From assembly GCF_000497575.1 (NCBI RefSeq), contig NZ_APJI01000007.1, positions 1 through 64,000 of the forward strand: a stretch of 64,000 nt of DNA. The letters are read 5' to 3'. The stretch comes from Afipia sp. OHSU_II-C1. GTDB lineage: Bacteria > Pseudomonadota > Alphaproteobacteria > Rhizobiales > Xanthobacteraceae. The position numbers and the translations under genes are program-made. Positions 1 to 64,000 of this stretch are shown here, piece by piece (within the stretch, counting starts at the first letter, position 1; each line of letters begins with the position of its first letter). Under the pieces are notes generated by a model. That model was not told the origin of the DNA and searched no databases. It saw nothing but the letters and a program-made list of their open reading frames with translations.

Positions 1-8
1 CGGACCAC

Positions 9-566
9 TCAGTGGGGGCCGGTCAATCGCCGTGTAGGTTGAATAATCTCAATAGCTTTTGGTTGATGAGCGCCGGCCATTATGGAAATTAAACTAGGTG
101 TTTTAAGTTCCAGTATTCTGACATTGATCTTGCGGTTGCGAGTGCTGCCTCCTGCTTTTATCCGCGACAGGATAAAGTCATGCTTCTCGTAAAATGAATT
201 TGCACTAGTTAGGTCTGTAGCAACATTTGCAACGATGCCTAGATAGCCTTCCTTTTCTCCTTATGAGATGAGAGTGCGGAGGAGGTTTGTAGCATGCCCG
301 CAACGTCTGAATGGCGGTGCTATTGAAATCTGCCTTACTCGCAAACTCGGGAAAATGCCGCCGAAAAGGAGGTGGCCTGCGTAGGTCGATTGATCTTCCT
401 TTTGGCAAATTAGGAGGATCAACTTGCGCTGTCGCGCAGCCTCTGCATATGCCGGTTCGGGTAAGAAGCCTAAGGCCTCTCGCTCACTATCTGCTTGAGC
501 CCGTATTGCATCTAAGAAAGGGGCGATGTCAGAAAATTCTCGCCGTATCAAATACCGTGTGGTCAT
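9..566 (-). pseudogene. GNAT-family N-acetyltransferase, interrupted by in-frame TAA
   Basis: The first 101 codons read as the start of a GNAT acyltransferase, with a segment near residues 63-80 (YAGHLLFGGIF, then LRVRQISIAP) and an acetyl-CoA-loop-like FRRCGHAT near residues 86-93. A TAA at 261-263 stops this frame. Beyond it the same frame continues open for 83 codons to a TGA at 9-11, and the continuation reads as the missing C-terminal half (GYLGIVANVATDL, then FYEKHDF). One nonsense codon, not a frameshift, therefore separates two halves of one domain. A GGGGAG ribosome-binding site lies upstream of the ATG. GC is visibly lower than in the genes further right. Some relatives that I recall are longer and carry a second domain, so the C-terminus may also be cut. 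It could instead be expressed as a non-functional 101-residue peptide. Confidence 0.7.
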
Positions 567-599
567 TCACATGCTCCCCATGGAGCCCTTATCCAATCA

Positions 600-1116
600 A
601 TGAAAGAGATTGACAATCCTATGGGTTGGATTATATTCCTATTCATCCCGCCTCACTTGAGGGGCGTTGCCAGGGACGCTTGATAGCGCGGGGCGGGATG
701 CGGCGCCTGCGCGCGCGAGAAGGGACGTCCTTCTCCGCTCCCGGGAGGCCTCGGGTCACCGTCCGGGCTCACTATGGGGCTCTGCCGTTCGCCGGCTGGA
801 CGCGGTGAGGACGAAGGCGGCGAAAGCCGGCCGGATCAGGGGTCGAGTTTCTCCCCCATCCTCACCCGGAAGTGCGGTCCCGAGGACAGAAATCGCCGCG
901 GCGGAGCGTCGAAAGGCGTTTCGCGGCCCAAGCTTCGTGGCGACACGATGCCGGCCGCGCACTTGAATTGAAGGCGCGTCTTTCGGCGCTCCTCCTCCCT
1001 CTCTTCTTAGAGAGGCGCACGGTCTGACGACATCGCTGATCGGACATCCGCGTTTTCGCGCGGGAAAACGCTCACGCGTGCCCGCAAGCACATCTGCTCA
1101 CAGGAAAGGGACCCCC
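600..1116. other. Intergenic region, no supportable gene
   Basis: This stretch of more than 500 bp has only arginine-rich frames on both strands with no recognisable family and no good ribosome-binding site. A perfect inverted repeat with 8-bp arms (GCGTTTTC / GAAAACGC, 6-base loop) lies at 1050-1071, about 45 bp before the next gene. It could be a hairpin or an operator. Confidence 0.5.
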
Positions 1117-1449
1117 ATGCAAAAGACGAGACCACACACGGCGAAAGGGACGATGAAGGAGGACGGCGACGCGCAGGAGGCGTTTCCCGAATTCTCCGAC
1201 GAGACGCGCGCCTATCTTCTGTCCGACGCTGGCATCGAAAACATGATGCGCAAGCTGTCGGATGCTTGCGAGAACTGGCTCGACTGTCCCGTGAAGCGTT
1301 GCCGCCGCGCGCGGCGCTGCCAGGGCCCCGACATGGTGTGCCAGCTCAAGGAGCCGAGCCGCACCGCGCCGCCGGAGGAGCTTGCGCGCGTCAACGCGCG
1401 CATGCGGGAGATCGTTTTGCAGCGGCTGGAGCGGATCGGTGTCTGGTGA
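1117..1449 (+). CDS. Conserved hypothetical protein with cysteine/arginine cluster
   Basis: A 110-residue protein. I chose the ATG at 1117 because GGAAAGGG sits a few bases upstream; an in-frame ATG at 1078 would add 13 residues without a good ribosome-binding site. The N-terminal part is charged. The middle holds a tight cluster, CPVKRCRRARRC, followed by a fourth cysteine in the CQLKEP segment, so metal or nucleic-acid binding is possible, but this is inference. I have the impression that similar proteins occur in other Bradyrhizobium-type genomes but cannot name a function. It is followed by a methyltransferase gene on the same strand after 190 bp. Confidence 0.65.
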   Translation: MQKTRPHTAKGTMKEDGDAQEAFPEFSDETRAYLLSDAGIENMMRKLSDACENWLDCPVKRCRRARRCQGPDMVCQLKEPSRTAPPEELARVNARMREIVLQRLERIGVW

Positions 1450-1639
1450 ACGCGGCGGCGCGATGTGCGCGGCCCGCACCGCTCGCACGAAATGCTCACG
1501 GCGCAGTGATGAAGGCCGGGCCGGAACTGTGAGCTGCCTCACACACGCTCACTTGCGGCCATGGGTAAATGCGAGGTGCGGGCTGAGCGAGACAGGGGCC
1601 GATTTCAGGACCGAGATTTTCAGGAGAAGGAACAGCACC

Positions 1640-2419
1640 ATGTCGACGGCCATCGAACGGGAGCAGGGCTCCCTCACGGCATTCGCCAACTTTATCGGAA
1701 GGACCCTGGCGCTGTGTTACGGCGGCGTGTCCTACATGATTTTCTTCGGCACGTTTCTCTATGCCATCGGTTTCGTCTCGGGCCTCATGGTGCCGAAGAC
1801 GATCGACACCGGCGCCGAGACCTCGGTGCTGAACGCGGTCTGCATCAATCTCGCGCTGCTGACCCTGTTCGCCGTTCAGCACAGCGGCATGGCGCGGCAG
1901 GGCTTCAAGCGGCTGTTCGCGCGGTTCGCTTCGCCGGCGATCGAGCGCAGCACCTATGTGCTGCTGGCGAGCCTCGCGCTGGCGCTGCTGTTCTGGCAGT
2001 GGCGGCCGATCCCGGCCATCGTCTGGGACATCGAGACTCCGCTGCTGGCCAACCTCGCCATCGGCGGCATGGTGCTGGGCTGGCTGATCGTTCTCTACAG
2101 CTCGTTCCTGATCAGCCATTTCGAGCTTTTCGGCCTGACGCAGGTGGTCAACAACTTTGCCGGACGTGTTGTCGCGCCGATGACGTTCAAGACACCGGGA
2201 CTCTACCGCCTGATCCGGCATCCGATCTATCTCGGCTTCATCATTGCGTTCTGGTCGACGCCGACCATGACGGCGGGGCATCTGCTGTTCGCGGCCGTCA
2301 CCACGGCCTACATCTTCGTCGGCATCTATCTCGAAGAGCGCGATCTCATCGCCCTGTTCGGCGACGACTACCGCCGCTATCGCGCGCGCGTAGCGATGCT
2401 GATTCCCAGCATCAGATAA
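1640..2419 (+). CDS. mddA: Methanethiol S-methyltransferase-like membrane protein (NnrU/isoprenylcysteine methyltransferase superfamily)
   Basis: A 259-residue membrane protein with about five hydrophobic segments. The C-terminal third holds the signature of this superfamily, LYRLIRHPIYLGF, followed by a hydrophobic segment and LEERDLIALFGDDYRRY. MddA enzymes of this family methylate methanethiol to dimethyl sulfide with S-adenosylmethionine, and Bradyrhizobium members have been described. The frame is open further upstream, but the ATG at 1640 is preceded by AGGAGAAGG and gives the family's usual length. Substrate assignment within the NnrU/ICMT superfamily from sequence alone is uncertain. 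The window also carries an interrupted methanethiol oxidase gene at 28.3 kb, which would use the same substrate. Confidence 0.75.
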   Translation: MSTAIEREQGSLTAFANFIGRTLALCYGGVSYMIFFGTFLYAIGFVSGLMVPKTIDTGAETSVLNAVCINLALLTLFAVQHSGMARQGFKRLFARFASPAIERSTYVLLASLALALLFWQWRPIPAIVWDIETPLLANLAIGGMVLGWLIVLYSSFLISHFELFGLTQVVNNFAGRVVAPMTFKTPGLYRLIRHPIYLGFIIAFWSTPTMTAGHLLFAAVTTAYIFVGIYLEERDLIALFGDDYRRYRARVAMLIPSIR

Positions 2420-2613
2420 CGACCATCGGCGCGAGGAGCCGCAAACCTCCTCGCGCCGCAATGCCGCTCACGTCTCGGTGATCCCGGTTTTTCAGTTCCA
2501 AAGTGCACCGACAGGGAAAGAGGACTTTTGAGCTATGTCATACAGGTGCACAGGCAGCCGCGGTTAAATTCGAGCATCAGGTTTTGCATCAGGCCCGCCA
2601 CTCGGAGGATTCA

Positions 2614-2814
2614 ATGTCACGCAACGATCGCGCTGCCCCGCCGCTGGGTCTGGCCAGGATTCTGCGAGCCGGACTGGATGTTCAACGGCGGCGCGCGCAG
2701 GCCTTTTCAAGGCTTGAGGTCTTCCGTGCGACCGACAAGCGTTCCGGCGGTGACGACCGGCTGCGCCCCTGCCTGCCTGCGCAGACGGACAGCTCCCGCA
2801 CGTCGGAAGATTAA
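2614..2814 (+). CDS. Small hypothetical protein
   Basis: A 66-codon frame begins at an ATG preceded by a perfect GGAGG at 5-base spacing, which is the main reason for calling it. The product is basic in its first two thirds and polar at the C-terminus, with no membrane segment or recognised motif. It is followed immediately by a strong hairpin and a Rho-independent terminator, consistent with a short transcript. It may be a spurious frame within a leader or small RNA. Confidence 0.35.
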   Translation: MSRNDRAAPPLGLARILRAGLDVQRRRAQAFSRLEVFRATDKRSGGDDRLRPCLPAQTDSSRTSED

Positions 2815-2821
2815 TTCGTGT

Positions 2822-2870
2822 GGCTGTGAGGAAGCCCGCGCGCGTGCTCTTTGGCTCGCGCGTCACAGCC
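2822..2870 (+). ncRNA. Strong nested stem-loop upstream of a terminator; possible small RNA or 3' UTR structure
   Basis: GGCTGTGA (2822-2829) pairs with TCACAGCC (2863-2870), and inside it CGCGCG pairs with CGCGCG around a roughly 12-base loop, with a seven-base bulge on the left arm only. A Rho-independent terminator follows 10 bases later. The structure could be the 3' end of the small gene before it or a stand-alone small RNA. No RNA family was recognised. Confidence 0.3.
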
Positions 2871-2880
2871 GCGAAAAGGA

Positions 2881-2907
2881 GCCGCCTGGTTGGGCGGCTT
2901 CTTTCTT
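2881..2907 (+). terminator. Rho-independent terminator
   Basis: GCCGCC pairs with GGCGGC around a 6-base loop, followed by the T-rich tail TTCTTTCTT. It ends the transcript of the small frame at 2614-2814. Confidence 0.7.
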
Positions 2908-3085
2908 GGCTGAACGCATGCGGCAGATCGTTCCGCAGCTGGGTATCTGGCGAGGCGCGCCGATGCGACATTTCGCCGGGTTACGGTTCGGTCACGCAAC
3001 TTGCGCCGCAATCGGGCGTTCCTATGTAGGGCTGCTGTCCGTGCGTAGACCGCGCGGGTGTGTGCTAAACGAGGTGCCAGCAACC

Positions 3086-3649
3086 ATGACGAGCGCCAGA
3101 ATGACCGACGACATCTACCGGACCGCGAAGCCCCGCACCGGCGGCAAGCGGCGGCCGCCGATCATCGATCAGGATGGCAACGAGGTGCATTCCCGCGGCT
3201 TCGGTGCATCGGGGCCGTTCGGTGCTGGCGGATTCGATTTTCAGGGCGCGGATTTCCAGAACATCTCCGGCGCGCTCGGCGGAATTTCGTTCGGCCCGCT
3301 CACGCGCGAGCAGCGCTTTGCGCGCATCGAGGCCCTGTCGAAACTGCTTGATGTCGCGTTCGTCGTACCGGGCACCAAGATCCGCTACGGCATCGACGGC
3401 CTGATCGGCCTCGTGCCGGTGGTCGGCGATATTCTCACGACGGCGATTTCACTGTGGATCGTGCGCGAGGCGCGTGCACTCGGCGCGCCGAAATATCTGG
3501 TGGCGCGGATGCTGGGCAATGTGGCGCTGGATGGCGTGGTGGGCCTGGTGCCGTTCGCCGGCGACGCATTCGACGTCATGTTCCGCGCCAACATGCGCAA
3601 CATGCGTATCCTCAAGCGCTGGATGGACAAGCAGCCGCGCGGCGCATGA
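3086..3649 (+). CDS. DUF4112 domain-containing protein
   Basis: A 187-residue protein. After a basic, glycine-rich N-terminus (residues 1-75) comes a domain with two similar hydrophobic halves, each ending in a GLVPxxGD motif (GLVPVVGDILTT, GLVPFAGDAFDV), which is typical of DUF4112. The halves may form membrane-embedded hairpins. No function is known to me. The frame is open far upstream, but the ATG at 3086, with GAGGTG nine bases before it, fits best; ATG 3101 is an alternative. It stands alone between a terminator and a convergent minus-strand gene. Confidence 0.8.
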   Translation: MTSARMTDDIYRTAKPRTGGKRRPPIIDQDGNEVHSRGFGASGPFGAGGFDFQGADFQNISGALGGISFGPLTREQRFARIEALSKLLDVAFVVPGTKIRYGIDGLIGLVPVVGDILTTAISLWIVREARALGAPKYLVARMLGNVALDGVVGLVPFAGDAFDVMFRANMRNMRILKRWMDKQPRGA

Positions 3650-3732
3650 TCCCGAAAAGTGGGAACCGGTTTTCGGATCGGATCATGCGCAGAAAAAAGC
3701 CTGAGCCGGGAACGGACGCGAGGGACGATCGA

Positions 3733-4026
3733 TCAGCCGGTCGCGGTCTGCTTCTCGTCTTCCGGTGCAGCCACCGGCTCCGGCCGGTTGCGCGCGAGCG
3801 GGAACGCTTCGCTTTCATACAGCGTGCGGATGCCGCTCTGGTCGAAACGGGCTTCGTCCACCTGGAGGTACGCCCCGTTCAGCGAGTCTGCGGGAAGCTG
3901 TTCGATCGCGAACTGCACGGCCTCGGCTGCGGTCGGGAACCGGCGGTACGCAAAGCCTGCGCGCTTTTTCTTGCGGATCGCCGCAGGAAAGAGTTCGGCT
4001 TCGGTGTTGTAATTGAACGCAGCCAT
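3733..4026 (-). CDS. Conserved hypothetical protein
   Basis: A 97-residue soluble protein starting at the ATG at 4026 ([14 protein letters not shown]). It has a basic patch, [13 protein letters not shown], then a helix-like segment [12 protein letters not shown] and a C-terminus rich in glutamate, proline and alanine. The frame continues 28 codons upstream without a better start. I have the impression that related proteins occur in this bacterial family but know no function. It is convergent with the DUF4112 gene. Confidence 0.65.
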
Positions 4027-4368
4027 GGTCTCGGCCTTCTCGATTTGGGATTCGATGGAAACGGACGGCCGGAGGCGGGTCCAGAGGAGAGCCGCGCGGC
4101 CAGAAGTCATTCATTCCAGAAGAAACCCTAATATAGGCCTTTTTTCGCCAATTGCGACCCGTCATGAGGCCTATGATGAATGGCATGGCGGGCCCGCGGG
4201 CGGGCCGAATAAGCGCTTGAATTTCAACGCATTAGGGAGCGCCAAAACCTGCGTTACGGCGGGTCCGGCTTCGCATGGCGGTCTGAGCGTTTTGCAGGGC
4301 GTGATTTTCCCGGATTTTCACCGGCGGAAGCCGGACAACGACAAACGGCGGAAGTCCCCGCCGGTGCG
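4027..4368. other. Intergenic region, no gene seen
   Basis: About 340 bp between two minus-strand genes. No frame with a plausible start and no clear hairpin terminator was found. Confidence 0.5.
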
Positions 4369-4761
4369 CTACTGGATCGCTTCGGTCAGGATCTCATCGG
4401 TGACCGACACCACCTTCAGCGACGACGTGTAGTGTTCGATGTGGGTGTCAGGGCCCGCGGAAATCTCGATCTTGCGGACCGGCGCCTGCTCCGGCACGCC
4501 GCTGACGCCGCGGCGGACGCCGTACTGCCAGACCTGCAGCGCGCCTGCGCCGCGCAGCGCCTTTTCAACCGCATCGGGAGTCCGGCCATTCATCTGTGCA
4601 AGCTCGGCCTTGGTGAGGCCGATCACGATTTCGGTCTGCGGCGAGACGACCTTGAACAGCGTGACCTTGTTGGTGGCGAAGGCGGGATGGGACGAAACAG
4701 CGTCGACGAGAAGGCCTGCGAGGCCGAGTGCCAGCACGGTCTGGCGCGATCTGGTGGACAT
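4369..4761 (-). CDS. Secreted hypothetical protein
   Basis: A 130-residue protein with an N-terminal signal peptide (MSTRSRQTVLALGLAGLLV, cleavage likely after the PAFA segment near residue 29). The mature part is a small acidic to neutral domain with no cysteines and no recognised family. It probably acts in the periplasm. It is downstream of msrB on the same strand, but 161 bp containing two palindromes separate them, so it may be its own transcription unit. Confidence 0.65.
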   Translation of the reverse strand: MSTRSRQTVLALGLAGLLVDAVSSHPAFATNKVTLFKVVSPQTEIVIGLTKAELAQMNGRTPDAVEKALRGAGALQVWQYGVRRGVSGVPEQAPVRKIEISAGPDTHIEHYTSSLKVVSVTDEILTEAIQ

Positions 4762-4818
4762 CGTGAATTCCTTAAAATGCGGAAGTTCTTTGGAAACGTT
4801 TCTTGTTGGCGTTTTTTA

Positions 4819-4837
4819 CCGTTCGTAACGCGAACGG
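4819..4837. promoter_or_regulatory. Perfect inverted repeat in the upstream region of the secreted-protein gene
   Basis: CCGTTCG and CGAACGG (7-bp arms, 5-base centre) lie about 60-75 bp upstream of the start at 4761. There is no T-run on either side in a terminator orientation, so an operator is more likely than a terminator. Confidence 0.3.
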
Positions 4838-4852
4838 AACGCAGAGATAGGA

Positions 4853-4890
4853 GCCGCGCGGCCTGAGACAAGCCGCGCGGATTTATTTTT
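4853..4890 (+). terminator. GC-rich hairpin with T-run, orientation unexpected
   Basis: CCGCGCGGC pairs with GCCGCGCGG and is followed by ATTTATTTTTT on the plus strand. All nearby genes are on the minus strand, so as a terminator it would only stop antisense or read-through transcripts. It may have another role. Confidence 0.35.
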
Positions 4891-4922
4891 TCTCTGAGGA
4901 AGGGCGCGCGCTGACGCGAGGT

Positions 4923-5342
4923 TTATTTGGGCTCGAGCTTCAATGCCGCGGAGTTGATGCAGTAACGCAATCCCGTCGGCCCCGGTCCGTCGGGGAAGAC
5001 GTGGCCGAGATGGCCCTGGCAGTTCGAGCACAGCACCTCGGTGCGAATCATGCCGTGCGAGATGTCGCGCTCTTCCGCGATGCTGCTCTCGGCGGCGGGA
5101 GCGGAGAACGCCGGCCAGCCGCAGCCGGAATCGAACTTGTCATCGGACTCGAACAGCGGCTGCCCGCATCCGGCGCACACATAGGTGCCCGGATCGAACG
5201 AATGGTCGTACTCGCCGGTGAACGGGCGCTCCGTCGCCTTCTCGCGCAGCACGGCGTACTGCATCGGCGTCAACTCCTTGCGCCACTCGCTCTCGGACTT
5301 TTGAATCGTGCCGGAGCCGGTCTTCGTCTTGATGTCGGTCAC
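4923..5342 (-). CDS. msrB: Peptide-methionine (R)-S-oxide reductase MsrB
   Basis: A 139-residue cytosolic enzyme that reduces methionine-R-sulfoxide in proteins. The MsrB fold is clear: zinc ligands in two CxxC pairs (VCAGC near 56-59, LCSNC near 104-107), the GCGWPAF motif, GHVFPDGP and the catalytic cysteine in RYCINSAAL near the C-terminus. It has no signal peptide. It lies 127 bp downstream of msrA on the same strand, so the two are probably co-regulated, but MsrA here carries a signal peptide and the enzymes would act in different compartments. Confidence 0.95.
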
Positions 5343-5469
5343 TTCGCTAGCTCCTTTCGTGGCTTCGGTTGGTGTCTCACATCAAAGCGGCGAACCATCC
5401 GGGTCCGCCGCTTCTATCTCGCTTTTCGAAACGCCGCGATGGTCCGCGCGTCTCAGTGATTCGCCTTGG

Positions 5470-6180
5470 TCAGTTCGTCCTGGCCTCGCGCACCAGCGCG
5501 GGCTTTTCGCGATAGTTCTCGGCGAAGATCTTTTTCAGATTCTCGATCTTCGGCAAATCGTTGAACACAATATAGGGCTGGTTCGGGTGCAGCGTCAGGT
5601 AGTCCTGATGATAATCCTCCGCCGCATAGAAGCCCTGCAGCGGCTCGAGTGTGGTCGCGATCGGTTTCTTGTAGACCTTCGCGGCGTTGAGCTGGGCGAT
5701 GTAATCCTGCGCCAGCTTTTTCTCCGCCGGATCGGACGTGAAGATGGTCGAGCGATACTGCGTGCCGGTGTCCGGGCCCTGGCGGTTGAGCTGGGTCGGG
5801 TCGTGCACCACCGAGAAATAGATCTGCAGCAGCTTGCCGAGCGAGACCTGCTTCGGGTCGTAGGTGATCTGCACCGCTTCGGCGTGTCCGGTATTGCCGC
5901 GCGTCGTCGCCTCGTAGTTCGCGGTCGAGGCCTTGCCGCCGGCATAACCCGACACGGCGTTGGTCACGCCCTTGGTGTGCTGGTAGACGCCCTGCACGCC
6001 CCAGAAGCAGCCGCCCGCGAGCACGAAGGTTTTCAGCCCCTCGCTGGGCGCGATGTCGGAGGCGGGCGGCGGAATCACCACCGCGTCCTCGGCGGCGACG
6101 CTCGGCGCGATGTACCACACCAGCGCGAGCATGAAGGCTGCGGCCAGGGCGAAGGTCCGTTGGAATGGCTTGCGATCCAT
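5470..6180 (-). CDS. msrA: Peptide-methionine (S)-S-oxide reductase MsrA, exported form
   Basis: A 236-residue enzyme that reduces methionine-S-sulfoxide. The ATG at 6180 gives an N-terminal signal peptide or anchor (residues 1-30, ending SVAA), so the product should be periplasmic. The active-site motif GGCFWG places the catalytic cysteine at residue 58, and GYAGG, GHAEAV and the DPTQLNRQGPDTGTQYRS segment are typical. No other cysteine is present in the mature protein, so the usual resolving cysteine is absent and recycling must use an external thiol. The frame stays open upstream to 6405, but that extension is arginine-rich and unlike MsrA. msrB follows. Confidence 0.95.
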   Translation of the reverse strand: MDRKPFQRTFALAAAFMLALVWYIAPSVAAEDAVVIPPPASDIAPSEGLKTFVLAGGCFWGVQGVYQHTKGVTNAVSGYAGGKASTANYEATTRGNTGHAEAVQITYDPKQVSLGKLLQIYFSVVHDPTQLNRQGPDTGTQYRSTIFTSDPAEKKLAQDYIAQLNAAKVYKKPIATTLEPLQGFYAAEDYHQDYLTLHPNQPYIVFNDLPKIENLKKIFAENYREKPALVREARTN

Positions 6181-7138
6181 GATGGTCCTCTGAATGGTCC
6201 TCTTGGAGAGTTCCGGCAATTGCGCCGTATGGGTGATACGCGGATAAGACCCCGCCGTTACGGCAAAATTCCACACAAAAACGTGAGCATGAACCCTGGT
6301 GCGCGCCCGCGCGTTGTTCCCTGCATGCGCCGGGTGACAACCGGCCGCAACGGGGACGATGGACGCAGCTTCTTTTGCCGGTTTCTGGCTGCGGCACCAA
6401 CGCATCGGTACGCGTTTTGTCTAACCCGTTCCCGGCGCGTGCGCCTGTCTCCGATTCGATTTTCAAACAGCCACTTTCAAACACGCACGCGCGATTGCTC
6501 TCGCGCGGCGATCGCGCGATTGGCTTCGTCATGGGCCCCTCGAAAGATGAGGGGAGATGGAGCGCCGCGAGGCGCAGGGTTGAGGTCTCGCTGCCGTCTC
6601 CGCTCGCGGGCGAAGGACGGAAGCGCATCGCCTTGCGGCGCTCCACCAACGCCGGCTGATCCGCCCGCCGTAGGGGCCGCGATCCTCCGGCGCGCGAAAG
6701 CCGCGCAAGCGAGGCTTTCGCTGCGGCGTGCCGGGCCGAGGATCCGTGCAGGTCGGGAGTGCGAAGCGGGGAGGGGTGCATGCGCGCGGACGGCGAAACC
6801 AATCCGCGTCAGCCAGTCCAGGGCCGGCCTTGGCCGGTCCTTAAGACCCGGCGGTTTGACACCGCCGTTCTCCCTCGCAAGCCCGACGGCGCAAGCGCCA
6901 CCGGCCGCATTCAGGCGTTGCTTTCGCGCCGCCGTTTGCACTCCGTCGCCAGCCGCAAGCGGCATCTCCCCGTAGTGGGAGCGGACGGTCCACCTCGGCC
7001 GCCCGAGAGCGTGTGTGCGTCACACGCGCGCGGTCGCCGCGCTTCATTCCACTTCAAGAACGCCTCCGGAAGCGCCCCTCACGAATGAAGTGATAGGAAT
7101 ATAAGCCTATACAAGCTGAATGTCAATGGATCCGACAA
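6181..7138. other. Long GC-rich intergenic region, no supportable gene
   Basis: About 960 bp between msrA and the low-GC island. Both strands carry overlapping arginine/alanine-rich frames without ribosome-binding sites or family resemblance. Short palindromic motifs occur (for example GGCCGGCCTTGGCCGGTCC near 6830). GC falls sharply after about 7085, marking the left edge of the island. It may hold remnants of decayed genes or repeats. Confidence 0.45.
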
Positions 7139-8020
7139 TCATTTGAATTGATCCGGATAAGCTGAAATGAGTCGATCGGTGTCATTACCATCAATTATTC
7201 CATACCAGATCGGATTGTTTTCTTTCAGGGATTTGATTTCAGCAAATGTCTGCATTTGCTGCAAAACACTTTCAGCGATTTGTCCATGATATTGGATGAT
7301 AAAGACGCTTGCAGCAGTCTCGAACAATCGTTGAATTTGGTCGCCATTTTTACCGAGTTTTGCAGGAGTCAAAACTCCCGTTGTGGCGGGGCCCTTAAAC
7401 GCAAATGCTATTCTTCGACGTGCCCCAGCCACAGTAGCATTGGAGAACAAGTCATTTTTTTCCCCGCCCCAATCTTTAAAAACGCCACGGTCTTTTAGAA
7501 TTTTTGCGAATCCCGTTTTGATCTTTTTTTCAGGTAATAATTTTTTGGGACCCGATTTGATCCTTTTAATCTTTGAAAAATTCGCAATGTCGTCACATAC
7601 GATAGGACGAGCCTGAACCTTTAGGCCTTGCGCAACTCTAATGGTTCTGACGGTGTGTGTAACGCGGGGCGTCTGTTTGGTCGGGTACTTGGTGTTTAGA
7701 ACTGTGCTGGATTTTTTCAGGCCGCTTAGAATTTTGGCTTTATTGGTTTTATAGACCGCTACTTTTTTGTACGCGATTTTCCCGCGAACTTTGACAGTCT
7801 CAACGATCTGCTCATCGGACAATTTTCCGCCATCTTGCAACACCGCAACTTGAGTTAGGCCAGTCTTGGCCATGATTTCTGCGACAGTTTTGGATTGTTT
7901 GCTGCCTTTGTAAATCTCCATAAAAACTTTTATCCGCCGCGGCGAGCGTTTCAATACGCTGATCGCGTGTAAGATGTGTTCGTTTTTATTTGCTCTGTAG
8001 TCGCTGACAGGAGCGACCAT
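7139..8020 (-). CDS. Uncharacterised 293-aa protein with N-terminal winged-helix-like region; possible restriction-endonuclease-like C-terminal fold
   Basis: I do not recognise a named family. Residues about 15-90 are basic and look like a winged helix (IKVFMEIYKGSKQSKTVAEI, then a TGLTQVAVLQDGGKL turn). Residues 90-160 are lysine-rich. The C-terminal 130 residues read as an alternating strand/helix domain: RRIAFAFKG (strand with terminal lysine), KNGDQIQRLF (helix), SVFIIQYHG (strand), a long helix, then IWYGIIDGNDTDRL (strand). That order and the QIQ helix recall PD-(D/E)xK nucleases, but the expected ExK glutamate is an alanine here, so the comparison is tentative. The start ATG overlaps the stop of the preceding HTH-like gene (TGATG), implying coupled expression. 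It is the only large protein of the island and so the likely effector. Confidence 0.75.
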   Translation of the reverse strand: MVAPVSDYRANKNEHILHAISVLKRSPRRIKVFMEIYKGSKQSKTVAEIMAKTGLTQVAVLQDGGKLSDEQIVETVKVRGKIAYKKVAVYKTNKAKILSGLKKSSTVLNTKYPTKQTPRVTHTVRTIRVAQGLKVQARPIVCDDIANFSKIKRIKSGPKKLLPEKKIKTGFAKILKDRGVFKDWGGEKNDLFSNATVAGARRRIAFAFKGPATTGVLTPAKLGKNGDQIQRLFETAASVFIIQYHGQIAESVLQQMQTFAEIKSLKENNPIWYGIIDGNDTDRLISAYPDQFK

Positions 8021-8211
8021 CAGATGTTACCCTTCTGAAGAAGCTTTCTTATTTTCTTGGTCGGCATACTTCTACGCACAGCGCTTGAATCAACATTCAA
8101 GGCCATGCCGATTTCTTCGGAGGTGGTATCCAGCTTTAGAAGGAGCAGCATTAGTAGTCGCTTGATATCCTCAAGCTGCTTAGTCGATGAATCAGACATG
8201 CTTGTCCCCAT
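8020..8211 (-). CDS. Small HTH-like protein, first gene of the minus-strand arm
   Basis: A 63-residue protein: a leucine-rich helix (LEDIKRLLMLLLLKL) followed by a helix-turn-helix-like segment (TTSEEIGMALNVDSSAVRRSM) and a basic tail. The layout matches the four small proteins encoded on the other side of the divergent spacer, although here the link between the two parts is shorter. The leucine-rich helix probably mediates pairing and the second part DNA binding; both are inferences. Its TGA overlaps the ATG of the 293-aa gene, so the two are made together, as in a regulator/effector or antitoxin/toxin pair. Confidence 0.7.
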   Translation of the reverse strand: MGTSMSDSSTKQLEDIKRLLMLLLLKLDTTSEEIGMALNVDSSAVRRSMPTKKIRKLLQKGNI

Positions 8212-8350
8212 GAACTATCTTGAAATGCGGATTTATAAAACTATATTGACGTGGTTGTAATTTACAACCTTGATATAACAATCTGATTTAAAAGAGAAAA
8301 TATCAATATAAAGCTAAACATATGCGAATCTAATTCCTTGGGGGCTTCGT
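8212..8350. promoter_or_regulatory. Divergent promoter region of the low-GC island with a 17-bp perfect palindrome
   Basis: This 139-bp AT-rich spacer separates the two arms. GGTTGTAA T TTACAACC at 8253-8269 is a perfect inverted repeat with 8-bp arms. On the minus strand, TTGTAA inside the palindrome and TATAGT 16 bases further resemble -35 and -10 boxes, so a protein bound to the palindrome would block that promoter. AT-rich -10-like sequences (TATAAC at 8274-8279, TATAAA at 8307-8312) could serve the plus-strand arm. The small HTH-like proteins are natural candidates to bind here. Confidence 0.5.
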
Positions 8351-8566
8351 ATGTCTGATGCGCAGGAAACCACTAATCAGCTCTTGAGAGTCCTGATTGG
8401 GCTTACGCTGCTAAATGGTGAGAAGAAAACGCTTCGTCAGCAAGTCGAGTTGCTAAGTGATTTTGGGCTGAAACCAAACGAGATCGCGAAAATTGTTTGT
8501 CGCACGGGCACCTATGTGAACAAGGAGCTTGCGGGAATTCGAAAATCAAAAAAGAGGAAATCTTAA
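8351..8566 (+). CDS. Small HTH-like protein, plus-strand arm gene 1
   Basis: A 71-residue protein. An N-terminal hydrophobic helix (TNQLLRVLIGLTLL) is followed by a linker, a helix (LRQQVELLSDFGL) and a sigma-70 region 4-like or transposase-like HTH (KPNEIAKIVCRTGTYVNKEL), ending in a lysine/arginine tail. The layout GL-xxxEIAxI-xxxxxxV recurs in the other plus-strand members. The ATG is preceded by a G-rich stretch (GGGGG). Its TAA overlaps the next ATG (TAATG). It probably binds DNA; target and partner are unknown. Confidence 0.7.
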   Translation: MSDAQETTNQLLRVLIGLTLLNGEKKTLRQQVELLSDFGLKPNEIAKIVCRTGTYVNKELAGIRKSKKRKS

Positions 8567-8760
8567 TGCCAAAGACGCAGTTGAGTGCCGAGGCATTGCT
8601 GCATGAGATACTTGCGGTCCAGCAGAATCAATTAATTGTGTCGCTTGCTTTAGCTGGCTTAACCAAACATCAGATTCGCGAGATTGTGGGAGTTGATATG
8701 AACCGCGTCACGAAGACGCTCAAGTTTTTCAAGAAAACTCCAAGAGAGAAAAATGTCTAA
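8566..8760 (+). CDS. Small HTH-like protein, plus-strand arm gene 2
   Basis: A 64-residue protein starting at the ATG that shares one base with the previous stop; GAGGAAA lies upstream inside the previous gene. Pattern: helix (AEALLHEILAVQQNQLIVSL), then AGLTKHQIREIVGVDMNRVTKTL as the HTH, then a basic tail. The IVG-VDMNRV recognition-helix region differs from its neighbours, suggesting different DNA or protein targets. The last 8 bases overlap the next gene. Confidence 0.7.
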   Translation: MPKTQLSAEALLHEILAVQQNQLIVSLALAGLTKHQIREIVGVDMNRVTKTLKFFKKTPREKNV

Positions 8761-8953
8761 AAGCGCAGATGAAATTACGCATGAAAAGCTCGATTCAATA
8801 ATTGCATTGCTGCAATATCTCGTTGCTTTGGAACTGCAAAAGAGCGGCGTTCCGCAATCAACTATCGGTACGCATCTTCACGTAGCGAAATCGCGAGTTG
8901 TCGACATGCTTCGTGGAGTGGGAAAGCGAAATAGAAATGACGAAAAAAGCTGA
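8753..8953 (+). CDS. Small HTH-like protein, plus-strand arm gene 3
   Basis: A 66-residue protein. Helix HEKLDSIIALLQYLVALEL, then SGVPQSTIGTHLHVAKSRVVDML as the HTH, then the basic GKRNRNDEK tail. It starts 8 bases before the stop of the preceding gene and its own end overlaps the next start by 17 bases. Such overlaps usually mean co-translation of proteins needed in fixed proportion. I do not know a function. Confidence 0.7.
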   Translation: MSKSADEITHEKLDSIIALLQYLVALELQKSGVPQSTIGTHLHVAKSRVVDMLRGVGKRNRNDEKS

Positions 8954-9182
8954 CGTTGAGGCTGTTGAGACTATCTCACGAAAGCTGAACGTCCTTATAT
9001 CGCTCTCGCTTCGACAGCTAAGTGGAGACTCCGAATTCGGAGCAAAATCTCGAAAAAAGAATGTGGGCGATGCAGCGAGATATTTGTCCAGTATGGGATT
9101 AGAGCCCAAGGATATCGCGGAAATCCTTGGAGCTCCAATATCGAGCATTAGAACGCTGCTTACACCTAGCAGAAGGCGGTAG
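8937..9182 (+). CDS. Small HTH-like protein, plus-strand arm gene 4
   Basis: An 81-residue protein, the longest of the set. Helix (ISRKLNVLISLSLRQL), a charged linker with KSRKKN, then a second helix (GDAARYLSSMGLEP) and the HTH (KDIAEILGAPISSIRTLL) with a basic tail. It resembles gene 1 of the arm most closely (GL-xPxxIAxI). The ATG at 8937 lies inside the preceding gene; an upstream in-frame ATG at 8898 would add 13 residues and overlap more. It ends 12 bp before the convergent galU stop. Confidence 0.7.
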   Translation: MTKKADVEAVETISRKLNVLISLSLRQLSGDSEFGAKSRKKNVGDAARYLSSMGLEPKDIAEILGAPISSIRTLLTPSRRR

Positions 9183-9194
9183 CATCAATATAGG

Positions 9195-10067
9195 CTACAC
9201 GTACTTCTTCATCTCGCTCAACAGATCGCTGCGCAGGTCCTCGCGGTCCATCGCGTACGCAATGTTCGCGGCGAGGAAGCCCGACTTCGAGCCGCAGTCG
9301 TAGCTCTTGCCCTTGAACTTGAAGCCATAGAACGGCTGTGATTTGGCGAGGCCCAGCATCGCGTCGGTGAGCTGGATTTCGCCGCCCGCGCCGCGCTCCT
9401 GCGTCTCCAGCACCTTGAAGATTTCCGGCTGCAGGATGTAGCGCCCGGTGATCGAGAGATTTGACGGCGCGACTTCCTTCTTCGGCTTCTCGACCATGCC
9501 GTCGAGCTCGAACATATCGCCTTTGGGCTTGCCGACGCCGACCACGCCATACATGTGGACCTGATCCATCGGCACTTCTTCCACCGCGATGATGTTGGCC
9601 TTGTCCGCGCCCGCCGCGTTGGCGGCGTCGATCATCTGCTTCAGGCCGCTCGGCTTGTTCTTCACCAGCACGTCCGGCAGCAGCACGGCGAACGGCTCAT
9701 TGCCGATGATGTCGCGCGCGCACCACACGGCATGGCCAAGACCAAGCGGCGCCTGCTGGCGGGTGAACGAGGTCGCGCCCGCTGGCGGCTGGTCGCGCTC
9801 GAGGATGTCCATTTCCTTCAGCTTGTTGCGCTCCTTCAGCGTGTCCTCAAGCTCATAGGGCCGGTCGAAATGATCCTCGATCACGCCCTTGTTGCGCCCG
9901 GTGACGAACACGAGGTGTTCGATGCCGGCTTCCAGCGCCTCGTCCACCACATGCTGGATCAGCGGGCGGTCCACCACGGTGAGCATTTCCTTGGGCATGG
10001 CCTTGGTGGCCGGGAGGAAACGGGTGCCAAGACCGGCGACGGGAAACACGGCTTTGCGGATTTTCAT
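9195..10067 (-). CDS. galU: UTP--glucose-1-phosphate uridylyltransferase
   Basis: A 290-residue cytosolic enzyme that makes UDP-glucose from UTP and glucose-1-phosphate, for exopolysaccharide, lipopolysaccharide and glucan synthesis. The N-terminal nucleotide-binding signature (GLGTRFLPATKAMPKEM), VTGRNKGVIEDHFD, LGLGHAV, VLLPDVLV, YGVVGV and GKSYDCGSKSGFL are all characteristic, and length is normal. It converges with the last gene of the low-GC island 12 bp away, with no terminator between, so read-through antisense to its 3' end is possible. Confidence 0.96.
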   Translation of the reverse strand: MKIRKAVFPVAGLGTRFLPATKAMPKEMLTVVDRPLIQHVVDEALEAGIEHLVFVTGRNKGVIEDHFDRPYELEDTLKERNKLKEMDILERDQPPAGATSFTRQQAPLGLGHAVWCARDIIGNEPFAVLLPDVLVKNKPSGLKQMIDAANAAGADKANIIAVEEVPMDQVHMYGVVGVGKPKGDMFELDGMVEKPKKEVAPSNLSITGRYILQPEIFKVLETQERGAGGEIQLTDAMLGLAKSQPFYGFKFKGKSYDCGSKSGFLAANIAYAMDREDLRSDLLSEMKKYV

Positions 10068-10228
10068 GAGGCTCTTTGAGGCAGGAGAAACGATGAAGGC
10101 GGGGCTGGAACGGGTGTTAGCAGGTTTTATCGGGCCGAAAAACGGCGGGGCAGGTCATGAGTTCCGTAAAGGTGTGCGGATGAACGGTGCGTGAGTGCCG
10201 TGTGGATTTTTTGGGGCGGCTTTTTTTA

Positions 10229-10357
10229 TCCCTCCCCGTTGTGGGGAGGGTCGGTCGAGCGAAGCGAGGCCGGGGTGGGGGTCTGCGAACTTACCCCCGC
10301 CCGGCTTGTTGCGCGCAAGCGCTCGCAACGCGCCACCCTCCCCGCAAGGGGGAGGGA
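10229..10357. repeat. CCCTCCCC palindromic intergenic repeat, copy 1
   Basis: The left end (CCCTCCCCGTTGTGGGGAGGG) and right end (CCACCCTCCCCGCAAGGGGGAGGG) are self-complementary and flank a centre with GAGGCCGGGGTGGGGG and CCCCGCCCGG. A second copy with the same order of motifs lies at 46939-47071. It is the type of mosaic palindrome common between genes of this family. It sits in the 385-bp gap between galU and the transglycosylase gene. Confidence 0.8.
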
Positions 10358-10452
10358 GAAAAGCCGCGTCATCTCGCCGCCGAAAAATGCCGCGTTGTTA
10401 ATCGGGTGGAAACCCTGTCCGGGCCTCCTGTATCCGGGATAGTCTTGAGTGG

Positions 10453-11913
10453 GTGAAACGTAAAATGGCACGGATCGAGCGTGAAGAGAGCGCGTGGCGC
10501 ATGGCCGCGGGCGCAATCCTGACCATGTCGGTGATCGGCGCGGCGTCGATGCTGGCGGGCCCGGCCCATGGGCAGACCGCGTCGGGGCGCGGCGGCTTCA
10601 CCCTGCCGTTCACCATGCCCTGGAGCGACGTCACCGGTTCGATCCAGCAGCAGCAGCCATCGCAGGCGCCGCGCCAGACGCAGCCCGCGCCGCGCCGCAT
10701 GGCGCAGGCCGGTTCGCCGAAGGAATGGAGCGGCGAGGACGGCGCGTCCGGCCATCCCCTGATGACGGCGGATGCGATCCGCAATTCGGCGGCGAATTTC
10801 GATCGCTGCGTCGCCGGGATGTGGCCCGAGGCGGCGCGGCGCGGCGTTTCCGAGGCGAGCTTCCGCCGCTTCACGGCGGACCTGTCGCCGGACCTGCGCA
10901 TCATGGACCTGATGGACTCGCAGCCCGAATTCACCAAGTCGGTGTGGGATTATCTCGACATCCTCGTCACCGATGCGCGGATTGCGCGCGGCCGCGAGGT
11001 GCTGGCGAAGAACGCGGCGACCTTCGCGGCGGTCGAAAAAGCCTACGGCGTCGACCGCTACATCATCGCGGCGATCTGGGGCATCGAGTCGAACTACGGC
11101 ACGCAGGGCGGCGACCGCAGCGTTTTGAATTCGACCGCGACACTGGCCTGCGTCGGCCGCCGTCAGGGTTACTTCAAGGACGAGTTTCTGGCCGCGCTTG
11201 AGATTTTGCATCACGGCGACCTGACGCCGCAGCAGATGCGCGGCTCATGGGCCGGTGCGTTCGGCGCGACGCAGTTCATGCCGACCGCATTCAAGAAGTT
11301 CGCGGTGGATTTCGACCGCGACGGCAAGCGCAACACCGTGGACGACATTCCGGACATCATCGCCTCCACGGCGGCGAAGTTCAAAAAGGACGGCTGGGTG
11401 CCGGGACAGACCTGGGGCTATGAGGTCGAGGTGCCGCAGGGCTTCAACTATCTGCATGCCGACCGCGCCAAGAACTACACCATCGCGCAGTGGGAGCATC
11501 TCGGCGTCAAGCGCGCCGGCGGCAAGCCGTTCCCGCGCACCAGCGACAAGGCGTTTCTGCTGGCACCGGCCGGGGCCGATGGTCCGGGATTCCTGATGCT
11601 CGGCAACTTCCGTTCGATCATGCGCTACAATCCGTCGGAAGCGTATGCGCTCGCCATCGGGCACTTCGCGGATCGTCTGCGCGGCGGTGCGCCGTTCGTG
11701 CAGGACTGGCCGCGGCAGGAGCGGGTGCTGTCCCGCGCCGAGCGGCAGGAAATGCAGCAGCTGCTGGCGCAGCGCGGCTTCTATCGCGGCGAGCCGGACG
11801 GCAATCTCGGCGGCGAGACCAAGAAGGCGCTGCGCAGCTTCCAGGCCTCGATCGGGGCGCCTGCCGACGGGTTCGCCTCGTCCGGCGTGCTGGAGCGGCT
11901 GCGCGGGCGGTAA
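10453..11913 (+). CDS. Lytic murein transglycosylase (MltB/SltB type) with C-terminal peptidoglycan-binding domain
   Basis: A 486-residue exported protein that cleaves the glycan strands of peptidoglycan. Signal peptide about residues 15-40 (cleavage near AHG). A glutamine/proline-rich linker (60-90) is followed by the catalytic domain, with the predicted catalytic glutamate E212 in AAIWGIESNYG, and by GSWAGAFGATQFMP, both typical of MltB. Residues about 420-483 (LLAQRGFYRGEPDGNLGG) form a PG_binding_1 domain. The called start is GTG; the ATG at 10465 (four codons later) is equally possible. It acts in the periplasm on the cell wall. Confidence 0.92.
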   Translation: MKRKMARIEREESAWRMAAGAILTMSVIGAASMLAGPAHGQTASGRGGFTLPFTMPWSDVTGSIQQQQPSQAPRQTQPAPRRMAQAGSPKEWSGEDGASGHPLMTADAIRNSAANFDRCVAGMWPEAARRGVSEASFRRFTADLSPDLRIMDLMDSQPEFTKSVWDYLDILVTDARIARGREVLAKNAATFAAVEKAYGVDRYIIAAIWGIESNYGTQGGDRSVLNSTATLACVGRRQGYFKDEFLAALEILHHGDLTPQQMRGSWAGAFGATQFMPTAFKKFAVDFDRDGKRNTVDDIPDIIASTAAKFKKDGWVPGQTWGYEVEVPQGFNYLHADRAKNYTIAQWEHLGVKRAGGKPFPRTSDKAFLLAPAGADGPGFLMLGNFRSIMRYNPSEAYALAIGHFADRLRGGAPFVQDWPRQERVLSRAERQEMQQLLAQRGFYRGEPDGNLGGETKKALRSFQASIGAPADGFASSGVLERLRGR

Positions 11914-12046
11914 AACCGGTATTTTCCGGGGCCGGGACGCAGTTCCGGCCCTTGACGGGCTGGCGGCATCCCCTGTTTATGGGCGGCGATTTCGCCCTGT
12001 TGGGGCCTGAATCTGCTACTATTTTGCAGTATCGCCTGAGACAGCC

Positions 12047-13729
12047 GTGACCCGCATGCCGACACCGAAATCCTTTCTGCGCATGTTCACCGAACGTGGG
12101 CCCCTGACCGTTCTGGCGGTCGCGGGCGCCATGCTGTTCGGGATCGCGGGACCGGCCTCGGCGCAGTTCTTCGATTTCGGCTTTGGCCGCCCGCAGCGGC
12201 CCGCGCCGCCTCCGCAGCGCGGCGGCGGTTTTTTCGCGCCGTTTGGCGGTGGCGGATATTTTCAGGAACAGCAGCAGCCGCCGCGCCCGGTGGATTCTTC
12301 CCGTGCGCCCGCAGCCGCCAAGCGCGATACACCGGCCGATCGCAATGTGCTGGTGCTCGGCGACGCCATGGCGGACTGGCTGGCCTATGGTCTTGAAGAT
12401 GCATTGTCGGAAACGCCGGATCTCGGCGTGATCCGCAAGCACAAGACCGTCTCGGGTCTGATCAAGTATCAGCCCAAGGGCGATCCGCAGGATTGGGCCG
12501 CCGCGGCGAAGGGCATTCTCGCCACCGAGAAACCCGATGTGATCGTCGTGATGCTGGGCCTGCACGACCGCATTCCGATCCGCGAGCCGGTGGTCGAGAA
12601 GAAGACCGACGCCAAGCCGGGCGAGAAGCCGGTCGACACCAAGAAGAATGCCAAGAAGGATTCCCGCGCCAAGCCGAACGAGACAAAGCCGAACGAGACA
12701 GAGGCGGCGAAACCGGCGGACAAGCCCGCCGCCGATAAACCCGCTACCGATATCGAGAACAAGACCGCGGACAACAAGCCGTCTGATACGGAGGTCGCTC
12801 CCGACGACGATGACGCGCCCCAGGTCATGGCGCCGGAGAAGTCGCGCGCGGGTGGCGGCATGTATGACTTCCGCGAAGAACGCTGGGTCGAGCTGTACGC
12901 CAAGAAGATCGAGGAGATGATCGCGGTCCTGAAGTCCAAGGGCGTCCCGGTGCTCTGGGTCGGTCTGCCCGCGGTGCGTGGTCCCAAGGCGACATCGGAC
13001 ATGCTGTTCCTCGATGCGCTTTACCGTGACGGCGCCGGCAAGGCGGGCATCACCTATGTCGATGTCTGGGACGGCTTCGTCGATGACGCCGGGCGTTTCG
13101 CGCAGCAGGGCCCGGACTTCGAAGGCCAGATCCGCCGCCTGCGTTCAAGCGACGGTGTGTTCTTCACCAAGGCCGGCGCGCGCAAGCTCGCGCATTACAC
13201 CGAACGCGAAATCCGCCGTGTGCTCGCGGCCCACACCGATGGTCCGCTGGCGGTGCCGAGCGAAACCTTTGCGCCGGATTCCAACATCCGTCCCGGCGAA
13301 GCGGGACCCCGTCCGCTGATGGGGCCGGTGATGCCGCTGGTGGCGTCGCAGGTCGGCACCGATGAACTGCTCGGCGGCGTCGGCACGCGGCCAGCGTCCG
13401 TCGATGCGCTTGCCGCACGCACCTTGGTAAAGGGCGAACCGCTCGCGGCCCCTGCCGGACGTGCGGATGATTTTTCCTGGCCGCGCCGCGAAGTCGGCGC
13501 GCTCAGCGCGCCGCCCAGCGATCCGGTGGTCGCCGCCGCGCCGTCCGACGGGACGACGGTTCCGCCGAAGCCGAAACCCAAGAAGCAGCAGGTGGTGGTC
13601 CAGGGACTGTTCAATCCGTCGGCGCCGCCGCAACAGCAGCAGCGTCAGCGCGCCGCGCCGCGCGACGGGTTCTTCCGGCCTCCGGGGAATTTCGGATCGC
13701 CGTTCTCAGGCCTGTTCGGGCGCTGGTAA
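12047..13729 (+). CDS. DUF459-type SGNH-like exported protein with substituted catalytic residues
   Basis: A 560-residue protein with a signal peptide (cleavage near GPASA, residue 39), a proline/glycine-rich segment, and an SGNH-type domain from about residue 98. Block I reads VLGDAMADW, so the usual nucleophile serine is A107. Block III reads GLHDR where GxND is usual. The final block reads DGVFFTKAGARKLAHY with Phe where the catalytic His is expected. The domain is split by a lysine/aspartate-rich low-complexity insert (about residues 185-265), and the C-terminal 170 residues are proline-rich. It is probably a non-catalytic periplasmic protein; the family's role is unknown to me. Start GTG. 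Confidence 0.8.
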   Translation: MTRMPTPKSFLRMFTERGPLTVLAVAGAMLFGIAGPASAQFFDFGFGRPQRPAPPPQRGGGFFAPFGGGGYFQEQQQPPRPVDSSRAPAAAKRDTPADRNVLVLGDAMADWLAYGLEDALSETPDLGVIRKHKTVSGLIKYQPKGDPQDWAAAAKGILATEKPDVIVVMLGLHDRIPIREPVVEKKTDAKPGEKPVDTKKNAKKDSRAKPNETKPNETEAAKPADKPAADKPATDIENKTADNKPSDTEVAPDDDDAPQVMAPEKSRAGGGMYDFREERWVELYAKKIEEMIAVLKSKGVPVLWVGLPAVRGPKATSDMLFLDALYRDGAGKAGITYVDVWDGFVDDAGRFAQQGPDFEGQIRRLRSSDGVFFTKAGARKLAHYTEREIRRVLAAHTDGPLAVPSETFAPDSNIRPGEAGPRPLMGPVMPLVASQVGTDELLGGVGTRPASVDALAARTLVKGEPLAAPAGRADDFSWPRREVGALSAPPSDPVVAAAPSDGTTVPPKPKPKKQQVVVQGLFNPSAPPQQQQRQRAAPRDGFFRPPGNFGSPFSGLFGRW

Positions 13730-13810
13730 CCAGCGCTTGCTCCACGGCTGGATCGCATCCATTCGATGCAGTAGTGTCCGCGCGGCTGAAACTTCCCTCA
13801 GGTCGAGATC

Positions 13811-15862
13811 GTGAACAGAAAGCAACGCCGGGCTGAAGGAAAAACCGGCAAGGACGCCGCGCGCTCGTCCGGATTTCTCGAGGAAACCCTGTTCCACCAG
13901 GCCATGGCGCATCATCAGGCCGGACGGCTGCGCGAGGCCGAGGCGAACTATCGCGACGTGCTCGCCGCCAATCCCCGTCACACCGGCGCCCTCGGCTATC
14001 TCGGTCTGCTCGCGCATCAGATGGGTCACAGCGAGGCCGGTATCGATCTGTTGCGGAAAGCCATCGCATCGGACAAGCGCAGCGCCGAGCCGCATTACAA
14101 TCTGGCGCGCATCCTGTCCGACTGCGGACGCGACGACGAAGCCATCGTGCACAATCGCAAGGTGCTGGAGATAAGCCCCGACTTTCCCGGAGCGCGCAAC
14201 AATCTCGCCGCTCTGCTGCTGCTTCACGGCCGCTCAGGCGAAGCGTTGACGGTTGCCGCCGAAGGATTGCGGCGGGAGGATAGCGCGGGGCTCAAGTCGA
14301 CATTCGTGATGGCGCTTCGCTCGCTCGATCCTGCGGTGGTCAAGCTTGATCCGAATATCGTCCAGCTTCTGGTGCGGGCCTTGCGTGAGCCTTGGTGCCG
14401 CCCGCGCGATCTGTCGGCTGCGGCGGGAGTGATCCTGCTTCGCAGTCCGGCGATGACGCGCTGTGTCGAGCGGCTATCGCATGCAGGCTCCGCCCGGTTG
14501 GCTGAGCTATTTACGCGTGACGATCTCGCACTGTTGCATGGCGACGGCCTGCTGGAAGCGTTGCTCGGCACCTCGCCTGCTACGACCGTTGAAATCGAGC
14601 GGGTTCTGACAGCCGTCCGCCGCGCATTGCTGAGCGAGATTGCGTCAGGCGCGTTGGAGTCCGACGAGGCGTGGCTGCCGCTGGCGTCGGCGCTCGGCCA
14701 ACAGGGCTTCATCAACGAGTATGTCTTCGATGTCACCGAAGACGAGACAGTTCAGATTCGCCAGCTTCGCGATGAGATTGCCGGGGCGATCGCGCGGAAC
14801 GAGACAGTTGCGCCGATCAAACTCGCGACTCTCGCGAGCTATCTGCCGCTGCATTCGCTTCCCGGCGCTGAACAACTTGCGGAACGATCCTGGCCTGACG
14901 CCATGGCAGGACTGATCAAGCAGCACATCACCGATCATCGCGAGGAACTGAACATTCGGTCCTCGATTGAACGGCTGACTGCAATCGAGGATGACGTCTC
15001 GGAAAAGGTGCGCGCGCAGTACGAGGAGAATCCCTATCCGCGATGGAGCAGGATCTTCGCGGAGACCCAGCCGCTACCGGTGGATCACTATATCGGGATG
15101 CGGTTTCCCGGCGTGCCTTACAAGCCGCTCGGACATCGTGCGCTCGATGTTCTGGTTGCGGGGTGTGGCACCGGGCAGCATGCGATCCAGCGCGCGCTGC
15201 AGTTCAGGTCCGCCAACATCCTCGCCATCGATCTCAGCCTCAGCAGCCTCAGCTACGCGATCCGAAAGACGAAAGAACTCGGATTGACCAACCTGCGTTA
15301 TGCGCAGGCGGACATTCTGGCGCTGGAGAGCAACAGGACGTTCGACGTTGTCGATTCAAGCGGCGTGCTGCATCACCTCAAAGACCCGCTGACGGGCTGG
15401 CGCAGGCTTGCCGGTCTGGTGCGTCCAGGCGGGCTCATGCACATCGGACTTTACAGTGCGACCGCGCGTGCCGACATCAATGCCGCGCGGGCGTATCTTG
15501 CGCAGCAGGGCAGAGACTACTCAGTGTCCGAAGTGCGCCGCCTGCGGGCAGAGTTCGCAAGCCGCGCGCCGGGCGATCCGCTGCACAACATCACCGGGTT
15601 CAGCGATTTCTTCAGCACGAGCGAATGCCGCGACCTGCTGTTCCATGTGCAGGAGCACCAGTTCTCGATCCCGCAGATCGCGGATTTTCTCACGCAGAGC
15701 GGCTTCACGTTCCTCGGCTTCGAAACGCCATCGCGCATCAGCTATCTCCAGCGCTTTCCAAACGACAGGGCTGCGACCGATCTCGCAAACTGGACAGAGT
15801 TCGAAGCCGAAAATCCCTCGACCTTCGCGACGATGTATCAGTTCTGGATTCAGAAAAACTGA
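13811..15862 (+). CDS. TPR-repeat protein fused to a SAM-dependent methyltransferase
   Basis: A 683-residue soluble protein. Residues about 25-160 are tetratricopeptide repeats (HHQAGRLREAEANYRDVL; AHQMGHSEAGIDLLRKAI; ILSDCGRDDEAI). A helical middle region (160-400) leads to a class I methyltransferase: motif I VLVAGCGTGQHA near 447-458, ILAIDLSLSSL as the acidic strand-2 end, then VDSSGVLHHLKDP and LVRPGGLMHIGLY. TPR-methyltransferase fusions of this sort often modify proteins or glycans, but the substrate cannot be read here. Start GTG at 13811. It stands alone, 81 bp after the SGNH gene. Confidence 0.85.
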   Translation: MNRKQRRAEGKTGKDAARSSGFLEETLFHQAMAHHQAGRLREAEANYRDVLAANPRHTGALGYLGLLAHQMGHSEAGIDLLRKAIASDKRSAEPHYNLARILSDCGRDDEAIVHNRKVLEISPDFPGARNNLAALLLLHGRSGEALTVAAEGLRREDSAGLKSTFVMALRSLDPAVVKLDPNIVQLLVRALREPWCRPRDLSAAAGVILLRSPAMTRCVERLSHAGSARLAELFTRDDLALLHGDGLLEALLGTSPATTVEIERVLTAVRRALLSEIASGALESDEAWLPLASALGQQGFINEYVFDVTEDETVQIRQLRDEIAGAIARNETVAPIKLATLASYLPLHSLPGAEQLAERSWPDAMAGLIKQHITDHREELNIRSSIERLTAIEDDVSEKVRAQYEENPYPRWSRIFAETQPLPVDHYIGMRFPGVPYKPLGHRALDVLVAGCGTGQHAIQRALQFRSANILAIDLSLSSLSYAIRKTKELGLTNLRYAQADILALESNRTFDVVDSSGVLHHLKDPLTGWRRLAGLVRPGGLMHIGLYSATARADINAARAYLAQQGRDYSVSEVRRLRAEFASRAPGDPLHNITGFSDFFSTSECRDLLFHVQEHQFSIPQIADFLTQSGFTFLGFETPSRISYLQRFPNDRAATDLANWTEFEAENPSTFATMYQFWIQKN

Positions 15863-15999
15863 AAGCCGGGCGCTCGGGTTCCGCAGTTCCGCCTCCCTGC
15901 AATCGCTGCCAAAATTTTCTCCGGTTCCGGCATCTCCGATTTGGAACGGTCATTGCCATTAGCGGTTGATGACCGTCTCAACATGAAGAGGAGGACGAC

Positions 16000-16386
16000 A
16001 TGAAGATTCGTACGGCCATGGCAGTCGCGGCGATCGCACTGACGCCGGGACTGGCGCTTGCGCAGACCGCCACAGAGCAGGGCGCGCGCGACGGCGCGGC
16101 GACGGGTCACGCCATTGGTGGGCCGGTCGGCGGAGCCGTTGGCGGCACGGTCGGCGCAGCGGTCGGGACCGCGGTCGATATTCCGGCGGCTGTGATTTCC
16201 GCGGTCACGGGCCTGCCGGGACCGTCGGTCGTCGTGAAGGAGCGTGTGGTGGTCGGTGAACCGCTACCGGAATATGTCGAATTGCGTCCGGTGCCGAGCC
16301 ACACCGAGTACCACTATGCGGTGGTGAACGACCGGCGTGTGATCGTCGAGCCGCGGACGCGCCGCGTCATTCGCGTCATCGAATAA
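16000..16386 (+). CDS. DUF1236 domain-containing secreted protein
   Basis: A 128-residue protein with a signal peptide (MKIRTAMAVAAIALTPGLAL, cleavage after LAQ). A glycine/valine-rich stretch (GGPVGGAVGGTVGAAVGTAV) precedes the DUF1236 region: two copies of a short motif around PLPEYVELRPVP and the C-terminal YAVVNDRRVIVEPRTRRVIRVIE. It is periplasmic or envelope-associated, with unknown function. A good GAGGAGGAC ribosome-binding site precedes the ATG, and a terminator follows directly. Confidence 0.88.
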   Translation: MKIRTAMAVAAIALTPGLALAQTATEQGARDGAATGHAIGGPVGGAVGGTVGAAVGTAVDIPAAVISAVTGLPGPSVVVKERVVVGEPLPEYVELRPVPSHTEYHYAVVNDRRVIVEPRTRRVIRVIE

Positions 16387-16404
16387 GCGGCGTGAAACGA
16401 AAAG

Positions 16405-16432
16405 GCCCCGTCCTCGCGGCGGGGCTTTTTCT
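16405..16432. terminator. Rho-independent terminator, probably bidirectional
   Basis: GCCCCG pairs with CGGGGC around a 9-base loop and is followed by TTTTTCTTTT on the plus strand. The minus strand also has TTTTCG after the stem, so it can serve both the DUF1236 gene and the convergent ynfA. Confidence 0.85.
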
Positions 16433-16451
16433 TTTGCACGTGATGTCGCGC

Positions 16452-16775
16452 CTAAACCGAACGGGGCCCGAACAGGATGACGGCCGCGCCGATCAGGCAG
16501 AGCGCCGCGCCTGCGATGTCCCAGCGGTCGGGCCGCACGCCTTCCATCGCCCATAACCACATCAGTGACGCGATGATGTAGACGCCGCCATAAGCGGCAT
16601 AGGCGCGTCCTGCCGCGTCACTGGGCACCAGCGTCAGAAGGGAGGCGAACAGTACCAGCGATACGACGCCGGGAATAAGCCACCAGATGGATTTGCCGAG
16701 ACGCAGCCAGGCCCAGAAAGCAAAACAGCCCCCGATTTCGGCGAGGGCTGCTGCAACGTAGACAATAATGGTCAT
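16452..16775 (-). CDS. ynfA: YnfA family (UPF0060) inner membrane protein
   Basis: A 107-residue protein with four hydrophobic segments ([74 protein letters not shown]) and the typical [12 protein letters not shown] motif. It is small like SMR-type transporters and some members have been linked to drug efflux, but its substrate here is unknown. It begins 6 bp after the gltD stop on the same strand, so it is probably the last gene of the gltB-gltD transcript. Confidence 0.93.
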
Positions 16776-16781
16776 GTTCGA

Positions 16782-18239
16782 TTAGCGCGGCAGCGTGGTC
16801 GATCCCATCAGGAACTGATCGATCGCGGCGGCGCACTGGCGGCCTTCGCGGATCGCCCAGACGACGAGAGACTGTCCGCGGCGCATGTCGCCTGACGAGA
16901 ACACCTTTGCCACCGAGGTCTGGTAGTTGTTGGTCGAGGCGCGCACGTTGCCGCGCGGGTCGAGTTCGACGCCGAGCTTCTTCAGCAGGCCCTCGTGCAC
17001 CGGATGGACGAAGCCCATCGCCAACAGCACCAGTTCGGCCTTGATTTCGAACTCGGTGCCCGGCACCGGCTGGAACTTGTCGTCGACGCGAACGCAATGC
17101 AGCTTCGCGACCTTGCCGTCGTGGCCCGAAAACTTCTGCGTCAGCACGGCGTATTCACGGATCGCGCCTTCGGCCTGGCTTGACGAGGTGCGCATCTTCA
17201 ATGGCCAGTTCGGCCAGGTCAGGCCCTTGTTCTCACGCTCCGGCGGGGCCGGCATGATTTCAAGCTGGGTGACGGAGGTCGCGCCCTGGCGGATCGAGGT
17301 GCCGATGCAGTCGGAGCCGGTATCGCCGCCGCCGATCACCACCACGTCCTTGCCGCCTGCGAGAATCTCGCGGACATCGCCGAGCGGCTCGTTGCCGACG
17401 CGGCGGTTCTGCTGCGGCAGGAAGTCCATCGCGAAGTGAATGCCGTCGAGGTCGCGGCCGGGAATCGGCAGGTCGCGCGAGGCTTCCGCGCCGCCGGTCA
17501 GCGCCACGGCGTCGTAGGCCTTGACGAGGTCCTGCGGTTCGACCGCGCCGGCGTAGCTGCCGCCGACCGGCGTGTTGTAGTGGAAGACGACGCCTTCAGC
17601 TTCCATCTGCGCCACGCGGCGGTCGATGATGCCCTTTTCCATCTTGAAGTCGGGAATGCCGTAGCGAAGCAGTCCGCCGGCCTTGGCGAACTTCTCGAAC
17701 ACATGGACCTCGTGGCCGACGCGCGCGAGCTGCTGCGCGGCGGCAAGGCCGGCCGGGCCGGAGCCGACCACGGCGACCTTCTTGCCGGTCTTGGTTGCCG
17801 CGACTTCCGGCTTGAGCCAGCCGCTGTCCCATGCGCGGTCGACGATGGCGCATTCGATGGTCTTGATGGTGACCGGGTTGTCGTCGATGTTCAGCGTGCA
17901 CGAGGCTTCGCACGGCGCCGGGCAGATGCGCCCGGTGAATTCGGGGAAGTTGTTGGTCGAGTGCAGGTTGCGCGAGGCTTCTTCCCAGTTGCCGTTGTAG
18001 ACGAGATCGTTGAAGTCCGGGATCTGGTTGTTGACCGGGCAGCCGGGCGTGCCGGGCTGAACCGAGCCGGTGCCGTGGCAATAGGGGATGCCGCAATTCA
18101 TGCAGCGCGCGGCCTGATCGCGCGTGTCCTTCTCGCTCAGCGGAATGACGAATTCCCTGAAATCCTTTACCCGCTCCGCGACCGGCTCGTATTTGCGGTC
18201 GTGACGCTCGATCTCAAGAAAACCTGTAGGCTTACCCAT
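16782..18239 (-). CDS. gltD: Glutamate synthase (NADPH) small subunit
   Basis: A 485-residue flavoprotein that passes electrons from NADPH to the large subunit. The N-terminal iron-sulfur domain has [11 protein letters not shown] and CPAPCEASC cysteine clusters. The FAD site [13 protein letters not shown] is near residue 147, a GGLLRYGIP motif follows, the NADPH site [14 protein letters not shown] near residue 295, and [16 protein letters not shown] near the C-terminus. Length is normal. It lies downstream of gltB on the same strand, separated by 122 bp that contain a dispersed palindromic repeat. Confidence 0.97.
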
Positions 18240-18269
18240 TTTAAACCCGACGCCCCTTCAAAGTTTCGT

Positions 18270-18350
18270 TGTCATTGCGAGGAGCGTAGCGACGAAGCAA
18301 TCCAGCTTTTGCTTTGAGAGTGGATTGCTTCGCTGCGCTCGCGATGACGT
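18270..18350. repeat. Dispersed palindromic repeat between gltB and gltD
   Basis: CATTGCGAGGAGCGTAGCGA continuing to AAGCAATCCA pairs with TGGATTGCTTCGCTGCGCTCGC..ATGACG on the right. This is a very common intergenic repeat type in alphaproteobacteria. Transcribed with the operon it would form a long hairpin between the two cistrons and may tune the gltB:gltD ratio. Confidence 0.8.
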
Positions 18351-18361
18351 GGATTCGTTTC

Positions 18362-23080
<4,719 letters not shown>

Positions 23081-23092
23081 TCTCATCCTCAC

Positions 23093-23716
23093 GCCTCTTT
23101 CGATTTAGAGGCAGTCTATTTTTACCCATTTTGGCCGCAGCTTCGGCGTTCGCGGAACCCTTCGGAATTTCCCATTCTCAGGAAGTCCTCGGGGCCACCG
23201 CTCGCGATGTCACGAGCCTCGCTTTAGAAAGTGCAGTTCGCGCGTGCCGTTTCCGGCTGCCATGCGGCCTGCTGATATTACCGGCGCTGCAAACGCCGTG
23301 CCGAGATTACCCGGAAATTGGGACAGTAGTCCTGTCCTAATGCCGAGATTGCCAAACTTTTTCCTATCATACAAGCGCGTGAGAGTCCTCCCAGTGTGGT
23401 GGTTCGCAAGTCCACGAAAACTCTGATGCGGGCTCCGTTCGTGGACTTGCGAACCGAAACCACACTGGAATCAATATCGTCCAGTGTCCTTCGAATCCGC
23501 AGCTCGCTACGGCAGCGCGGCGGAAGGCGGCGAGCAGCGGATTCGGGACACTGGGATGCGCGGCAGACGCGTGGCAGCGGCCGGTGAACGCCGCTGGATT
23601 AAGGCATTTGCCGCCGCCGTCCGGTCCTAGCTCTGCCGAAATCGGAAATCACGTTTGCCCCGGATTTTTGGGAATCCGGGGACGGATTTGGGACCCAGAA
23701 CGGGGAGGCCTGCGAG
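23093..23716. other. Intergenic region between divergent gltB and a secreted-protein gene
   Basis: About 620 bp with no supportable gene. It contains copy 1 of the double-hairpin repeat (23391-23555) and must hold the promoter of gltB, which I cannot place. The few open frames are short and without ribosome-binding sites. Confidence 0.5.
23391..23555. repeat. Double-hairpin dispersed element, copy 1
   Basis: Hairpin 1 (23391-23468): CCAGTGTGG..GGTTCGCAAGTCCACGAA pairs with TTCGTGGACTTGCGAACC..CCACACTGG. Hairpin 2 (23481-23555): CCAGTGTCC..TCGAATCCGC..CTCGC pairs with GCGAG..GCGGATTCGGGACACTGG. The same two-hairpin order with matching sequence occurs at 29688-29851, so this is a mobile or formerly mobile non-coding element, MITE-like in form. 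Confidence 0.85.
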
Positions 23717-24580
23717 ATGACGTCGTTTTCCAGAAAGCAGTTGGTCGGATGCGCGGTGTTGGCCGTCGGCGTAACTCTGGTGTCGCCGGCGTTCGCCGCC
23801 GACGATTTTCCGATCGTGGGTGACATCCACATTTCCATGCCGCGAATCCTGGAGGACGAAGACCGGCCTCTGCCGCCCCCCGCTTACGAAAGACCGCCCA
23901 GCGAGCGGCCTTCCTATGAGGAGCGGCCTTATTCGCAGCGGCCCTACATGCCGGGACCTTACGCTGCGATTCCCTCGACCCGCTTCCAGCGCTCGACACT
24001 GGGGGCGCGTCCGATGCTGCCGCCCGAGCAGGTTGTGACCGTTCTGCGATCGCGGGGCTATTCGCCCCTCGGCCGGGTCACACAGCGCGGCTGGATCTAC
24101 ACCATCGCGGCCATCGACCGGAACGGTGAGGACGGCCGCCTGATCATCGATGCTCGCACCGGGCAGATCATGCGCTTCATTCCCGTCGAGGCCGTCGATG
24201 AGCGTCTGATGGCGGTTTATGGTCCGCCCGGTCCGCCGCCCGGGGTCTATGCGGGTTATGAAAACCGCCGGGGATCGTTGCTCGACCTGCGAAACGTGCC
24301 GCGTCCGCCGAACGCAGTGCCGAGAACATCGCAGCGTTCCGGCGCGAAGGCTGCGAGCCGGACTGCGGCACCTGCCGCAACCGCGACCACGCCGCAGGCA
24401 GCACCTCCGGCGCAGCAGGCTGCGGCTCCGCCTGCCGAAACTCCGGGGGCGGCGAAGCCAGCCGCAGCGGATAACAAACCTGCGACAACGGTCGGGGCGG
24501 CAACAGCGCCCTCAACACCGGCTTCGACGGTCAAGCTGTGGCCGACGCAGGCCATGCCGGACGCCCAGACACTGGAGTAA
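23717..24580 (+). CDS. Secreted proline/alanine-rich hypothetical protein with PepSY-like segment
   Basis: A 287-residue exported protein. Signal peptide residues 1-27 (cleavage after AFA). Residues 45-85 are rich in proline, arginine and tyrosine. Residues about 100-155 (PPEQVVTVLRSRGYSPLGRV, then IYTIAAIDRNGEDGRLIIDARTGQI) form a small two-strand-and-helix domain like PepSY or peptidase-propeptide folds. The C-terminal 90 residues are a low-complexity alanine/proline linker. Probably anchored in or near the peptidoglycan; function unknown. It stands alone. Confidence 0.75.
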   Translation: MTSFSRKQLVGCAVLAVGVTLVSPAFAADDFPIVGDIHISMPRILEDEDRPLPPPAYERPPSERPSYEERPYSQRPYMPGPYAAIPSTRFQRSTLGARPMLPPEQVVTVLRSRGYSPLGRVTQRGWIYTIAAIDRNGEDGRLIIDARTGQIMRFIPVEAVDERLMAVYGPPGPPPGVYAGYENRRGSLLDLRNVPRPPNAVPRTSQRSGAKAASRTAAPAATATTPQAAPPAQQAAAPPAETPGAAKPAAADNKPATTVGAATAPSTPASTVKLWPTQAMPDAQTLE

Positions 24581-24784
24581 CGACAGCTTACGAGCGCGTT
24601 GCGGTCCAGACGTGGTTGCGCGCGGCTGGAGGCGGTATTTGCCGCGCGGCTGCGCCCGGATTCGGCGCGCCTCAGTCACAGCCTGTCACTGTGAGGGCGT
24701 TTGCAATTCTAGATTGAAAAATACCCATTTACCTCCTGCCGCAAAAATGCCTTAATTCGCCGCATTTGGGCTGGGGATTTTTCA

Positions 24785-25801
24785 ATGAAGTATCTTGGGT
24801 TGGTGATTTGTCTTGCGTGCCTTGCCGGTTGTGCAGGCCTTCCTGAGGCGGAAAAAGCCTCTCAACTTGGCGATGCGATCACAGCCACCGGAAAGCTGGT
24901 GCGTGACTCGATCGCGTCGAACCGGACCAACGCCATCCGGAACGGGGAAGAAGTTCAGGCCAGCAAGCTGCTTCGCAGCAAGGAAATCAGGCCGTCGCCA
25001 TCGGAAGTTGCGATGGCGAGCAGGGCGAATGTGCAACAGGTGGCGGGAAGCCCTGAAGCGATCGGGGACGCCAGAGCCGCTTTCGAGAAGGCAAAAGCGC
25101 AACAACTGGCGGCAAGACAGGCAGGGCTGGCCTTTACGCTGGCCGATGCGCCGACGAGCCAGATCAACGGCCTCCAGAACAGTGCCCAGATGCAGGCCGC
25201 GAAAGCGCTGGAAGGATACGGCGACGCGCTCAAGAAGGCGATCGACGAAGGCACGATCGAGAAACTCGAGCAGGCCTCGGTCAAGCTTGGCGATGCTGCC
25301 AGCAATGTCGTCACCGCCGCTTCGCCGCTGTCCGCTCCCATCGCCGGGCCCGCCCTGAAGGTCGGGTCGCGCATTGCCGGATTTCTGATGGGGAACGCCT
25401 ATGCGAACGAAATCCAGGCCATCATCGTGGCGCGGAACAATGATGTCGTCGCGGTCGTGAAATTGCTCAAGGAAGATATGGCGCTGGTCGCGGACTCGGT
25501 GAAGCGGCAGGCGGATTTCTTCGAAGTCCAGCGAAAAGCGAATCTCCAGTTGATCGGCCAAGATCCGAACGTCACGCGGCTGCAGCTCTACAACGAGTAT
25601 TACACGGCGCGGAAGGAAGCGGGCACCATGCGCGCGACGGCCGTCGCCGCCGCGAAATACGCGGAGGTCCTGGATGCGCTGGTCGAAGCTCACGCTGCGG
25701 TCGCCGCCGCCGATCCCAACTCCGAACTTTTCCTGAAACGCTTTGTCGTGCTGGCTGACGATCTTGCGGCGCTGATCAAGGCAGCAAAGAAGGAGGCCTG
25801 A
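24785..25801 (+). CDS. Lipoprotein of unknown function
   Basis: A 338-residue protein with a lipobox (CLACLAGC, lipidated Cys16), so it should be anchored in the outer or inner membrane. The mature part is nearly all helical, with repeated alanine/lysine/glutamate heptads and one glycine-rich hydrophobic stretch near residues 170-200 (VVTAASPLSAPIAGPALKVG). I recognise no family. Its TGA is followed by one base and the ATG of the next gene, so the two are translated as a unit and probably act together. GGGGA precedes the start. Confidence 0.7.
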   Translation: MKYLGLVICLACLAGCAGLPEAEKASQLGDAITATGKLVRDSIASNRTNAIRNGEEVQASKLLRSKEIRPSPSEVAMASRANVQQVAGSPEAIGDARAAFEKAKAQQLAARQAGLAFTLADAPTSQINGLQNSAQMQAAKALEGYGDALKKAIDEGTIEKLEQASVKLGDAASNVVTAASPLSAPIAGPALKVGSRIAGFLMGNAYANEIQAIIVARNNDVVAVVKLLKEDMALVADSVKRQADFFEVQRKANLQLIGQDPNVTRLQLYNEYYTARKEAGTMRATAVAAAKYAEVLDALVEAHAAVAAADPNSELFLKRFVVLADDLAALIKAAKKEA

Positions 25802-25802
25802 G

Positions 25803-26312
25803 ATGGCTACTCTCGAGGAAGCAAAAGCCCGTCTGGCCAAGGCGTCGCAGCGGTTTCACGACACTGAAATCAAATGGCAGCCCTCGCTGTGGGACAGCTC
25901 GGATTTCGGGCTTCAGCCGCAGGGCAACGATCTGTTCGGCAATATCTTCTCGAACATTTTCGGCACTCGGCCGCTCTCGCCTCCGGCGCCGCGAATCTTC
26001 AGCCAGAGGGACGCGCCGCGTGCCCTGCGCGCCTGTTTCGATGTTCTCTACGCGCTCGGCAGCCGCTCGACCGATGCCAATGAAACGCTGGCCTATGCCG
26101 CTGCGATGGACGCCGTCTCGACCGAACTCGATTTCATCGCGGAAAGGCGGCTGCTGAGCAGAACAAAGGAGTACGCTCCGTTCACTGCCGCATTCAAGTC
26201 AGCAGCGAAGACGCTCAAGGAGGCCAAGGCGAAGGCCGATGAACTGGCCCAGAATCTGGGCCTTGCAGCGGATGTCCTGACGGCATTCTCCAAGATCATC
26301 GCGGTGGTCTGA
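25803..26312 (+). CDS. Conserved helical protein of unknown function, partner of the lipoprotein
   Basis: A 169-residue protein without signal peptide or membrane segment. The N-terminus is a charged helix; residues 35-60 are aromatic/glycine-rich (SDFGLQPQGNDLFGNIF); the C-terminal half is helical (AFKSAAKTLKEAKAKADELAQ). It starts one base after the lipoprotein stop. No family recognised. A bidirectional terminator follows at 26346. Confidence 0.65.
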   Translation: MATLEEAKARLAKASQRFHDTEIKWQPSLWDSSDFGLQPQGNDLFGNIFSNIFGTRPLSPPAPRIFSQRDAPRALRACFDVLYALGSRSTDANETLAYAAAMDAVSTELDFIAERRLLSRTKEYAPFTAAFKSAAKTLKEAKAKADELAQNLGLAADVLTAFSKIIAVV

Positions 26313-26345
26313 TCGCCGCCGGCGTTCAGCGGGCCGATCAAGAAA

Positions 26346-26371
26346 AACGCCCCGGGTCACCGGGGCGTTTT
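26346..26371. terminator. Bidirectional Rho-independent terminator
   Basis: AACGCCCCGG pairs perfectly with CCGGGGCGTT around GTCA, flanked by A-run and TTTT, between convergent 25803-26312 and hsp20. Confidence 0.9.
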
Positions 26372-26401
26372 GCAGTTTGGGAGGTTCGACAAGCCGGAGA
26401 T

Positions 26402-26863
26402 TTAGGCCGCGACCTGCTCGGCGACCTTCGGCGCGGAGACCGAGGTGGTGATCGGAATCTGGCGCGGCTTGGCGGCTTCGGGAATCTCGCGGACGAGATC
26501 GACGTGGAGCAGGCCGTTCTCGAGCGAGGCGTTCTTCACCTGCACGAAATCGGCAAGCTGGAACTGGCGCTCGAAGGCGCGCGACGCGATGCCGCGATAA
26601 AGCACTTCGCTGGACTGGCTGTTCTCGTTGGCGGCTTTCTCGCCCTTGATCGTCAGGGTGTTTTCCTTGGCGACGATCGAGATTTCATTCTGCGAAAAGC
26701 CGGAGACAGCGACGGAAATCCGGAAATTGTTCTCACCGGTGCGCTCGATGTTGTAGGGCGGATAGCCCGGCGAGCTTTCGCTGGCGGACTGATCGAGCAG
26801 CGAGAAGAGGCGGTCAAAGCCGACGGTGGAACGGTAGAAGGGGGTCAGGTCAAACGTACGCAT
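26402..26863 (-). CDS. Small heat shock protein Hsp20 (IbpA/HspH class)
   Basis: A 153-residue alpha-crystallin chaperone that holds unfolding proteins. N-terminal MRTFDLTPFYRSTVGFDRLF is typical of class A rhizobial sHsps. The alpha-crystallin domain spans about residues 35-125 (YNIERTGENNFRISVAVSGF; LTIKGEK; VLYRGIASRAFERQFQLAD), ending with the conserved A-x-LENGLL-x-V-x-L strand, and a C-terminal IPI motif supports oligomer assembly. The ATG at 26863 is preceded by GGAGG. The leader looks like a ROSE RNA thermometer (see 26864-26940). The frame remains open upstream but that part is leader. Confidence 0.96.
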   Translation of the reverse strand: MRTFDLTPFYRSTVGFDRLFSLLDQSASESSPGYPPYNIERTGENNFRISVAVSGFSQNEISIVAKENTLTIKGEKAANENSQSSEVLYRGIASRAFERQFQLADFVQVKNASLENGLLHVDLVREIPEAAKPRQIPITTSVSAPKVAEQVAA

Positions 26864-26940
26864 GTTAGTCCTCCAAAGTGAGCGACCAGCGCGTTTTTCA
26901 GGCGGGACGGACCATTGCATGAGCAACGTCGTTGAAGACC
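26864..26940 (-). promoter_or_regulatory. Candidate ROSE RNA thermometer in the hsp20 5' leader
   Basis: In the transcript, UCGCU (complement of 26881-26885) lies just upstream of the Shine-Dalgarno GGAGG (complement of 26870-26874). ROSE elements carry a U(U/C)GCU motif that pairs with the Shine-Dalgarno at low temperature. Further upstream a GACGG..CCGUC stem and a UUGC/GCAA loop can form. Rhizobial hsp20 genes are the classic ROSE hosts. Folding has not been computed. Confidence 0.6.
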
Positions 26941-27147
26941 GTCTCGCTTGCACAACGCGCCACTCTTTTTCAAAGAGCAGACAACCCGCCATTGGGCCGG
27001 GTTTTCGTTCTGCGTGCAGCCTTAACTGGCCTGCACGAAACTGATATGGGAGGGGCCTTGCGGGGTTCAAGAGGGTTCCCGGCCCCTCTTTTTGCCCGCA
27101 ATATCTTTTTCCGAATTTCATGATTCCTTTCGCCTGATCGGCCCCGC

Positions 27148-28095
27148 ATGACGCTTGTTTCCATCCCCGCCAATCCTGTTCCCGACAATGTTGTCTCAGG
27201 CACGATCAAGACGCCCGACGGCGCCGAATTGCGCTTCGCGCGCTGGCAGCCGCCGGCGGGCCGCAAGGGCACTGTCTGCGTCTTCACCGGGCGGGCCGAG
27301 AGCATCGAGAAATACTTCGAGACCGTGCGCGAACTTCGCGAGCGCGGCTTCGCGGTGGCGATGATCGACTGGCGCGGGCAGGGACATTCGTCGCGGCAGT
27401 TGCGCGATCCCCGCAAGGGCTACGTCCACAGGTTTTCCGATTTCGAGGTCGATGTCGAAACCTTCGTAAAGCAGGTGATGCTGCCGGACTGTCCGCCGCC
27501 TTACTATGCGCTTGCCCATTCGATGGGCGGCGCTGTGCTGCTGCGGGTGGCACATGCCGGCAAGCGCTGGTTCGACCGCATCGTGCTGTCCGCGCCGATG
27601 ATCGATTTGCCGGGCTATGCCACCAAGCTTCCGACGCGGATGTTTGTGCGCACGCTGCGCTGGCTCGGGATGGGCGGCCGCTACGTGCCCGGCGGCACCG
27701 GCGAACTCACCGGCACCAACAGCTTCGTCAACAATCCGCTGACATCGGACCCGGTGCGCTATGCGCGCAACGCCGCGATCTACGAGGAAGATCCGACCCT
27801 CGGCATTGCATCGCCGACGGTGGCCTGGGCCGACAGTGCGTTCCGTGCGATCGTCGAATTCCGCGAGGCGAGTTATCCGTCGCAGATCAGGCTGCCGATC
27901 CTGATGATGGCCGCGAGCAGCGACACCATCGTCTCGACCGCCGCCATCGAGGAGTTCGCCTATCACCTGCGCGCCGGATCGCATCTGGTGATCGCAGGCT
28001 CCAAGCACGAAATCCTGCAGGAACAGGATCGCTACCGGCAGCAGTTCTGGGCCGCGTTCGATGCTTTCGTTCCCGGCACACCGCTGTTCAAGTAA
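27148..28095 (+). CDS. pldB: Alpha/beta hydrolase, lysophospholipase L2-like
   Basis: A 315-residue serine hydrolase of the PldB/monoacylglycerol-lipase group. FTGRAESIEKYFETVREL and DWRGQGHSSR are the oxyanion-side motifs; the nucleophile serine is in LAHSMGGAVLLR (about residue 130); a candidate acid follows in ASSDTIVS and the catalytic histidine in AGSKHEILQE near residue 290. No signal peptide, so likely cytosolic or membrane-associated. It is divergent from hsp20. Substrate inferred only from family. Confidence 0.85.
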   Translation: MTLVSIPANPVPDNVVSGTIKTPDGAELRFARWQPPAGRKGTVCVFTGRAESIEKYFETVRELRERGFAVAMIDWRGQGHSSRQLRDPRKGYVHRFSDFEVDVETFVKQVMLPDCPPPYYALAHSMGGAVLLRVAHAGKRWFDRIVLSAPMIDLPGYATKLPTRMFVRTLRWLGMGGRYVPGGTGELTGTNSFVNNPLTSDPVRYARNAAIYEEDPTLGIASPTVAWADSAFRAIVEFREASYPSQIRLPILMMAASSDTIVSTAAIEEFAYHLRAGSHLVIAGSKHEILQEQDRYRQQFWAAFDAFVPGTPLFK

Positions 28096-28289
28096 GGCGG
28101 ACCACGAGGGAACCGCTCCCTCCTTGCCGCGATCTTTTTTCCGGCGGCGCTGAGGCGGTGCTATGGTGGCCGCCTGCGGGCTGCCGCCGCCCGCGCTCGA
28201 TAGGCCATTCTCTTTCTGCTTCTGCACTTTCTGCAAACTCGTTTCCGCGTGTCGTGTTGCATTGCGGGTCGACACAGGGAGGTAGTGCG

Positions 28290-29690
28290 ATGACAATGAG
28301 GCCAGATCCGACCTTCCACGCATCACCGAAGCTTGCGATGGAGGCTCCCCCTGAAAACTTCGCTTATACGCTGCTGCTCAGCCCTGACTTCTCGAAGCCC
28401 GATGCGCTCGCGGTGATCGGCGTGAAGCCGGGCTCGCCCAGTTACAGTCAGGTCGTCCATACGGTGACGATGCCGAACAAGGGTGACGAGTTTCATCATT
28501 TCGGCTGGAACGCCTGCTCGTCCGCTTTATCGCCGCTCACGGGTCATGCGTTCGTCGAGCGGCGCTATCTGATCATCCCCGGAATCCGATCCTCGCGCAT
28601 CTACATCGTCGATACGAAACCTGATCCGACCAAGGCGAAGATTCACAAGATCATCGAGCCCGAAGAGATTTTCAAAAAAACCGGTTACTCACGGCCTCAC
28701 ACCGTTCACTGCGGGCCGGAAGGCATCTACGTCAGCACGCTCGGCGGGGGCGGCAAGAACGGCACCGACGGGCCGCCCGGCGTGTTCATCATGGACTGCG
28801 AGACCTTCGACGTTCTCGGGCGCTGGGAGATCGATCGCGGCCCTCAGACGTTGCACTATGATTTCTGGTGGAACCTGCCGCGCGACTACATGGTGACCAG
28901 CGAGTGGGGGCTGCCGCCGCAGTTCGAGAATGGAATCGTGGCCGAGGACCTGCTGTCCAACAAGTATGGTCATCGAATCCACTTCTGGGATCTGCGCGCC
29001 CGGCGCAACGTGCAGACCATCGATCTTGGCGCCAACCATCAGATGGCCCTTGAAGTCCGACCCGCGCATGATCCTGTTCGCGAGTATGGCTTCCTCGGTG
29101 TCGTGGTCGATACCACCAATCTCGAGGGCTCGATCTGGACCTGGTGGCGCGAAGGCGGAAAGTTTCACATCGAGAAGACGGCGACGATTCCGGCTGAACC
29201 GGCGCCCAAGGAAAAGCTTCCACCGCTGCTGCAGGGCTTCGGCGCCGTGCCGCCACTGGTCTCGGACATCGATCTCTCCCTGGACGACCGGTTTCTCTAT
29301 GTGTCCTGCTGGGGCACGGGCGAGTAGCGTCAGTACGACGTCAGCGACCCGCGAAAGCCGAAGCTTGCGGGCTCCGTGCATATCGGCGGCATCGCGCGCC
29401 GCACGCCGCATCCGAACGGCAAGGCGTATGCGGGCGGGCCGCAGATGGTCGAGATCAGCCGGGACGGCAAGCGCGTGTACTGGACCAACTCGCTCTATTC
29501 GACATGGGATGACCAGTTCTATCCCGACGGAATCCCCGGCGCTGAGGTGATGGCGAATGTGAAGCCGGGCGGCGGTCTCGAACTCGCAAAGGACTACTGG
29601 CTGAGTTTCCCCGACGGCTACCGCGCGCATCAGATCAGACTCGATGGCGGCGACTGCTCGACGGATTCATTCTGCTATCCGTCGGTTTAG
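28290..29690 (+). pseudogene. Selenium-binding protein 56 / methanethiol oxidase, interrupted by an in-frame amber codon
   Basis: The full frame would give 466 residues, the normal SBP56 length, but codon 346 is TAG (29325-29327) in WGTGE-stop-RQYDVSDP. The frame continues open on the far side with clear family sequence (VHIGGIARRTPHPNGKAYAGGPQMVE) to the natural end DGGDCSTDSFCYPSV. Upstream, HFGWNACSS carries the family's conserved cysteine. Intact enzymes oxidise methanethiol to formaldehyde, hydrogen sulfide and peroxide. The start at 28290 follows GGGAGG. A leucine codon TTG at this position would need only one base change to TAG. It may be a pseudogene, a strain-specific null or a sequencing error. 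Its stop codon is the first triplet of a repeat element. Confidence 0.85.
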
Positions 29691-29851
29691 TGTGGCGGTT
29701 CGCAAGTCCGCAACATTTTCTCGGCACTTCCATTTGCGGACTTGCGAACCAAAGCCACACTAAAATTATAGGTTGCTAGTGTCCTTTTGAATTCGAAGTT
29801 CGCTATGGGAGGTGCTGCGAAATGATGCGAACTTCGGATTCAGGACACTAG
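29688..29851. repeat. Double-hairpin dispersed element, copy 2
   Basis: Hairpin 1 (29688-29762): TAGTGTGG..GGTTCGCAAGTCCGC pairs with GCGGACTTGCGAACC..CCACACTA. Hairpin 2 (29776-29851): CTAGTGTCC..GAATTCGAAGTTCGC pairs with GCGAACTTCGGATTCAGGACACTAG. It matches the element at 23391-23555 in both hairpins. The left end coincides with the SBP56 stop codon and the right end lies 2 bp before the start of the next gene. Confidence 0.85.
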
Positions 29852-29853
29852 CT

Positions 29854-30528
29854 TTGAGCGTTGCGGACTGGACGCCTGCGGGACTTTGGCTCGCTGTTGT
29901 GGTGAGCGGCATCTATCACGGGGTGAGTCCCGGCATGGGGTGGCCGCTGGCCGTCTCGGCTGGGCTCATGGACAAAAGCCCGCGCGCACTGGCCGCGGCG
30001 CTGTGGCCGCTCTCGATCGGTCATCTGCTGGCAGTGCTTCTGATCATGCTTCCCTTTGCGGTGCTCTCCGCGCTGGTCGAGTGGCAACGGCAGATCCAGA
30101 TCGGCGCAAGTCTTCTGGTGATCGGGTTCGGCATTTTCCGCCTGATCAACCGGCGTCATCCCCGGGCACTGGCGCGGATACGGCCGACGCAACTCGGGCT
30201 GTGGTCCTTCGTCGTTGCGATTGCGCATGGCGCAGGGTTGATGCTGGTGCCGATCTATCTCGGGCTTTGCAGCAGCGCGGAGATCGAGAGCGGCCATGCG
30301 GCGGCCAGCGCGCTTGTCAGCACCAACCTTGGCACCGCGGTGCTGGTCGCCGTCGTCCACTCTGCGGCGATGATTGCCGCAGGCGGATTATCGGCGTGGC
30401 TTGTCTACCGGTATCTGGGACTGAAATTCGTGTCGCGGAGCTGGTTCAATCTCGATGCCGTATGGGCCACGAGTCTCATTCTGGTGGGTGCCCTCGCGCT
30501 CGCGCTCAATCTTGTTGGCCAGCACTAG
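29854..30528 (+). CDS. Integral membrane protein of unknown function
   Basis: A 224-residue protein with six or more hydrophobic segments. Conserved-looking histidine motifs (GIYHGVSPGMGWPLAV, LSIGHLLAVLL, AIAHGAGLMLVPI) resemble those of metal transporters or exporters of the nickel/cobalt and cytochrome-biogenesis type, but I cannot assign one. I chose the TTG at 29854 because AGGA, supplied by the end of the repeat element, lies 8 bases upstream; an ATG start at 29812 would lie inside the repeat. It follows the SBP56 gene, so a role in sulfur or copper handling is possible. Confidence 0.7.
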   Translation: MSVADWTPAGLWLAVVVSGIYHGVSPGMGWPLAVSAGLMDKSPRALAAALWPLSIGHLLAVLLIMLPFAVLSALVEWQRQIQIGASLLVIGFGIFRLINRRHPRALARIRPTQLGLWSFVVAIAHGAGLMLVPIYLGLCSSAEIESGHAAASALVSTNLGTAVLVAVVHSAAMIAAGGLSAWLVYRYLGLKFVSRSWFNLDAVWATSLILVGALALALNLVGQH

Positions 30529-30745
30529 GCGCGGATCGGCGCACATCAAACCCGTCGCGCGGTTCTGATGCGATCCGATCGGCTGGAGGGCTGCGCGCCC
30601 CGGCACAAACTTGGGCGCTTTGATGGCCCCTCAACCAAAATTGCTGTCCGGATGTGGACTTCGTTGAAAACGCTCAGCTGGGTTGTATCCACCCCAATAC
30701 CGTCGGGTTCTGGCGCTTCCTTCACAGGTAACGAGGAGATGATCG

Positions 30746-30913
30746 ATGAACATCCACTTTTTGCCGCCAGAGTCAGATGCATTTGAGATCGCGGTCGATG
30801 ATGCGATTGCCGCGTGTGGTGGCGATTTACGAGGTGCCCTCAAGGCGTTGCTCATGGTGAACGACCTGCTTGAGCGGGAACTATTCAGGATGCGCGAAAT
30901 GCTGGCGAAGTAG
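30746..30913 (+). CDS. Small conserved hypothetical protein (55 aa)
   Basis: ATG at 30746 preceded by GAGGAG. The product begins MNIHFLPPESDAFEIAVDDA and continues with AIAACGGDLRGALKALLMVNDLLERELF, a helical acidic protein of 55 residues. I recall closely similar short proteins in Bradyrhizobium-type genomes, usually with a longer C-terminus, so this may be a shortened member. Function unknown. Confidence 0.65.
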   Translation: MNIHFLPPESDAFEIAVDDAIAACGGDLRGALKALLMVNDLLERELFRMREMLAK

Positions 30914-31055
30914 CCACAGCCCGCTCGGCCAGACAGCAATTCTCGCCGACGTGGGCCGCTGCCGGCAGGCATAAGGCAATGTCAGGTTTGAATCTGTACA
31001 ACCCTGATGGCGAACGTCGCCGGAGGTTTCTGATGAAACCGATTTGTGCGCATAC

Positions 31056-32432
31056 CTAGTTCGCTTTCGGAGCGACACTGGTCGCGGGCGGAGGCGCCGC
31101 CGCCTGCGCCGCGCGGCCGACGCTGACGCTCAGGAGCCCCTGGCCCCAGATGCGTTTTGCGACACGTTTGGTGTCCTCCAGCGTCACCGCATCGACGAGC
31201 GCGTTCCGCTTCTCGATGTAGTCGATGCCGAGATCGTCGAGCTGGTATTGCAGCAGCGCGGTGGCGAATTTCGACGAGGTGTCGAGCGCCAGCATCTGCG
31301 AGCCCTTGAGGAAGGATTTGGCTTCGTCCAGTTCCTGCTGGGTCGGGCCTTCGTTGCCCATGCGCGCGATTTCGGCGGTGATGGTGTCCAGCGTCTCCTT
31401 CGCCTTGTCGGCGCGGGTGGCGGTGGAGCCTGCAAACAGCGACGACTTTTTCATCCAGATCAGGGATTCCGACACCGAATAGACCAGCCCCCGTTTCTCA
31501 CGGACTTCCTTGTAGAGCCGTGTCGAGAGCGTGCCGCCGCCGAGAATGTGATTGACGATGTAGGCGGCCATGAAATCGGGATCGTTGCGGGCGATGCCGG
31601 GGCCGCCGAAATTCACCGAGGTCTGCGGCACGTCCACAATGGCGGATGTATGCTGCGGCGGCTTGACGGCCGCGACTTCCGGGACCGGCATCAGATTGCC
31701 CCTGGCGGGCAATGAGCCGAACGTGTCGTCGAGCAGTTTGCCGAGCGCTTCCGGCGTGAGGTCGCCGACAACGGCAATCTTCAGCGAATCCTTCGCGATC
31801 ACCCGCTGCGCGTAATCCTTCAGGTCTGCGGACTGGATCGCGGGAAGGCTTTCGATGGTGCCGTTCGGCGGGCGTGCATAGGGATGCGTGCCGTAGGCCT
31901 GTTCCCAGAACTTGCGGCCTGCGATCGACACCGGATTGGTGGTCTCGCGGCGTGCACTGGACAGCATCTGCGCACGGACGCGCTCCAGCGGCTCGCTGTC
32001 GAAACGTGCGGAGGTCAGCGCCAGCTTGAGCAGGCCGAAGGCTTCGTCGCTGTTTTCCTTCAGCATCCGCATCGAGCCGCGCAGATAATCACGGGTCACC
32101 GAAAAGCTCATCTCGATGGCGCGCCGTTCGAGGCGCTCGTGGAATGTCTTCGAATCCAGATCGGCAGCGCCTTCATCGAGCATGTTGGCGGTGAAGGAGC
32201 CGATGCCGGGTTTGTCGGCGGGGTCCTGCGACGAGCCGCCGGCGAAGGCGTATTCCAGCGCGACCAGCGGCACAGTGGCGTCCTGAACGAACCAGGCTTC
32301 GATACCGCCGGGCGACACCACGCGCTGAACTTTTGCAGCGGCGGATGCCGGCGTCACGAATGCGGCAAACGAGGACGCGGCGATGAAAGCGGCAGCCGCG
32401 AGACGCGGCAGATGACGGCGGGTGACAATCAC
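31056..32432 (-). CDS. M16 family peptidase-like protein, non-catalytic partner
   Basis: A 458-residue exported protein (signal peptide to about residue 30, PASAAA). It has the two-domain M16 fold with the C-terminal RxxY-type region (LSTRLYKEVREKRGLVYSVS) intact, but the zinc motif HxxEH is missing: the equivalent place reads GIGSFTANMLDEGA. It therefore probably pairs with the active M16 protein encoded immediately upstream, whose stop it overlaps by four bases (ATGA). Periplasmic; substrate unknown. Confidence 0.9.
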   Translation of the reverse strand: MIVTRRHLPRLAAAAFIAASSFAAFVTPASAAAKVQRVVSPGGIEAWFVQDATVPLVALEYAFAGGSSQDPADKPGIGSFTANMLDEGAADLDSKTFHERLERRAIEMSFSVTRDYLRGSMRMLKENSDEAFGLLKLALTSARFDSEPLERVRAQMLSSARRETTNPVSIAGRKFWEQAYGTHPYARPPNGTIESLPAIQSADLKDYAQRVIAKDSLKIAVVGDLTPEALGKLLDDTFGSLPARGNLMPVPEVAAVKPPQHTSAIVDVPQTSVNFGGPGIARNDPDFMAAYIVNHILGGGTLSTRLYKEVREKRGLVYSVSESLIWMKKSSLFAGSTATRADKAKETLDTITAEIARMGNEGPTQQELDEAKSFLKGSQMLALDTSSKFATALLQYQLDDLGIDYIEKRNALVDAVTLEDTKRVAKRIWGQGLLSVSVGRAAQAAAPPPATSVAPKAN

Positions 32433-33832
32433 GAGCGTTTCTCCTCGCGCTTCGCGGTCGTCGCGGCGGTGTCCTTGATGAGATAGCCGGTCACGGAGCG
32501 TTTTTTCTCAAGCCAGGTTCGCGCGGCGTCACGCACCTGTTCGGCGGTGACGGCCTTGATGCGATCAGGCCATGCCCTGACGTCGTCGACACTGAGGCCG
32601 ACAGTGACCGCGGCGCCGTACCAGCGTGCCAGCGTGGTCTGGCTGTCCTGCGCGTAGACCGCCTGGGCGATCATCTGTGTCTTGATGCGTTCGAGTTCTT
32701 CAGCCGGTACCGGATCGGTCGCAAGCTTTGCGATCACCTCATCGATGGCCTGTTCCACCTGCGGGAATTCCACGCCGGGTTTCGGCGAGGCCGAAATCCC
32801 GAACTGGGTGGGATCCACTCCCGTCCCCTGGTACCAGGCGCCGGCACTCACCGCGAGCGGCTTGTCCACCACGAGCGCGCGGTAGAGCAGCGAGTTGCTG
32901 CCGGTGCCCATCAATTGCGCCAGCACTTCGAGCGCGGAGCTTTTCTCCGGCGCCGCCGTGACCGAGGACGGAACGAGATAATAGCGGCGCAGGCTGGGTT
33001 GTTCGACACGCGGATCGGCCAGCGTCACCGTGCGCGGCCCGGCGGGCTCGGGCTCCTGCGGCCTGATCCGCTGTGCCGGGATCGCAGGCTGCGGCGGAAT
33101 CTTGCCATAGGCCGCCTCGATCATCGGGCGTACTTCCTCGGCGCTGACGTCGCCCGCGATCACGAGGGTGGCATTGTTGGGTGCGTAAAACCGTTTGTAG
33201 AAGGCGAGCGCGTCCTCACGGTTCAGCTTCTCGATCTCCTGATGCCAGCCGATCACCGGGCGGCCATAGGGATGGTTGAGATACAGCGCCGCCATGATCT
33301 GTTCGGTCAGCCGCGCGTCCGGGCTGTTGCCGACGCGCATGTTGTACTCCTCGAGCACCACGTCGCGCTCCGGCAGCACATTCTCGTCCTTGAGAATGAG
33401 GCCGGTCATGCGGTCGGCCTCGAACTCCAGCATGGTCGCGAGCTTGTCGCGCGACACGCGCTGGTAATAGGCGGTGTAGTCGTAGGAGGTGAAGGCGTTC
33501 TCGTTGCCGCCGATGCGCGCCACCAGCTGGGAGAACTCGCCGGCCGGATGCGCCCTGGTGCCCTTGAACATCAGATGCTCGAGGAAATGCGCGAGGCCGG
33601 ATTTCCCCGGCGTCTCATCGGCGGAGCCGACCTTGTACCAGATCATCTGCGTGACCACCGGCGTGCGGCGGTCCGGAATGACGATGACATTGAGGCCGTT
33701 CGAGAGCGTGAAGGTCGTTGGCCGTTGCGGCGCGGTCTGCGCCGTGGCGGGTTGAATGGAGGCCGGCGCGAGGCCGAGCGTCACAAAAGCCGTCGCGAAG
33801 GCCATGGCGGTGAGGTGGCGGGAAATCATCAT
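32429..33832 (-). CDS. M16 family zinc metallopeptidase
   Basis: A 467-residue exported protease (signal peptide to about residue 31, ATAQT). The inverted zinc motif HFLEH is at residues 82-86 and a downstream glutamate in ERDVVLEEYNM supplies the third ligand, as in mitochondrial processing peptidase-like enzymes. The C-terminal domain (SNSLLYRALVVDKPLAVSAG) is normal. It is co-translated with the inactive partner downstream, and such pairs form heterodimers that degrade peptides in the periplasm. Confidence 0.93.
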   Translation of the reverse strand: MMISRHLTAMAFATAFVTLGLAPASIQPATAQTAPQRPTTFTLSNGLNVIVIPDRRTPVVTQMIWYKVGSADETPGKSGLAHFLEHLMFKGTRAHPAGEFSQLVARIGGNENAFTSYDYTAYYQRVSRDKLATMLEFEADRMTGLILKDENVLPERDVVLEEYNMRVGNSPDARLTEQIMAALYLNHPYGRPVIGWHQEIEKLNREDALAFYKRFYAPNNATLVIAGDVSAEEVRPMIEAAYGKIPPQPAIPAQRIRPQEPEPAGPRTVTLADPRVEQPSLRRYYLVPSSVTAAPEKSSALEVLAQLMGTGSNSLLYRALVVDKPLAVSAGAWYQGTGVDPTQFGISASPKPGVEFPQVEQAIDEVIAKLATDPVPAEELERIKTQMIAQAVYAQDSQTTLARWYGAAVTVGLSVDDVRAWPDRIKAVTAEQVRDAARTWLEKKRSVTGYLIKDTAATTAKREEKRS

Positions 33833-33987
33833 GATGCTCTACCGGATCGCAGATTTATCGCCCGGAAAACATTCAAATCCGCGAGAGGCGACACTGCGGG
33901 ACCTGAAACGATCGCACCTCGAAAAAACATGGCGATCGCAATCATGGGGCCGCAGGTGTCAGCGAGACGCTGCGGCCAGCAAACAAA

Positions 33988-34719
33988 TCAATCCCAGGTC
34001 TTTTCGCACCGGCCGCTGGCGGCGTCGCACTTTTCCCGCGGCGGCTTCAACTGGCCGACGCCGTAGGCGTAGTTCGACGACGGTGTCTGGTAGCCGGTCG
34101 GAGGCTGCGTCAGCTCGGTGCGCTCGGGCTCGGAGGTAAATTTCTCGGTTTCGGTCTTCGTGTTGCTGCTGAACGGATTTGAGAACAGTCCGCCGGTATA
34201 GCCGAGTTCCGACGGCAGCATCATCAGCGGCGAGTTGGAATTGTTGTTGCCCGGCGCGTTGCTTTCCGCCGTCTTGCTGCGCGGAGCGCGCTTGTTGAGT
34301 TCGCTCGGCATCAGCGGCATGCGCGCTTCTTCCGGGCTCATCGCCTTCTGCTTGGCCCGCTCGCGCGCGGCCGCGCGTTCGGCCACGTCCGGGTCCTTCG
34401 GCCAGTTCGGCGCGTACTTCGGCTTGCCGCTCTGCGGCGGGGGAAGATCGATCTTGGAGGGAACCACCAGCGGCGAGCGCTCGCGGTATTCGATGGAGCC
34501 GTCCTCGAGCTTCTTGCCGCCGAGGCCGCTCATCAGGTTGTCCATCAGCTTTTCTTCAAACGTCTTGTTCTCGTCGCTATCCGGATCCTGCGCGTGAACC
34601 GGCCCGGTCCCGAGCACCAGACCAACGCCCAGCAGGAGGGCGGCGAGCCGCAGCACGCGCGTCGCGCGGCGCGAGGAGGGATGCAAACCTGAACCGATGG
34701 CGCCCGTCATTGCGTTCAT
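33988..34719 (-). CDS. Secreted hypothetical protein
   Basis: A 243-residue protein with an N-terminal signal peptide (LRLAALLLGVGLVLG, cleavage near VHAQ). The mature part is hydrophilic and of low complexity: an acidic segment (DPDSDENKTFEEKLMDNLM), a proline/lysine-rich part, asparagine-rich stretches (NAPGNNNSNSPLMM) and two C-terminal cysteines (EKCDAASGRCEK). It lies between lspA and the M16 pair on the same strand, an order I recall from related genomes. Function unknown. A start at 34710 is an alternative. Confidence 0.75.
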   Translation of the reverse strand: MNAMTGAIGSGLHPSSRRATRVLRLAALLLGVGLVLGTGPVHAQDPDSDENKTFEEKLMDNLMSGLGGKKLEDGSIEYRERSPLVVPSKIDLPPPQSGKPKYAPNWPKDPDVAERAAARERAKQKAMSPEEARMPLMPSELNKRAPRSKTAESNAPGNNNSNSPLMMLPSELGYTGGLFSNPFSSNTKTETEKFTSEPERTELTQPPTGYQTPSSNYAYGVGQLKPPREKCDAASGRCEKTWD

Positions 34720-34835
34720 CCTGATCCACTATCAAAGGGCGCGGGCATGTCCCCGGGGGCATGTCGCCGCAGGCCAGATTGCCAAGGGCCGGATGGCGAG
34801 CCAACCGGCGGATAACTCACGCGTATCCCCGGTTA

Positions 34836-35333
34836 TCAGGGCCTTTTTGCGGCGCTCGGGGTTACAAAGGAGTCATACAGGAGGGCGGCAACCCCGGCAA
34901 CGATGGCCACGTCCGCAAGGTTAAACACGTACCAGTTGTAGGTTTTTCCGCCGATCTGGACGTGAAACAGCGCGAAATCGACCACCGCGCCATAGGCCAG
35001 CCGGTCGATGGCGTTGCCGATGGCGCCGCCGATGATGAGCCCGAGGCCGATGACGGCGAGACGGGTGCCGGATTTGGCCATCCAGACCGCCAGCACGATC
35101 ACCGCCGCGGCCTTGATCGCCAGCAGGATGGCCTGACCTACCGGACCCGAATCCTGGAACCAGCCGTAGCTGATGCCGGTATTCCAGGCGAGCACCAGAT
35201 CGAAGAACGGCGTCACGGCGACCGTGCCCCGCGGGCCGAGTTCGAACACGTTCAGCAGCCAGAGCTTCGACGCCTGATCGAGCACCAGGGCTGTGACAGC
35301 GGCGATCACACCGGAGCGGAGGAGAGGGCTCAC
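34836..35333 (-). CDS. lspA: Lipoprotein signal peptidase
   Basis: A 165-residue inner-membrane aspartyl protease that removes signal peptides from prolipoproteins. Four hydrophobic segments; the catalytic aspartates are in [18 protein letters not shown] and [12 protein letters not shown]-terminal LDQASKLW is typical. The GTG at 35333 overlaps the ileS stop (GTGTGA) and has GGGAG upstream; an ATG at 35357 would add 8 residues. ileS-lspA linkage is classic. Confidence 0.95.
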
Positions 35334-38300
35334 ACACCGACTCCCAGCGCCTTCCACTCCCGCAGCGCCTGAGCGTCGCGCGGCGAGACATCCGGATAGT
35401 CAGGATCGCTCCCGACGGTGGGAAGAATCTTCCACGACCGCGCGCACTTGGTGCCCACAGCCTTCTCGACCACGACGGCAACGCCCGGCACATCGCCGAG
35501 CGTGAACGCGCCCGCCGGAGCATCCTCGTTCGTGACCATCGCATTCGATGTGATGCAGACTTCCGCAAGATCGACATCGAACAGCGTGGCGAACACCGCC
35601 TTGTCGGTCACGTAGACCAGTGGCGAGGCTTCCAGCGACGAACCGATGCGCTTGGCGGCGCGCTCGACCTCCAGTGCGCCGGTGACGACACGGCGCACCT
35701 CGCGGATGGTTTCCCACTTCTTCGCGAGGGCCTCGTTGTGCCATGCGGGCAGCGTCTTCTGGAACAGCTCGAGATGCACCGAGACGGCGGCATCGCCGTA
35801 GCGCGACATCCAGGCTTCTTCTGCAGTGAAGCTGAGGATCGGCGCCAGCCAGGTCGTGATCGCGCGGAACAGATAGTCGATCACCGTCAGGGCCGACTTG
35901 CGCGCCACCGACGACGGCGGATCGCAGTACAGGGTGTCCTTGCGGATGTCGAAATAGAACGCCGACAGTTCGGTGTTCATGAAATTCGCCAGCGTCGCGA
36001 CCACGGTCTTGTAGTCGAAGTTCGCGTAGGCGGGACGTACGATGGCATCGATCTCCACCAGCCGGTGCAGCATCAGCCGCTCGAGTTCCGGCATGTCGTC
36101 GGCCTTGATGCGGTCCTTGTCCTGGAAATGCGCAAGACTGCCGAGCATCCAGCGGACCGTGTTGCGCAGCTTGCGATAGGTCTCGATGGTGTTCTTGAGG
36201 ATTTCCGGGCCGATGCGCTGGTCGTCGGCATAGTCGGTGGCGCAGACCCACAGCCGCAAGATATCCGCGCCGGAATCTTTGATGACCTTCGCCGGATCGG
36301 TGGTGTTGCCGAGCGATTTGGACATCTTGCGGCCGTTCTCGTCGAGCGTGAAGCCGTGGGTCAGCACCACGTCGTAGGGCGCGCGTCCACGGGTGCCGCA
36401 GCTTTCCAGCAGCGAGGAGTGAAACCAGCCGCGATGCTGGTCGCTGCCTTCGAGATACATCACGGTGTCGTTGCCGCCATCGACCTTGCGCCTGATGCCC
36501 GCAAGGCCGGGGAAATGCACCGGATCTTCCAGCACGAAGGCGTGGGTCGAGCCGGAGTCGAACCAGACGTCGCAGATGTCGTTGACCTTCTGCCATTCTT
36601 CGTTGGCGTGCGAGCCGAGGAAGCGCTCGCGCGCGCCGTCCTTGTACCACGCATCGGCGCCTTCCTTTTCGAATGCGTCGGCGATGCGCTTGTTGACCGC
36701 CTCGTCCTGAAGGATTTCAGCGGAGCCGTCGCCTTTCTCGCGCACGAATACGGCGATGGGCACGCCCCACGCGCGCTGGCGCGAGATCACCCAGTCGGGA
36801 CGGCCTGCGATCATGCCGGTGATGCGGTTCTGGCCCTGCTCGGGCACCCAGCGCGTGACGCTGATCGCCTGCAGCGCGCGAGCGCGCAGCGTATCGTTTT
36901 CCCCTCCCCCTTGCGGGGAGGGAAGAGAAAACGGCTTGTCCATCGCGATGAACCATTGCGGGGTGTTGCGATAGATCACCGGCTTCTTCGAGCGCCAGGA
37001 ATGAGGATACTGATGCTTGAGGCGGCCGCGCGCGAGCAGCATGCCGCGCTCGATCAGCGCCTTGATGACGGCTTCGTTGGCGTCGCCCTTCTCGCCCTTG
37101 TCGGTGAGCACGCGCTTGCCGGTGAACCCCGGGGCGTGCTCGGTCAGCGCACCGTCGGCGTCCACGGTGTAGGGGATCACCGGACTGATGCCGCGCGCTT
37201 CGAGCTCGCGGGCGTTCGCGGTCCAGACGTCGAAGTCCTCGCGGCCATGGCTCGGCGCGGTGTGCACGAACCCGGTGCCGGTGTCGTCGGTGACGTGATC
37301 GCCGTCAAGGAGAGGAACATCAAAAAAGTAACCGCCTTCAAGGCCTTTCAACGGGTGAGTGCATACCAAGTGCGCGATTACCGCAGAGGGAACGTGTTTT
37401 AATCTCTCGCATTTCGTAACTTTGGCCGCAGTCATAACATCGCCAGCACGATCATCCGCTATGATGAGATGATCGCCTGCTTTGGCCCAATTTCCCTCAG
37501 GAGCTTCGGTAACTTGATACAATCCATAATGTATTTTTGACGAGAAGCTGATTGCGCGGTTGCCGGGCAGTGTCCACGGGGTTGTTGTCCAGATGACGAC
37601 TGACGCTCGCTTTTTCGCCAGATCATTTGCTTCGATGGCCTCTCTGGAGGAGAGAGCAGGGCCGTCGCCGATAATGTACGACACCGGAAACTTCACCCAC
37701 ACCGCGTCCGAGGTATAGTCCTCGTATTCGATTTCGGCTTCCGCCAGCGCGGTCTTCTCGACCACGCTCCACATCACCGGCTTGGAGCCGCGATACAGCG
37801 TGCCGTTGGCGGCGAACTTCATCAGTTCGCGCGCGATCTGCGCTTCGGCCGGGAAGGTCATCGTCATGTAGGGATGCGACCAGTCGCCGATCACGCCGAG
37901 GCGCTTGAATTCCTCGCGCTGGATGTCCACCCACTTCTGCGCGAACGCCCGGCACTCCTGACGGAATTCGACGATCGGCACCGCGTCCTTGTTCTTGCCC
38001 TTGGAGCGGTACTCTTCCTCGATCTTCCATTCGATCGGCAGGCCGTGGCAGTCCCAGCCCGGCACGTAGTTGGAATCGAAGCCGAGCATCTGCTGGCTCT
38101 TGGTCACCACGTCCTTGAGGATCTTGTTGAGCGCGTGGCCGATATGGATGTTGCCGTTGGCGTAGGGCGGGCCGTCATGCAGCACGAACTTGGCGCGGTC
38201 CTTTGCGGCCTCGCGCAGCTTTTCGTAAAGGCCGATCTCGTTCCAGCGCGCCAGAATCCTGGGTTCCTGCTGGGGCAGGCCGGCGCGCATCGGGAAGTCC

Positions 38301-38380
38301 GTCTGCGGCAGATAAAGAGTGCTGGAGTAATCGTTGCCGTCGGCTTTGGGGGCAACGGACTTTTGGGGCTTGTCGGACAT
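35330..38380 (-). CDS. ileS: Isoleucyl-tRNA synthetase
   Basis: A 1016-residue class I synthetase that charges tRNA-Ile. The HIGH motif is in [17 protein letters not shown] in [10 protein letters not shown], and the CP1 editing domain spans about residues 200-400 ([25 protein letters not shown]). Two oddities. Residues 485-495 ([11 protein letters not shown] after AMDKPF) look like an in-frame insertion of a palindromic repeat. Residues about 260-357 are encoded by visibly lower-GC DNA with codons such as ATA, TTA and AGA, which are rare elsewhere in the gene. lspA overlaps its stop. Confidence 0.97.
36896..36930. repeat. Fragment of the CCCTCCCC palindrome inserted in the ileS reading frame
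   Basis: GTTTTCCCCTCCCCCTTGCGGGGAGGG followed by AAGAGAAAAC is self-complementary and matches the outer ends of the repeats at 10229 and 46939. It is read in frame as about 11 extra residues in ileS, where homologs I know go directly from the MDK segment to TLRxRAL. Confidence 0.75.
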
Positions 38381-38560
38381 GAATGCTCTGGCTTGGCTCG
38401 AATGGCGCTCGTGATGTGCGGCGATAAAATCGATCCCGGTCTTGCGCCGAGCGTGTGTGCTCAGACGGAAGCCGGGCCGCTAATGCCGATTATGGTGCGC
38501 TGCGCCAACATCAGGCCTAGATAGCAGGCATGGGCGGTATCGGAAAGGCCCGCAGGCGGC

Positions 38561-39535
38561 TCAATCCGTGACAATTCCGAGCTTTGGAAACGCATCCGGA
38601 GCGGCCGCGAGCATGGCGCGGGCCTTTGTGCTGTCGTCATCCATCTGGCGCACCAGCGCATCGATGCCGTCGAACTTCAGTTCGTCGCGGATAAAGCCGA
38701 CGAATGCGACATCAAGCTTCTGGCCGTAGAGGTCGCCCTTGAAGCCGAACAGGAAGATTTCCAGCAGCGGCGCGCCGTTGTCGAAGGTCGGGCGGCGGCC
38801 GAACGAGGCCACACCATCGAACCGCTTGTCGCCGATCCCGACCCGCACGGCATAGATGCCATGCTTGAGGCCGCAGTTCTTGTCGAGACGGATGTTGGCG
38901 GTGGGATAGCCCATATCGCGGCCGCGCTTCTCGCCATGAATGACCTCGCCCGAAATGAACCACGGCGCGCCCAGCATCGCGGTCGCCTCGGTGACCTGGC
39001 CTTCGGCCAGCGCCATGCGGATCGCGCTCGAGGATACGGGGCGATCCAGAATGTCGACATGCGACTGGATGTGGACCTCGACACCGAGCTTCGGCATCTC
39101 GCTGGCAAGCAGTGACGGCGATCCCGCGCGTCCCTTGCCGAAATGAAAGTCGTAGCCGACGGCGATGCCGCTGATTCCGAGCCGGCCGATGAGATCGTGG
39201 TTAATGAAATCCTGTGCGGTGGTGCCGGCGCGGGCACCATCGAATGTCATTACCACGGCGCCGTCGAGGCCGGTGCCCGCCAGCAGGCGAAGCTTCGCGG
39301 CCTCGTCGCTCAGTCTGAACTGCGGCGTGTTGGGGCTGAAAAAGCTGCGCGGGTGCGGCTCGAATGTCACCGCATAAGCGGGCTTGCCGAGCTTGCGCGC
39401 CATGTCGATGGCCGCTGAAATCACGACACGGTGGCCGAGATGGACGCCGTCGAAGTTGCCCATCGCCACCACGGCGCCTTTTACAATTGCGCTGGTTGGA
39501 GTGGCGTCGCGAATGACGGAAAAGCTTGTCGTCAT
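38561..39535 (-). CDS. ribF: Bifunctional riboflavin kinase/FMN adenylyltransferase
   Basis: A 324-residue enzyme that makes FMN and FAD from riboflavin. The N-terminal adenylyltransferase domain shows GNFDGVHLGHR (about 26-36) and SSSAIRMALAEG; the C-terminal riboflavin kinase domain shows HGEKRGRDMGYPTANI (about 195-215), GIYAVRV and FGRRPTF. Length is normal. It lies upstream of ileS on the same strand, 180 bp away, a linkage common to many bacteria (ribF-ileS-lspA). Confidence 0.96.
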   Translation of the reverse strand: MTTSFSVIRDATPTSAIVKGAVVAMGNFDGVHLGHRVVISAAIDMARKLGKPAYAVTFEPHPRSFFSPNTPQFRLSDEAAKLRLLAGTGLDGAVVMTFDGARAGTTAQDFINHDLIGRLGISGIAVGYDFHFGKGRAGSPSLLASEMPKLGVEVHIQSHVDILDRPVSSSAIRMALAEGQVTEATAMLGAPWFISGEVIHGEKRGRDMGYPTANIRLDKNCGLKHGIYAVRVGIGDKRFDGVASFGRRPTFDNGAPLLEIFLFGFKGDLYGQKLDVAFVGFIRDELKFDGIDALVRQMDDDSTKARAMLAAAPDAFPKLGIVTD

Positions 39536-39771
39536 GGGTACCGGAAGGAGGACATTGAAGAAATCGGGCGGACCTGACCCCGGCCCGCCATCGGAGTCAA
39601 GCTGCTGAATCAGGCCTTAACGGCGCAACTTAAGATAATCCCGATGTGGTCCGATTAACGGGCTGTTTAAGCCGCCGGTGCTAGGTTCGCCCCGACTGCG
39701 GGTGGCAGAAGCCGCCCGCAAAATGTTGATAAACGCACGCCGGTTGCTGCGTTCGAGGGAGAAAAACAGCG

Positions 39772-40167
39772 ATGGCCATGGATTTGTCGATGCCGGTTCT
39801 GGTTGTGGACGACTACAACACGATGATCCGCATTATCCGCAATCTGCTCAAGCAACTCGGTTTCGAGAATATCGATGACGCCAGCGATGGCTCGGCAGCG
39901 CTCAGCAAGATGCGCGGCAAGAAGTACGGACTCGTGATCTCCGACTGGAACATGGAGCCGATGACCGGATACGACCTGCTCAAGGAAGTGCGCGGCGATC
40001 CGAATCTCGCCACCACGCCTTTCATCATGATCACGGCTGAATCGAAGACGGAAAACGTCATCGCAGCCAAGAAGGCCGGCGTGAACAACTACATCGTCAA
40101 GCCGTTCAACGCCGCGACGCTCAAGACCAAGATCGAGGCGGTGTTCCCCGATCACGCGCCGGCGTAA
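39772..40167 (+). CDS. Single-domain response regulator, CheY-like
   Basis: A 131-residue receiver domain with no output domain. Acidic pocket D13/D14 (VVDDYNTM), predicted phospho-acceptor D58 (LVISDWNMEPMTG), switch threonine in ITAES and lysine in NYIVKPF (near 110). The NMEPM loop is typical of chemotaxis CheY proteins. No che gene is adjacent, so it could signal to flagellar motors or to a remote kinase. GGGAG precedes the ATG and a terminator follows. Confidence 0.9.
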   Translation: MAMDLSMPVLVVDDYNTMIRIIRNLLKQLGFENIDDASDGSAALSKMRGKKYGLVISDWNMEPMTGYDLLKEVRGDPNLATTPFIMITAESKTENVIAAKKAGVNNYIVKPFNAATLKTKIEAVFPDHAPA

Positions 40168-40196
40168 GCGCCGATTCCCGGATTTTAGAATTTCGA

Positions 40197-40222
40197 TGCC
40201 CGGTGTTCGCACCGGGCATTTT
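40197..40222 (+). terminator. Rho-independent terminator of the CheY-like gene
   Basis: TGCCCGGTG pairs perfectly with CACCGGGCA around TTCG, followed by TTTT. Confidence 0.9.
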
Positions 40223-40242
40223 GCTATCCGCTGGCTCGCCCG

Positions 40243-40689
40243 TCATCGCCGGATCAGAACGACGCCGCCGATCAGCATCGCGACGCCGATCAGGCGCGGC
40301 AGATCGATTGAACGCTGTGCGAGACCCAGCCAGCCGAAGTGATCGAACGTCACCGACGCCAGCATCTGTCCGGTGACGAGGAGGGCGATGAACGTCGCAG
40401 CTCCCAGAGTGGGTATCAGCACGATCGCGAGCCCGATGAAAATCGCGCCGAACAGACCGCCGCTCCAGGCCCACCAGGGAATTCGCGCCATGGTCGCGAT
40501 CTGCGGCACGGGATCGCGTAATGCTATGGCGAGAACCACCATGCAAACGAGCCCGACAAAATAGCTCGTGAAACCCGACCATACCGCGGAGCTCAGCGCC
40601 GTTCGCAGGTTGGTGTTGAGAACCTGCTGGATCACGATACTCGCGCCGGCTGCGACCGTCAGAAAGATCGGGAAAGCCAATTTCATCAT
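40243..40689 (-). CDS. DMT-family transporter, YdcZ (DUF606) type
   Basis: A 148-residue membrane protein with five hydrophobic segments; the N-terminal FPIFLTVAAGASIVIQQVLNTNLR, the central PWWAWSGGLFGAIFIGLAIVLIP and the C-terminal IDLPRLIGVAMLIGGVVLIRR are typical of the single-repeat DMT proteins of the YdcZ group. These are half-size and probably dimerise. Substrate unknown. It converges on the CheY-like gene. Confidence 0.88.
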   Translation of the reverse strand: MMKLAFPIFLTVAAGASIVIQQVLNTNLRTALSSAVWSGFTSYFVGLVCMVVLAIALRDPVPQIATMARIPWWAWSGGLFGAIFIGLAIVLIPTLGAATFIALLVTGQMLASVTFDHFGWLGLAQRSIDLPRLIGVAMLIGGVVLIRR

Positions 40690-40746
40690 GCTGCACCTCG
40701 GATCAAAAGCCGTCCGGCGTTCGATCTGCGCGCGTGACGGCCGTCA

Positions 40747-40790
40747 TATGCGAACTCCGGCGACGATGATGCGAAGTCCGAATTTGAATC
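40747..40790. repeat. Possible decayed relative of the double-hairpin element
   Basis: GCGAACTCCGG..GATGATGCGAAGTCCGAATTTGAAT resembles the right half of hairpin 2 at 29821-29845 (ATGATGCGAACTTCGGATTCAGGA), with several substitutions. Arms no longer pair well. Low confidence. Confidence 0.3.
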
Positions 40791-41666
40791 TCACCACTTC
40801 AGGTCGCGCATCAGCGCGAACGGCGGCTTGGCGTCTCCGAACAGCCGCCGCACCGAGAATTCGTCCGCGACGTCGAGCCCCTCGAAATCCACCGCATGGA
40901 TGCCGCGGGTCAGGAACAGGCAATCCAGTCCCATTCCGTTGGCGCCGTTGAGATCGGTACGGACGGAATCGCCGATCGCGAGCACGCGGTCGAGCGGCGT
41001 GGACGTGCCGCGCTTCTCCGCAGCCAGCTCCAGCGCGCGATCGTAGATCGGGCGGTGCGGCTTGCCGTAGAAGATCACTTCGCCGCCCATGTCGCGGTAC
41101 AGTTCGGCGATGGCGCCCGCGCAATAGATCAGCCGGTCGCCGCGCTCGACCACGATGTCCGGATTGGCGCAGACGAAGGTGAGATTGCGCGCACGCGCCT
41201 GCTCCAGCACGCCGCGATAATCCTCCGCGGTTTCGGTCTCGTCGTCGAACAGGCCGGTGCAGGTGACGTAGTCGGCGTTCTCGATAGTCGTGAACTTCAC
41301 GTCGAGTCCGCGAAACACCGGATTGTCGCGCTCCGGTCCGATCTGGAAAACCGCCTGCTGATGGTGTGAGGCGACGAAGCTGCGGGTGAGGTCGCCCGAC
41401 GACACGATAGCGTCATACGTCTCGTCGGAAATGTTCATCCGGCGGAGCTGGCGCTGCACGGAGTCGGCCGGGCGCGGCGCGTTGGTGATCATGATCACCG
41501 TGCCGCCCTGCTTGCGGAAGGTTTGCAGCGCCTCGCAGGCGGGAACGAAGCCGGTGAGGCCGTCGTGAATCACGCCCCAGACGTCGCTGAGAATGACATC
41601 CACGCCGGTGGTGAGGTCGCGCAAATGATCGGCGAATCGCAGCACGGCGGCGTCAGGCAGCTTCAT
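40791..41666 (-). CDS. TIGR01459-type HAD-superfamily (class IIA) hydrolase
   Basis: A 291-residue phosphatase-like protein. HAD motif I is DVILSDVWGVIHDGL, motif II includes the MITNAPRP strand, and motif III/IV is KPHRPIYDRALELA with AIGDSVRTDLNGANGMG. Aspartate-based phosphatases of this class (NagD-like) remove phosphate from small molecules; this subgroup's substrate is unknown to me. An EAL-domain gene follows in the upstream direction on the same strand, 34 bp away, so they may be co-transcribed. Confidence 0.9.
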   Translation of the reverse strand: MKLPDAAVLRFADHLRDLTTGVDVILSDVWGVIHDGLTGFVPACEALQTFRKQGGTVIMITNAPRPADSVQRQLRRMNISDETYDAIVSSGDLTRSFVASHHQQAVFQIGPERDNPVFRGLDVKFTTIENADYVTCTGLFDDETETAEDYRGVLEQARARNLTFVCANPDIVVERGDRLIYCAGAIAELYRDMGGEVIFYGKPHRPIYDRALELAAEKRGTSTPLDRVLAIGDSVRTDLNGANGMGLDCLFLTRGIHAVDFEGLDVADEFSVRRLFGDAKPPFALMRDLKW

Positions 41667-41700
41667 GGAAAAAGATCACTTCTCTGTGCAGAGGTTTTGG

Positions 41701-43140
41701 CTATTTCTGCGCAGATGCCCGGCGGACCAGCGCAGCGGTGCCCGTCGCACGAGGGGGCTCGGCCCGGACGCCGGCTTTTTCTTCCTTCCGGGCGGGGGCG
41801 TCAACCGCCGAAGGGGCAGATGCGGCATGTTCCGTTGATGAGGCTGCGCCTTCCGGCCGCAGCGGACGCGGCGGCGCGAACAGGAAGCCCTGGCCGAAGC
41901 GGACATCGTAATCGAGCAGGTCGACCACGGCGCGCTCGCCTTCGATTCGCTCCGCCACGAGGTCAATTCCAAAACGCCCGAGCAGATCGGACAGGTCGGC
42001 GGCGTGAATGTCGGCGGATGACAACTGCTTCTGGTCGAGCAGCATCGCCGCCGGGACCTTGATGAACTTGACGCCGCGATCAGCGAGTTCGCGCGGATCG
42101 AGCCGCAGGTCGGCGACGTTGTCGATCGAGAAGCCGTAGCCGAGCCGCTGCAGCGTTGCGAGATGCTCGCTCTCCACCGGGCCGAGATGGCGGAAGGTGC
42201 TCTGCTTGAATTCGAGAACGAGAGACGGCGCCAGGATGCGGTTGGCTTCGAGAAAATCGAGGCACTGGCCGAACACCGAGGGATTGCTCAGCGTGGTGCC
42301 CGAGATGTTGCAGAACACGCCGACATCCTTCGAGCGCACCATCAGCCGCCGCAACACCTGCACACAGCGCAGCAGCACGGTGTGGTCGATCTGGCCGATC
42401 AGGCCTGCGGTTTCCGCCGTGCCGATGAATTCGCTTGCGGTCAGCAACTGGTCCTTGTCGTCGCGCACGCGCGCCACGGCTTCATAGAACCGCACCTTGC
42501 GCTGGGGCAGCGTCACCATCGGCTGGAGAAACAGGTCGATGCGGTTGGCCTCGATGGCGTTTCTCACCGCAACGAGAAGCTGGGTGTTGTTGAGATTGGC
42601 GGTTGCGGGCCGTGCGTCGGCTGGTTGAGCGGGCGCAGGCGCGCTGATGTCAGCCGCCGGAGCAACATGGTCCGTCTCATTCGCCGGAGCGCTGACAGGT
42701 TCTGCAACCTGCTGTTCGGCAAGCGTGCTGACGGCATTTGCGAGAAGCTCGTCATGGGCCGCGACGGACGACGCCAGCTGCTTGACCAGCGAGCCCAGTT
42801 CGCTGATTTCGCTCGCGACGGTCTGGACGCGTTCCTGTCCGCTCGCATCGATCGCCGACAGCCGGATTTCGATGGCGCTCATGCGGCGTCCGAACTCTGC
42901 GACCTGGCGTGCGAGGTCCGCCGTGCCGCGCGACAGGTCGGCGATCTGGCTGCCGACGTCGGTGCGATCGCGCAGCCGCATCGACACCGCGTTGTAGAGG
43001 ATCAGGAAGGTCAGCGCGGTCAGCGCGACAATGGCGGATTCGGAGATGCTGAGGCCCGCCAGCGAATACAGCAGCAGGCCAAGCGACGCTGCGATCAGCA
43101 CCATGCAGATGGCGATGAAAATCGTCGAAATGCGGATCAT
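41701..43140 (-). CDS. Membrane-anchored EAL-domain protein with degenerate active site
   Basis: A 479-residue protein: two N-terminal membrane helices (about 5-55), a coiled-coil region (60-130), a proline/alanine linker, and a C-terminal EAL domain (about 195-435). Catalytic cyclic-di-GMP phosphodiesterases need E(A/V)LxR and DDFGxG. Here the first reads FYEAVARVR and the second SIDNVADL, and the late EG(V/I)E reads AERIE. Some metal-ligand positions (N in CNISG, E in LVLEF, K in FIKV) remain. It is probably not an efficient phosphodiesterase and may be a c-di-GMP sensor or scaffold. The first 200 bp upstream hold no other gene. Confidence 0.85.
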   Translation of the reverse strand: MIRISTIFIAICMVLIAASLGLLLYSLAGLSISESAIVALTALTFLILYNAVSMRLRDRTDVGSQIADLSRGTADLARQVAEFGRRMSAIEIRLSAIDASGQERVQTVASEISELGSLVKQLASSVAAHDELLANAVSTLAEQQVAEPVSAPANETDHVAPAADISAPAPAQPADARPATANLNNTQLLVAVRNAIEANRIDLFLQPMVTLPQRKVRFYEAVARVRDDKDQLLTASEFIGTAETAGLIGQIDHTVLLRCVQVLRRLMVRSKDVGVFCNISGTTLSNPSVFGQCLDFLEANRILAPSLVLEFKQSTFRHLGPVESEHLATLQRLGYGFSIDNVADLRLDPRELADRGVKFIKVPAAMLLDQKQLSSADIHAADLSDLLGRFGIDLVAERIEGERAVVDLLDYDVRFGQGFLFAPPRPLRPEGAASSTEHAASAPSAVDAPARKEEKAGVRAEPPRATGTAALVRRASAQK

Positions 43141-43254
43141 GAAGCCTGCCCAACCCCGAACGGGGCTGAGCTTAGCATCAAGTTTGATTCGGCGCGAAAT
43201 TCTTAAGGCAGCCGCGAAGGTTGCCTTAATTCAGGGAGCGGAAATCACGCACGG

Positions 43255-44598
43255 TCAGGCGACCGCGCGGATCACCTTGGCGATCTTGTCCATGATCTCG
43301 CCGACCTGGCTCTCCGAGATGATCAGCGGCGGGGTCAGGCAGAGGGTATCGCCCGCCACCCGCATCATCAGGTCGTTGTCATGGAACGCCGAGTCCAGCG
43401 CCTCGAAGCCGCGCTTGCCGGGACCCTCCTTGTTAGGCGCCAGATCAATGCCCGCGGTGATGCCGACGGTGCGGATATCCACCACGTTCGGCTCCTTGCG
43501 CAGCGCCATCACGGCGTCGGCCCATTTCGGTTCCATCGCCCGTGCGCGCTCGAACAGGCCTTCCTCGCGGTAGATGTCGAGGGTGGCGAGACCGGCCGCG
43601 CAGGCCAGCGGATGGGCCGAATAGGTGTAGCCGTGGAACAGCTCGATGACGTGCTCCGGACCCTTCATGAAGGAATCGTAGATCGCGTCGCGGATCAGGA
43701 CACCGCCCATCGGCACCGCGCCGTTGGTGACGCCCTTGGCGAAGGTGATCATGTCCGGCAGTACGCCGTAGCGTTCCGCCGCAAAGGCATAGCCGAGGCG
43801 GCCATAACCGGTGATGACTTCGTCGAAGATCAGCAGGATGCCGTGCTTGTCGCAGATCTCGCGCAGCCGCTGCAGATAGCCCTTGGGCGATGCAATGACG
43901 CCGGTGGAGCCCGCCATCGGCTCGACGATCACGGCGGCGACGGTGCCGGGACCGTGGATGCCGACAATGCGATCGAGCTCGTCGGCGAAATGCGCGCCAT
44001 ACTCAGGCTCGCCCTTGGTGAAGGCCTGCTTTTCGCGGTCATAGGTGGTCGGCAGGTGATCGACGCCGGTCAGCAGTGTGCCGAACATCTTGCGGTTGTT
44101 GACCATGCCGCCGACGGAAATACCGCCGAAGCCGACGCCGTGATAGCCGCGCTCGCGGCCGATCAGCCGGGTGCGTCCGGCCTCGCCGCGGCCGTTGTGA
44201 TAGGCCAGCGCCACCTTCAGCGCGGTGTCGACCGCTTCCGAACCGGAGTTGCAGAAGAACACATGCTCGAGGCCCTTCGGCGCCAGCGCAGCGATGCGGC
44301 TGGCCAGTTCGAAGGCTTTCGGATGAGCGAACTGGAACGGCGGCGCGTAATCGAGGGTCGCGGCCTGCTTCTGGATCGCGTCCACGATCGGGTCGCGGTT
44401 GTGGCCAGCGTTGCTGCACCACATGCCGGCGGCGCCGTCGAGGATGCTGCGGCCATCGGCGGTGAAGTAGTGCATGTCCTTGGCGCCGGCGAGCATGCGC
44501 GGTCTGGCCTTGAACGCCCGGTTGGCCGTGAACGGCATCCAGAAAGCGTCAAGATCGTTCGGCGTCGCGACGTTCGGGCGAGGGTGCTGAATATTCAA
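43255..44598 (-). CDS. Omega-amino acid:pyruvate (class III) aminotransferase
   Basis: A 447-residue PLP enzyme. DAFWMPFTANRAFK near the N-terminus, CNSGSEAVDTALKVA, YHGVGFGGISVGG, LIFDEVITGYGRLG and the PLP lysine K288 in MITFAKGVTNGAVPMGG match beta-alanine:pyruvate transaminases, which transfer amino groups from beta-alanine, taurine or omega-amino acids. I chose a TTG start at 44598: GGAAGGA lies 7 bases upstream, and the protein then begins like its family (NIQHPRPNVATPND). The longer ATG frame to 44715 lacks a ribosome-binding site. Divergent from the TadE gene. Confidence 0.92.
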   Translation of the reverse strand: MNIQHPRPNVATPNDLDAFWMPFTANRAFKARPRMLAGAKDMHYFTADGRSILDGAAGMWCSNAGHNRDPIVDAIQKQAATLDYAPPFQFAHPKAFELASRIAALAPKGLEHVFFCNSGSEAVDTALKVALAYHNGRGEAGRTRLIGRERGYHGVGFGGISVGGMVNNRKMFGTLLTGVDHLPTTYDREKQAFTKGEPEYGAHFADELDRIVGIHGPGTVAAVIVEPMAGSTGVIASPKGYLQRLREICDKHGILLIFDEVITGYGRLGYAFAAERYGVLPDMITFAKGVTNGAVPMGGVLIRDAIYDSFMKGPEHVIELFHGYTYSAHPLACAAGLATLDIYREEGLFERARAMEPKWADAVMALRKEPNVVDIRTVGITAGIDLAPNKEGPGKRGFEALDSAFHDNDLMMRVAGDTLCLTPPLIISESQVGEIMDKIAKVIRAVA

Positions 44599-44726
44599 AG
44601 GTCGTTCCTTCCGGCAAGGAGCAAGTTTTTTCTTGGAAAGAGAGCCTATCAGTTTCCGGGGTCGTTCGGAACGCATCGCGGCGCATGGTCGCCCGTAAGT
44701 GAAGGCACGGATCACAGCCGGAAAAT

Positions 44727-44744
44727 ACTACTACCAATAGTAGT
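44727..44744. promoter_or_regulatory. Perfect inverted repeat in the divergent aminotransferase/TadE spacer
   Basis: ACTACTA and TAGTAGT (7-bp arms) flank CCAA, 39 bp before the TadE-like ATG. It may be an operator for one or both genes. Confidence 0.4.
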
Positions 44745-44782
44745 TGTATGAATTAGTTTGCCCTTAAAGGTTGTGTGCGCAA

Positions 44783-45229
44783 ATGCCCGTCATGAAACAG
44801 GCCCGCACACTGTTCGAAAAATTCCGCGCCGCCCACGAGGGCGCCATCGCCGTCGAGTTCGCGATGATTGCGCCGGTGTTCCTGATGATGGTGTTCGGCA
44901 TCATCATGTACGGCTCCTATCTCGCAGTGGTTCACGGTGTGCAGCAGCTTGCTGCCGAAGCCGCGCGATCCTCGGTCGCGGGATTGAGCGAAAGCGAGCG
45001 CAGCACGCTCGCCAGCAGCTACATCACCGGCAACGTCAATACCTACCCGCTGATCGATCCGGCAAAGCTCACCGTCAACGCCGCGACGTCGGTCTCCGAC
45101 GCCAACGTCTTCGTCGTCTCCGTCAATTACGACGCCTCCGGCATGTTCATCTATTCGTTGCCCACATTCGTGCCGATGCCGTCGCCTGCCATCGTGCGCT
45201 CGGCGGCGATCCCGCGCGGGGGATACTGA
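44783..45229 (+). CDS. TadE-like pseudopilin/pilus assembly protein
   Basis: A 148-residue protein with the TadE signature: a basic N-terminus, then HEGAIAVEFAMIAPVFLMMVFGIIMYG, where the glutamate after the AIAV segment is typical, giving one membrane segment and a periplasmic C-terminal domain. Starts at 44783 or 44792 are possible. It is followed by a TadG-like gene after 25 bp. No tad ATPase or secretin genes are near, so this pair is separated from any main tad locus. Confidence 0.85.
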   Translation: MPVMKQARTLFEKFRAAHEGAIAVEFAMIAPVFLMMVFGIIMYGSYLAVVHGVQQLAAEAARSSVAGLSESERSTLASSYITGNVNTYPLIDPAKLTVNAATSVSDANVFVVSVNYDASGMFIYSLPTFVPMPSPAIVRSAAIPRGGY

Positions 45230-45254
45230 ACAGAAGAAGTCTCGGGAGGTTGTG

Positions 45255-46904
45255 ATGCGCAGCTTGCTTCGACGTTTCTCCGCCGATGAGCGCGGCAATA
45301 TCGCGATCATGGGCGCGGCCAGTCTGCTGCTCGTGATCGCCTGCGCGGCGCTCGGCGTCGATGTCGGCGCCATCTTCGCCGACAAGCGGCGGACCCAGAG
45401 TGCTGCCGACCTCGCGGCGCTCGTCGCCGCGAGCGACCTGACCAATGCGTCCCGCGCTGCTGCGGCGACCGTCGCCAAGAACAACTATCCACCGGAGTCG
45501 CTCGTGGCTGTCGAACCCGGTGTTTACACGGCGAATGCATCCCTGACGCCGCAGCAGCGCTTCGTGGCGGCGGCCACGCCCGCCAACGCGGTGCGGGTCA
45601 CCATGCAGACCAGGACGCCGCTGTATTTCGGCAAGGTGCTGACCGGGGACAGCCAGTGGAATCTCAAGGCGACCGCGATCGCCAGCACCACACGGCTCGC
45701 CAGTTTCGCGATCGGGTCGCGGCTGGTGTCGCTCAACGGCGGTCTGCTGAATTCGCTGCTCGGCGGGATGCTCGGGACAACCCTGTCGCTGTCGGCGATG
45801 GACTACAACGCGCTGCTCAGCGCGAAGATCGATGCGTTCGATTTCCTCTCGGCGCTGGCAACGCGGGTCAACCTGACCGGTGTGAGCTACGACACGCTGC
45901 TGAACAGCAACCTGAAGGTGACGGATATCGTGGCAGCGCTGCAGACCGCAGCGGCCGGCAACAGCGGCGCGATTGCAGCGCTCTCGAGTTTGTCGTCGGC
46001 GATGTCGGGCCTGACCACGCGGATCACGCCGAAGGCGCTGATCAGTGTTGGACCGTATTCCGGTCTCACCGTCGGGCAGAAGCCGAAGGTCGGCGCAAAC
46101 GTCTCGGCGCTCGATCTGCTCTCGGCCATGGCGGCGCTGGCCAACGGCACCAACCAGATCGCGGCCAATGTGAACCTGTCGCTGCCGGGCATCGCCGGCG
46201 TCACATTGCAGGCCACCGTCGGCGAGCGGCCGGTGGGAACAAGCTGGATCACGGTCGGACAGGTGGGAGCCAGCGTGCACACCGCGCAGACGCGCGTTCT
46301 GCTCAAGATACAGCTTGTCGGTTCAGGCGCGGTGTCGGTGGTCAATCTTCCGGTCTATGTCGAGATCGCGGCGGGCACCGCGACGCTTAACGCCGTGTCG
46401 TGCGGCTATCCCAACGTCAACACCTCGACGGTGACGCTCGGCGTTTCTCCCGGCATTGTCGATGCGTGGGTCGGCGATGTGACGTCCAGCATGATGACGA
46501 ATTTCTCCACCAAGCCGAATCCGCCGGCGGTCAACATCGTCAATCTCGGCGCGATCCAGGTCACGGGCCGGGCGCATGCGACGATGGCGAACGCGTCGCC
46601 GACCAGCGTGACCTTCAGCTATGCCGACATTCAGGCGCAGACCAAGAAGACGGTGAACACCACATCGTTCACTTCGTCGCTGACGTCGAGCCTTCTCGGC
46701 GACCTGCAACTCGGCGTGCAACTCGGGCCACTCGGCCTGCCGATTCCCGGCATCGGCGCGCTGGTCGCCAGTATCATCGGCGGCGCCACCGGCTCGATCG
46801 ACACGCTGCTCAACTCGGTGTTGCAGACGCTGGGCGTGGGTCTTGGCCAGGCGGATGTCTGGGTCACCGGCGTGCGCTGCGACGGCGCGGTGCTGGTGAA
46901 TTAG
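45255..46904 (+). CDS. TadG-like pilus assembly protein
   Basis: A 549-residue protein. RRFSADERGNIAIMGAASLL followed by a membrane segment (VIACAALGVDVGAIFA) and the QSAADLAALVAA helix are typical of TadG/DUF2134 proteins. The remainder is a large periplasmic domain rich in serine, threonine, alanine and leucine, with only two cysteines. No von Willebrand A motif is evident. Encoded with TadE it probably forms an envelope complex for pili or adhesion. The C-terminus holds a glycine-rich hydrophobic stretch (PIPGIGALVASIIGGATG) near residues 495-515. Confidence 0.85.
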   Translation: MRSLLRRFSADERGNIAIMGAASLLLVIACAALGVDVGAIFADKRRTQSAADLAALVAASDLTNASRAAAATVAKNNYPPESLVAVEPGVYTANASLTPQQRFVAAATPANAVRVTMQTRTPLYFGKVLTGDSQWNLKATAIASTTRLASFAIGSRLVSLNGGLLNSLLGGMLGTTLSLSAMDYNALLSAKIDAFDFLSALATRVNLTGVSYDTLLNSNLKVTDIVAALQTAAAGNSGAIAALSSLSSAMSGLTTRITPKALISVGPYSGLTVGQKPKVGANVSALDLLSAMAALANGTNQIAANVNLSLPGIAGVTLQATVGERPVGTSWITVGQVGASVHTAQTRVLLKIQLVGSGAVSVVNLPVYVEIAAGTATLNAVSCGYPNVNTSTVTLGVSPGIVDAWVGDVTSSMMTNFSTKPNPPAVNIVNLGAIQVTGRAHATMANASPTSVTFSYADIQAQTKKTVNTTSFTSSLTSSLLGDLQLGVQLGPLGLPIPGIGALVASIIGGATGSIDTLLNSVLQTLGVGLGQADVWVTGVRCDGAVLVN

Positions 46905-46938
46905 TTTCTCCGTCCTTTGATGCACGACGATTGAACAA

Positions 46939-47071
46939 TCCCTCCCCCTTGTGGGGAGGGTCGGCCGAGCGAAACGGAGGCCGGGGTGGGGGCCTTCGTC
47001 CGCGCGTACCCCCACCCGGCGCATCGTTCGCTTCGCTCACAACGCGCCACCCTCCCCACAAGGGGGAGGGA
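46939..47071. repeat. CCCTCCCC palindromic intergenic repeat, copy 2
   Basis: Ends CCCTCCCCCTTGTGGGGAGGG and CCACCCTCCCCACAAGGGGGAGGG, with GAGGCCGGGGTGGGGG and TACCCCCACCCGG in the centre. Same order as the copy at 10229-10357. It lies in the gap before hisS. Confidence 0.85.
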
Positions 47072-47160
47072 TAAGAGAGCACGGTTGCTCGCTTGCGCCT
47101 CGGCTGATAACCCGTGGGTCAATATCCAGATTATTTGGATATCGGAACGCACGAAAATCT

Positions 47161-48681
47161 ATGTCCGACAAAAAGCCCAAGAAGCCCCAGAAACTGCGCG
47201 CGCGCCTGCCGCGTGGCCTCGTGGACCGCACGCCCGCTGAGATCGCCGCCACGCGGCAGATGGTGGAGACAATCCGCGAGGTCTATGAGCGCTACGGGTT
47301 TGAGCCGGTGGAAACCCCGGCAATGGAATACACCGACGCGCTCGGCAAGTTCCTGCCCGATCAGGACCGGCCTAACGAAGGCGTGTTCTCGTTTCAGGAC
47401 GATGACGAGCAGTGGATCTCGCTGCGCTACGATCTGACCGCGCCGCTGGCGCGCTATGTCGCGGAGAATTTCGAGACGTTGCCGAAGCCGTACCGCTCCT
47501 ACCGCAACGGTTATGTCTATCGCAACGAGAAGCCCGGTCCCGGCCGCTTCCGGCAGTTCATGCAGTTCGACGCCGACACCGTTGGCAGCGCTTCACCTGC
47601 CGCCGACGCCGAGATGTGCATGATGGCGGCGGACACGATGGAAGCGCTGGGCATTCCGCGCGGCCAGTATGTGGTGAAGGTCAACAACCGCAAGGTGCTC
47701 GACGGCGTGCGGGAAGCGATCGGCATTGAGAGCGACGGCCAGTGGCTGACCGTTATGCGCGCGGTCGACAAGCTGGATAAATTTTCGGCTGCTGAAGTTA
47801 GCAAGCTGCTCGGCGCTGGCCGCTGGGACGGCGGCGAAGAAGGCAAGGGCGATTTTACCAAGGGCGCGAACCTGACGCCGACGCAAATCGAATTCGTGCT
47901 GGGGGCGGTTGGCCAGCCGTCTCGCGGCGATAACTTCGACGGGCTGAATGAGCTGCAAAGCCGGTTTGAAACAACCAGGTCCGGGCCGGAAGGCCAGCGC
48001 GAGTTGAGAGAAATCGCCGCGCTTGTGCGTGATTACGGTGATCGCATTCGCATCGATCCGACTGTCGTGCGCGGCCTCGAATACTACACCGGCCCGGTCT
48101 ACGAGGTTGAACTGCTGCTCGACACCAAGGATGAAAAGGGCCGACCGGTGCGCTTCGGTTCGGTCGGCGGCGGCGGACGTTATGATGGGCTTGTGTCGCG
48201 CTTTCGCGGCGAACCTGTCCCTGCGACAGGCTTCTCCATCGGCGTGTCGCGGCTTCAGGCGGCGCTGACGCTGCTCGGCAAGATCGACACCACGCCCGAG
48301 TTCGGTCCGGTCGTCGTCGTGGTGATGGATCGCAACGAGATCGCGCAATACCAAAAGTTCGTCGCGACGCTGCGCAGCGCGGGCATTCGCGCCGAGATGT
48401 ATCTCGGCAATCCGAAGAACAACCTCGGTGTCCAGTTCAAGTATGCCGACCGGCGCAACTCCCCATGTGTGGTCATTCAGGGGGGCGACGAGAAAGCGAA
48501 GGGCGAAGTTCAGATCAAGGATCTGATCATCGGTGCGGAGCTTGCTGGAGATACCGGCAATCGCGACGACTATCTGCAGAAGCAGACGCAGGCCCAGATC
48601 GCCTGCAAGGAAAGCGAACTGGTCGGAAAGGTTCGCGAAATTCTCGAGCGCCACAATGTGCCCTGGGCCAACGAAAAATAA
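47161..48681 (+). CDS. hisS: Histidyl-tRNA synthetase
   Basis: A 506-residue class II synthetase. Motif 1 lies around [21 protein letters not shown], motif 2 in [20 protein letters not shown], the histidine-specific regions in [13 protein letters not shown] and [12 protein letters not shown], and motif 3 in GFSIGVSRL; the anticodon-binding domain follows ([10 protein letters not shown]). The ATG at 47161 fits the conserved basic N-terminus ([16 protein letters not shown]); the frame is open into the upstream repeat. Middle residues 195-290 hold an insertion relative to short bacterial enzymes. Two small enzyme genes follow on the same strand. Confidence 0.95.
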
Positions 48682-48699
48682 GAACAGTAACGGTCGCGC

Positions 48700-49110
48700 A
48701 TGCAGTTCGACACCAAGGTTGCCCTTGTCATCCGCACCGATCTCGAAACATGGCAGAAGCTGAACGTCGCGGCCTTCCTCGCCAGCGGCATCGCGGCGGC
48801 GTTTCCCGAATGTGTCGGCGCGCCTTACGAAGACAAGTCCGGCACGAACTATCATGCGCTGATCGGTCAGCCGATCCTGATCTACGGCGCGGACCGGCCG
48901 GCGCTGTCGCGTGCGCTCGAACGCGCCCTGGTGCGCGACGTGAAGCCCGCCGTCTATACCGAGGACATGTTCAAGACCACCCATGACGCCGCCAACCGGG
49001 CGGCGGTGCAGGCCGTCATCCGCGCCGATCTCAATCTGGTCGGGCTGGCGTTCCGTGCCGAGCGCAAGGTGGTTGACAAGATCGTCGATGGATTGAAGTT
49101 TCACGTCTGA
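48700..49110 (+). CDS. DUF2000 family protein
   Basis: A 136-residue soluble protein that reads as the DUF2000 family of small alpha/beta proteins: FDTKVALVIRTDLETWQKLNVAAFLASGI, then YHALIGQPILIYGAD and NLVGLAFRAERKVVDKIVDGL. The fold resembles peptidyl-tRNA hydrolase II, but function is unknown. It starts 18 bp after hisS, so probably co-transcribed, and is followed by a tautomerase gene. Confidence 0.85.
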   Translation: MQFDTKVALVIRTDLETWQKLNVAAFLASGIAAAFPECVGAPYEDKSGTNYHALIGQPILIYGADRPALSRALERALVRDVKPAVYTEDMFKTTHDAANRAAVQAVIRADLNLVGLAFRAERKVVDKIVDGLKFHV

Positions 49111-49144
49111 CAATTTCTGTCGCAAAGAAAAAAGGGAAACGAGC

Positions 49145-49345
49145 ATGCCTGAGGTAATCGTGAACATGGCCGCCGGACGGACCGACGAGCAGAAGAAGGG
49201 CATGATGCTGGACATCACCCAGGCGCTAGTGAAGAACCTCGGCGTCGATGCGGAGGTCGTGACGGTGCAGATCAACGAGGCGCCGCTGACCCACAAGATG
49301 AAGGGCGGCAAGACGTTCCTTGAGCGCAAGGCGGCGGCAAAATAG
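49145..49345 (+). CDS. 4-oxalocrotonate tautomerase family protein
   Basis: A 66-residue subunit. After removal of Met the N-terminal Pro1 is the catalytic base. The TDEQKKGMMLDITQALVKNLG helix and the VQINEAPLTHKMKGGKTF strand fit the family. Such hexameric enzymes interconvert keto-enol forms of small acids; the physiological substrate is not evident. GGGAAACG precedes the ATG. Part of the hisS-proximal cluster. Confidence 0.88.
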   Translation: MPEVIVNMAAGRTDEQKKGMMLDITQALVKNLGVDAEVVTVQINEAPLTHKMKGGKTFLERKAAAK

Positions 49346-49349
49346 CCCG

Positions 49350-49377
49350 AAGCGAACTTCGGATTCAGGACGTTTGC
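49350..49377. repeat. Partial double-hairpin element upstream of the thioesterase gene
   Basis: GCGAACTTCGGATTCAGGAC (from 49355) is identical to the right arm of hairpin 2 in the element at 29776-29851. Just before it CCGAAG/CTTCGG form a short stem. The left half is missing. The AGGA within it lies 7 bases before the next ATG and serves as a likely ribosome-binding site. Confidence 0.7.
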
Positions 49378-49773
49378 ATGAGCACGCTTGAGAAAGTCAC
49401 CGTCGGCATTCCCGGTGAGAGGATCGTCACGGTGACGCACGACATGACCGTGCAGCATTTCCTGGCGACCATGCCGCCGGTCTATGCGACACCCGTCATG
49501 ATCCTGCACATGGAGGAGGCCTGCACCGCCTCCATCGCGCGCCTGCTGCCGGAAGGCCATGTCAGCGTGGGCATGGAGGTGAACGTCCGGCATCTGGCGG
49601 CGACGCCGGTCGGACGTACGGTGCGCGTGTCGTCACTTGTCCGGCAGATCGATCCGAAGAGCGTACTGTTCGACGTGGAGGCGTGGGACGGTTCCCGCAA
49701 GATCGGCGACGGCACCCATCGGCGCGGCGTGATCAATGTCGCGGCTTTTGAAAAGCGGTTCGGCGTCGTCTGA
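49378..49773 (+). CDS. Hotdog-fold thioesterase, FlK-like
   Basis: A 131-residue thioesterase. TPVMILHMEEACTASIARLL supplies the Thr and Glu, and MEVNVRHLAATPVGRTVRV the His, in the same order as the catalytic triad of FlK-type (fluoroacetyl-CoA thioesterase-like) hotdog enzymes. The natural substrate is probably a short acyl-CoA; FlK-like proteins here need not handle fluoroacetate. Its Shine-Dalgarno appears to be part of a repeat remnant. Confidence 0.82.
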   Translation: MSTLEKVTVGIPGERIVTVTHDMTVQHFLATMPPVYATPVMILHMEEACTASIARLLPEGHVSVGMEVNVRHLAATPVGRTVRVSSLVRQIDPKSVLFDVEAWDGSRKIGDGTHRRGVINVAAFEKRFGVV

Positions 49774-49865
49774 CAGGCGCCGCGCCGGATATTGAGCATT
49801 TCTGATTGTTCTCGGCCCATGAACGGAGCTAGTTTCCGGCCGCCAGCCTCCCACGGAGATATCCG

Positions 49866-50081
49866 ATGCGCCTCGTCCTGATTGCTGTTGCAGCCGCTGT
49901 ATTGTTTGCGGGGCAGGCCCATGCGCAGGGCAGGGGCCGTCCCGACACGAGCGGAGGGTCCCAGACCAAGGGCGAGGATCCGCAGAAGCGCATGGCCCGC
50001 GAAGAAGCCGCCGCCAAGGCCGCGATGAAGAACGTTCCGGATTCGAAAGAAAAGTACGATCCCTGGAAGATCGGGAAGTAA
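49866..50081 (+). CDS. Small secreted protein of unknown function
   Basis: A 71-residue protein with a signal peptide (MRLVLIAVAAAVLFAGQAHA, then Q). The mature 50 residues are hydrophilic, lysine- and alanine-rich (EDPQKRMAREEAAAKAAMKN), ending in YDPWKIGK. GGAGATATCCG precedes the ATG. Related short proteins with the same C-terminus seem familiar from this family, but no role is known. Confidence 0.7.
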   Translation: MRLVLIAVAAAVLFAGQAHAQGRGRPDTSGGSQTKGEDPQKRMAREEAAAKAAMKNVPDSKEKYDPWKIGK

Positions 50082-50100
50082 CGAAATCCACACACCCTCG

Positions 50101-50222
50101 GTCGTCATCCCCGCGAAAGCGGGGATCCCTAACCACCGAGCCATCCGATGAGATGCAGACGGCGGCGTCTCTTATAAAATTCGACGACAGGGAGTATGGG
50201 TCCCGCTTTCGCGGGGACGACG
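50101..50222. repeat. Composite palindromic repeat (GTCATCCCCGCGAAAGCGGGGA type)
   Basis: GTCGTCATCCCCGCGAAAGCGGGGA on the left is answered by GGGTCCCGCTTTCGCGGGGACGAC on the right, with about 70 bp between them. This widely dispersed repeat sits between convergent genes and may act as a terminator-like structure. Confidence 0.8.
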
Positions 50223-50245
50223 CGCTTAGAGAAGGCCTTACGCAA

Positions 50246-50773
50246 TCACTGCTTCGGCCGCATCGCCTTCATGTCCTTGATATTCATCTTCATGCCGCCG
50301 GGCATCATGATGTCGCCGGGCTTCTGATCCGGCTTGCAGGCGCCGATCCATTTCGCTTCGAGCACATTGGTGGTTTCGGCAGGCATGCCCGCCGGGCCAC
50401 CGCTGTTCTTCGATGTGGTGGTCACCGTGTAGGCCGAGTTGAAGTCGCCGCTGAACTCGGTGTGCGAGACGGACGTCATGTTGCCGATCTTGCAGGTCGA
50501 CTCGACGATCAGGCCGGTCGCGGTCTTCTTCATGTCCTGCCTGGAGCACATTTCCTTCGCCATCGGCCCGAAGGTCGCCGCCATCTCTTTTTCGGTGGTG
50601 GCGTCGGTGCATTGCTGCATGGTCTGGGCCCCGGCCTTGTCCAGCTTCAGTTTCCAGAGTCCCGGCTTGCGGCTCGGCATTTCGACCGGGTCGGCGAAGG
50701 CCGGAACGGCGGCAAGACCGCTGCCGCAAATCGCCAATGCCATGATGCGAAAGAGCGGAAGCACTCGCATCAT
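50246..50773 (-). CDS. DUF3617 domain-containing secreted protein
   Basis: A 175-residue protein with a signal peptide (LFRIMALAICGSGLAAVPAFA). The mature part reads as DUF3617: PSRKPGLWKLKLD near the start, four cysteines (QQCTDAT, EMCSRQD, STCKIGN, GACKPDQ) that probably form disulfides, and a THTEFSGDF-like strand (SHTEFSGDF). Envelope-located; function unknown. It is followed on its upstream side by another small secreted protein gene on the same strand. Confidence 0.85.
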   Translation of the reverse strand: MMRVLPLFRIMALAICGSGLAAVPAFADPVEMPSRKPGLWKLKLDKAGAQTMQQCTDATTEKEMAATFGPMAKEMCSRQDMKKTATGLIVESTCKIGNMTSVSHTEFSGDFNSAYTVTTTSKNSGGPAGMPAETTNVLEAKWIGACKPDQKPGDIMMPGGMKMNIKDMKAMRPKQ

Positions 50774-50794
50774 GGGCGGTCTCCTGAACGGAGC

Positions 50795-51103
50795 TTAGTA
50801 GCCGACGCGCAGCGGCCGGTCGAGATGACCTGGATGAACCCAGACGCAGGCGAAGGAAATGTAGCCGCCGTACTGGGCGTCGACGCCGGTCAGCTTCACC
50901 GACTTGCCGTAGCTGGCGCAGTGATTGAGGGCCATCGCCTTGACGTCCGCGCCTTCCTTGTAGAGCGAATAGGCGATGATGCCGCCGGTGTCGTTGCCCT
51001 TGAAAGGCGGCACCGTGTCGATGTCGAACCAGGCGGCGCTGGCTTGCGCACTCATGAGCGCTCCGAAGACCGTCGCCAGAATCGCCTTGCCTGTTATCCG
51101 CAT
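50795..51103 (-). CDS. Small secreted hypothetical protein
   Basis: A 102-residue protein starting at the ATG at 51103, preceded by GGGAGACG. Signal peptide residues 1-23 (MSAQASA then AWF). The mature protein holds two cysteines (NHCASYGKS, ISFACVWVHPGH), probably a disulfide, and DTGGIIAYS. No family recognised. The 530 bp open extension upstream is a shadow of other sequence. Probably co-transcribed with the DUF3617 gene 21 bp downstream. Confidence 0.7.
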   Translation of the reverse strand: MRITGKAILATVFGALMSAQASAAWFDIDTVPPFKGNDTGGIIAYSLYKEGADVKAMALNHCASYGKSVKLTGVDAQYGGYISFACVWVHPGHLDRPLRVGY

Positions 51104-51280
51104 CGTCGTCTCCCATGGAATCTCGTCCGCACCATAAGGCGGCCGGGCTGTCATGGAAAGAATGCCCGTGCGGTTCGGCGGGGGTTGGCGGCCAAGTGTT
51201 GCCGCGCTGCACTTGACCGGCTGGTGGCTTCGCGGCACCTTCCGGCACAACATCATCCCGGATTCCGGTGGACCGCTCCC

Positions 51281-51739
51281 ATGCGCGACCTTTTCTCGAC
51301 CCTTCGCAAACTGACTCTCGCCATGGCGCTTGGCACCGTGGCTGGCCTGATGGCGCTCAGCCCGGCCGCCGAGGCAGCCAATGTGCTGGAGCGGAATTTC
51401 TGGCTGTCCGGCCCGCGCTATGATGGGAACATGCGTCCCTGCAACGAGGCTCTGGGCACCATTACCCAGCAGTTCGCTGAAAAAGAGGGCAAGTTCTGGA
51501 ATTCCGCCCTTGAAATCACGGGCTTCGCCAACGTCCACGAGGTTGCTTTCCGGGCCTGGGCAAACGACAGCATTCCACGCCGCTTCTGCACCGCCAGCGC
51601 CATGCTGAACGACGGTCGCGCGCGTCAGGTGCACTACTCGATCATCGAGGACGGCGGCTTCGCCGGATTCGACTCGGGCGTCGAATGGTGTGTGGTCGGT
51701 CTCGACCGCAACTGGGCCTGCAAGGCGGCGCGCCCGTAA
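51281..51739 (+). CDS. Secreted hypothetical protein
   Basis: A 152-residue protein with a signal peptide (LTLAMALGTVAGLMALSPAAEA). The mature part has four cysteines (MRPCNEAL, RRFCTAS, VEWCVVG, WACKAARP), probably two disulfides, and FWNSALEITGFANVHEVAFRAW. I recall similar small periplasmic proteins in related genomes but no function. Divergent from 50795-51103 and followed by a terminator. Confidence 0.75.
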   Translation: MRDLFSTLRKLTLAMALGTVAGLMALSPAAEAANVLERNFWLSGPRYDGNMRPCNEALGTITQQFAEKEGKFWNSALEITGFANVHEVAFRAWANDSIPRRFCTASAMLNDGRARQVHYSIIEDGGFAGFDSGVEWCVVGLDRNWACKAARP

Positions 51740-51769
51740 GCTTCGCGAATCATCCCGTTATCATCAGAG

Positions 51770-51805
51770 CGCCTCGTCCGCGTCGCGGTGGACGGGGCGA
51801 TTTTG
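51770..51805 (+). terminator. Rho-independent terminator
   Basis: CGCCTCGTCC pairs with GGACGGGGCG (one T-G wobble), followed by ATTTTGTT. It ends the secreted-protein gene at 51281-51739. Confidence 0.75.
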
Positions 51806-51887
51806 TTCTTGAAATGTTCCTGTGGCCTGACTAGGCTTTGAGCAGGGTCATCCGCACGTAAAAATCCGGTGCTGGCCGGAGGATGCG

Positions 51888-52661
51888 GTGAGAGTAGGGG
51901 GCGTTGCCATGTCCGGTTTCAGGTCCGTTTCGTCGGCCACGGGTGTTTCATTTGGTTTTTTCCGCGCTGATTTCTTTCCTTCACTCCGCCGCCTGATCGC
52001 TCCGCTGCTCGGCCTTGCGATCGCCGGCGTGATCGCGGGCTCGGCGGCGGCGCAGGACAAGCGCCAGAACGCCCCCGGTGAATTCGATTTCTATGTGCTC
52101 TCGCTATCGTGGTCGCCGTCGTTCTGTCAGGCCGCGCATGAGCGCGGCAATTCCGGACGTGGCATCCAGGCCCAGTGTGCGGGCCGGCCGTTTTCCTTTG
52201 TCGTGCACGGGCTGTGGCCGCAATACGATCGCGGCTTTCCAAACTACTGCCAGCGGCCGTCGCCGAGGCTCGATCGCAATGTCATGACCTCGATGCTTGA
52301 TCTGATGCCGGCGCCGGGACTGATCTACAACGAATGGGACAAGCACGGCACCTGCTCGGGGCTGGGGGCGCGCGCGTACTTTGAGACCATCCGCAAGGCC
52401 CGCGCGGCGGTGAAGATTCCCGCCGACTATCTCGAATTGTCCGACACCAAACTGGTCAGCCCCGGCGACGTCGAAGACGCCTTCATCAAGGCCAATCCCG
52501 GCCTGTCGAGTTCGGCGATTGCCGTGCAATGCGACAGCAAGCGCCTCAACGAAGTGCGCATCTGCATGAGCAAGGATTTGCAGTTCCGCGCCTGCGAGGA
52601 AATCGACCGCCGGTCCTGCCGTCGCGACAAGGTGGTGATGCCGCCGGTGCGCGGGGGATAA
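51888..52661 (+). CDS. Ribonuclease T2 family protein
   Basis: A 257-residue exported RNase that cleaves single-stranded RNA. The start at GTG 51888 has GGAGG at good spacing; ATG 51909 is an alternative. The signal peptide covers about residues 30-56 (APLLGLAIAGVIAGSAAA). Both active-site blocks are intact: FVVHGLWPQYDRG (CAS I, catalytic His near 107) and NEWDKHGTCSG (CAS II, His near 150). Cysteines in SFCQAAH, AQCAG, NYCQR, GTCSG and the C-terminal pairs form disulfides. Periplasmic, probably for nutrient or stress RNA turnover. Confidence 0.94.
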   Translation: MRVGGVAMSGFRSVSSATGVSFGFFRADFFPSLRRLIAPLLGLAIAGVIAGSAAAQDKRQNAPGEFDFYVLSLSWSPSFCQAAHERGNSGRGIQAQCAGRPFSFVVHGLWPQYDRGFPNYCQRPSPRLDRNVMTSMLDLMPAPGLIYNEWDKHGTCSGLGARAYFETIRKARAAVKIPADYLELSDTKLVSPGDVEDAFIKANPGLSSSAIAVQCDSKRLNEVRICMSKDLQFRACEEIDRRSCRRDKVVMPPVRGG

Positions 52662-52702
52662 GCACAGGTTACTTTCATCGCGCGATGTCGTAACTGTCGC
52701 GC

Positions 52703-53563
52703 ATGAACTACCGTCACGCATTCCACGCCGGAAATTTCGCCGATGTCATCAAGCACATCGTGCTGGCGCGCATCCTCACCTATCTGCATGAAAAGCCCGC
52801 CGCATTTCGCGTGATCGACACCCATGCCGGCGCGGGGCTGTACGATCTGACAAGCAGTGAGGCCGAGCGCGGCGGCGAGTGGCGCACCGGCATTGCGCGG
52901 CTGATGCAGGCGCGTCTGTCCGAACAGGTGATGACGCTGGTCGCGCCGTATCTCGACATCGTCCGCGCGTTTAATCCGCAGCGCGATCTCACCGCCTATC
53001 CGGGATCGCCGCTGATCGCGCGCGCGTTGCTGCGGCCGCAGGACAGTCTGGTCGCCTGCGAACTGGAGCCGAATGCACGCAAGCAATTGATCTCCGCATT
53101 GCGCCGCGACGAGCAGGCGCGCGTGGTCGATCTCGACGGCTGGACCGGATTGCCCGCGTTCGTGCCGCCGAAGGAGCGGCGCGGGCTGGTGCTGATCGAT
53201 CCGCCGTTCGAGAGCCGCGACGAGTTCAAGCGGCTGGCGGACGGCTTCAGTGCGGCGTATGCCAAATGGCCGACCGGCATCTACATGCTCTGGTATCCGG
53301 TGAAAGAGCGCCGCGCGACCGACTCACTGGCGGAACATGTGGCGCGCGTGGCGAACACTGGCAGCAGCGACGCGCGATGTCTTCGTGTCGAATTCAGCGT
53401 CGCACCGCAGACGCCGGACTCGGGACTTGTGTCCGCCGGCCTGCTGATCGTCAATCCGCCATGGACTCTCGCCGCGGAGTTGAGGTCGATCCTGCACGAA
53501 CTCGAGAAGCCGTTGGGCCTCGGCGGTGCGGGCCGCTTTCGGATCGAGACGATACGCGCCTGA
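52703..53563 (+). CDS. rlmJ: 23S rRNA (adenine(2030)-N(6))-methyltransferase RlmJ
   Basis: A 286-residue methyltransferase. The N-terminal MNYRHAFHAGNFADVIKH is diagnostic, followed by the SAM motif VIDTHAGAGLYDL and the catalytic DPPF in LVLIDPPFESRDEF (near 168). C-terminal YMLWYPVKER and GLLIVNPPWTL also match. It modifies A2030 of 23S rRNA. It begins 41 bp after the RNase T2 stop. Confidence 0.96.
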   Translation: MNYRHAFHAGNFADVIKHIVLARILTYLHEKPAAFRVIDTHAGAGLYDLTSSEAERGGEWRTGIARLMQARLSEQVMTLVAPYLDIVRAFNPQRDLTAYPGSPLIARALLRPQDSLVACELEPNARKQLISALRRDEQARVVDLDGWTGLPAFVPPKERRGLVLIDPPFESRDEFKRLADGFSAAYAKWPTGIYMLWYPVKERRATDSLAEHVARVANTGSSDARCLRVEFSVAPQTPDSGLVSAGLLIVNPPWTLAAELRSILHELEKPLGLGGAGRFRIETIRA

Positions 53564-53842
53564 TGCACTGCACGCGCAGCGATTGTCAGATGCCGTGATT
53601 TCGTTCGCGCGAATTAACCCAAATGCGGCATGGCCAATTTGCCGGGAACCGTATTATGCTACGGGCGTGAAGGTCGGCTTTTACGTTCCGCGCCCGCGAA
53701 TGGCCGCGGCGGAATGACGAGAGGCCCCGGGCGTTTCCGGTTTTGGGAGGCGCTCTTCAAGGTCGCCGCTTTCCGGCAGTGAATGCCGGGCCTGACCGAC
53801 GCGCGTTGCGCGCCGGAGGTGCAATGCGGGGAGGGGTTCCCG

Positions 53843-54058
53843 ATGGCCATGATAGGTGTCGTCAAGTTCTTCAATGCTGAACGTGGATACGGTTTCATCA
53901 AACCGGATGACGGCGGACGCGATGTGTTCGTGCACATCACTGCGGTCGAGCGCGCGGGCTTGAAGGATCTGATCGAAGGACAGCGTATTACGTTTGAAGT
54001 CGAGCCCGACAAGAAGGGCAAGGGACCGAAGGCGGTCAATCTCGTGATTTCGCCCTGA
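53843..54058 (+). CDS. Cold shock protein, CspA family
   Basis: A 71-residue single OB-fold protein that binds single-stranded RNA. RNP1 is GYGFIKP and RNP2 is DVFVHI; VKFFNAERG is the usual start. The ATG at 53843 is preceded by GGGAGGGG. An upstream frame to 53783 would add 20 unlike residues. About 280 bp of leader separate it from rlmJ, in line with the long 5' UTR typical of csp genes. Confidence 0.95.
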   Translation: MAMIGVVKFFNAERGYGFIKPDDGGRDVFVHITAVERAGLKDLIEGQRITFEVEPDKKGKGPKAVNLVISP

Positions 54059-54080
54059 TATTGCAGGACGTCATGGCCGA

Positions 54081-54110
54081 AATAAAAATCCCGGGCGCAA
54101 GGCCCGGGAT
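54081..54110 (-). terminator. Rho-independent terminator of the outer-membrane protein gene
   Basis: ATCCCGGGC pairs with GCCCGGGAT around a GCAAG loop; on the minus strand the stem is followed by TTTTTATT. The plus strand has no T-run, so it serves the minus-strand gene. Confidence 0.85.
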
Positions 54111-54135
54111 GATGGATCGCGGATACGCGGTTCGA

Positions 54136-54765
54136 TCAGAAGCGGTAGTTGACGCCGACACGGACCGTGCTGAACTGGTAACCGTTCGACACACCGGTCA
54201 TCAGGAAGTTCTTCTCGCTCAGATCGACATAGAGATACTCGACCTTGGCGGACCAGTTCTGATTGATCGCGAATTCAGCGCCGGCGCCGACCGTCCAGCC
54301 CGCTGACGTGTTGGTTTCCGACAGGCCGCCCGGCAACTGGGCCTTCAGCGAGCCGAATGCGAGACCGCCTGTGCCGTAAAGCAGGATGCTGTTGAACGCG
54401 TAACCCACGCGGCCGCGCACGGTGCCGAACCAGGGGTTGGAGAATTTCCACGCGGCGAATGTATCGTCCGACGAATTGAGCTGAATGTCGGCCTCGATGC
54501 CGGCCACCCACGCGCCGTTCTGCCAGTTGTAACCGGCCTGAAGTCCACCGAGCACGCCAGACGGCTTCGCGCCGCTGTTGGACACGTCGCCCCAGCCATA
54601 GCCGAGATTGCCGCCGATATAGGGGCCGATCCAGCTGTTGGCGAGCGGCTGCGCGACCGTATAGGGCTGTGCATACGGGCGGCGGCCGTACATGTCTGCT
54701 GCCTGCGCGGACGCACTCACGCATGTTGCGGCGGCGATGATCGCGCCAAAAATCTTCTTGCTCAT
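54136..54765 (-). CDS. Outer-membrane beta-barrel protein (Omp25/RopB-like)
   Basis: A 209-residue porin-like protein. Signal peptide MSKKIFGAIIAAATCVSASAQA, then an eight-strand barrel (NSWIGPYIGGNLGYGWG; GGLQAGYNWQNGAWVAGIEAD; FGTVRGRVGYAF; SAKVEYLYVDLS) ending in the C-terminal phenylalanine of VGVNYRF. Start ATG 54765 has GGAGAG upstream. Such proteins make up much of the outer membrane of rhizobia and relatives. Confidence 0.92.
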   Translation of the reverse strand: MSKKIFGAIIAAATCVSASAQAADMYGRRPYAQPYTVAQPLANSWIGPYIGGNLGYGWGDVSNSGAKPSGVLGGLQAGYNWQNGAWVAGIEADIQLNSSDDTFAAWKFSNPWFGTVRGRVGYAFNSILLYGTGGLAFGSLKAQLPGGLSETNTSAGWTVGAGAEFAINQNWSAKVEYLYVDLSEKNFLMTGVSNGYQFSTVRVGVNYRF

Positions 54766-55035
54766 CTTAACTCTCCTCACGCGCACGTCGGCGTGGCCGT
54801 TGTTAGTCCTTCGAGGCGCAGCGGCTCCGCGTGGTTACGGAAATCCGCCTTTTCTGCATAAAATTTATCGAGAGTTTTATGTTAAGTGGTCGTTAAGGTG
54901 GCCCGCCGCCCCATTCACATCCTTAAGAAAGTGTTACAAATCGGGCGCGGCGCCCGCGTGCCGGAAGCCGGACCGGGTTCCTCCGCGCGTGGGCCCCTGC
55001 TGGATGAATGACCTCGCAGCCCTTAAGTTCTGGCC

Positions 55036-57102
55036 ATGATTCACGACACCTCCGACCCGACGCAGCCACCGGATCAGCCGGCGCCGGACGCGTTTCCGCA
55101 GGAACCTTCCGCACGGAGCCTGCGCGGACAGGATCTCGACCCGGCCTCGATCCCGGCCGAGGAAGATGAGGAAGTACGTCTTCCGGAACCGGTCGATGAT
55201 TCCGCCGAATTCACCGGTGAAGGCGCGCTCGCTATCGGACGTGCGGCGATCGAGCGCGCGGTGAAACTCGCGCCGACCTCGCCCGGCGTCTATCGCATGC
55301 TCAACGCGGCCAACGACGTGCTCTATGTCGGCAAGGCCAAGAGCGTGAAGAAGCGGCTCGCGTCCTATGCGCGCCCGACAGGTCAGGTGGCGCGCATTGC
55401 GCGCATGATCGCGATGACCGCCAATGTGGAGATGATCTCCACTGCGACCGAGACCGAAGCGCTGCTGCTGGAAGCCAACCTCATCAAGCAGCTTCGTCCG
55501 CGCTTCAACGTGCAGCTGCGCGACGACAAGTCGTTCCCCTACATTCTCATTACCGGCGATCACTGGGCGCCGCAGATCGTCAAGCATCGCGGCGCACAGA
55601 CCCGGCCTGGCCGTTACTTCGGCCCGTTCGCGTCGGTCGGCGCCGTCAACCGCACCATCACGGCGCTACAGCGCGCGTTTCTGGTGCGCTCGTGCACCGA
55701 TTCATTCTTCGAGAGCCGGACGCGGCCGTGCCTGCTTTACCAAATCAAGCGATGCTCGGGTCCCTGCACCGGCGAGATCGATTTTCCCGGCTACACCGAA
55801 CTGGTGCGCGAGGCGAATGAGTTTCTTTCTGGCCGCTCGCGGCTGGTGAAACAGGAACTTGCGGGCGAGATGGAGAAGGCGTCGCACGAACTCGAATTCG
55901 AGCGCGCCGCGCTGTATCGCGACCGTCTTGCCGCACTCTCCGCGATCCAGTCGCAGCAGGGCATCAACCCGCGCACCGTGGAAGAAGCGGATGTGTTCGC
56001 GATCCATCAGGAAGGCGGCTATTCCTGCGTCGAGGTGTTCTTCTTCCGCACCGGCCAGAACTGGGGCAACCGCGCCTACTTCCCGCGCGCGGACAAATCG
56101 ATCGATGCCGGCGAGGTGCTCGGCTCGTTCCTCGCGCAGTTCTATGACGACAAGCCGCCGCCGAAGCTGATCCTGCTGTCGCATCGTGTCGAGGATCAGG
56201 ACCTGCTGGCAGAGGCGCTCAGCGTCAAGGCGGGGTCCAGGGTGGAGGTTTCAACGCCGCAGCGGGGCGAGAAAAAAGAACTTGTCGGGCACGCGCTGAC
56301 CAATGCGCGCGAAGCGCTCGGCCGCAAGCTCGCCGATACCGCCACACAGACGCGGCTGCTGGAAGGGCTGTCGACGGCGCTTGGCCTTCCGCGCGTGCCG
56401 AAGCGGATCGAGGTCTATGACAACAGCCACATCCAGGGCACCAATGCGGTCGGCGCGATGATCGTCGCGGGGCCGGAAGGCTTCCTGAAGGATCAGTACC
56501 GCAAGTTCAACATCAAGTCGGAAGGTCTCGCGCCGGGCGATGACTACGGCATGATGCGCGAAGTGCTGGAGCGGCGCTTCAAGCGGCTGATCGGCGGTGC
56601 ATCCGACGGCAAGAAGCCGGACAAGGGAAGCGACGATGCCGTGCCGCAATGGCCCGATCTTGTGATCATCGACGGCGGACAGGGCCAGCTCAATGCCGCG
56701 CGCGAGATTTTCACCGGACTGAACCTGACGGATGTGTCGCTGATCGCGGTGGCCAAGGGGCCGGACCGCGACGCCGGGCGCGAAACCCTGTTCATGCCGG
56801 ACCGGCCGTCGATCAAGCTCGAGCCGCGCGATCCGGTGCTGTACTTCATCCAGCGGCTGCGCGACGAGGCGCATCGCTTTGTCATCGGCTCGCACCGCAA
56901 GCTGCGCAAGAAGGACATCCGCGAGGCCGGACTGCAGGAAATCCCCGGCATCGGCCCGTCACGCAAACGTGCCCTGCTGCATCATTTCGGGACCTTGAAG
57001 GAAATCGAGCGGGCCTCGGTGGCCGATCTCGGCAAGGTTCCGGGCGTGAGCGCTGAAAGTGCACGTAAAATCTTCGATTTCTTCCACCCCGGCAGCGGGT
57101 GA
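55036..57102 (+). CDS. uvrC: UvrABC nucleotide excision repair subunit C
   Basis: A 688-residue nuclease that makes both incisions around DNA damage. An acidic/proline-rich N-terminal extension of about 80 residues precedes the GIY-YIG domain ([20 protein letters not shown]). The UVR motif ([19 protein letters not shown]) is central, the C-terminal RNase H-like nuclease carries [15 protein letters not shown] and DGGQGQL, and helix-hairpin-helix repeats close the protein ([19 protein letters not shown]). Longer than the E. coli enzyme because of the extension. Probably read with pgsA downstream. Confidence 0.96.
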
Positions 57103-57189
57103 CCGCACACCCGCCGCCAGCAATTAGACTTACCCCAAATGCGCCCAACGGGCTGTTGACGCGGACACTTTCGCAGTATTGGTAACATC

Positions 57190-57804
57190 ATGACCAGTGT
57201 CGCCGCCCCGAAGCCAGCAAAGCGCTCGCTGTCTTTGCCCAATATCCTGACTTACTCCCGGATTGCCGCGATTCCGGTGGTGATCGGCTGCATGTATGCG
57301 CAATCCATCATGGGCGCGCCGCTGTGGCTGCGCTGGGTGGCGCTGTTCGTCTTCATCGCGGCGGGCGTCACCGATTTTCTCGATGGTTATTACGCCCGGA
57401 TCTGGGACCAGCAATCGTCGCTGGGCAAGATGCTCGACCCGATCGCGGACAAGCTCCTGGTGGCGTCGTGCCTCTTGATGCTGGCGGCGGATGAAACCAT
57501 TCGCGGCTGGTCGCTGTGGGCAGCCATTGTGATCCTGTGCCGCGAGATTCTGGTGTCGGGCCTGCGCGAGTACCTCGCGGCCATCCGCATCAGCGTACCG
57601 GTGTCGCAACTGGCGAAATGGAAGACGACCGTGCAGCTCGTGGCGATCGGCTTCCTGATTGCAGGCGAGGCGGGCGAAATGATCCTGCCGCCGACCGTCC
57701 TGATCGGCATCGTGCTGTTGTGGATTTCGGCGATTCTCACCATCTACACCGGATGGGATTACCTCCGCGCGGGAATCCATCATCTGACCGAGGAAGACCG
57801 GTGA
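57190..57804 (+). CDS. pgsA: CDP-diacylglycerol--glycerol-3-phosphate 3-phosphatidyltransferase
   Basis: A 204-residue inner-membrane enzyme for phosphatidylglycerol synthesis. The CDP-alcohol phosphotransferase signature is present as DFLDGYYARIWDQQSSLGKM followed by LDPIADKLL (D-x2-DG-x2-AR-x8-G-x3-D-x3-D). N-terminal LPNILTYSRI is typical. Several membrane segments. moaD starts at the GTG that overlaps its TGA. Confidence 0.96.
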   Translation: MTSVAAPKPAKRSLSLPNILTYSRIAAIPVVIGCMYAQSIMGAPLWLRWVALFVFIAAGVTDFLDGYYARIWDQQSSLGKMLDPIADKLLVASCLLMLAADETIRGWSLWAAIVILCREILVSGLREYLAAIRISVPVSQLAKWKTTVQLVAIGFLIAGEAGEMILPPTVLIGIVLLWISAILTIYTGWDYLRAGIHHLTEEDR

Positions 57805-58052
57805 AGGTTCTGTATTTCGCATGGGTGCGCGAACGCGTCGGCAAGGCCGAGGAAACGCTGGAGCCGCCGGCGAGCGTGCACACCGTATCCGACCTGATGC
57901 AGTGGCTGGTGGCGCGCGGCGAGGAATACGCCAGCGCCTTCGCTTCGCCGCGCACGATCCGCGCCGCCATCGACCATACCCATGTAAAGCCTGACACCGC
58001 GATCGCCGGTGCGCGCGAGATCGCGTTCTTCCCGCCGATGACCGGCGGCTGA
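57801..58052 (+). CDS. moaD: Molybdopterin synthase sulfur-carrier subunit
   Basis: An 83-residue ubiquitin-fold protein ending in Gly-Gly (FFPPMTGG), the sulfur-carrying C-terminus. GTG start overlaps the pgsA stop (GTGA). It delivers thiocarboxylate sulfur to precursor Z with MoaE, whose gene follows 7 bp later. Too short for many frame finders unless GTG is accepted. Confidence 0.94.
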   Translation: MKVLYFAWVRERVGKAEETLEPPASVHTVSDLMQWLVARGEEYASAFASPRTIRAAIDHTHVKPDTAIAGAREIAFFPPMTGG

Positions 58053-58059
58053 CCCTCCG

Positions 58060-58527
58060 ATGACGACCCCCGTCACCATCCGGATCCAGTCCGCGGATTT
58101 CGACATCGCCGCGGAAATCGCGGCGCTGACCAAGGGCAACACCGACATCGGCGCCGTGGTGAGCTTCTCCGGCATCTGCCGCGGCGGCGAGGGCGATCAG
58201 GCCATCGCCGCGATGACGCTGGAGCATTATCCCGGCATGGCGGAAGCCGAAATCGGACGGCATGTGTCTGAGGCGATCGCGCGCTGGCCGCTGACCGGGG
58301 TCACGGTGATCCATCGTTTTGGCCGCGTCGTGCCGGGCGACAACATCGTGCTGGTGCTGACCGCGTCGGTGCATCGCGAGGCGGCGTTTCAGGCCGCGGA
58401 ATTTCTGATGGACTATCTCAAGACCAACGCGCCGTTCTGGAAATCCGAGCAACGCACGGACGACAACACGGTCTGGGTCGATGCGCAGGCCCATGACGAC
58501 AACGCAGCAGCGCGCTGGAAGAAGTGA
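58060..58527 (+). CDS. moaE: Molybdopterin synthase catalytic subunit
   Basis: A 155-residue subunit. GAVVSFSGICRGG, LEHYPGMAEAEI, VIHRFGRVVPGD and the catalytic-lysine region FLMDYLKTNAPFWKSE are conserved. It forms a heterotetramer with MoaD. The stop overlaps the start of prmB (TGATG). Confidence 0.95.
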   Translation: MTTPVTIRIQSADFDIAAEIAALTKGNTDIGAVVSFSGICRGGEGDQAIAAMTLEHYPGMAEAEIGRHVSEAIARWPLTGVTVIHRFGRVVPGDNIVLVLTASVHREAAFQAAEFLMDYLKTNAPFWKSEQRTDDNTVWVDAQAHDDNAAARWKK

Positions 58528-59537
58528 TGGCGAAGAAAGCGAAATCCGTTGCGGCGAAAAAGAAGGCGTCTGCGAAGCGCGCGGGCGCAAAGCCGAAGAC
58601 GGTGTTGAAGGCCGCAAAGCCGCTCAAGGCCGCACCCGGTGAGTTGCTGACGCTGCTCGATCTGGTGCGCTATGGCGTGAGCCGATTCGTCGAGGCCGGG
58701 CTGGTTTTCGCCCACGGTACCACCGATCCGGTGGCGGAAGCGGCGTTCATCGTCTGCGAGACGCTGCACCTGCATCCCGACCAGTTCGAGATGTTCGCCA
58801 ATGCGCGGGTCACCTCGCAAGAGGCCGCGAAAATTCTTGCGCTGATCGACAAGCGCATCGCCACCCGGAAACCTTCGGCCTATCTCGTCAACAAGATCTA
58901 CATGCGCGGCCTGCCGTTCTATGTCGACGAGCGCACCATTGTGCCGCGCTCCTTTATCGGCGAACTGCTGGATTCGCATTTCGGTGGTGACCTCGAAGAG
59001 GAAGGCGGGTCGCTGATCGACGATCCGGGCAACATCACACGCGTGCTCGATCTGTGCACCGGCTCGGGGTGTCTCGCGATCCTTGCCTGTCAGAGCTTTC
59101 CCAACGCGACCGTCGATGCGGTGGACATTTCACCGGATGCGCTGGCGGTCGCCGCGCGCAATGTCGCCGATTACGGTCTTGAGGACCGGATTTCGCTCTA
59201 CGAAGGCGATCTGTTCGACGCCATCGGCGATGCGCGCTACGACCTCATCATCACCAATCCGCCCTATGTGGATGCGGAAGGCATGGCGGGCCTGCCGCGC
59301 GAATGCCTGCATGAACCCTCGATTGCTTTCGATGGCGGCGACGACGGCCTCGATCTCGTGCGCAGGATTCTGGATGAGGCGAAGGATCACCTGACGCCGG
59401 ACGGCGGGCTGTTGTGTGAGATCGGCCGCGGCCGCGATGTGTTGGGGGATGCCTATCCGAACCTGCCGCTGCTGTGGCTCGACACCGAGGACTCTGACGG
59501 CGAGGTGTTCTGGATTCCGGCAGAGGCGCTGGCCTGA
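58527..59537 (+). CDS. prmB: 50S ribosomal protein L3 N(5)-glutamine methyltransferase
   Basis: A 336-residue methyltransferase of the HemK group. After a lysine/alanine-rich tail (residues 2-35, unlike the family and probably disordered) come the N-terminal helical domain, SAM motif VLDLCTGSGCLAI and the catalytic NPPYVDAEG (near 245). LPFYVDERTIVPRSFIGELL is typical of PrmB. It modifies Gln150 of L3. Start ATG overlaps moaE by one base. Confidence 0.92.
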   Translation: MAKKAKSVAAKKKASAKRAGAKPKTVLKAAKPLKAAPGELLTLLDLVRYGVSRFVEAGLVFAHGTTDPVAEAAFIVCETLHLHPDQFEMFANARVTSQEAAKILALIDKRIATRKPSAYLVNKIYMRGLPFYVDERTIVPRSFIGELLDSHFGGDLEEEGGSLIDDPGNITRVLDLCTGSGCLAILACQSFPNATVDAVDISPDALAVAARNVADYGLEDRISLYEGDLFDAIGDARYDLIITNPPYVDAEGMAGLPRECLHEPSIAFDGGDDGLDLVRRILDEAKDHLTPDGGLLCEIGRGRDVLGDAYPNLPLLWLDTEDSDGEVFWIPAEALA

Positions 59538-59548
59538 GGAGGGACGGC

Positions 59549-60013
59549 ATGTCGGCTGAACGCTTTCTATGCGAGGCGATCGATCTTGCGCGTGACAACG
59601 TCCGTCGCGGCGGCCGGCCGTTTGGCGCCGTGCTGGTGAAGGACGGCAAAGTGATTGCAACGGGCGTGAATGAAATTGGAGCCACCGGCGATCCGACGAC
59701 ACACGCAGAATTGCAGGCGATCCGCGCAGCGAGCCGCGCACTCGGTTCGCCGCGCCTTGACGGCTGCGTCATTTATGCGAGCGGCCATCCGTGCCCGATG
59801 TGCCTCGCGGCGATGCATCTCACCGGCATCACCGAAGTGACTTACGCCTATTCCAACGAGGACGGCGAGCCCTACGGGCTGTCGACGGCGGCGATCTATG
59901 CGGAGATGGCGCGGCCGGTTGCAGAACATCGGACACTCAAGGTGGCGTATGTGCCGGTGCGGCCGGAAGGCGCGGAAGACATTTATAAGATGTGGAAGGC
60001 GGCCGCTGGGTAG
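59549..60013 (+). CDS. Nucleoside deaminase (guanine/cytidine deaminase-like)
   Basis: A 154-residue zinc hydrolase of the CDA superfamily. Zinc site H52-A53-E54 (THAELQAI) and C82/C85 in PCPMCLAAM; the AYSNEDGEPYGLS region matches GuaD-type guanine deaminases and related purine deaminases. Substrate not certain. It starts 12 bp after prmB with GAGGAGGGACGG upstream. Confidence 0.9.
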   Translation: MSAERFLCEAIDLARDNVRRGGRPFGAVLVKDGKVIATGVNEIGATGDPTTHAELQAIRAASRALGSPRLDGCVIYASGHPCPMCLAAMHLTGITEVTYAYSNEDGEPYGLSTAAIYAEMARPVAEHRTLKVAYVPVRPEGAEDIYKMWKAAAG

Positions 60014-60047
60014 CGGCGCGCCTGTATTGCGATTCCGCTCCGGGCGC

Positions 60048-60701
60048 TTACTTCTTTGCGCGCTCAGCCTGGTCCCAGGCAAACTGGAGACCGGCGGTGC
60101 CGCCCAGCTCGATGTTGATATCGAGGAATGCGGGCACGGTGTCGGTGCGTTTCCAGTCGCGCTGAAGCTCGCAGAGCAGCTGCACGAGGGTAATCATCTT
60201 GCCGCCCGCCTGCTCGATCCGGCGCAGCGCCATCTCGTGCGAGAGGGCTGAGGTGCCGCCGACCGCATCGACCACGACATAGACTTCGTAGCCTTCCTTG
60301 AGTGCGTCGAGCGCGGGGAACGTCAGGCACGCTTCGGTCCACAGCGCGGTCATGATCAGTTTCTTGCGGCCGGTGGCCTTCACCGCCTTCAGGAATTCGA
60401 CGTCTTCCCATGAATTGATCGTGGTGCGGTCGTAGGTGGGATAGTCCGCCAGCACCTTCGCGAGCTGAGGGATCGGCGGTTTGTTGAGGCCGGTCTTCAC
60501 GTTGACCGTGGAGTGGACGACGGGAAGACCGTAGGCGATCGCGGTTTTCGCGGTGCCGACGATGTTCTTGACGAGAGCCGGGCGGTCCATCGAGGCGATC
60601 GAGTTCACCTGAACGGGCTGATAGTCGATAACGATGAATGCCGAGTTTTGCGGCGTGAGCAGATGATCCTTGGCCGGATCGCGGATGGCTTCGCTGGTCA
60701 T
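60048..60701 (-). CDS. YcaC-like cysteine hydrolase (isochorismatase superfamily)
   Basis: A 217-residue hydrolase. Catalytic residues in order: Asp in VIDYQPVQVNS, Lys (TGRKKLIMTALW region), and Cys in TEACLTFPALDAL. The N- and C-terminal sequence matches YcaC-type proteins of unknown substrate, commonly found beside pirin/LysR genes. It may be induced with the pirin gene upstream; a terminator separates them. RBS GGAAGGA. Confidence 0.9.
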   Translation of the reverse strand: MTSEAIRDPAKDHLLTPQNSAFIVIDYQPVQVNSIASMDRPALVKNIVGTAKTAIAYGLPVVHSTVNVKTGLNKPPIPQLAKVLADYPTYDRTTINSWEDVEFLKAVKATGRKKLIMTALWTEACLTFPALDALKEGYEVYVVVDAVGGTSALSHEMALRRIEQAGGKMITLVQLLCELQRDWKRTDTVPAFLDINIELGGTAGLQFAWDQAERAKK

Positions 60702-60808
60702 GATAGTTTTTCCTTCCTTCTTTGAGATGCTCGCAAGGGTGCCGCGCGCAGGCCACGCCTCCGCCGGTCGGGCGGGGCGAGCGCTCCGCCGCTGATGGGA
60801 TGTTTTCG

Positions 60809-60846
60809 AAAAAAATGCTCCGGCCTGGTCAGTCAGGCCGGAGCAT
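60809..60846 (-). terminator. Rho-independent terminator of the pirin gene
   Basis: ATGCTCCGGCCTG pairs perfectly with CAGGCCGGAGCAT around a 6-base loop. On the minus strand the stem is followed by TTTTTTT. Confidence 0.92.
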
Positions 60847-60850
60847 TGGT

Positions 60851-61720
60851 TTACGCGCGTGCGATCTCGCCGAAACGGCCCGAGTTGAAATCGTCAACGG
60901 CCTGACGGATTTCAGCCTCGCTGTTCATCACGAACGGGCCGTAGCCGACGATCGGCTCATCGATCGGTTCGCCTGTCAGCACCAGCACGATCGCATCGCT
61001 GCTTGCGTCGATGGTCGCACTGCTGCCGTTGCGGTCGAGCATCACCATTTCGGCCTCGCCGGCGTCCTGCGTGCCGTTGACGGTGATCCGGCCGGCGACA
61101 ACGACAAGCATGGTCGTGTGACCCTCGGGAAGATCGAGGGTGACGGCCGCGTCGCGGTTCACTCTCACGTCCCAGAGATTGATCGGCGTGAACGTCCGCG
61201 CCGGTCCCTTGCGGCCGTCTAAGGCCCCCGCAATCACCCGCACCCGCCCCGCGTTGCCGGGCAGATCGACCACGGGGATGTCGCTATCCGTAATCGTCTG
61301 ATAGCCCGGCTTGCTCATCTTGTCCTTCGCGGGGAGATTCACCCAGAGCTGGATCATGCGAAATGGCCCGCCGCTCCGCGTGAAACCCTTCGAGTGAAAC
61401 TCCTCGTGCAGGATGCCGCCGGCCGCGGTCATCCACTGCACGTCGCCGGGGCCGATCACGCCGCCCTTGCCGGTGGAATCCCGGTGTTCAACCTCACCGT
61501 CGTAGACGACTGTCACGGTCTCGAAGCCGCGATGCGGGTGCTGACCGACGCCACGCGGTTTGAATGCGGGCCCGAAACTGTACGGTCCGGCCTGATCGAG
61601 CAGCAGGAACGGACTGACATGCTCTCCGAGGCTGTCATAGGAAAACAGCGAGCGGACCGGAAAACCGTCGCCGATCCAGTGCATGTTGGGATTGCTGTAA
61701 GTGCCAAGAACCTTCTTCAT
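60851..61720 (-). CDS. Pirin family protein (YhhW-like)
   Basis: A 289-residue bicupin. The N-terminal cupin carries the metal site HPHRGFETVTVVYDGEVEHRD with His and Glu ligands; GPGDVQWMTAAGGILHEEFH completes it, so quercetinase-like dioxygenase or redox-sensing activity is possible. The C-terminal cupin (INLWDVRVNRDAAVTLDLP) is normally non-metal-binding. ATG at 61720 is preceded by CAGGAGATCC. Divergent from a LysR regulator that probably controls it. Confidence 0.93.
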   Translation of the reverse strand: MKKVLGTYSNPNMHWIGDGFPVRSLFSYDSLGEHVSPFLLLDQAGPYSFGPAFKPRGVGQHPHRGFETVTVVYDGEVEHRDSTGKGGVIGPGDVQWMTAAGGILHEEFHSKGFTRSGGPFRMIQLWVNLPAKDKMSKPGYQTITDSDIPVVDLPGNAGRVRVIAGALDGRKGPARTFTPINLWDVRVNRDAAVTLDLPEGHTTMLVVVAGRITVNGTQDAGEAEMVMLDRNGSSATIDASSDAIVLVLTGEPIDEPIVGYGPFVMNSEAEIRQAVDDFNSGRFGEIARA

Positions 61721-61816
61721 GATGGATCTCCTGGGCATCGGGGCGATCCCCGATTGCTGATGCACTGGTTGTATTATCGGAACAGTCACGCCAGAAGATT
61801 GCGAGAATGCACTCTG

Positions 61817-61834
61817 TGTCCTATAAATAGGACA
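61817..61834. promoter_or_regulatory. 18-bp perfect palindrome abutting the LysR start; likely operator
   Basis: TGTCCTAT AA ATAGGACA is perfect and ends one base before the LysR ATG, so a bound regulator would cover the lysR start and the pirin promoter region together. It fits a LysR autoregulatory site shared by the divergent pirin gene. Confidence 0.65.
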
Positions 61835-62752
61835 ATGCAGGACCTCAACGATCTCTATTATTTCGTCCAGGTGGTCGATCGCGGCGGCTTTGCCGCCGCG
61901 GGGCGTGCGCTGGGGATTCAGAAATCGAAGCTGAGCCGCAGGATCGCGCTGCTCGAAGAGCGGCTCGGCGTGCGGCTGATCCAGCGTTCCACGCGGCGAT
62001 TCTCTGTGACCGAGATTGGACAGGAGTATTACGAGCGCTGCGTGGCCGTGCTGGTCGAGGCCGAAGCCGCGCAGTCGGTGATCGAACGCGTCCGCTCGGA
62101 GCCGCGGGGCGTGATCCGGATGGCGTGTCCGACTGCGCTGATCAATTTTCAGTTCGGCGAGATGATTGCGCGATTCATGATCGCCAATCCGCACGTCGAG
62201 ATTCATCTGGAGAGCACCAACCGGCGGGTCGATGTGATCGGCGAAGGATTCGATATTGCGATCAGGGTGCGGTTTCCGCCGCTTGAGCATACCGAACTGG
62301 TGATGCGCCGGCTTGACGAGAGCACCCAGTGTCTCGTCGCCAGCCCTTCGTTGTTAAAGGAGCGAAAGCAGCTGAAAAGTCCGGCCGACCTGCATGGCTT
62401 GCCCAGTCTCGATCTCGGGCCACCGCATCGCGAGCACAGCTGGTCGCTCGACCATTCCGACGGAACGGCGGCAACCGTTCCTCACGATCCGCGACTCGTG
62501 ACGGACGATATGGCGGCGCTGCGCGAGGCCGCGATCAAGGGCGTCGGCATTGTGCAGCTGCCGACCATGATGGTCTGGCAGGATGTCCAGGCGGGACGAC
62601 TCGTTCCCGTCCTGCCGCAATGGATTCCCAAGAGCGGGATCATTCACGCGGTGTTTCCGTCGCGACGCGGATTGCTGCCCTCGGTGCGCGCGCTGGTGGA
62701 CTTCATGGTGAGTCAGTGTGATGCACGGCGGCACGCGGTCACAATGGGATAG
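61835..62752 (+). CDS. LysR-family transcriptional regulator
   Basis: A 305-residue regulator. The N-terminal HTH (LNDLYYFVQVVDRGGFAAAG, then IQKSKLSRRIALLEERLGVRL) is typical; residues 90-295 form the effector-binding domain. The start beginning MQDLNDLYYFV is canonical for this group; no Shine-Dalgarno is visible because the palindrome occupies that position, suggesting leaderless or operator-overlapped translation. It is divergent from the pirin gene, its likely target. In this group the ligand is often an electrophile or aromatic compound, which is not readable here. Confidence 0.93.
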   Translation: MQDLNDLYYFVQVVDRGGFAAAGRALGIQKSKLSRRIALLEERLGVRLIQRSTRRFSVTEIGQEYYERCVAVLVEAEAAQSVIERVRSEPRGVIRMACPTALINFQFGEMIARFMIANPHVEIHLESTNRRVDVIGEGFDIAIRVRFPPLEHTELVMRRLDESTQCLVASPSLLKERKQLKSPADLHGLPSLDLGPPHREHSWSLDHSDGTAATVPHDPRLVTDDMAALREAAIKGVGIVQLPTMMVWQDVQAGRLVPVLPQWIPKSGIIHAVFPSRRGLLPSVRALVDFMVSQCDARRHAVTMG

Positions 62753-62766
62753 CGCGCCGCCGCCGG

Positions 62767-63888
62767 TCACAGAACCTTTCTGATCCAGTTATGCTCATCG
62801 GCCGCGCGGCCGTACTGGATGTCGACCAGCTGCTTGCGCAGCCCCATTGCAACCGGGCCGGCAGCGCCGCCGTTGATAATGAAATCGCCGCTCGCGGAAC
62901 GCACCTTGCCGATCGGCGAGATGACCGCTGCCGTACCGCAGGCGAAGGCTTCCTTCAGCTTGCCGCTGGCCGCGTCCGCGCGCCACTGGTCGATCGTGTA
63001 GGTTTCCTCGCGCACGCGCGTGCCGGTTTCCTTCGCGAGCGCGATAATTGAGTCCCGCGTGATGCCCGGCAGGATGGTGCCGAGCGGCGGCGTCAGCAGC
63101 GAGCCGTCGTCGAACACGAAGAACACGTTCATGCCGCCGAGTTCTTCGATGTAGCGGCGCTCCACCGCATCCAGGAAGACCACCTGATCGCAGCCGTGAT
63201 CGATAGCTTCCGCCTGCGCACGCAGGCTTGCGGCGTAATTGCCGCCGCACTTGACGGCGCCGGTGCCGCCGATCGCGGCGCGCGTGTAGTTCTCCGACAC
63301 CCAGATCGACACCGGCGCAGGGCCGCCCTTGAAATAGGAGCCGACCGGCGACGCGATCACCGCGAAGATGTATTCGGCGGACGGCTTCACCCCGAGGAAG
63401 ACTTCGTTGGCGATCATGAAGGGGCGCAGGTAGAGGCTGCCTTCGCCGCCGGGAATCCAGTCGCGGTCGATGCGCACGAGCCGCTCGACCGCCTCGATGA
63501 ACACAGGCTCGGGCAGCGGCGCCATCGCCATCCGCTCGGCTGAACTGCGGAAGCGTTTGGCATTGGCGTCGGGACGGAACAGGTTCACGCCGCCATCGTC
63601 GCGCCTGTACGCCTTGAGGCCTTCGAAAATTTCCTGAGCGTAGTGCAGGACGGCTGTTGCCGGATCGAGCGCGAAGTTCGCGCGGGATTCGACGCGCGCG
63701 CCATGCCAGCCCTTGCCTTGGCTGTAGCGGACCACAGCCATATGGTCGGTGAAAACCCGCCCGAAGCCAGGGTCAACGAGTTTCGCCGCGCGGTCCTTGT
63801 CGGATGTCGGATTCGACGCAGGCTGCGTTTCGAATTCCAGCAGGATCTCGCCGTCGATCTTGTCGAATGAAACTCCCGAAATTCCCAT
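62767..63888 (-). CDS. ilvE: Branched-chain amino acid aminotransferase
   Basis: A 373-residue class IV aminotransferase that makes leucine, isoleucine and valine from their keto acids. VLHYAQEIFEGLKAYRR near the N-terminus, the PLP lysine K213 in GGTGAVKCGGNYAAS, YIEELGGMNVFFV and EAFACGTAAVISPIG are characteristic. The ATG at 63888 is preceded by GGAGAAGACC. A GC-rich hairpin (CCGGCCC/GGGCCGG) lies upstream near 63963-63982. Confidence 0.96.
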   Translation of the reverse strand: MGISGVSFDKIDGEILLEFETQPASNPTSDKDRAAKLVDPGFGRVFTDHMAVVRYSQGKGWHGARVESRANFALDPATAVLHYAQEIFEGLKAYRRDDGGVNLFRPDANAKRFRSSAERMAMAPLPEPVFIEAVERLVRIDRDWIPGGEGSLYLRPFMIANEVFLGVKPSAEYIFAVIASPVGSYFKGGPAPVSIWVSENYTRAAIGGTGAVKCGGNYAASLRAQAEAIDHGCDQVVFLDAVERRYIEELGGMNVFFVFDDGSLLTPPLGTILPGITRDSIIALAKETGTRVREETYTIDQWRADAASGKLKEAFACGTAAVISPIGKVRSASGDFIINGGAAGPVAMGLRKQLVDIQYGRAADEHNWIRKVL

Positions 63889-64000
63889 GGGGTCTTCTCC
63901 CGGCTCTTGATTGCAGTCCACGCGGCGGCGGGCTGGTTGGTTCAGGTCTTGGACCAGGCCCCGCCGGCCCGAGGGCCGGTTTCCGCTTTGGCGGAAGGCG

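Follow-up and report, generated by a model that had tools for sequence, protein, structure and literature searches.

The window, the whole 64,000-nucleotide stretch of DNA analysed here, carries beside galU an island of six genes that we read, with a probability of roughly 0.55, as a modular immune-type system in which small helix-turn-helix (HTH) subunits sense DNA and an adaptor switches on an exchangeable toxic effector. That these genes form a real, conserved gene system is a near certainty. The system is compact and rare, yet spread widely. One scan of a genome collection returned at least 41 relatives in many bacterial and archaeal phyla, and 35 of the 41 carry, among neighbouring ORFs called by a greedy script rather than a gene finder, one to six tightly packed small HTH genes of the window's kinds next to the gene for a larger, main protein. 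The linkage across unrelated genomes that the first-pass annotation had set as a check is upheld, as is its picture of several HTH proteins, all different, arrayed beside a single larger one; a fixed set of six genes is not, since the HTH genes vary in number and type. Two results go beyond that annotation: the larger protein is composed of a winged-HTH adaptor and a nuclease-like domain, and the array follows the adaptor.

Six overlapping genes beside galU

The system occupies a low-GC insert of about 2.07 kb which adjoins galU and holds six overlapping ORFs, laid out as follows.

7130..9196, no strand: low-GC insert containing the whole system (left edge putative), with a repeated element bearing a leftward promoter-like site on its left and the galU stop codon on its right
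7139..8020, minus strand: 293-aa main protein (P0001), winged-HTH adaptor plus PD-(D/E)xK nuclease-like domain
8020..8199, minus strand: small HTH protein of type T0, 59 aa (P0002); 63 aa with the upstream start at 8211
8253..8269, no strand: 17-bp palindrome in the divergent spacer, operator-like
8351..8566, plus strand: small HTH protein of type T5 (a), 71 aa
8566..8760, plus strand: small HTH protein of type T4, 64 aa
8753..8953, plus strand: small HTH protein of type T1, 66 aa
8937..9182, plus strand: small HTH protein of type T5 (b), 81 aa

Much of the earlier description of this island was confirmed. Six ORFs are present and overlap within each arm (by 1 nt at 8020, 1 nt at 8566, 8 nt and 17 nt), and the arms diverge from a palindromic spacer. 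The small proteins had been given as 63-81 residues, of which the upper end is right, whereas the smallest has 59 residues unless translation begins at 8211. GC content is indeed far below that of the neighbours, at 0.45 and 0.43 in the island's two kilobases versus 0.67 and 0.60 in the flanks, although the 33% originally quoted came from a small sample. The spacer palindrome, GGTTGTAATTTACAACC, has arms of a length seen in 2.8% of 500 plain shuffles of the spacer, and allowing up to two mismatches no other copy was found in the 5.08-Mb genome; it is probably an operator for self-regulation. The island proteins share 47-64% amino-acid identity with their counterparts in L017 (in L023 for P0002), and the codon differences are concentrated at the third position (0.66-0.72, against 0.19-0.31 at the second), so that the genes look real; chance ORFs are ruled out by this codon-position pattern together with the conservation.

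Array, adaptor and exchangeable effector

The scan for relatives used two exact peptide patterns, and because both were taken from the nuclease half of the main protein the figure of 41 is a lower bound and adaptors carrying other effectors lay beyond its reach; among the 41, L002, L011 and L037 are one locus, as are L003, L012 and L050. The array is absent from six, namely L041, which is full-length, L048, L051 and L053, which are truncated, and L056 and L057, which have no adaptor. L041 is the one full-length main protein without an array gene (L041:5890-6903, Bradyrhizobium australiense; adaptor and nuclease domain, neighbours judged by eye).

When the small ORFs around the 41 loci and in the window were clustered by BLAST, 114 sequences joined into a single connected group, from which nine types, T0-T8, were drawn at one clustering setting; the winged-HTH groups T9 and T10 were added by hand. 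Type profiles label 139 small HTH genes in the 35 loci and the window, and a single such gene is found in only 2 of these 36 loci. Outside the window, 128 of 134 share the orientation of the main gene, and four of the six exceptions make up the divergent arm of L017, the window's closest relative, whose four divergent genes match the window's four in identical order; L017 has no counterpart of P0002. Packing is tight whichever start is chosen, with 50 overlaps and 100 gaps of at most 30 bp among 120 intergenic gaps when first-ATG starts are used, and 60 and 107 with the longest starts. The types also tend to have a fixed order, the majority order being kept in 112 of 141 type pairs, a value reached by 1 of 2000 within-locus shuffles in a test that treats related loci as independent, and the window's T5-T4-T5 order recurs in L032 from the Acidobacteria. 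At L028:53-1716 a transposase-like ORF (by eye) separates the main gene from a truncated HTH remnant, as would result from disruption of the array, and at L019:4320-5526 two adjacent nucleotidyltransferase-like genes (AbiEii-like by eye) immediately precede the array.

The small proteins had been called HTH-like from their layout, and this was confirmed by profile matches at E of 0.01 or below, 25 of 50 proteins matching Sigma70_r4_2 and 23 matching HTH_23. Each combines a leucine-rich N-terminal helix with a sigma-4-like HTH. The likeness to ECF/sigma-70 proteins is thus one of region 4, and unlike those proteins the array members have only the HTH and the leucine-rich helix; sigma region 2 does not occur among the matches listed (25 of the 35 matched families, for 50 proteins), where sigma matches are to region 4 only.

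Profile searches of whole genomes, in which a limited set of initial candidates is scored for each genome, show how closely these families keep to the system. Profile A5 (type T1) gave 42 matches in 23 of 32 whole genomes with loci; 37 fall at the system locus, and the five elsewhere are weak, with E values between 5.9e-6 and 9.1e-4 and ORFs 135-364 aa long. Both A5 matches in the window's genome are inside the island. At E 1e-7 the T1 profile matched only the window's own genome among 398 of the phylum, and T0 matched four of 297 genomes of the order: the window's, two with known loci and a new one, G218. When 387 genomes of the order were searched with the adaptor profile, 11 matches came back. 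The strong ones are four, belonging to the window, to two nuclease loci and to the CHAT locus described below; the other seven are weak (E 4.5e-4 to 9.3e-4). Two of the weak matches were rejected as relatives, being by eye ROK-type and ArsR-type regulators.

In the main protein, residues ~12-115 form the N-terminal winged-HTH adaptor and residues ~140-293 the C-terminal PD-(D/E)xK nuclease-like domain. As searches with the whole predicted model were dominated by the winged HTH, the C-terminal domain was folded alone; its model has the alpha-beta core of the PD-(D/E)xK superfamily, its best matches including nuclease regions of FokI and Avs4, and this fold evidence comes from one method. Across 35 sequences D183-W-G-G-E187, D190, K209-G210, L217, G223 and G226-D-Q228 are invariant, so that E187, D190, K209 and D227 are all retained, and A207 stands at the place expected for a second acid. 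A search of P0001 against PDB sequences at E 1 found no match. Elsewhere, in bacterial genomes, viral contigs and plasmids of actinobacteria, the DWGGE...GKNGDQ domain is found without adaptor or array, attached to N-terminal regions of other, undescribed kinds.

The new genome, G218, revealed a locus (L088) in which a T10 winged HTH, a T6 gene and three T0 genes are followed by an adaptor fused to a different effector. The first ~126 residues of this protein are the adaptor (36% identity to a Chelativorans protein, E 2e-23; 98.9% probability against set A2, which leaves out L041, L046, L048, L051, L053, L056 and L057, the L046 main gene being a shorter open frame of 255 aa). Its C-terminus is a CHAT (caspase-like) domain, above the Pfam cut-off at E 2.4e-11, whose histidine and cysteine motifs, HFSGHAGG and NACDT, we take by eye to be intact. 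Conversely, all 13 loci in which the nuclease domain lacks an adaptor (L008-L010, L013-L016, L056, L057 and L100-L103) are without array genes. From this fusion and these 13 loci we conclude that the array goes with the adaptor and that the effector is exchangeable. A Swt1-like HEPN gene is added in five of the 41 loci. Those of L023, L035, L043 and L046 form one BLAST cluster, and those of L035 and L045 match PDC-M34B (1.2e-22 and 2.5e-15); the Pfam HEPN_Swt1 cut-off is passed by L043 only, with L035 and L046 just below it and no match at 0.01 for L023 and L045.

The nuclease branch invites another explanation, which we consider unlikely: a split, modular FokI-like restriction enzyme whose small HTH proteins jointly read a long site and position the nuclease, the long site being absent from the host and a methylase thereby unnecessary. 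FokI carries its recognition subdomains in one chain. The FokI cleavage domain is among the best fold matches, one winged HTH is fused to the nuclease-like domain, and the several HTH subunits are of distinct types in a preferred order, all of which speaks for it. Set beside FokI itself, the island has its additional HTH modules on small proteins of their own, whose number and type vary from locus to locus, and the position two residues ahead of the lysine, where an acid is usual, has none. Against such an enzyme, no cognate DNA methyltransferase recurs beside the loci, each MTase_II (Type II) model matching at most 2 of 115 near proteins; a Type I-like methylase adjoins L036. The HEPN add-ons also speak against it, and L088 pairs a window-type array and adaptor with a protease-type fold from which DNA cutting is not expected. 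Because of this CHAT variant, a purely restriction-like role for all members is disfavoured, although the nuclease branch alone may be a split enzyme of this kind.

A toxin-antitoxin-like module, with the main protein as toxin and the small HTH proteins as antitoxins and repressors of the divergent promoter, seems to us rather improbable. It would suit small overlapping genes ahead of a larger effector-like gene, the operator-like palindrome and effectors of the HEPN and CHAT kinds, yet the antitoxin-toxin gene pair of Type II systems is absent: where one antitoxin per toxin is usual, the arrays here put one to six HTH genes of several types, in a preferred order, with one main gene. The main protein moreover has a winged HTH of its own, and the 13 nuclease loci that lack the adaptor have no small HTH genes.

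Spread across phyla and a variable insertion site

When 35 main proteins were placed in a maximum-likelihood tree, 20 label changes were needed for 15 groups, between a minimum of 14 and a shuffled mean of 26.3, and none of 200 shuffles was as low as 20. Two or more changes are required by starred branches in each of four groups, Planctomycetota, Acidobacteriota, Patescibacteria and Nitrospirota; the window is sister to L017 (100/96). There has therefore been inheritance within groups as well as transfer from one to another.

Within the genus, the position next to galU serves as a variable insertion site. Four same-genus genomes align with the window up to ~7103-7109 and resume at 9197/9202, with different inserts between. 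Since the window and all four genomes have a GTCAA box at a similar distance beyond the left anchor, we infer that the true left edge lies near 7130. The site was compared in eight same-genus genomes, none of whose stretches holds an array gene; with L075 left out, their contents fall into several classes. L071:4514-7096 encodes a TIR and TPR protein (PADLOC TIR-NLR, E 4e-10), L077:3017-5473 an MT-A70 methyltransferase with a DndB/DpdB-like protein, and L070:5166-7155 and L074:6319-7026 genes without a family match; L072, L073 and L076 have no insert, with roughly 50-600 bp from the sRNA-side anchor to galU. The sRNA is an Rfam match to the Rhizobiales Atu_At1 (window 6325-6436, plus strand, 90.6 bits), and ~135 bp at its site are kept at 93-96% identity in four of the eight stretches. 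Between it and the insert, window 6940-7130 contains an element of ~145-170 bp that is matched 12 times in the genome; identity is 70-75% for the 11 matches other than this one, and four of the matches begin no more than 160 bases from where a contig starts. At the insert edge a promoter-like TTGACA-17-TATATT points leftward, its GTCAA part being kept beside four different inserts in other genomes; the element may be a multi-copy transcribed one.

Around the other loci, near neighbours (115 proteins) match 107 PADLOC models at 1e-10 and far ones (148 proteins) 18, after ORFs below 130 aa, two near ORFs of at least 1200 aa and the six array-less loci had been dropped; since several models overlap and HEPN genes count among the near neighbours, the excess is a trend only. 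Three alphaproteobacterial loci, L050, L052 and L053, adjoin lepA (named by eye), which may mark a second preferred site or shared descent.

With the main protein as query, plasmids and phages yielded nuclease-domain relatives only (2 and 1 records), and viral_contigs no relative of P0001. Two adaptor queries and two array queries in plasmids found nothing, a further array query gave only a 45-residue match at E 6e-3, and one array query in phages found nothing. Phage or plasmid core genes are accordingly out. A transcriptional or mobile-element control region, its HTH proteins regulating the element and the main protein serving as a recombination or maintenance nuclease, is the least probable reading: the scatter across phyla, an insertion site shared with other inserts and serine-recombinase-like genes beside L035 and L039 (product name by eye) agree with it, but genes for a recombinase, for replication or for transfer do not recur beside the loci, the plasmid and phage searches brought back those few records, and the CHAT swap speaks against it.

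A proposed mechanism and its place among known systems

We return to the immune-type reading. A sensor-adaptor-effector design is suggested by three things together: small HTH subunits bearing leucine-rich helices, the winged-HTH adaptor, and a toxic domain that can be exchanged. Several small HTH subunits would be made from one tightly packed array, their leucine-rich N-terminal helices serving assembly and their sigma-4-like HTHs contacting nucleic acid, and together with the main protein's winged-HTH adaptor they would form a multi-subunit complex on DNA. The target would probably be invader DNA, or a DNA state arising from infection. Its binding would bring the C-terminal effector domains together and switch them on, and the effector (PD-(D/E)xK nuclease-like in the window, CHAT in one relative, with a Swt1-like HEPN protein added in five) would then damage invader DNA or the host cell.

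We lean fairly clearly towards an immune role, because the effector swap, the HEPN add-on and the variable site with its defence-type genes are defence-like features; to that extent the defence reading offered by the first-pass annotation stands. For DNA sensing by the array we would give even odds. More tentatively, these loci could represent a new immune class in which ordered, type-conserved HTH subunits read invader DNA combinatorially and an adaptor relays the signal to an exchangeable effector; such a class might, with the same reserve, be described as a protein-only modular DNA-sensing machine of Bacteria and Archaea with nuclease, caspase-like protease and HEPN effectors. If true, nucleic-acid sensing could be built from arrays of small HTH proteins that many phyla of Bacteria and Archaea have in common, the exchange of effectors resembling that in the innate immunity of animals and bacteria, and these small, separable DNA-binding modules could set specificity by their combination. 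Even if its role is not defence, the gene set is a coherent, transferable system undescribed in the searched libraries.

Avs/STAND, CBASS and TIR-NLR are modular-effector immune systems. Here, by contrast, the sensing part is the small HTH array with its winged-HTH adaptor, and no NTPase or nucleotide cyclase appears among the six proteins in their profile matches. The PADLOC candidate PDC-M34 is touched through its component PDC-M34B, which the L035 and L045 HEPN genes, and three near neighbours scanned (at 1e-10), match; the HEPN gene is optional here, however, and no PDC-M34 model matches the main or HTH proteins tested. The domains are known, and the system is absent from the searched libraries. 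The island had been thought undescribed, and profile-database searches of each protein agree, with no significant match to a characterised family: against Pfam, PADLOC, NCBIfam and PHROGs nothing was convincing, and weak single-protein matches were left unused. No system of this form is named in the literature searched, which included few subscription papers, and passages of PMC12839542 and PMC8195603 describe no such array. With PADLOC 2.0.0 the six window proteins drew only Csa3 (P0001, E 0.0022, the lowest value for these six in the four libraries; weak and partial), and the main proteins of L035 and L045 no model. The eight small proteins of these two loci drew CasR (0.0016), Cas11e (4.8e-5, L035:2722-2955) and weaker others, all weak and partial, and against PDB sequences the small-HTH profile gave short matches to designed repeat proteins and BurrH.
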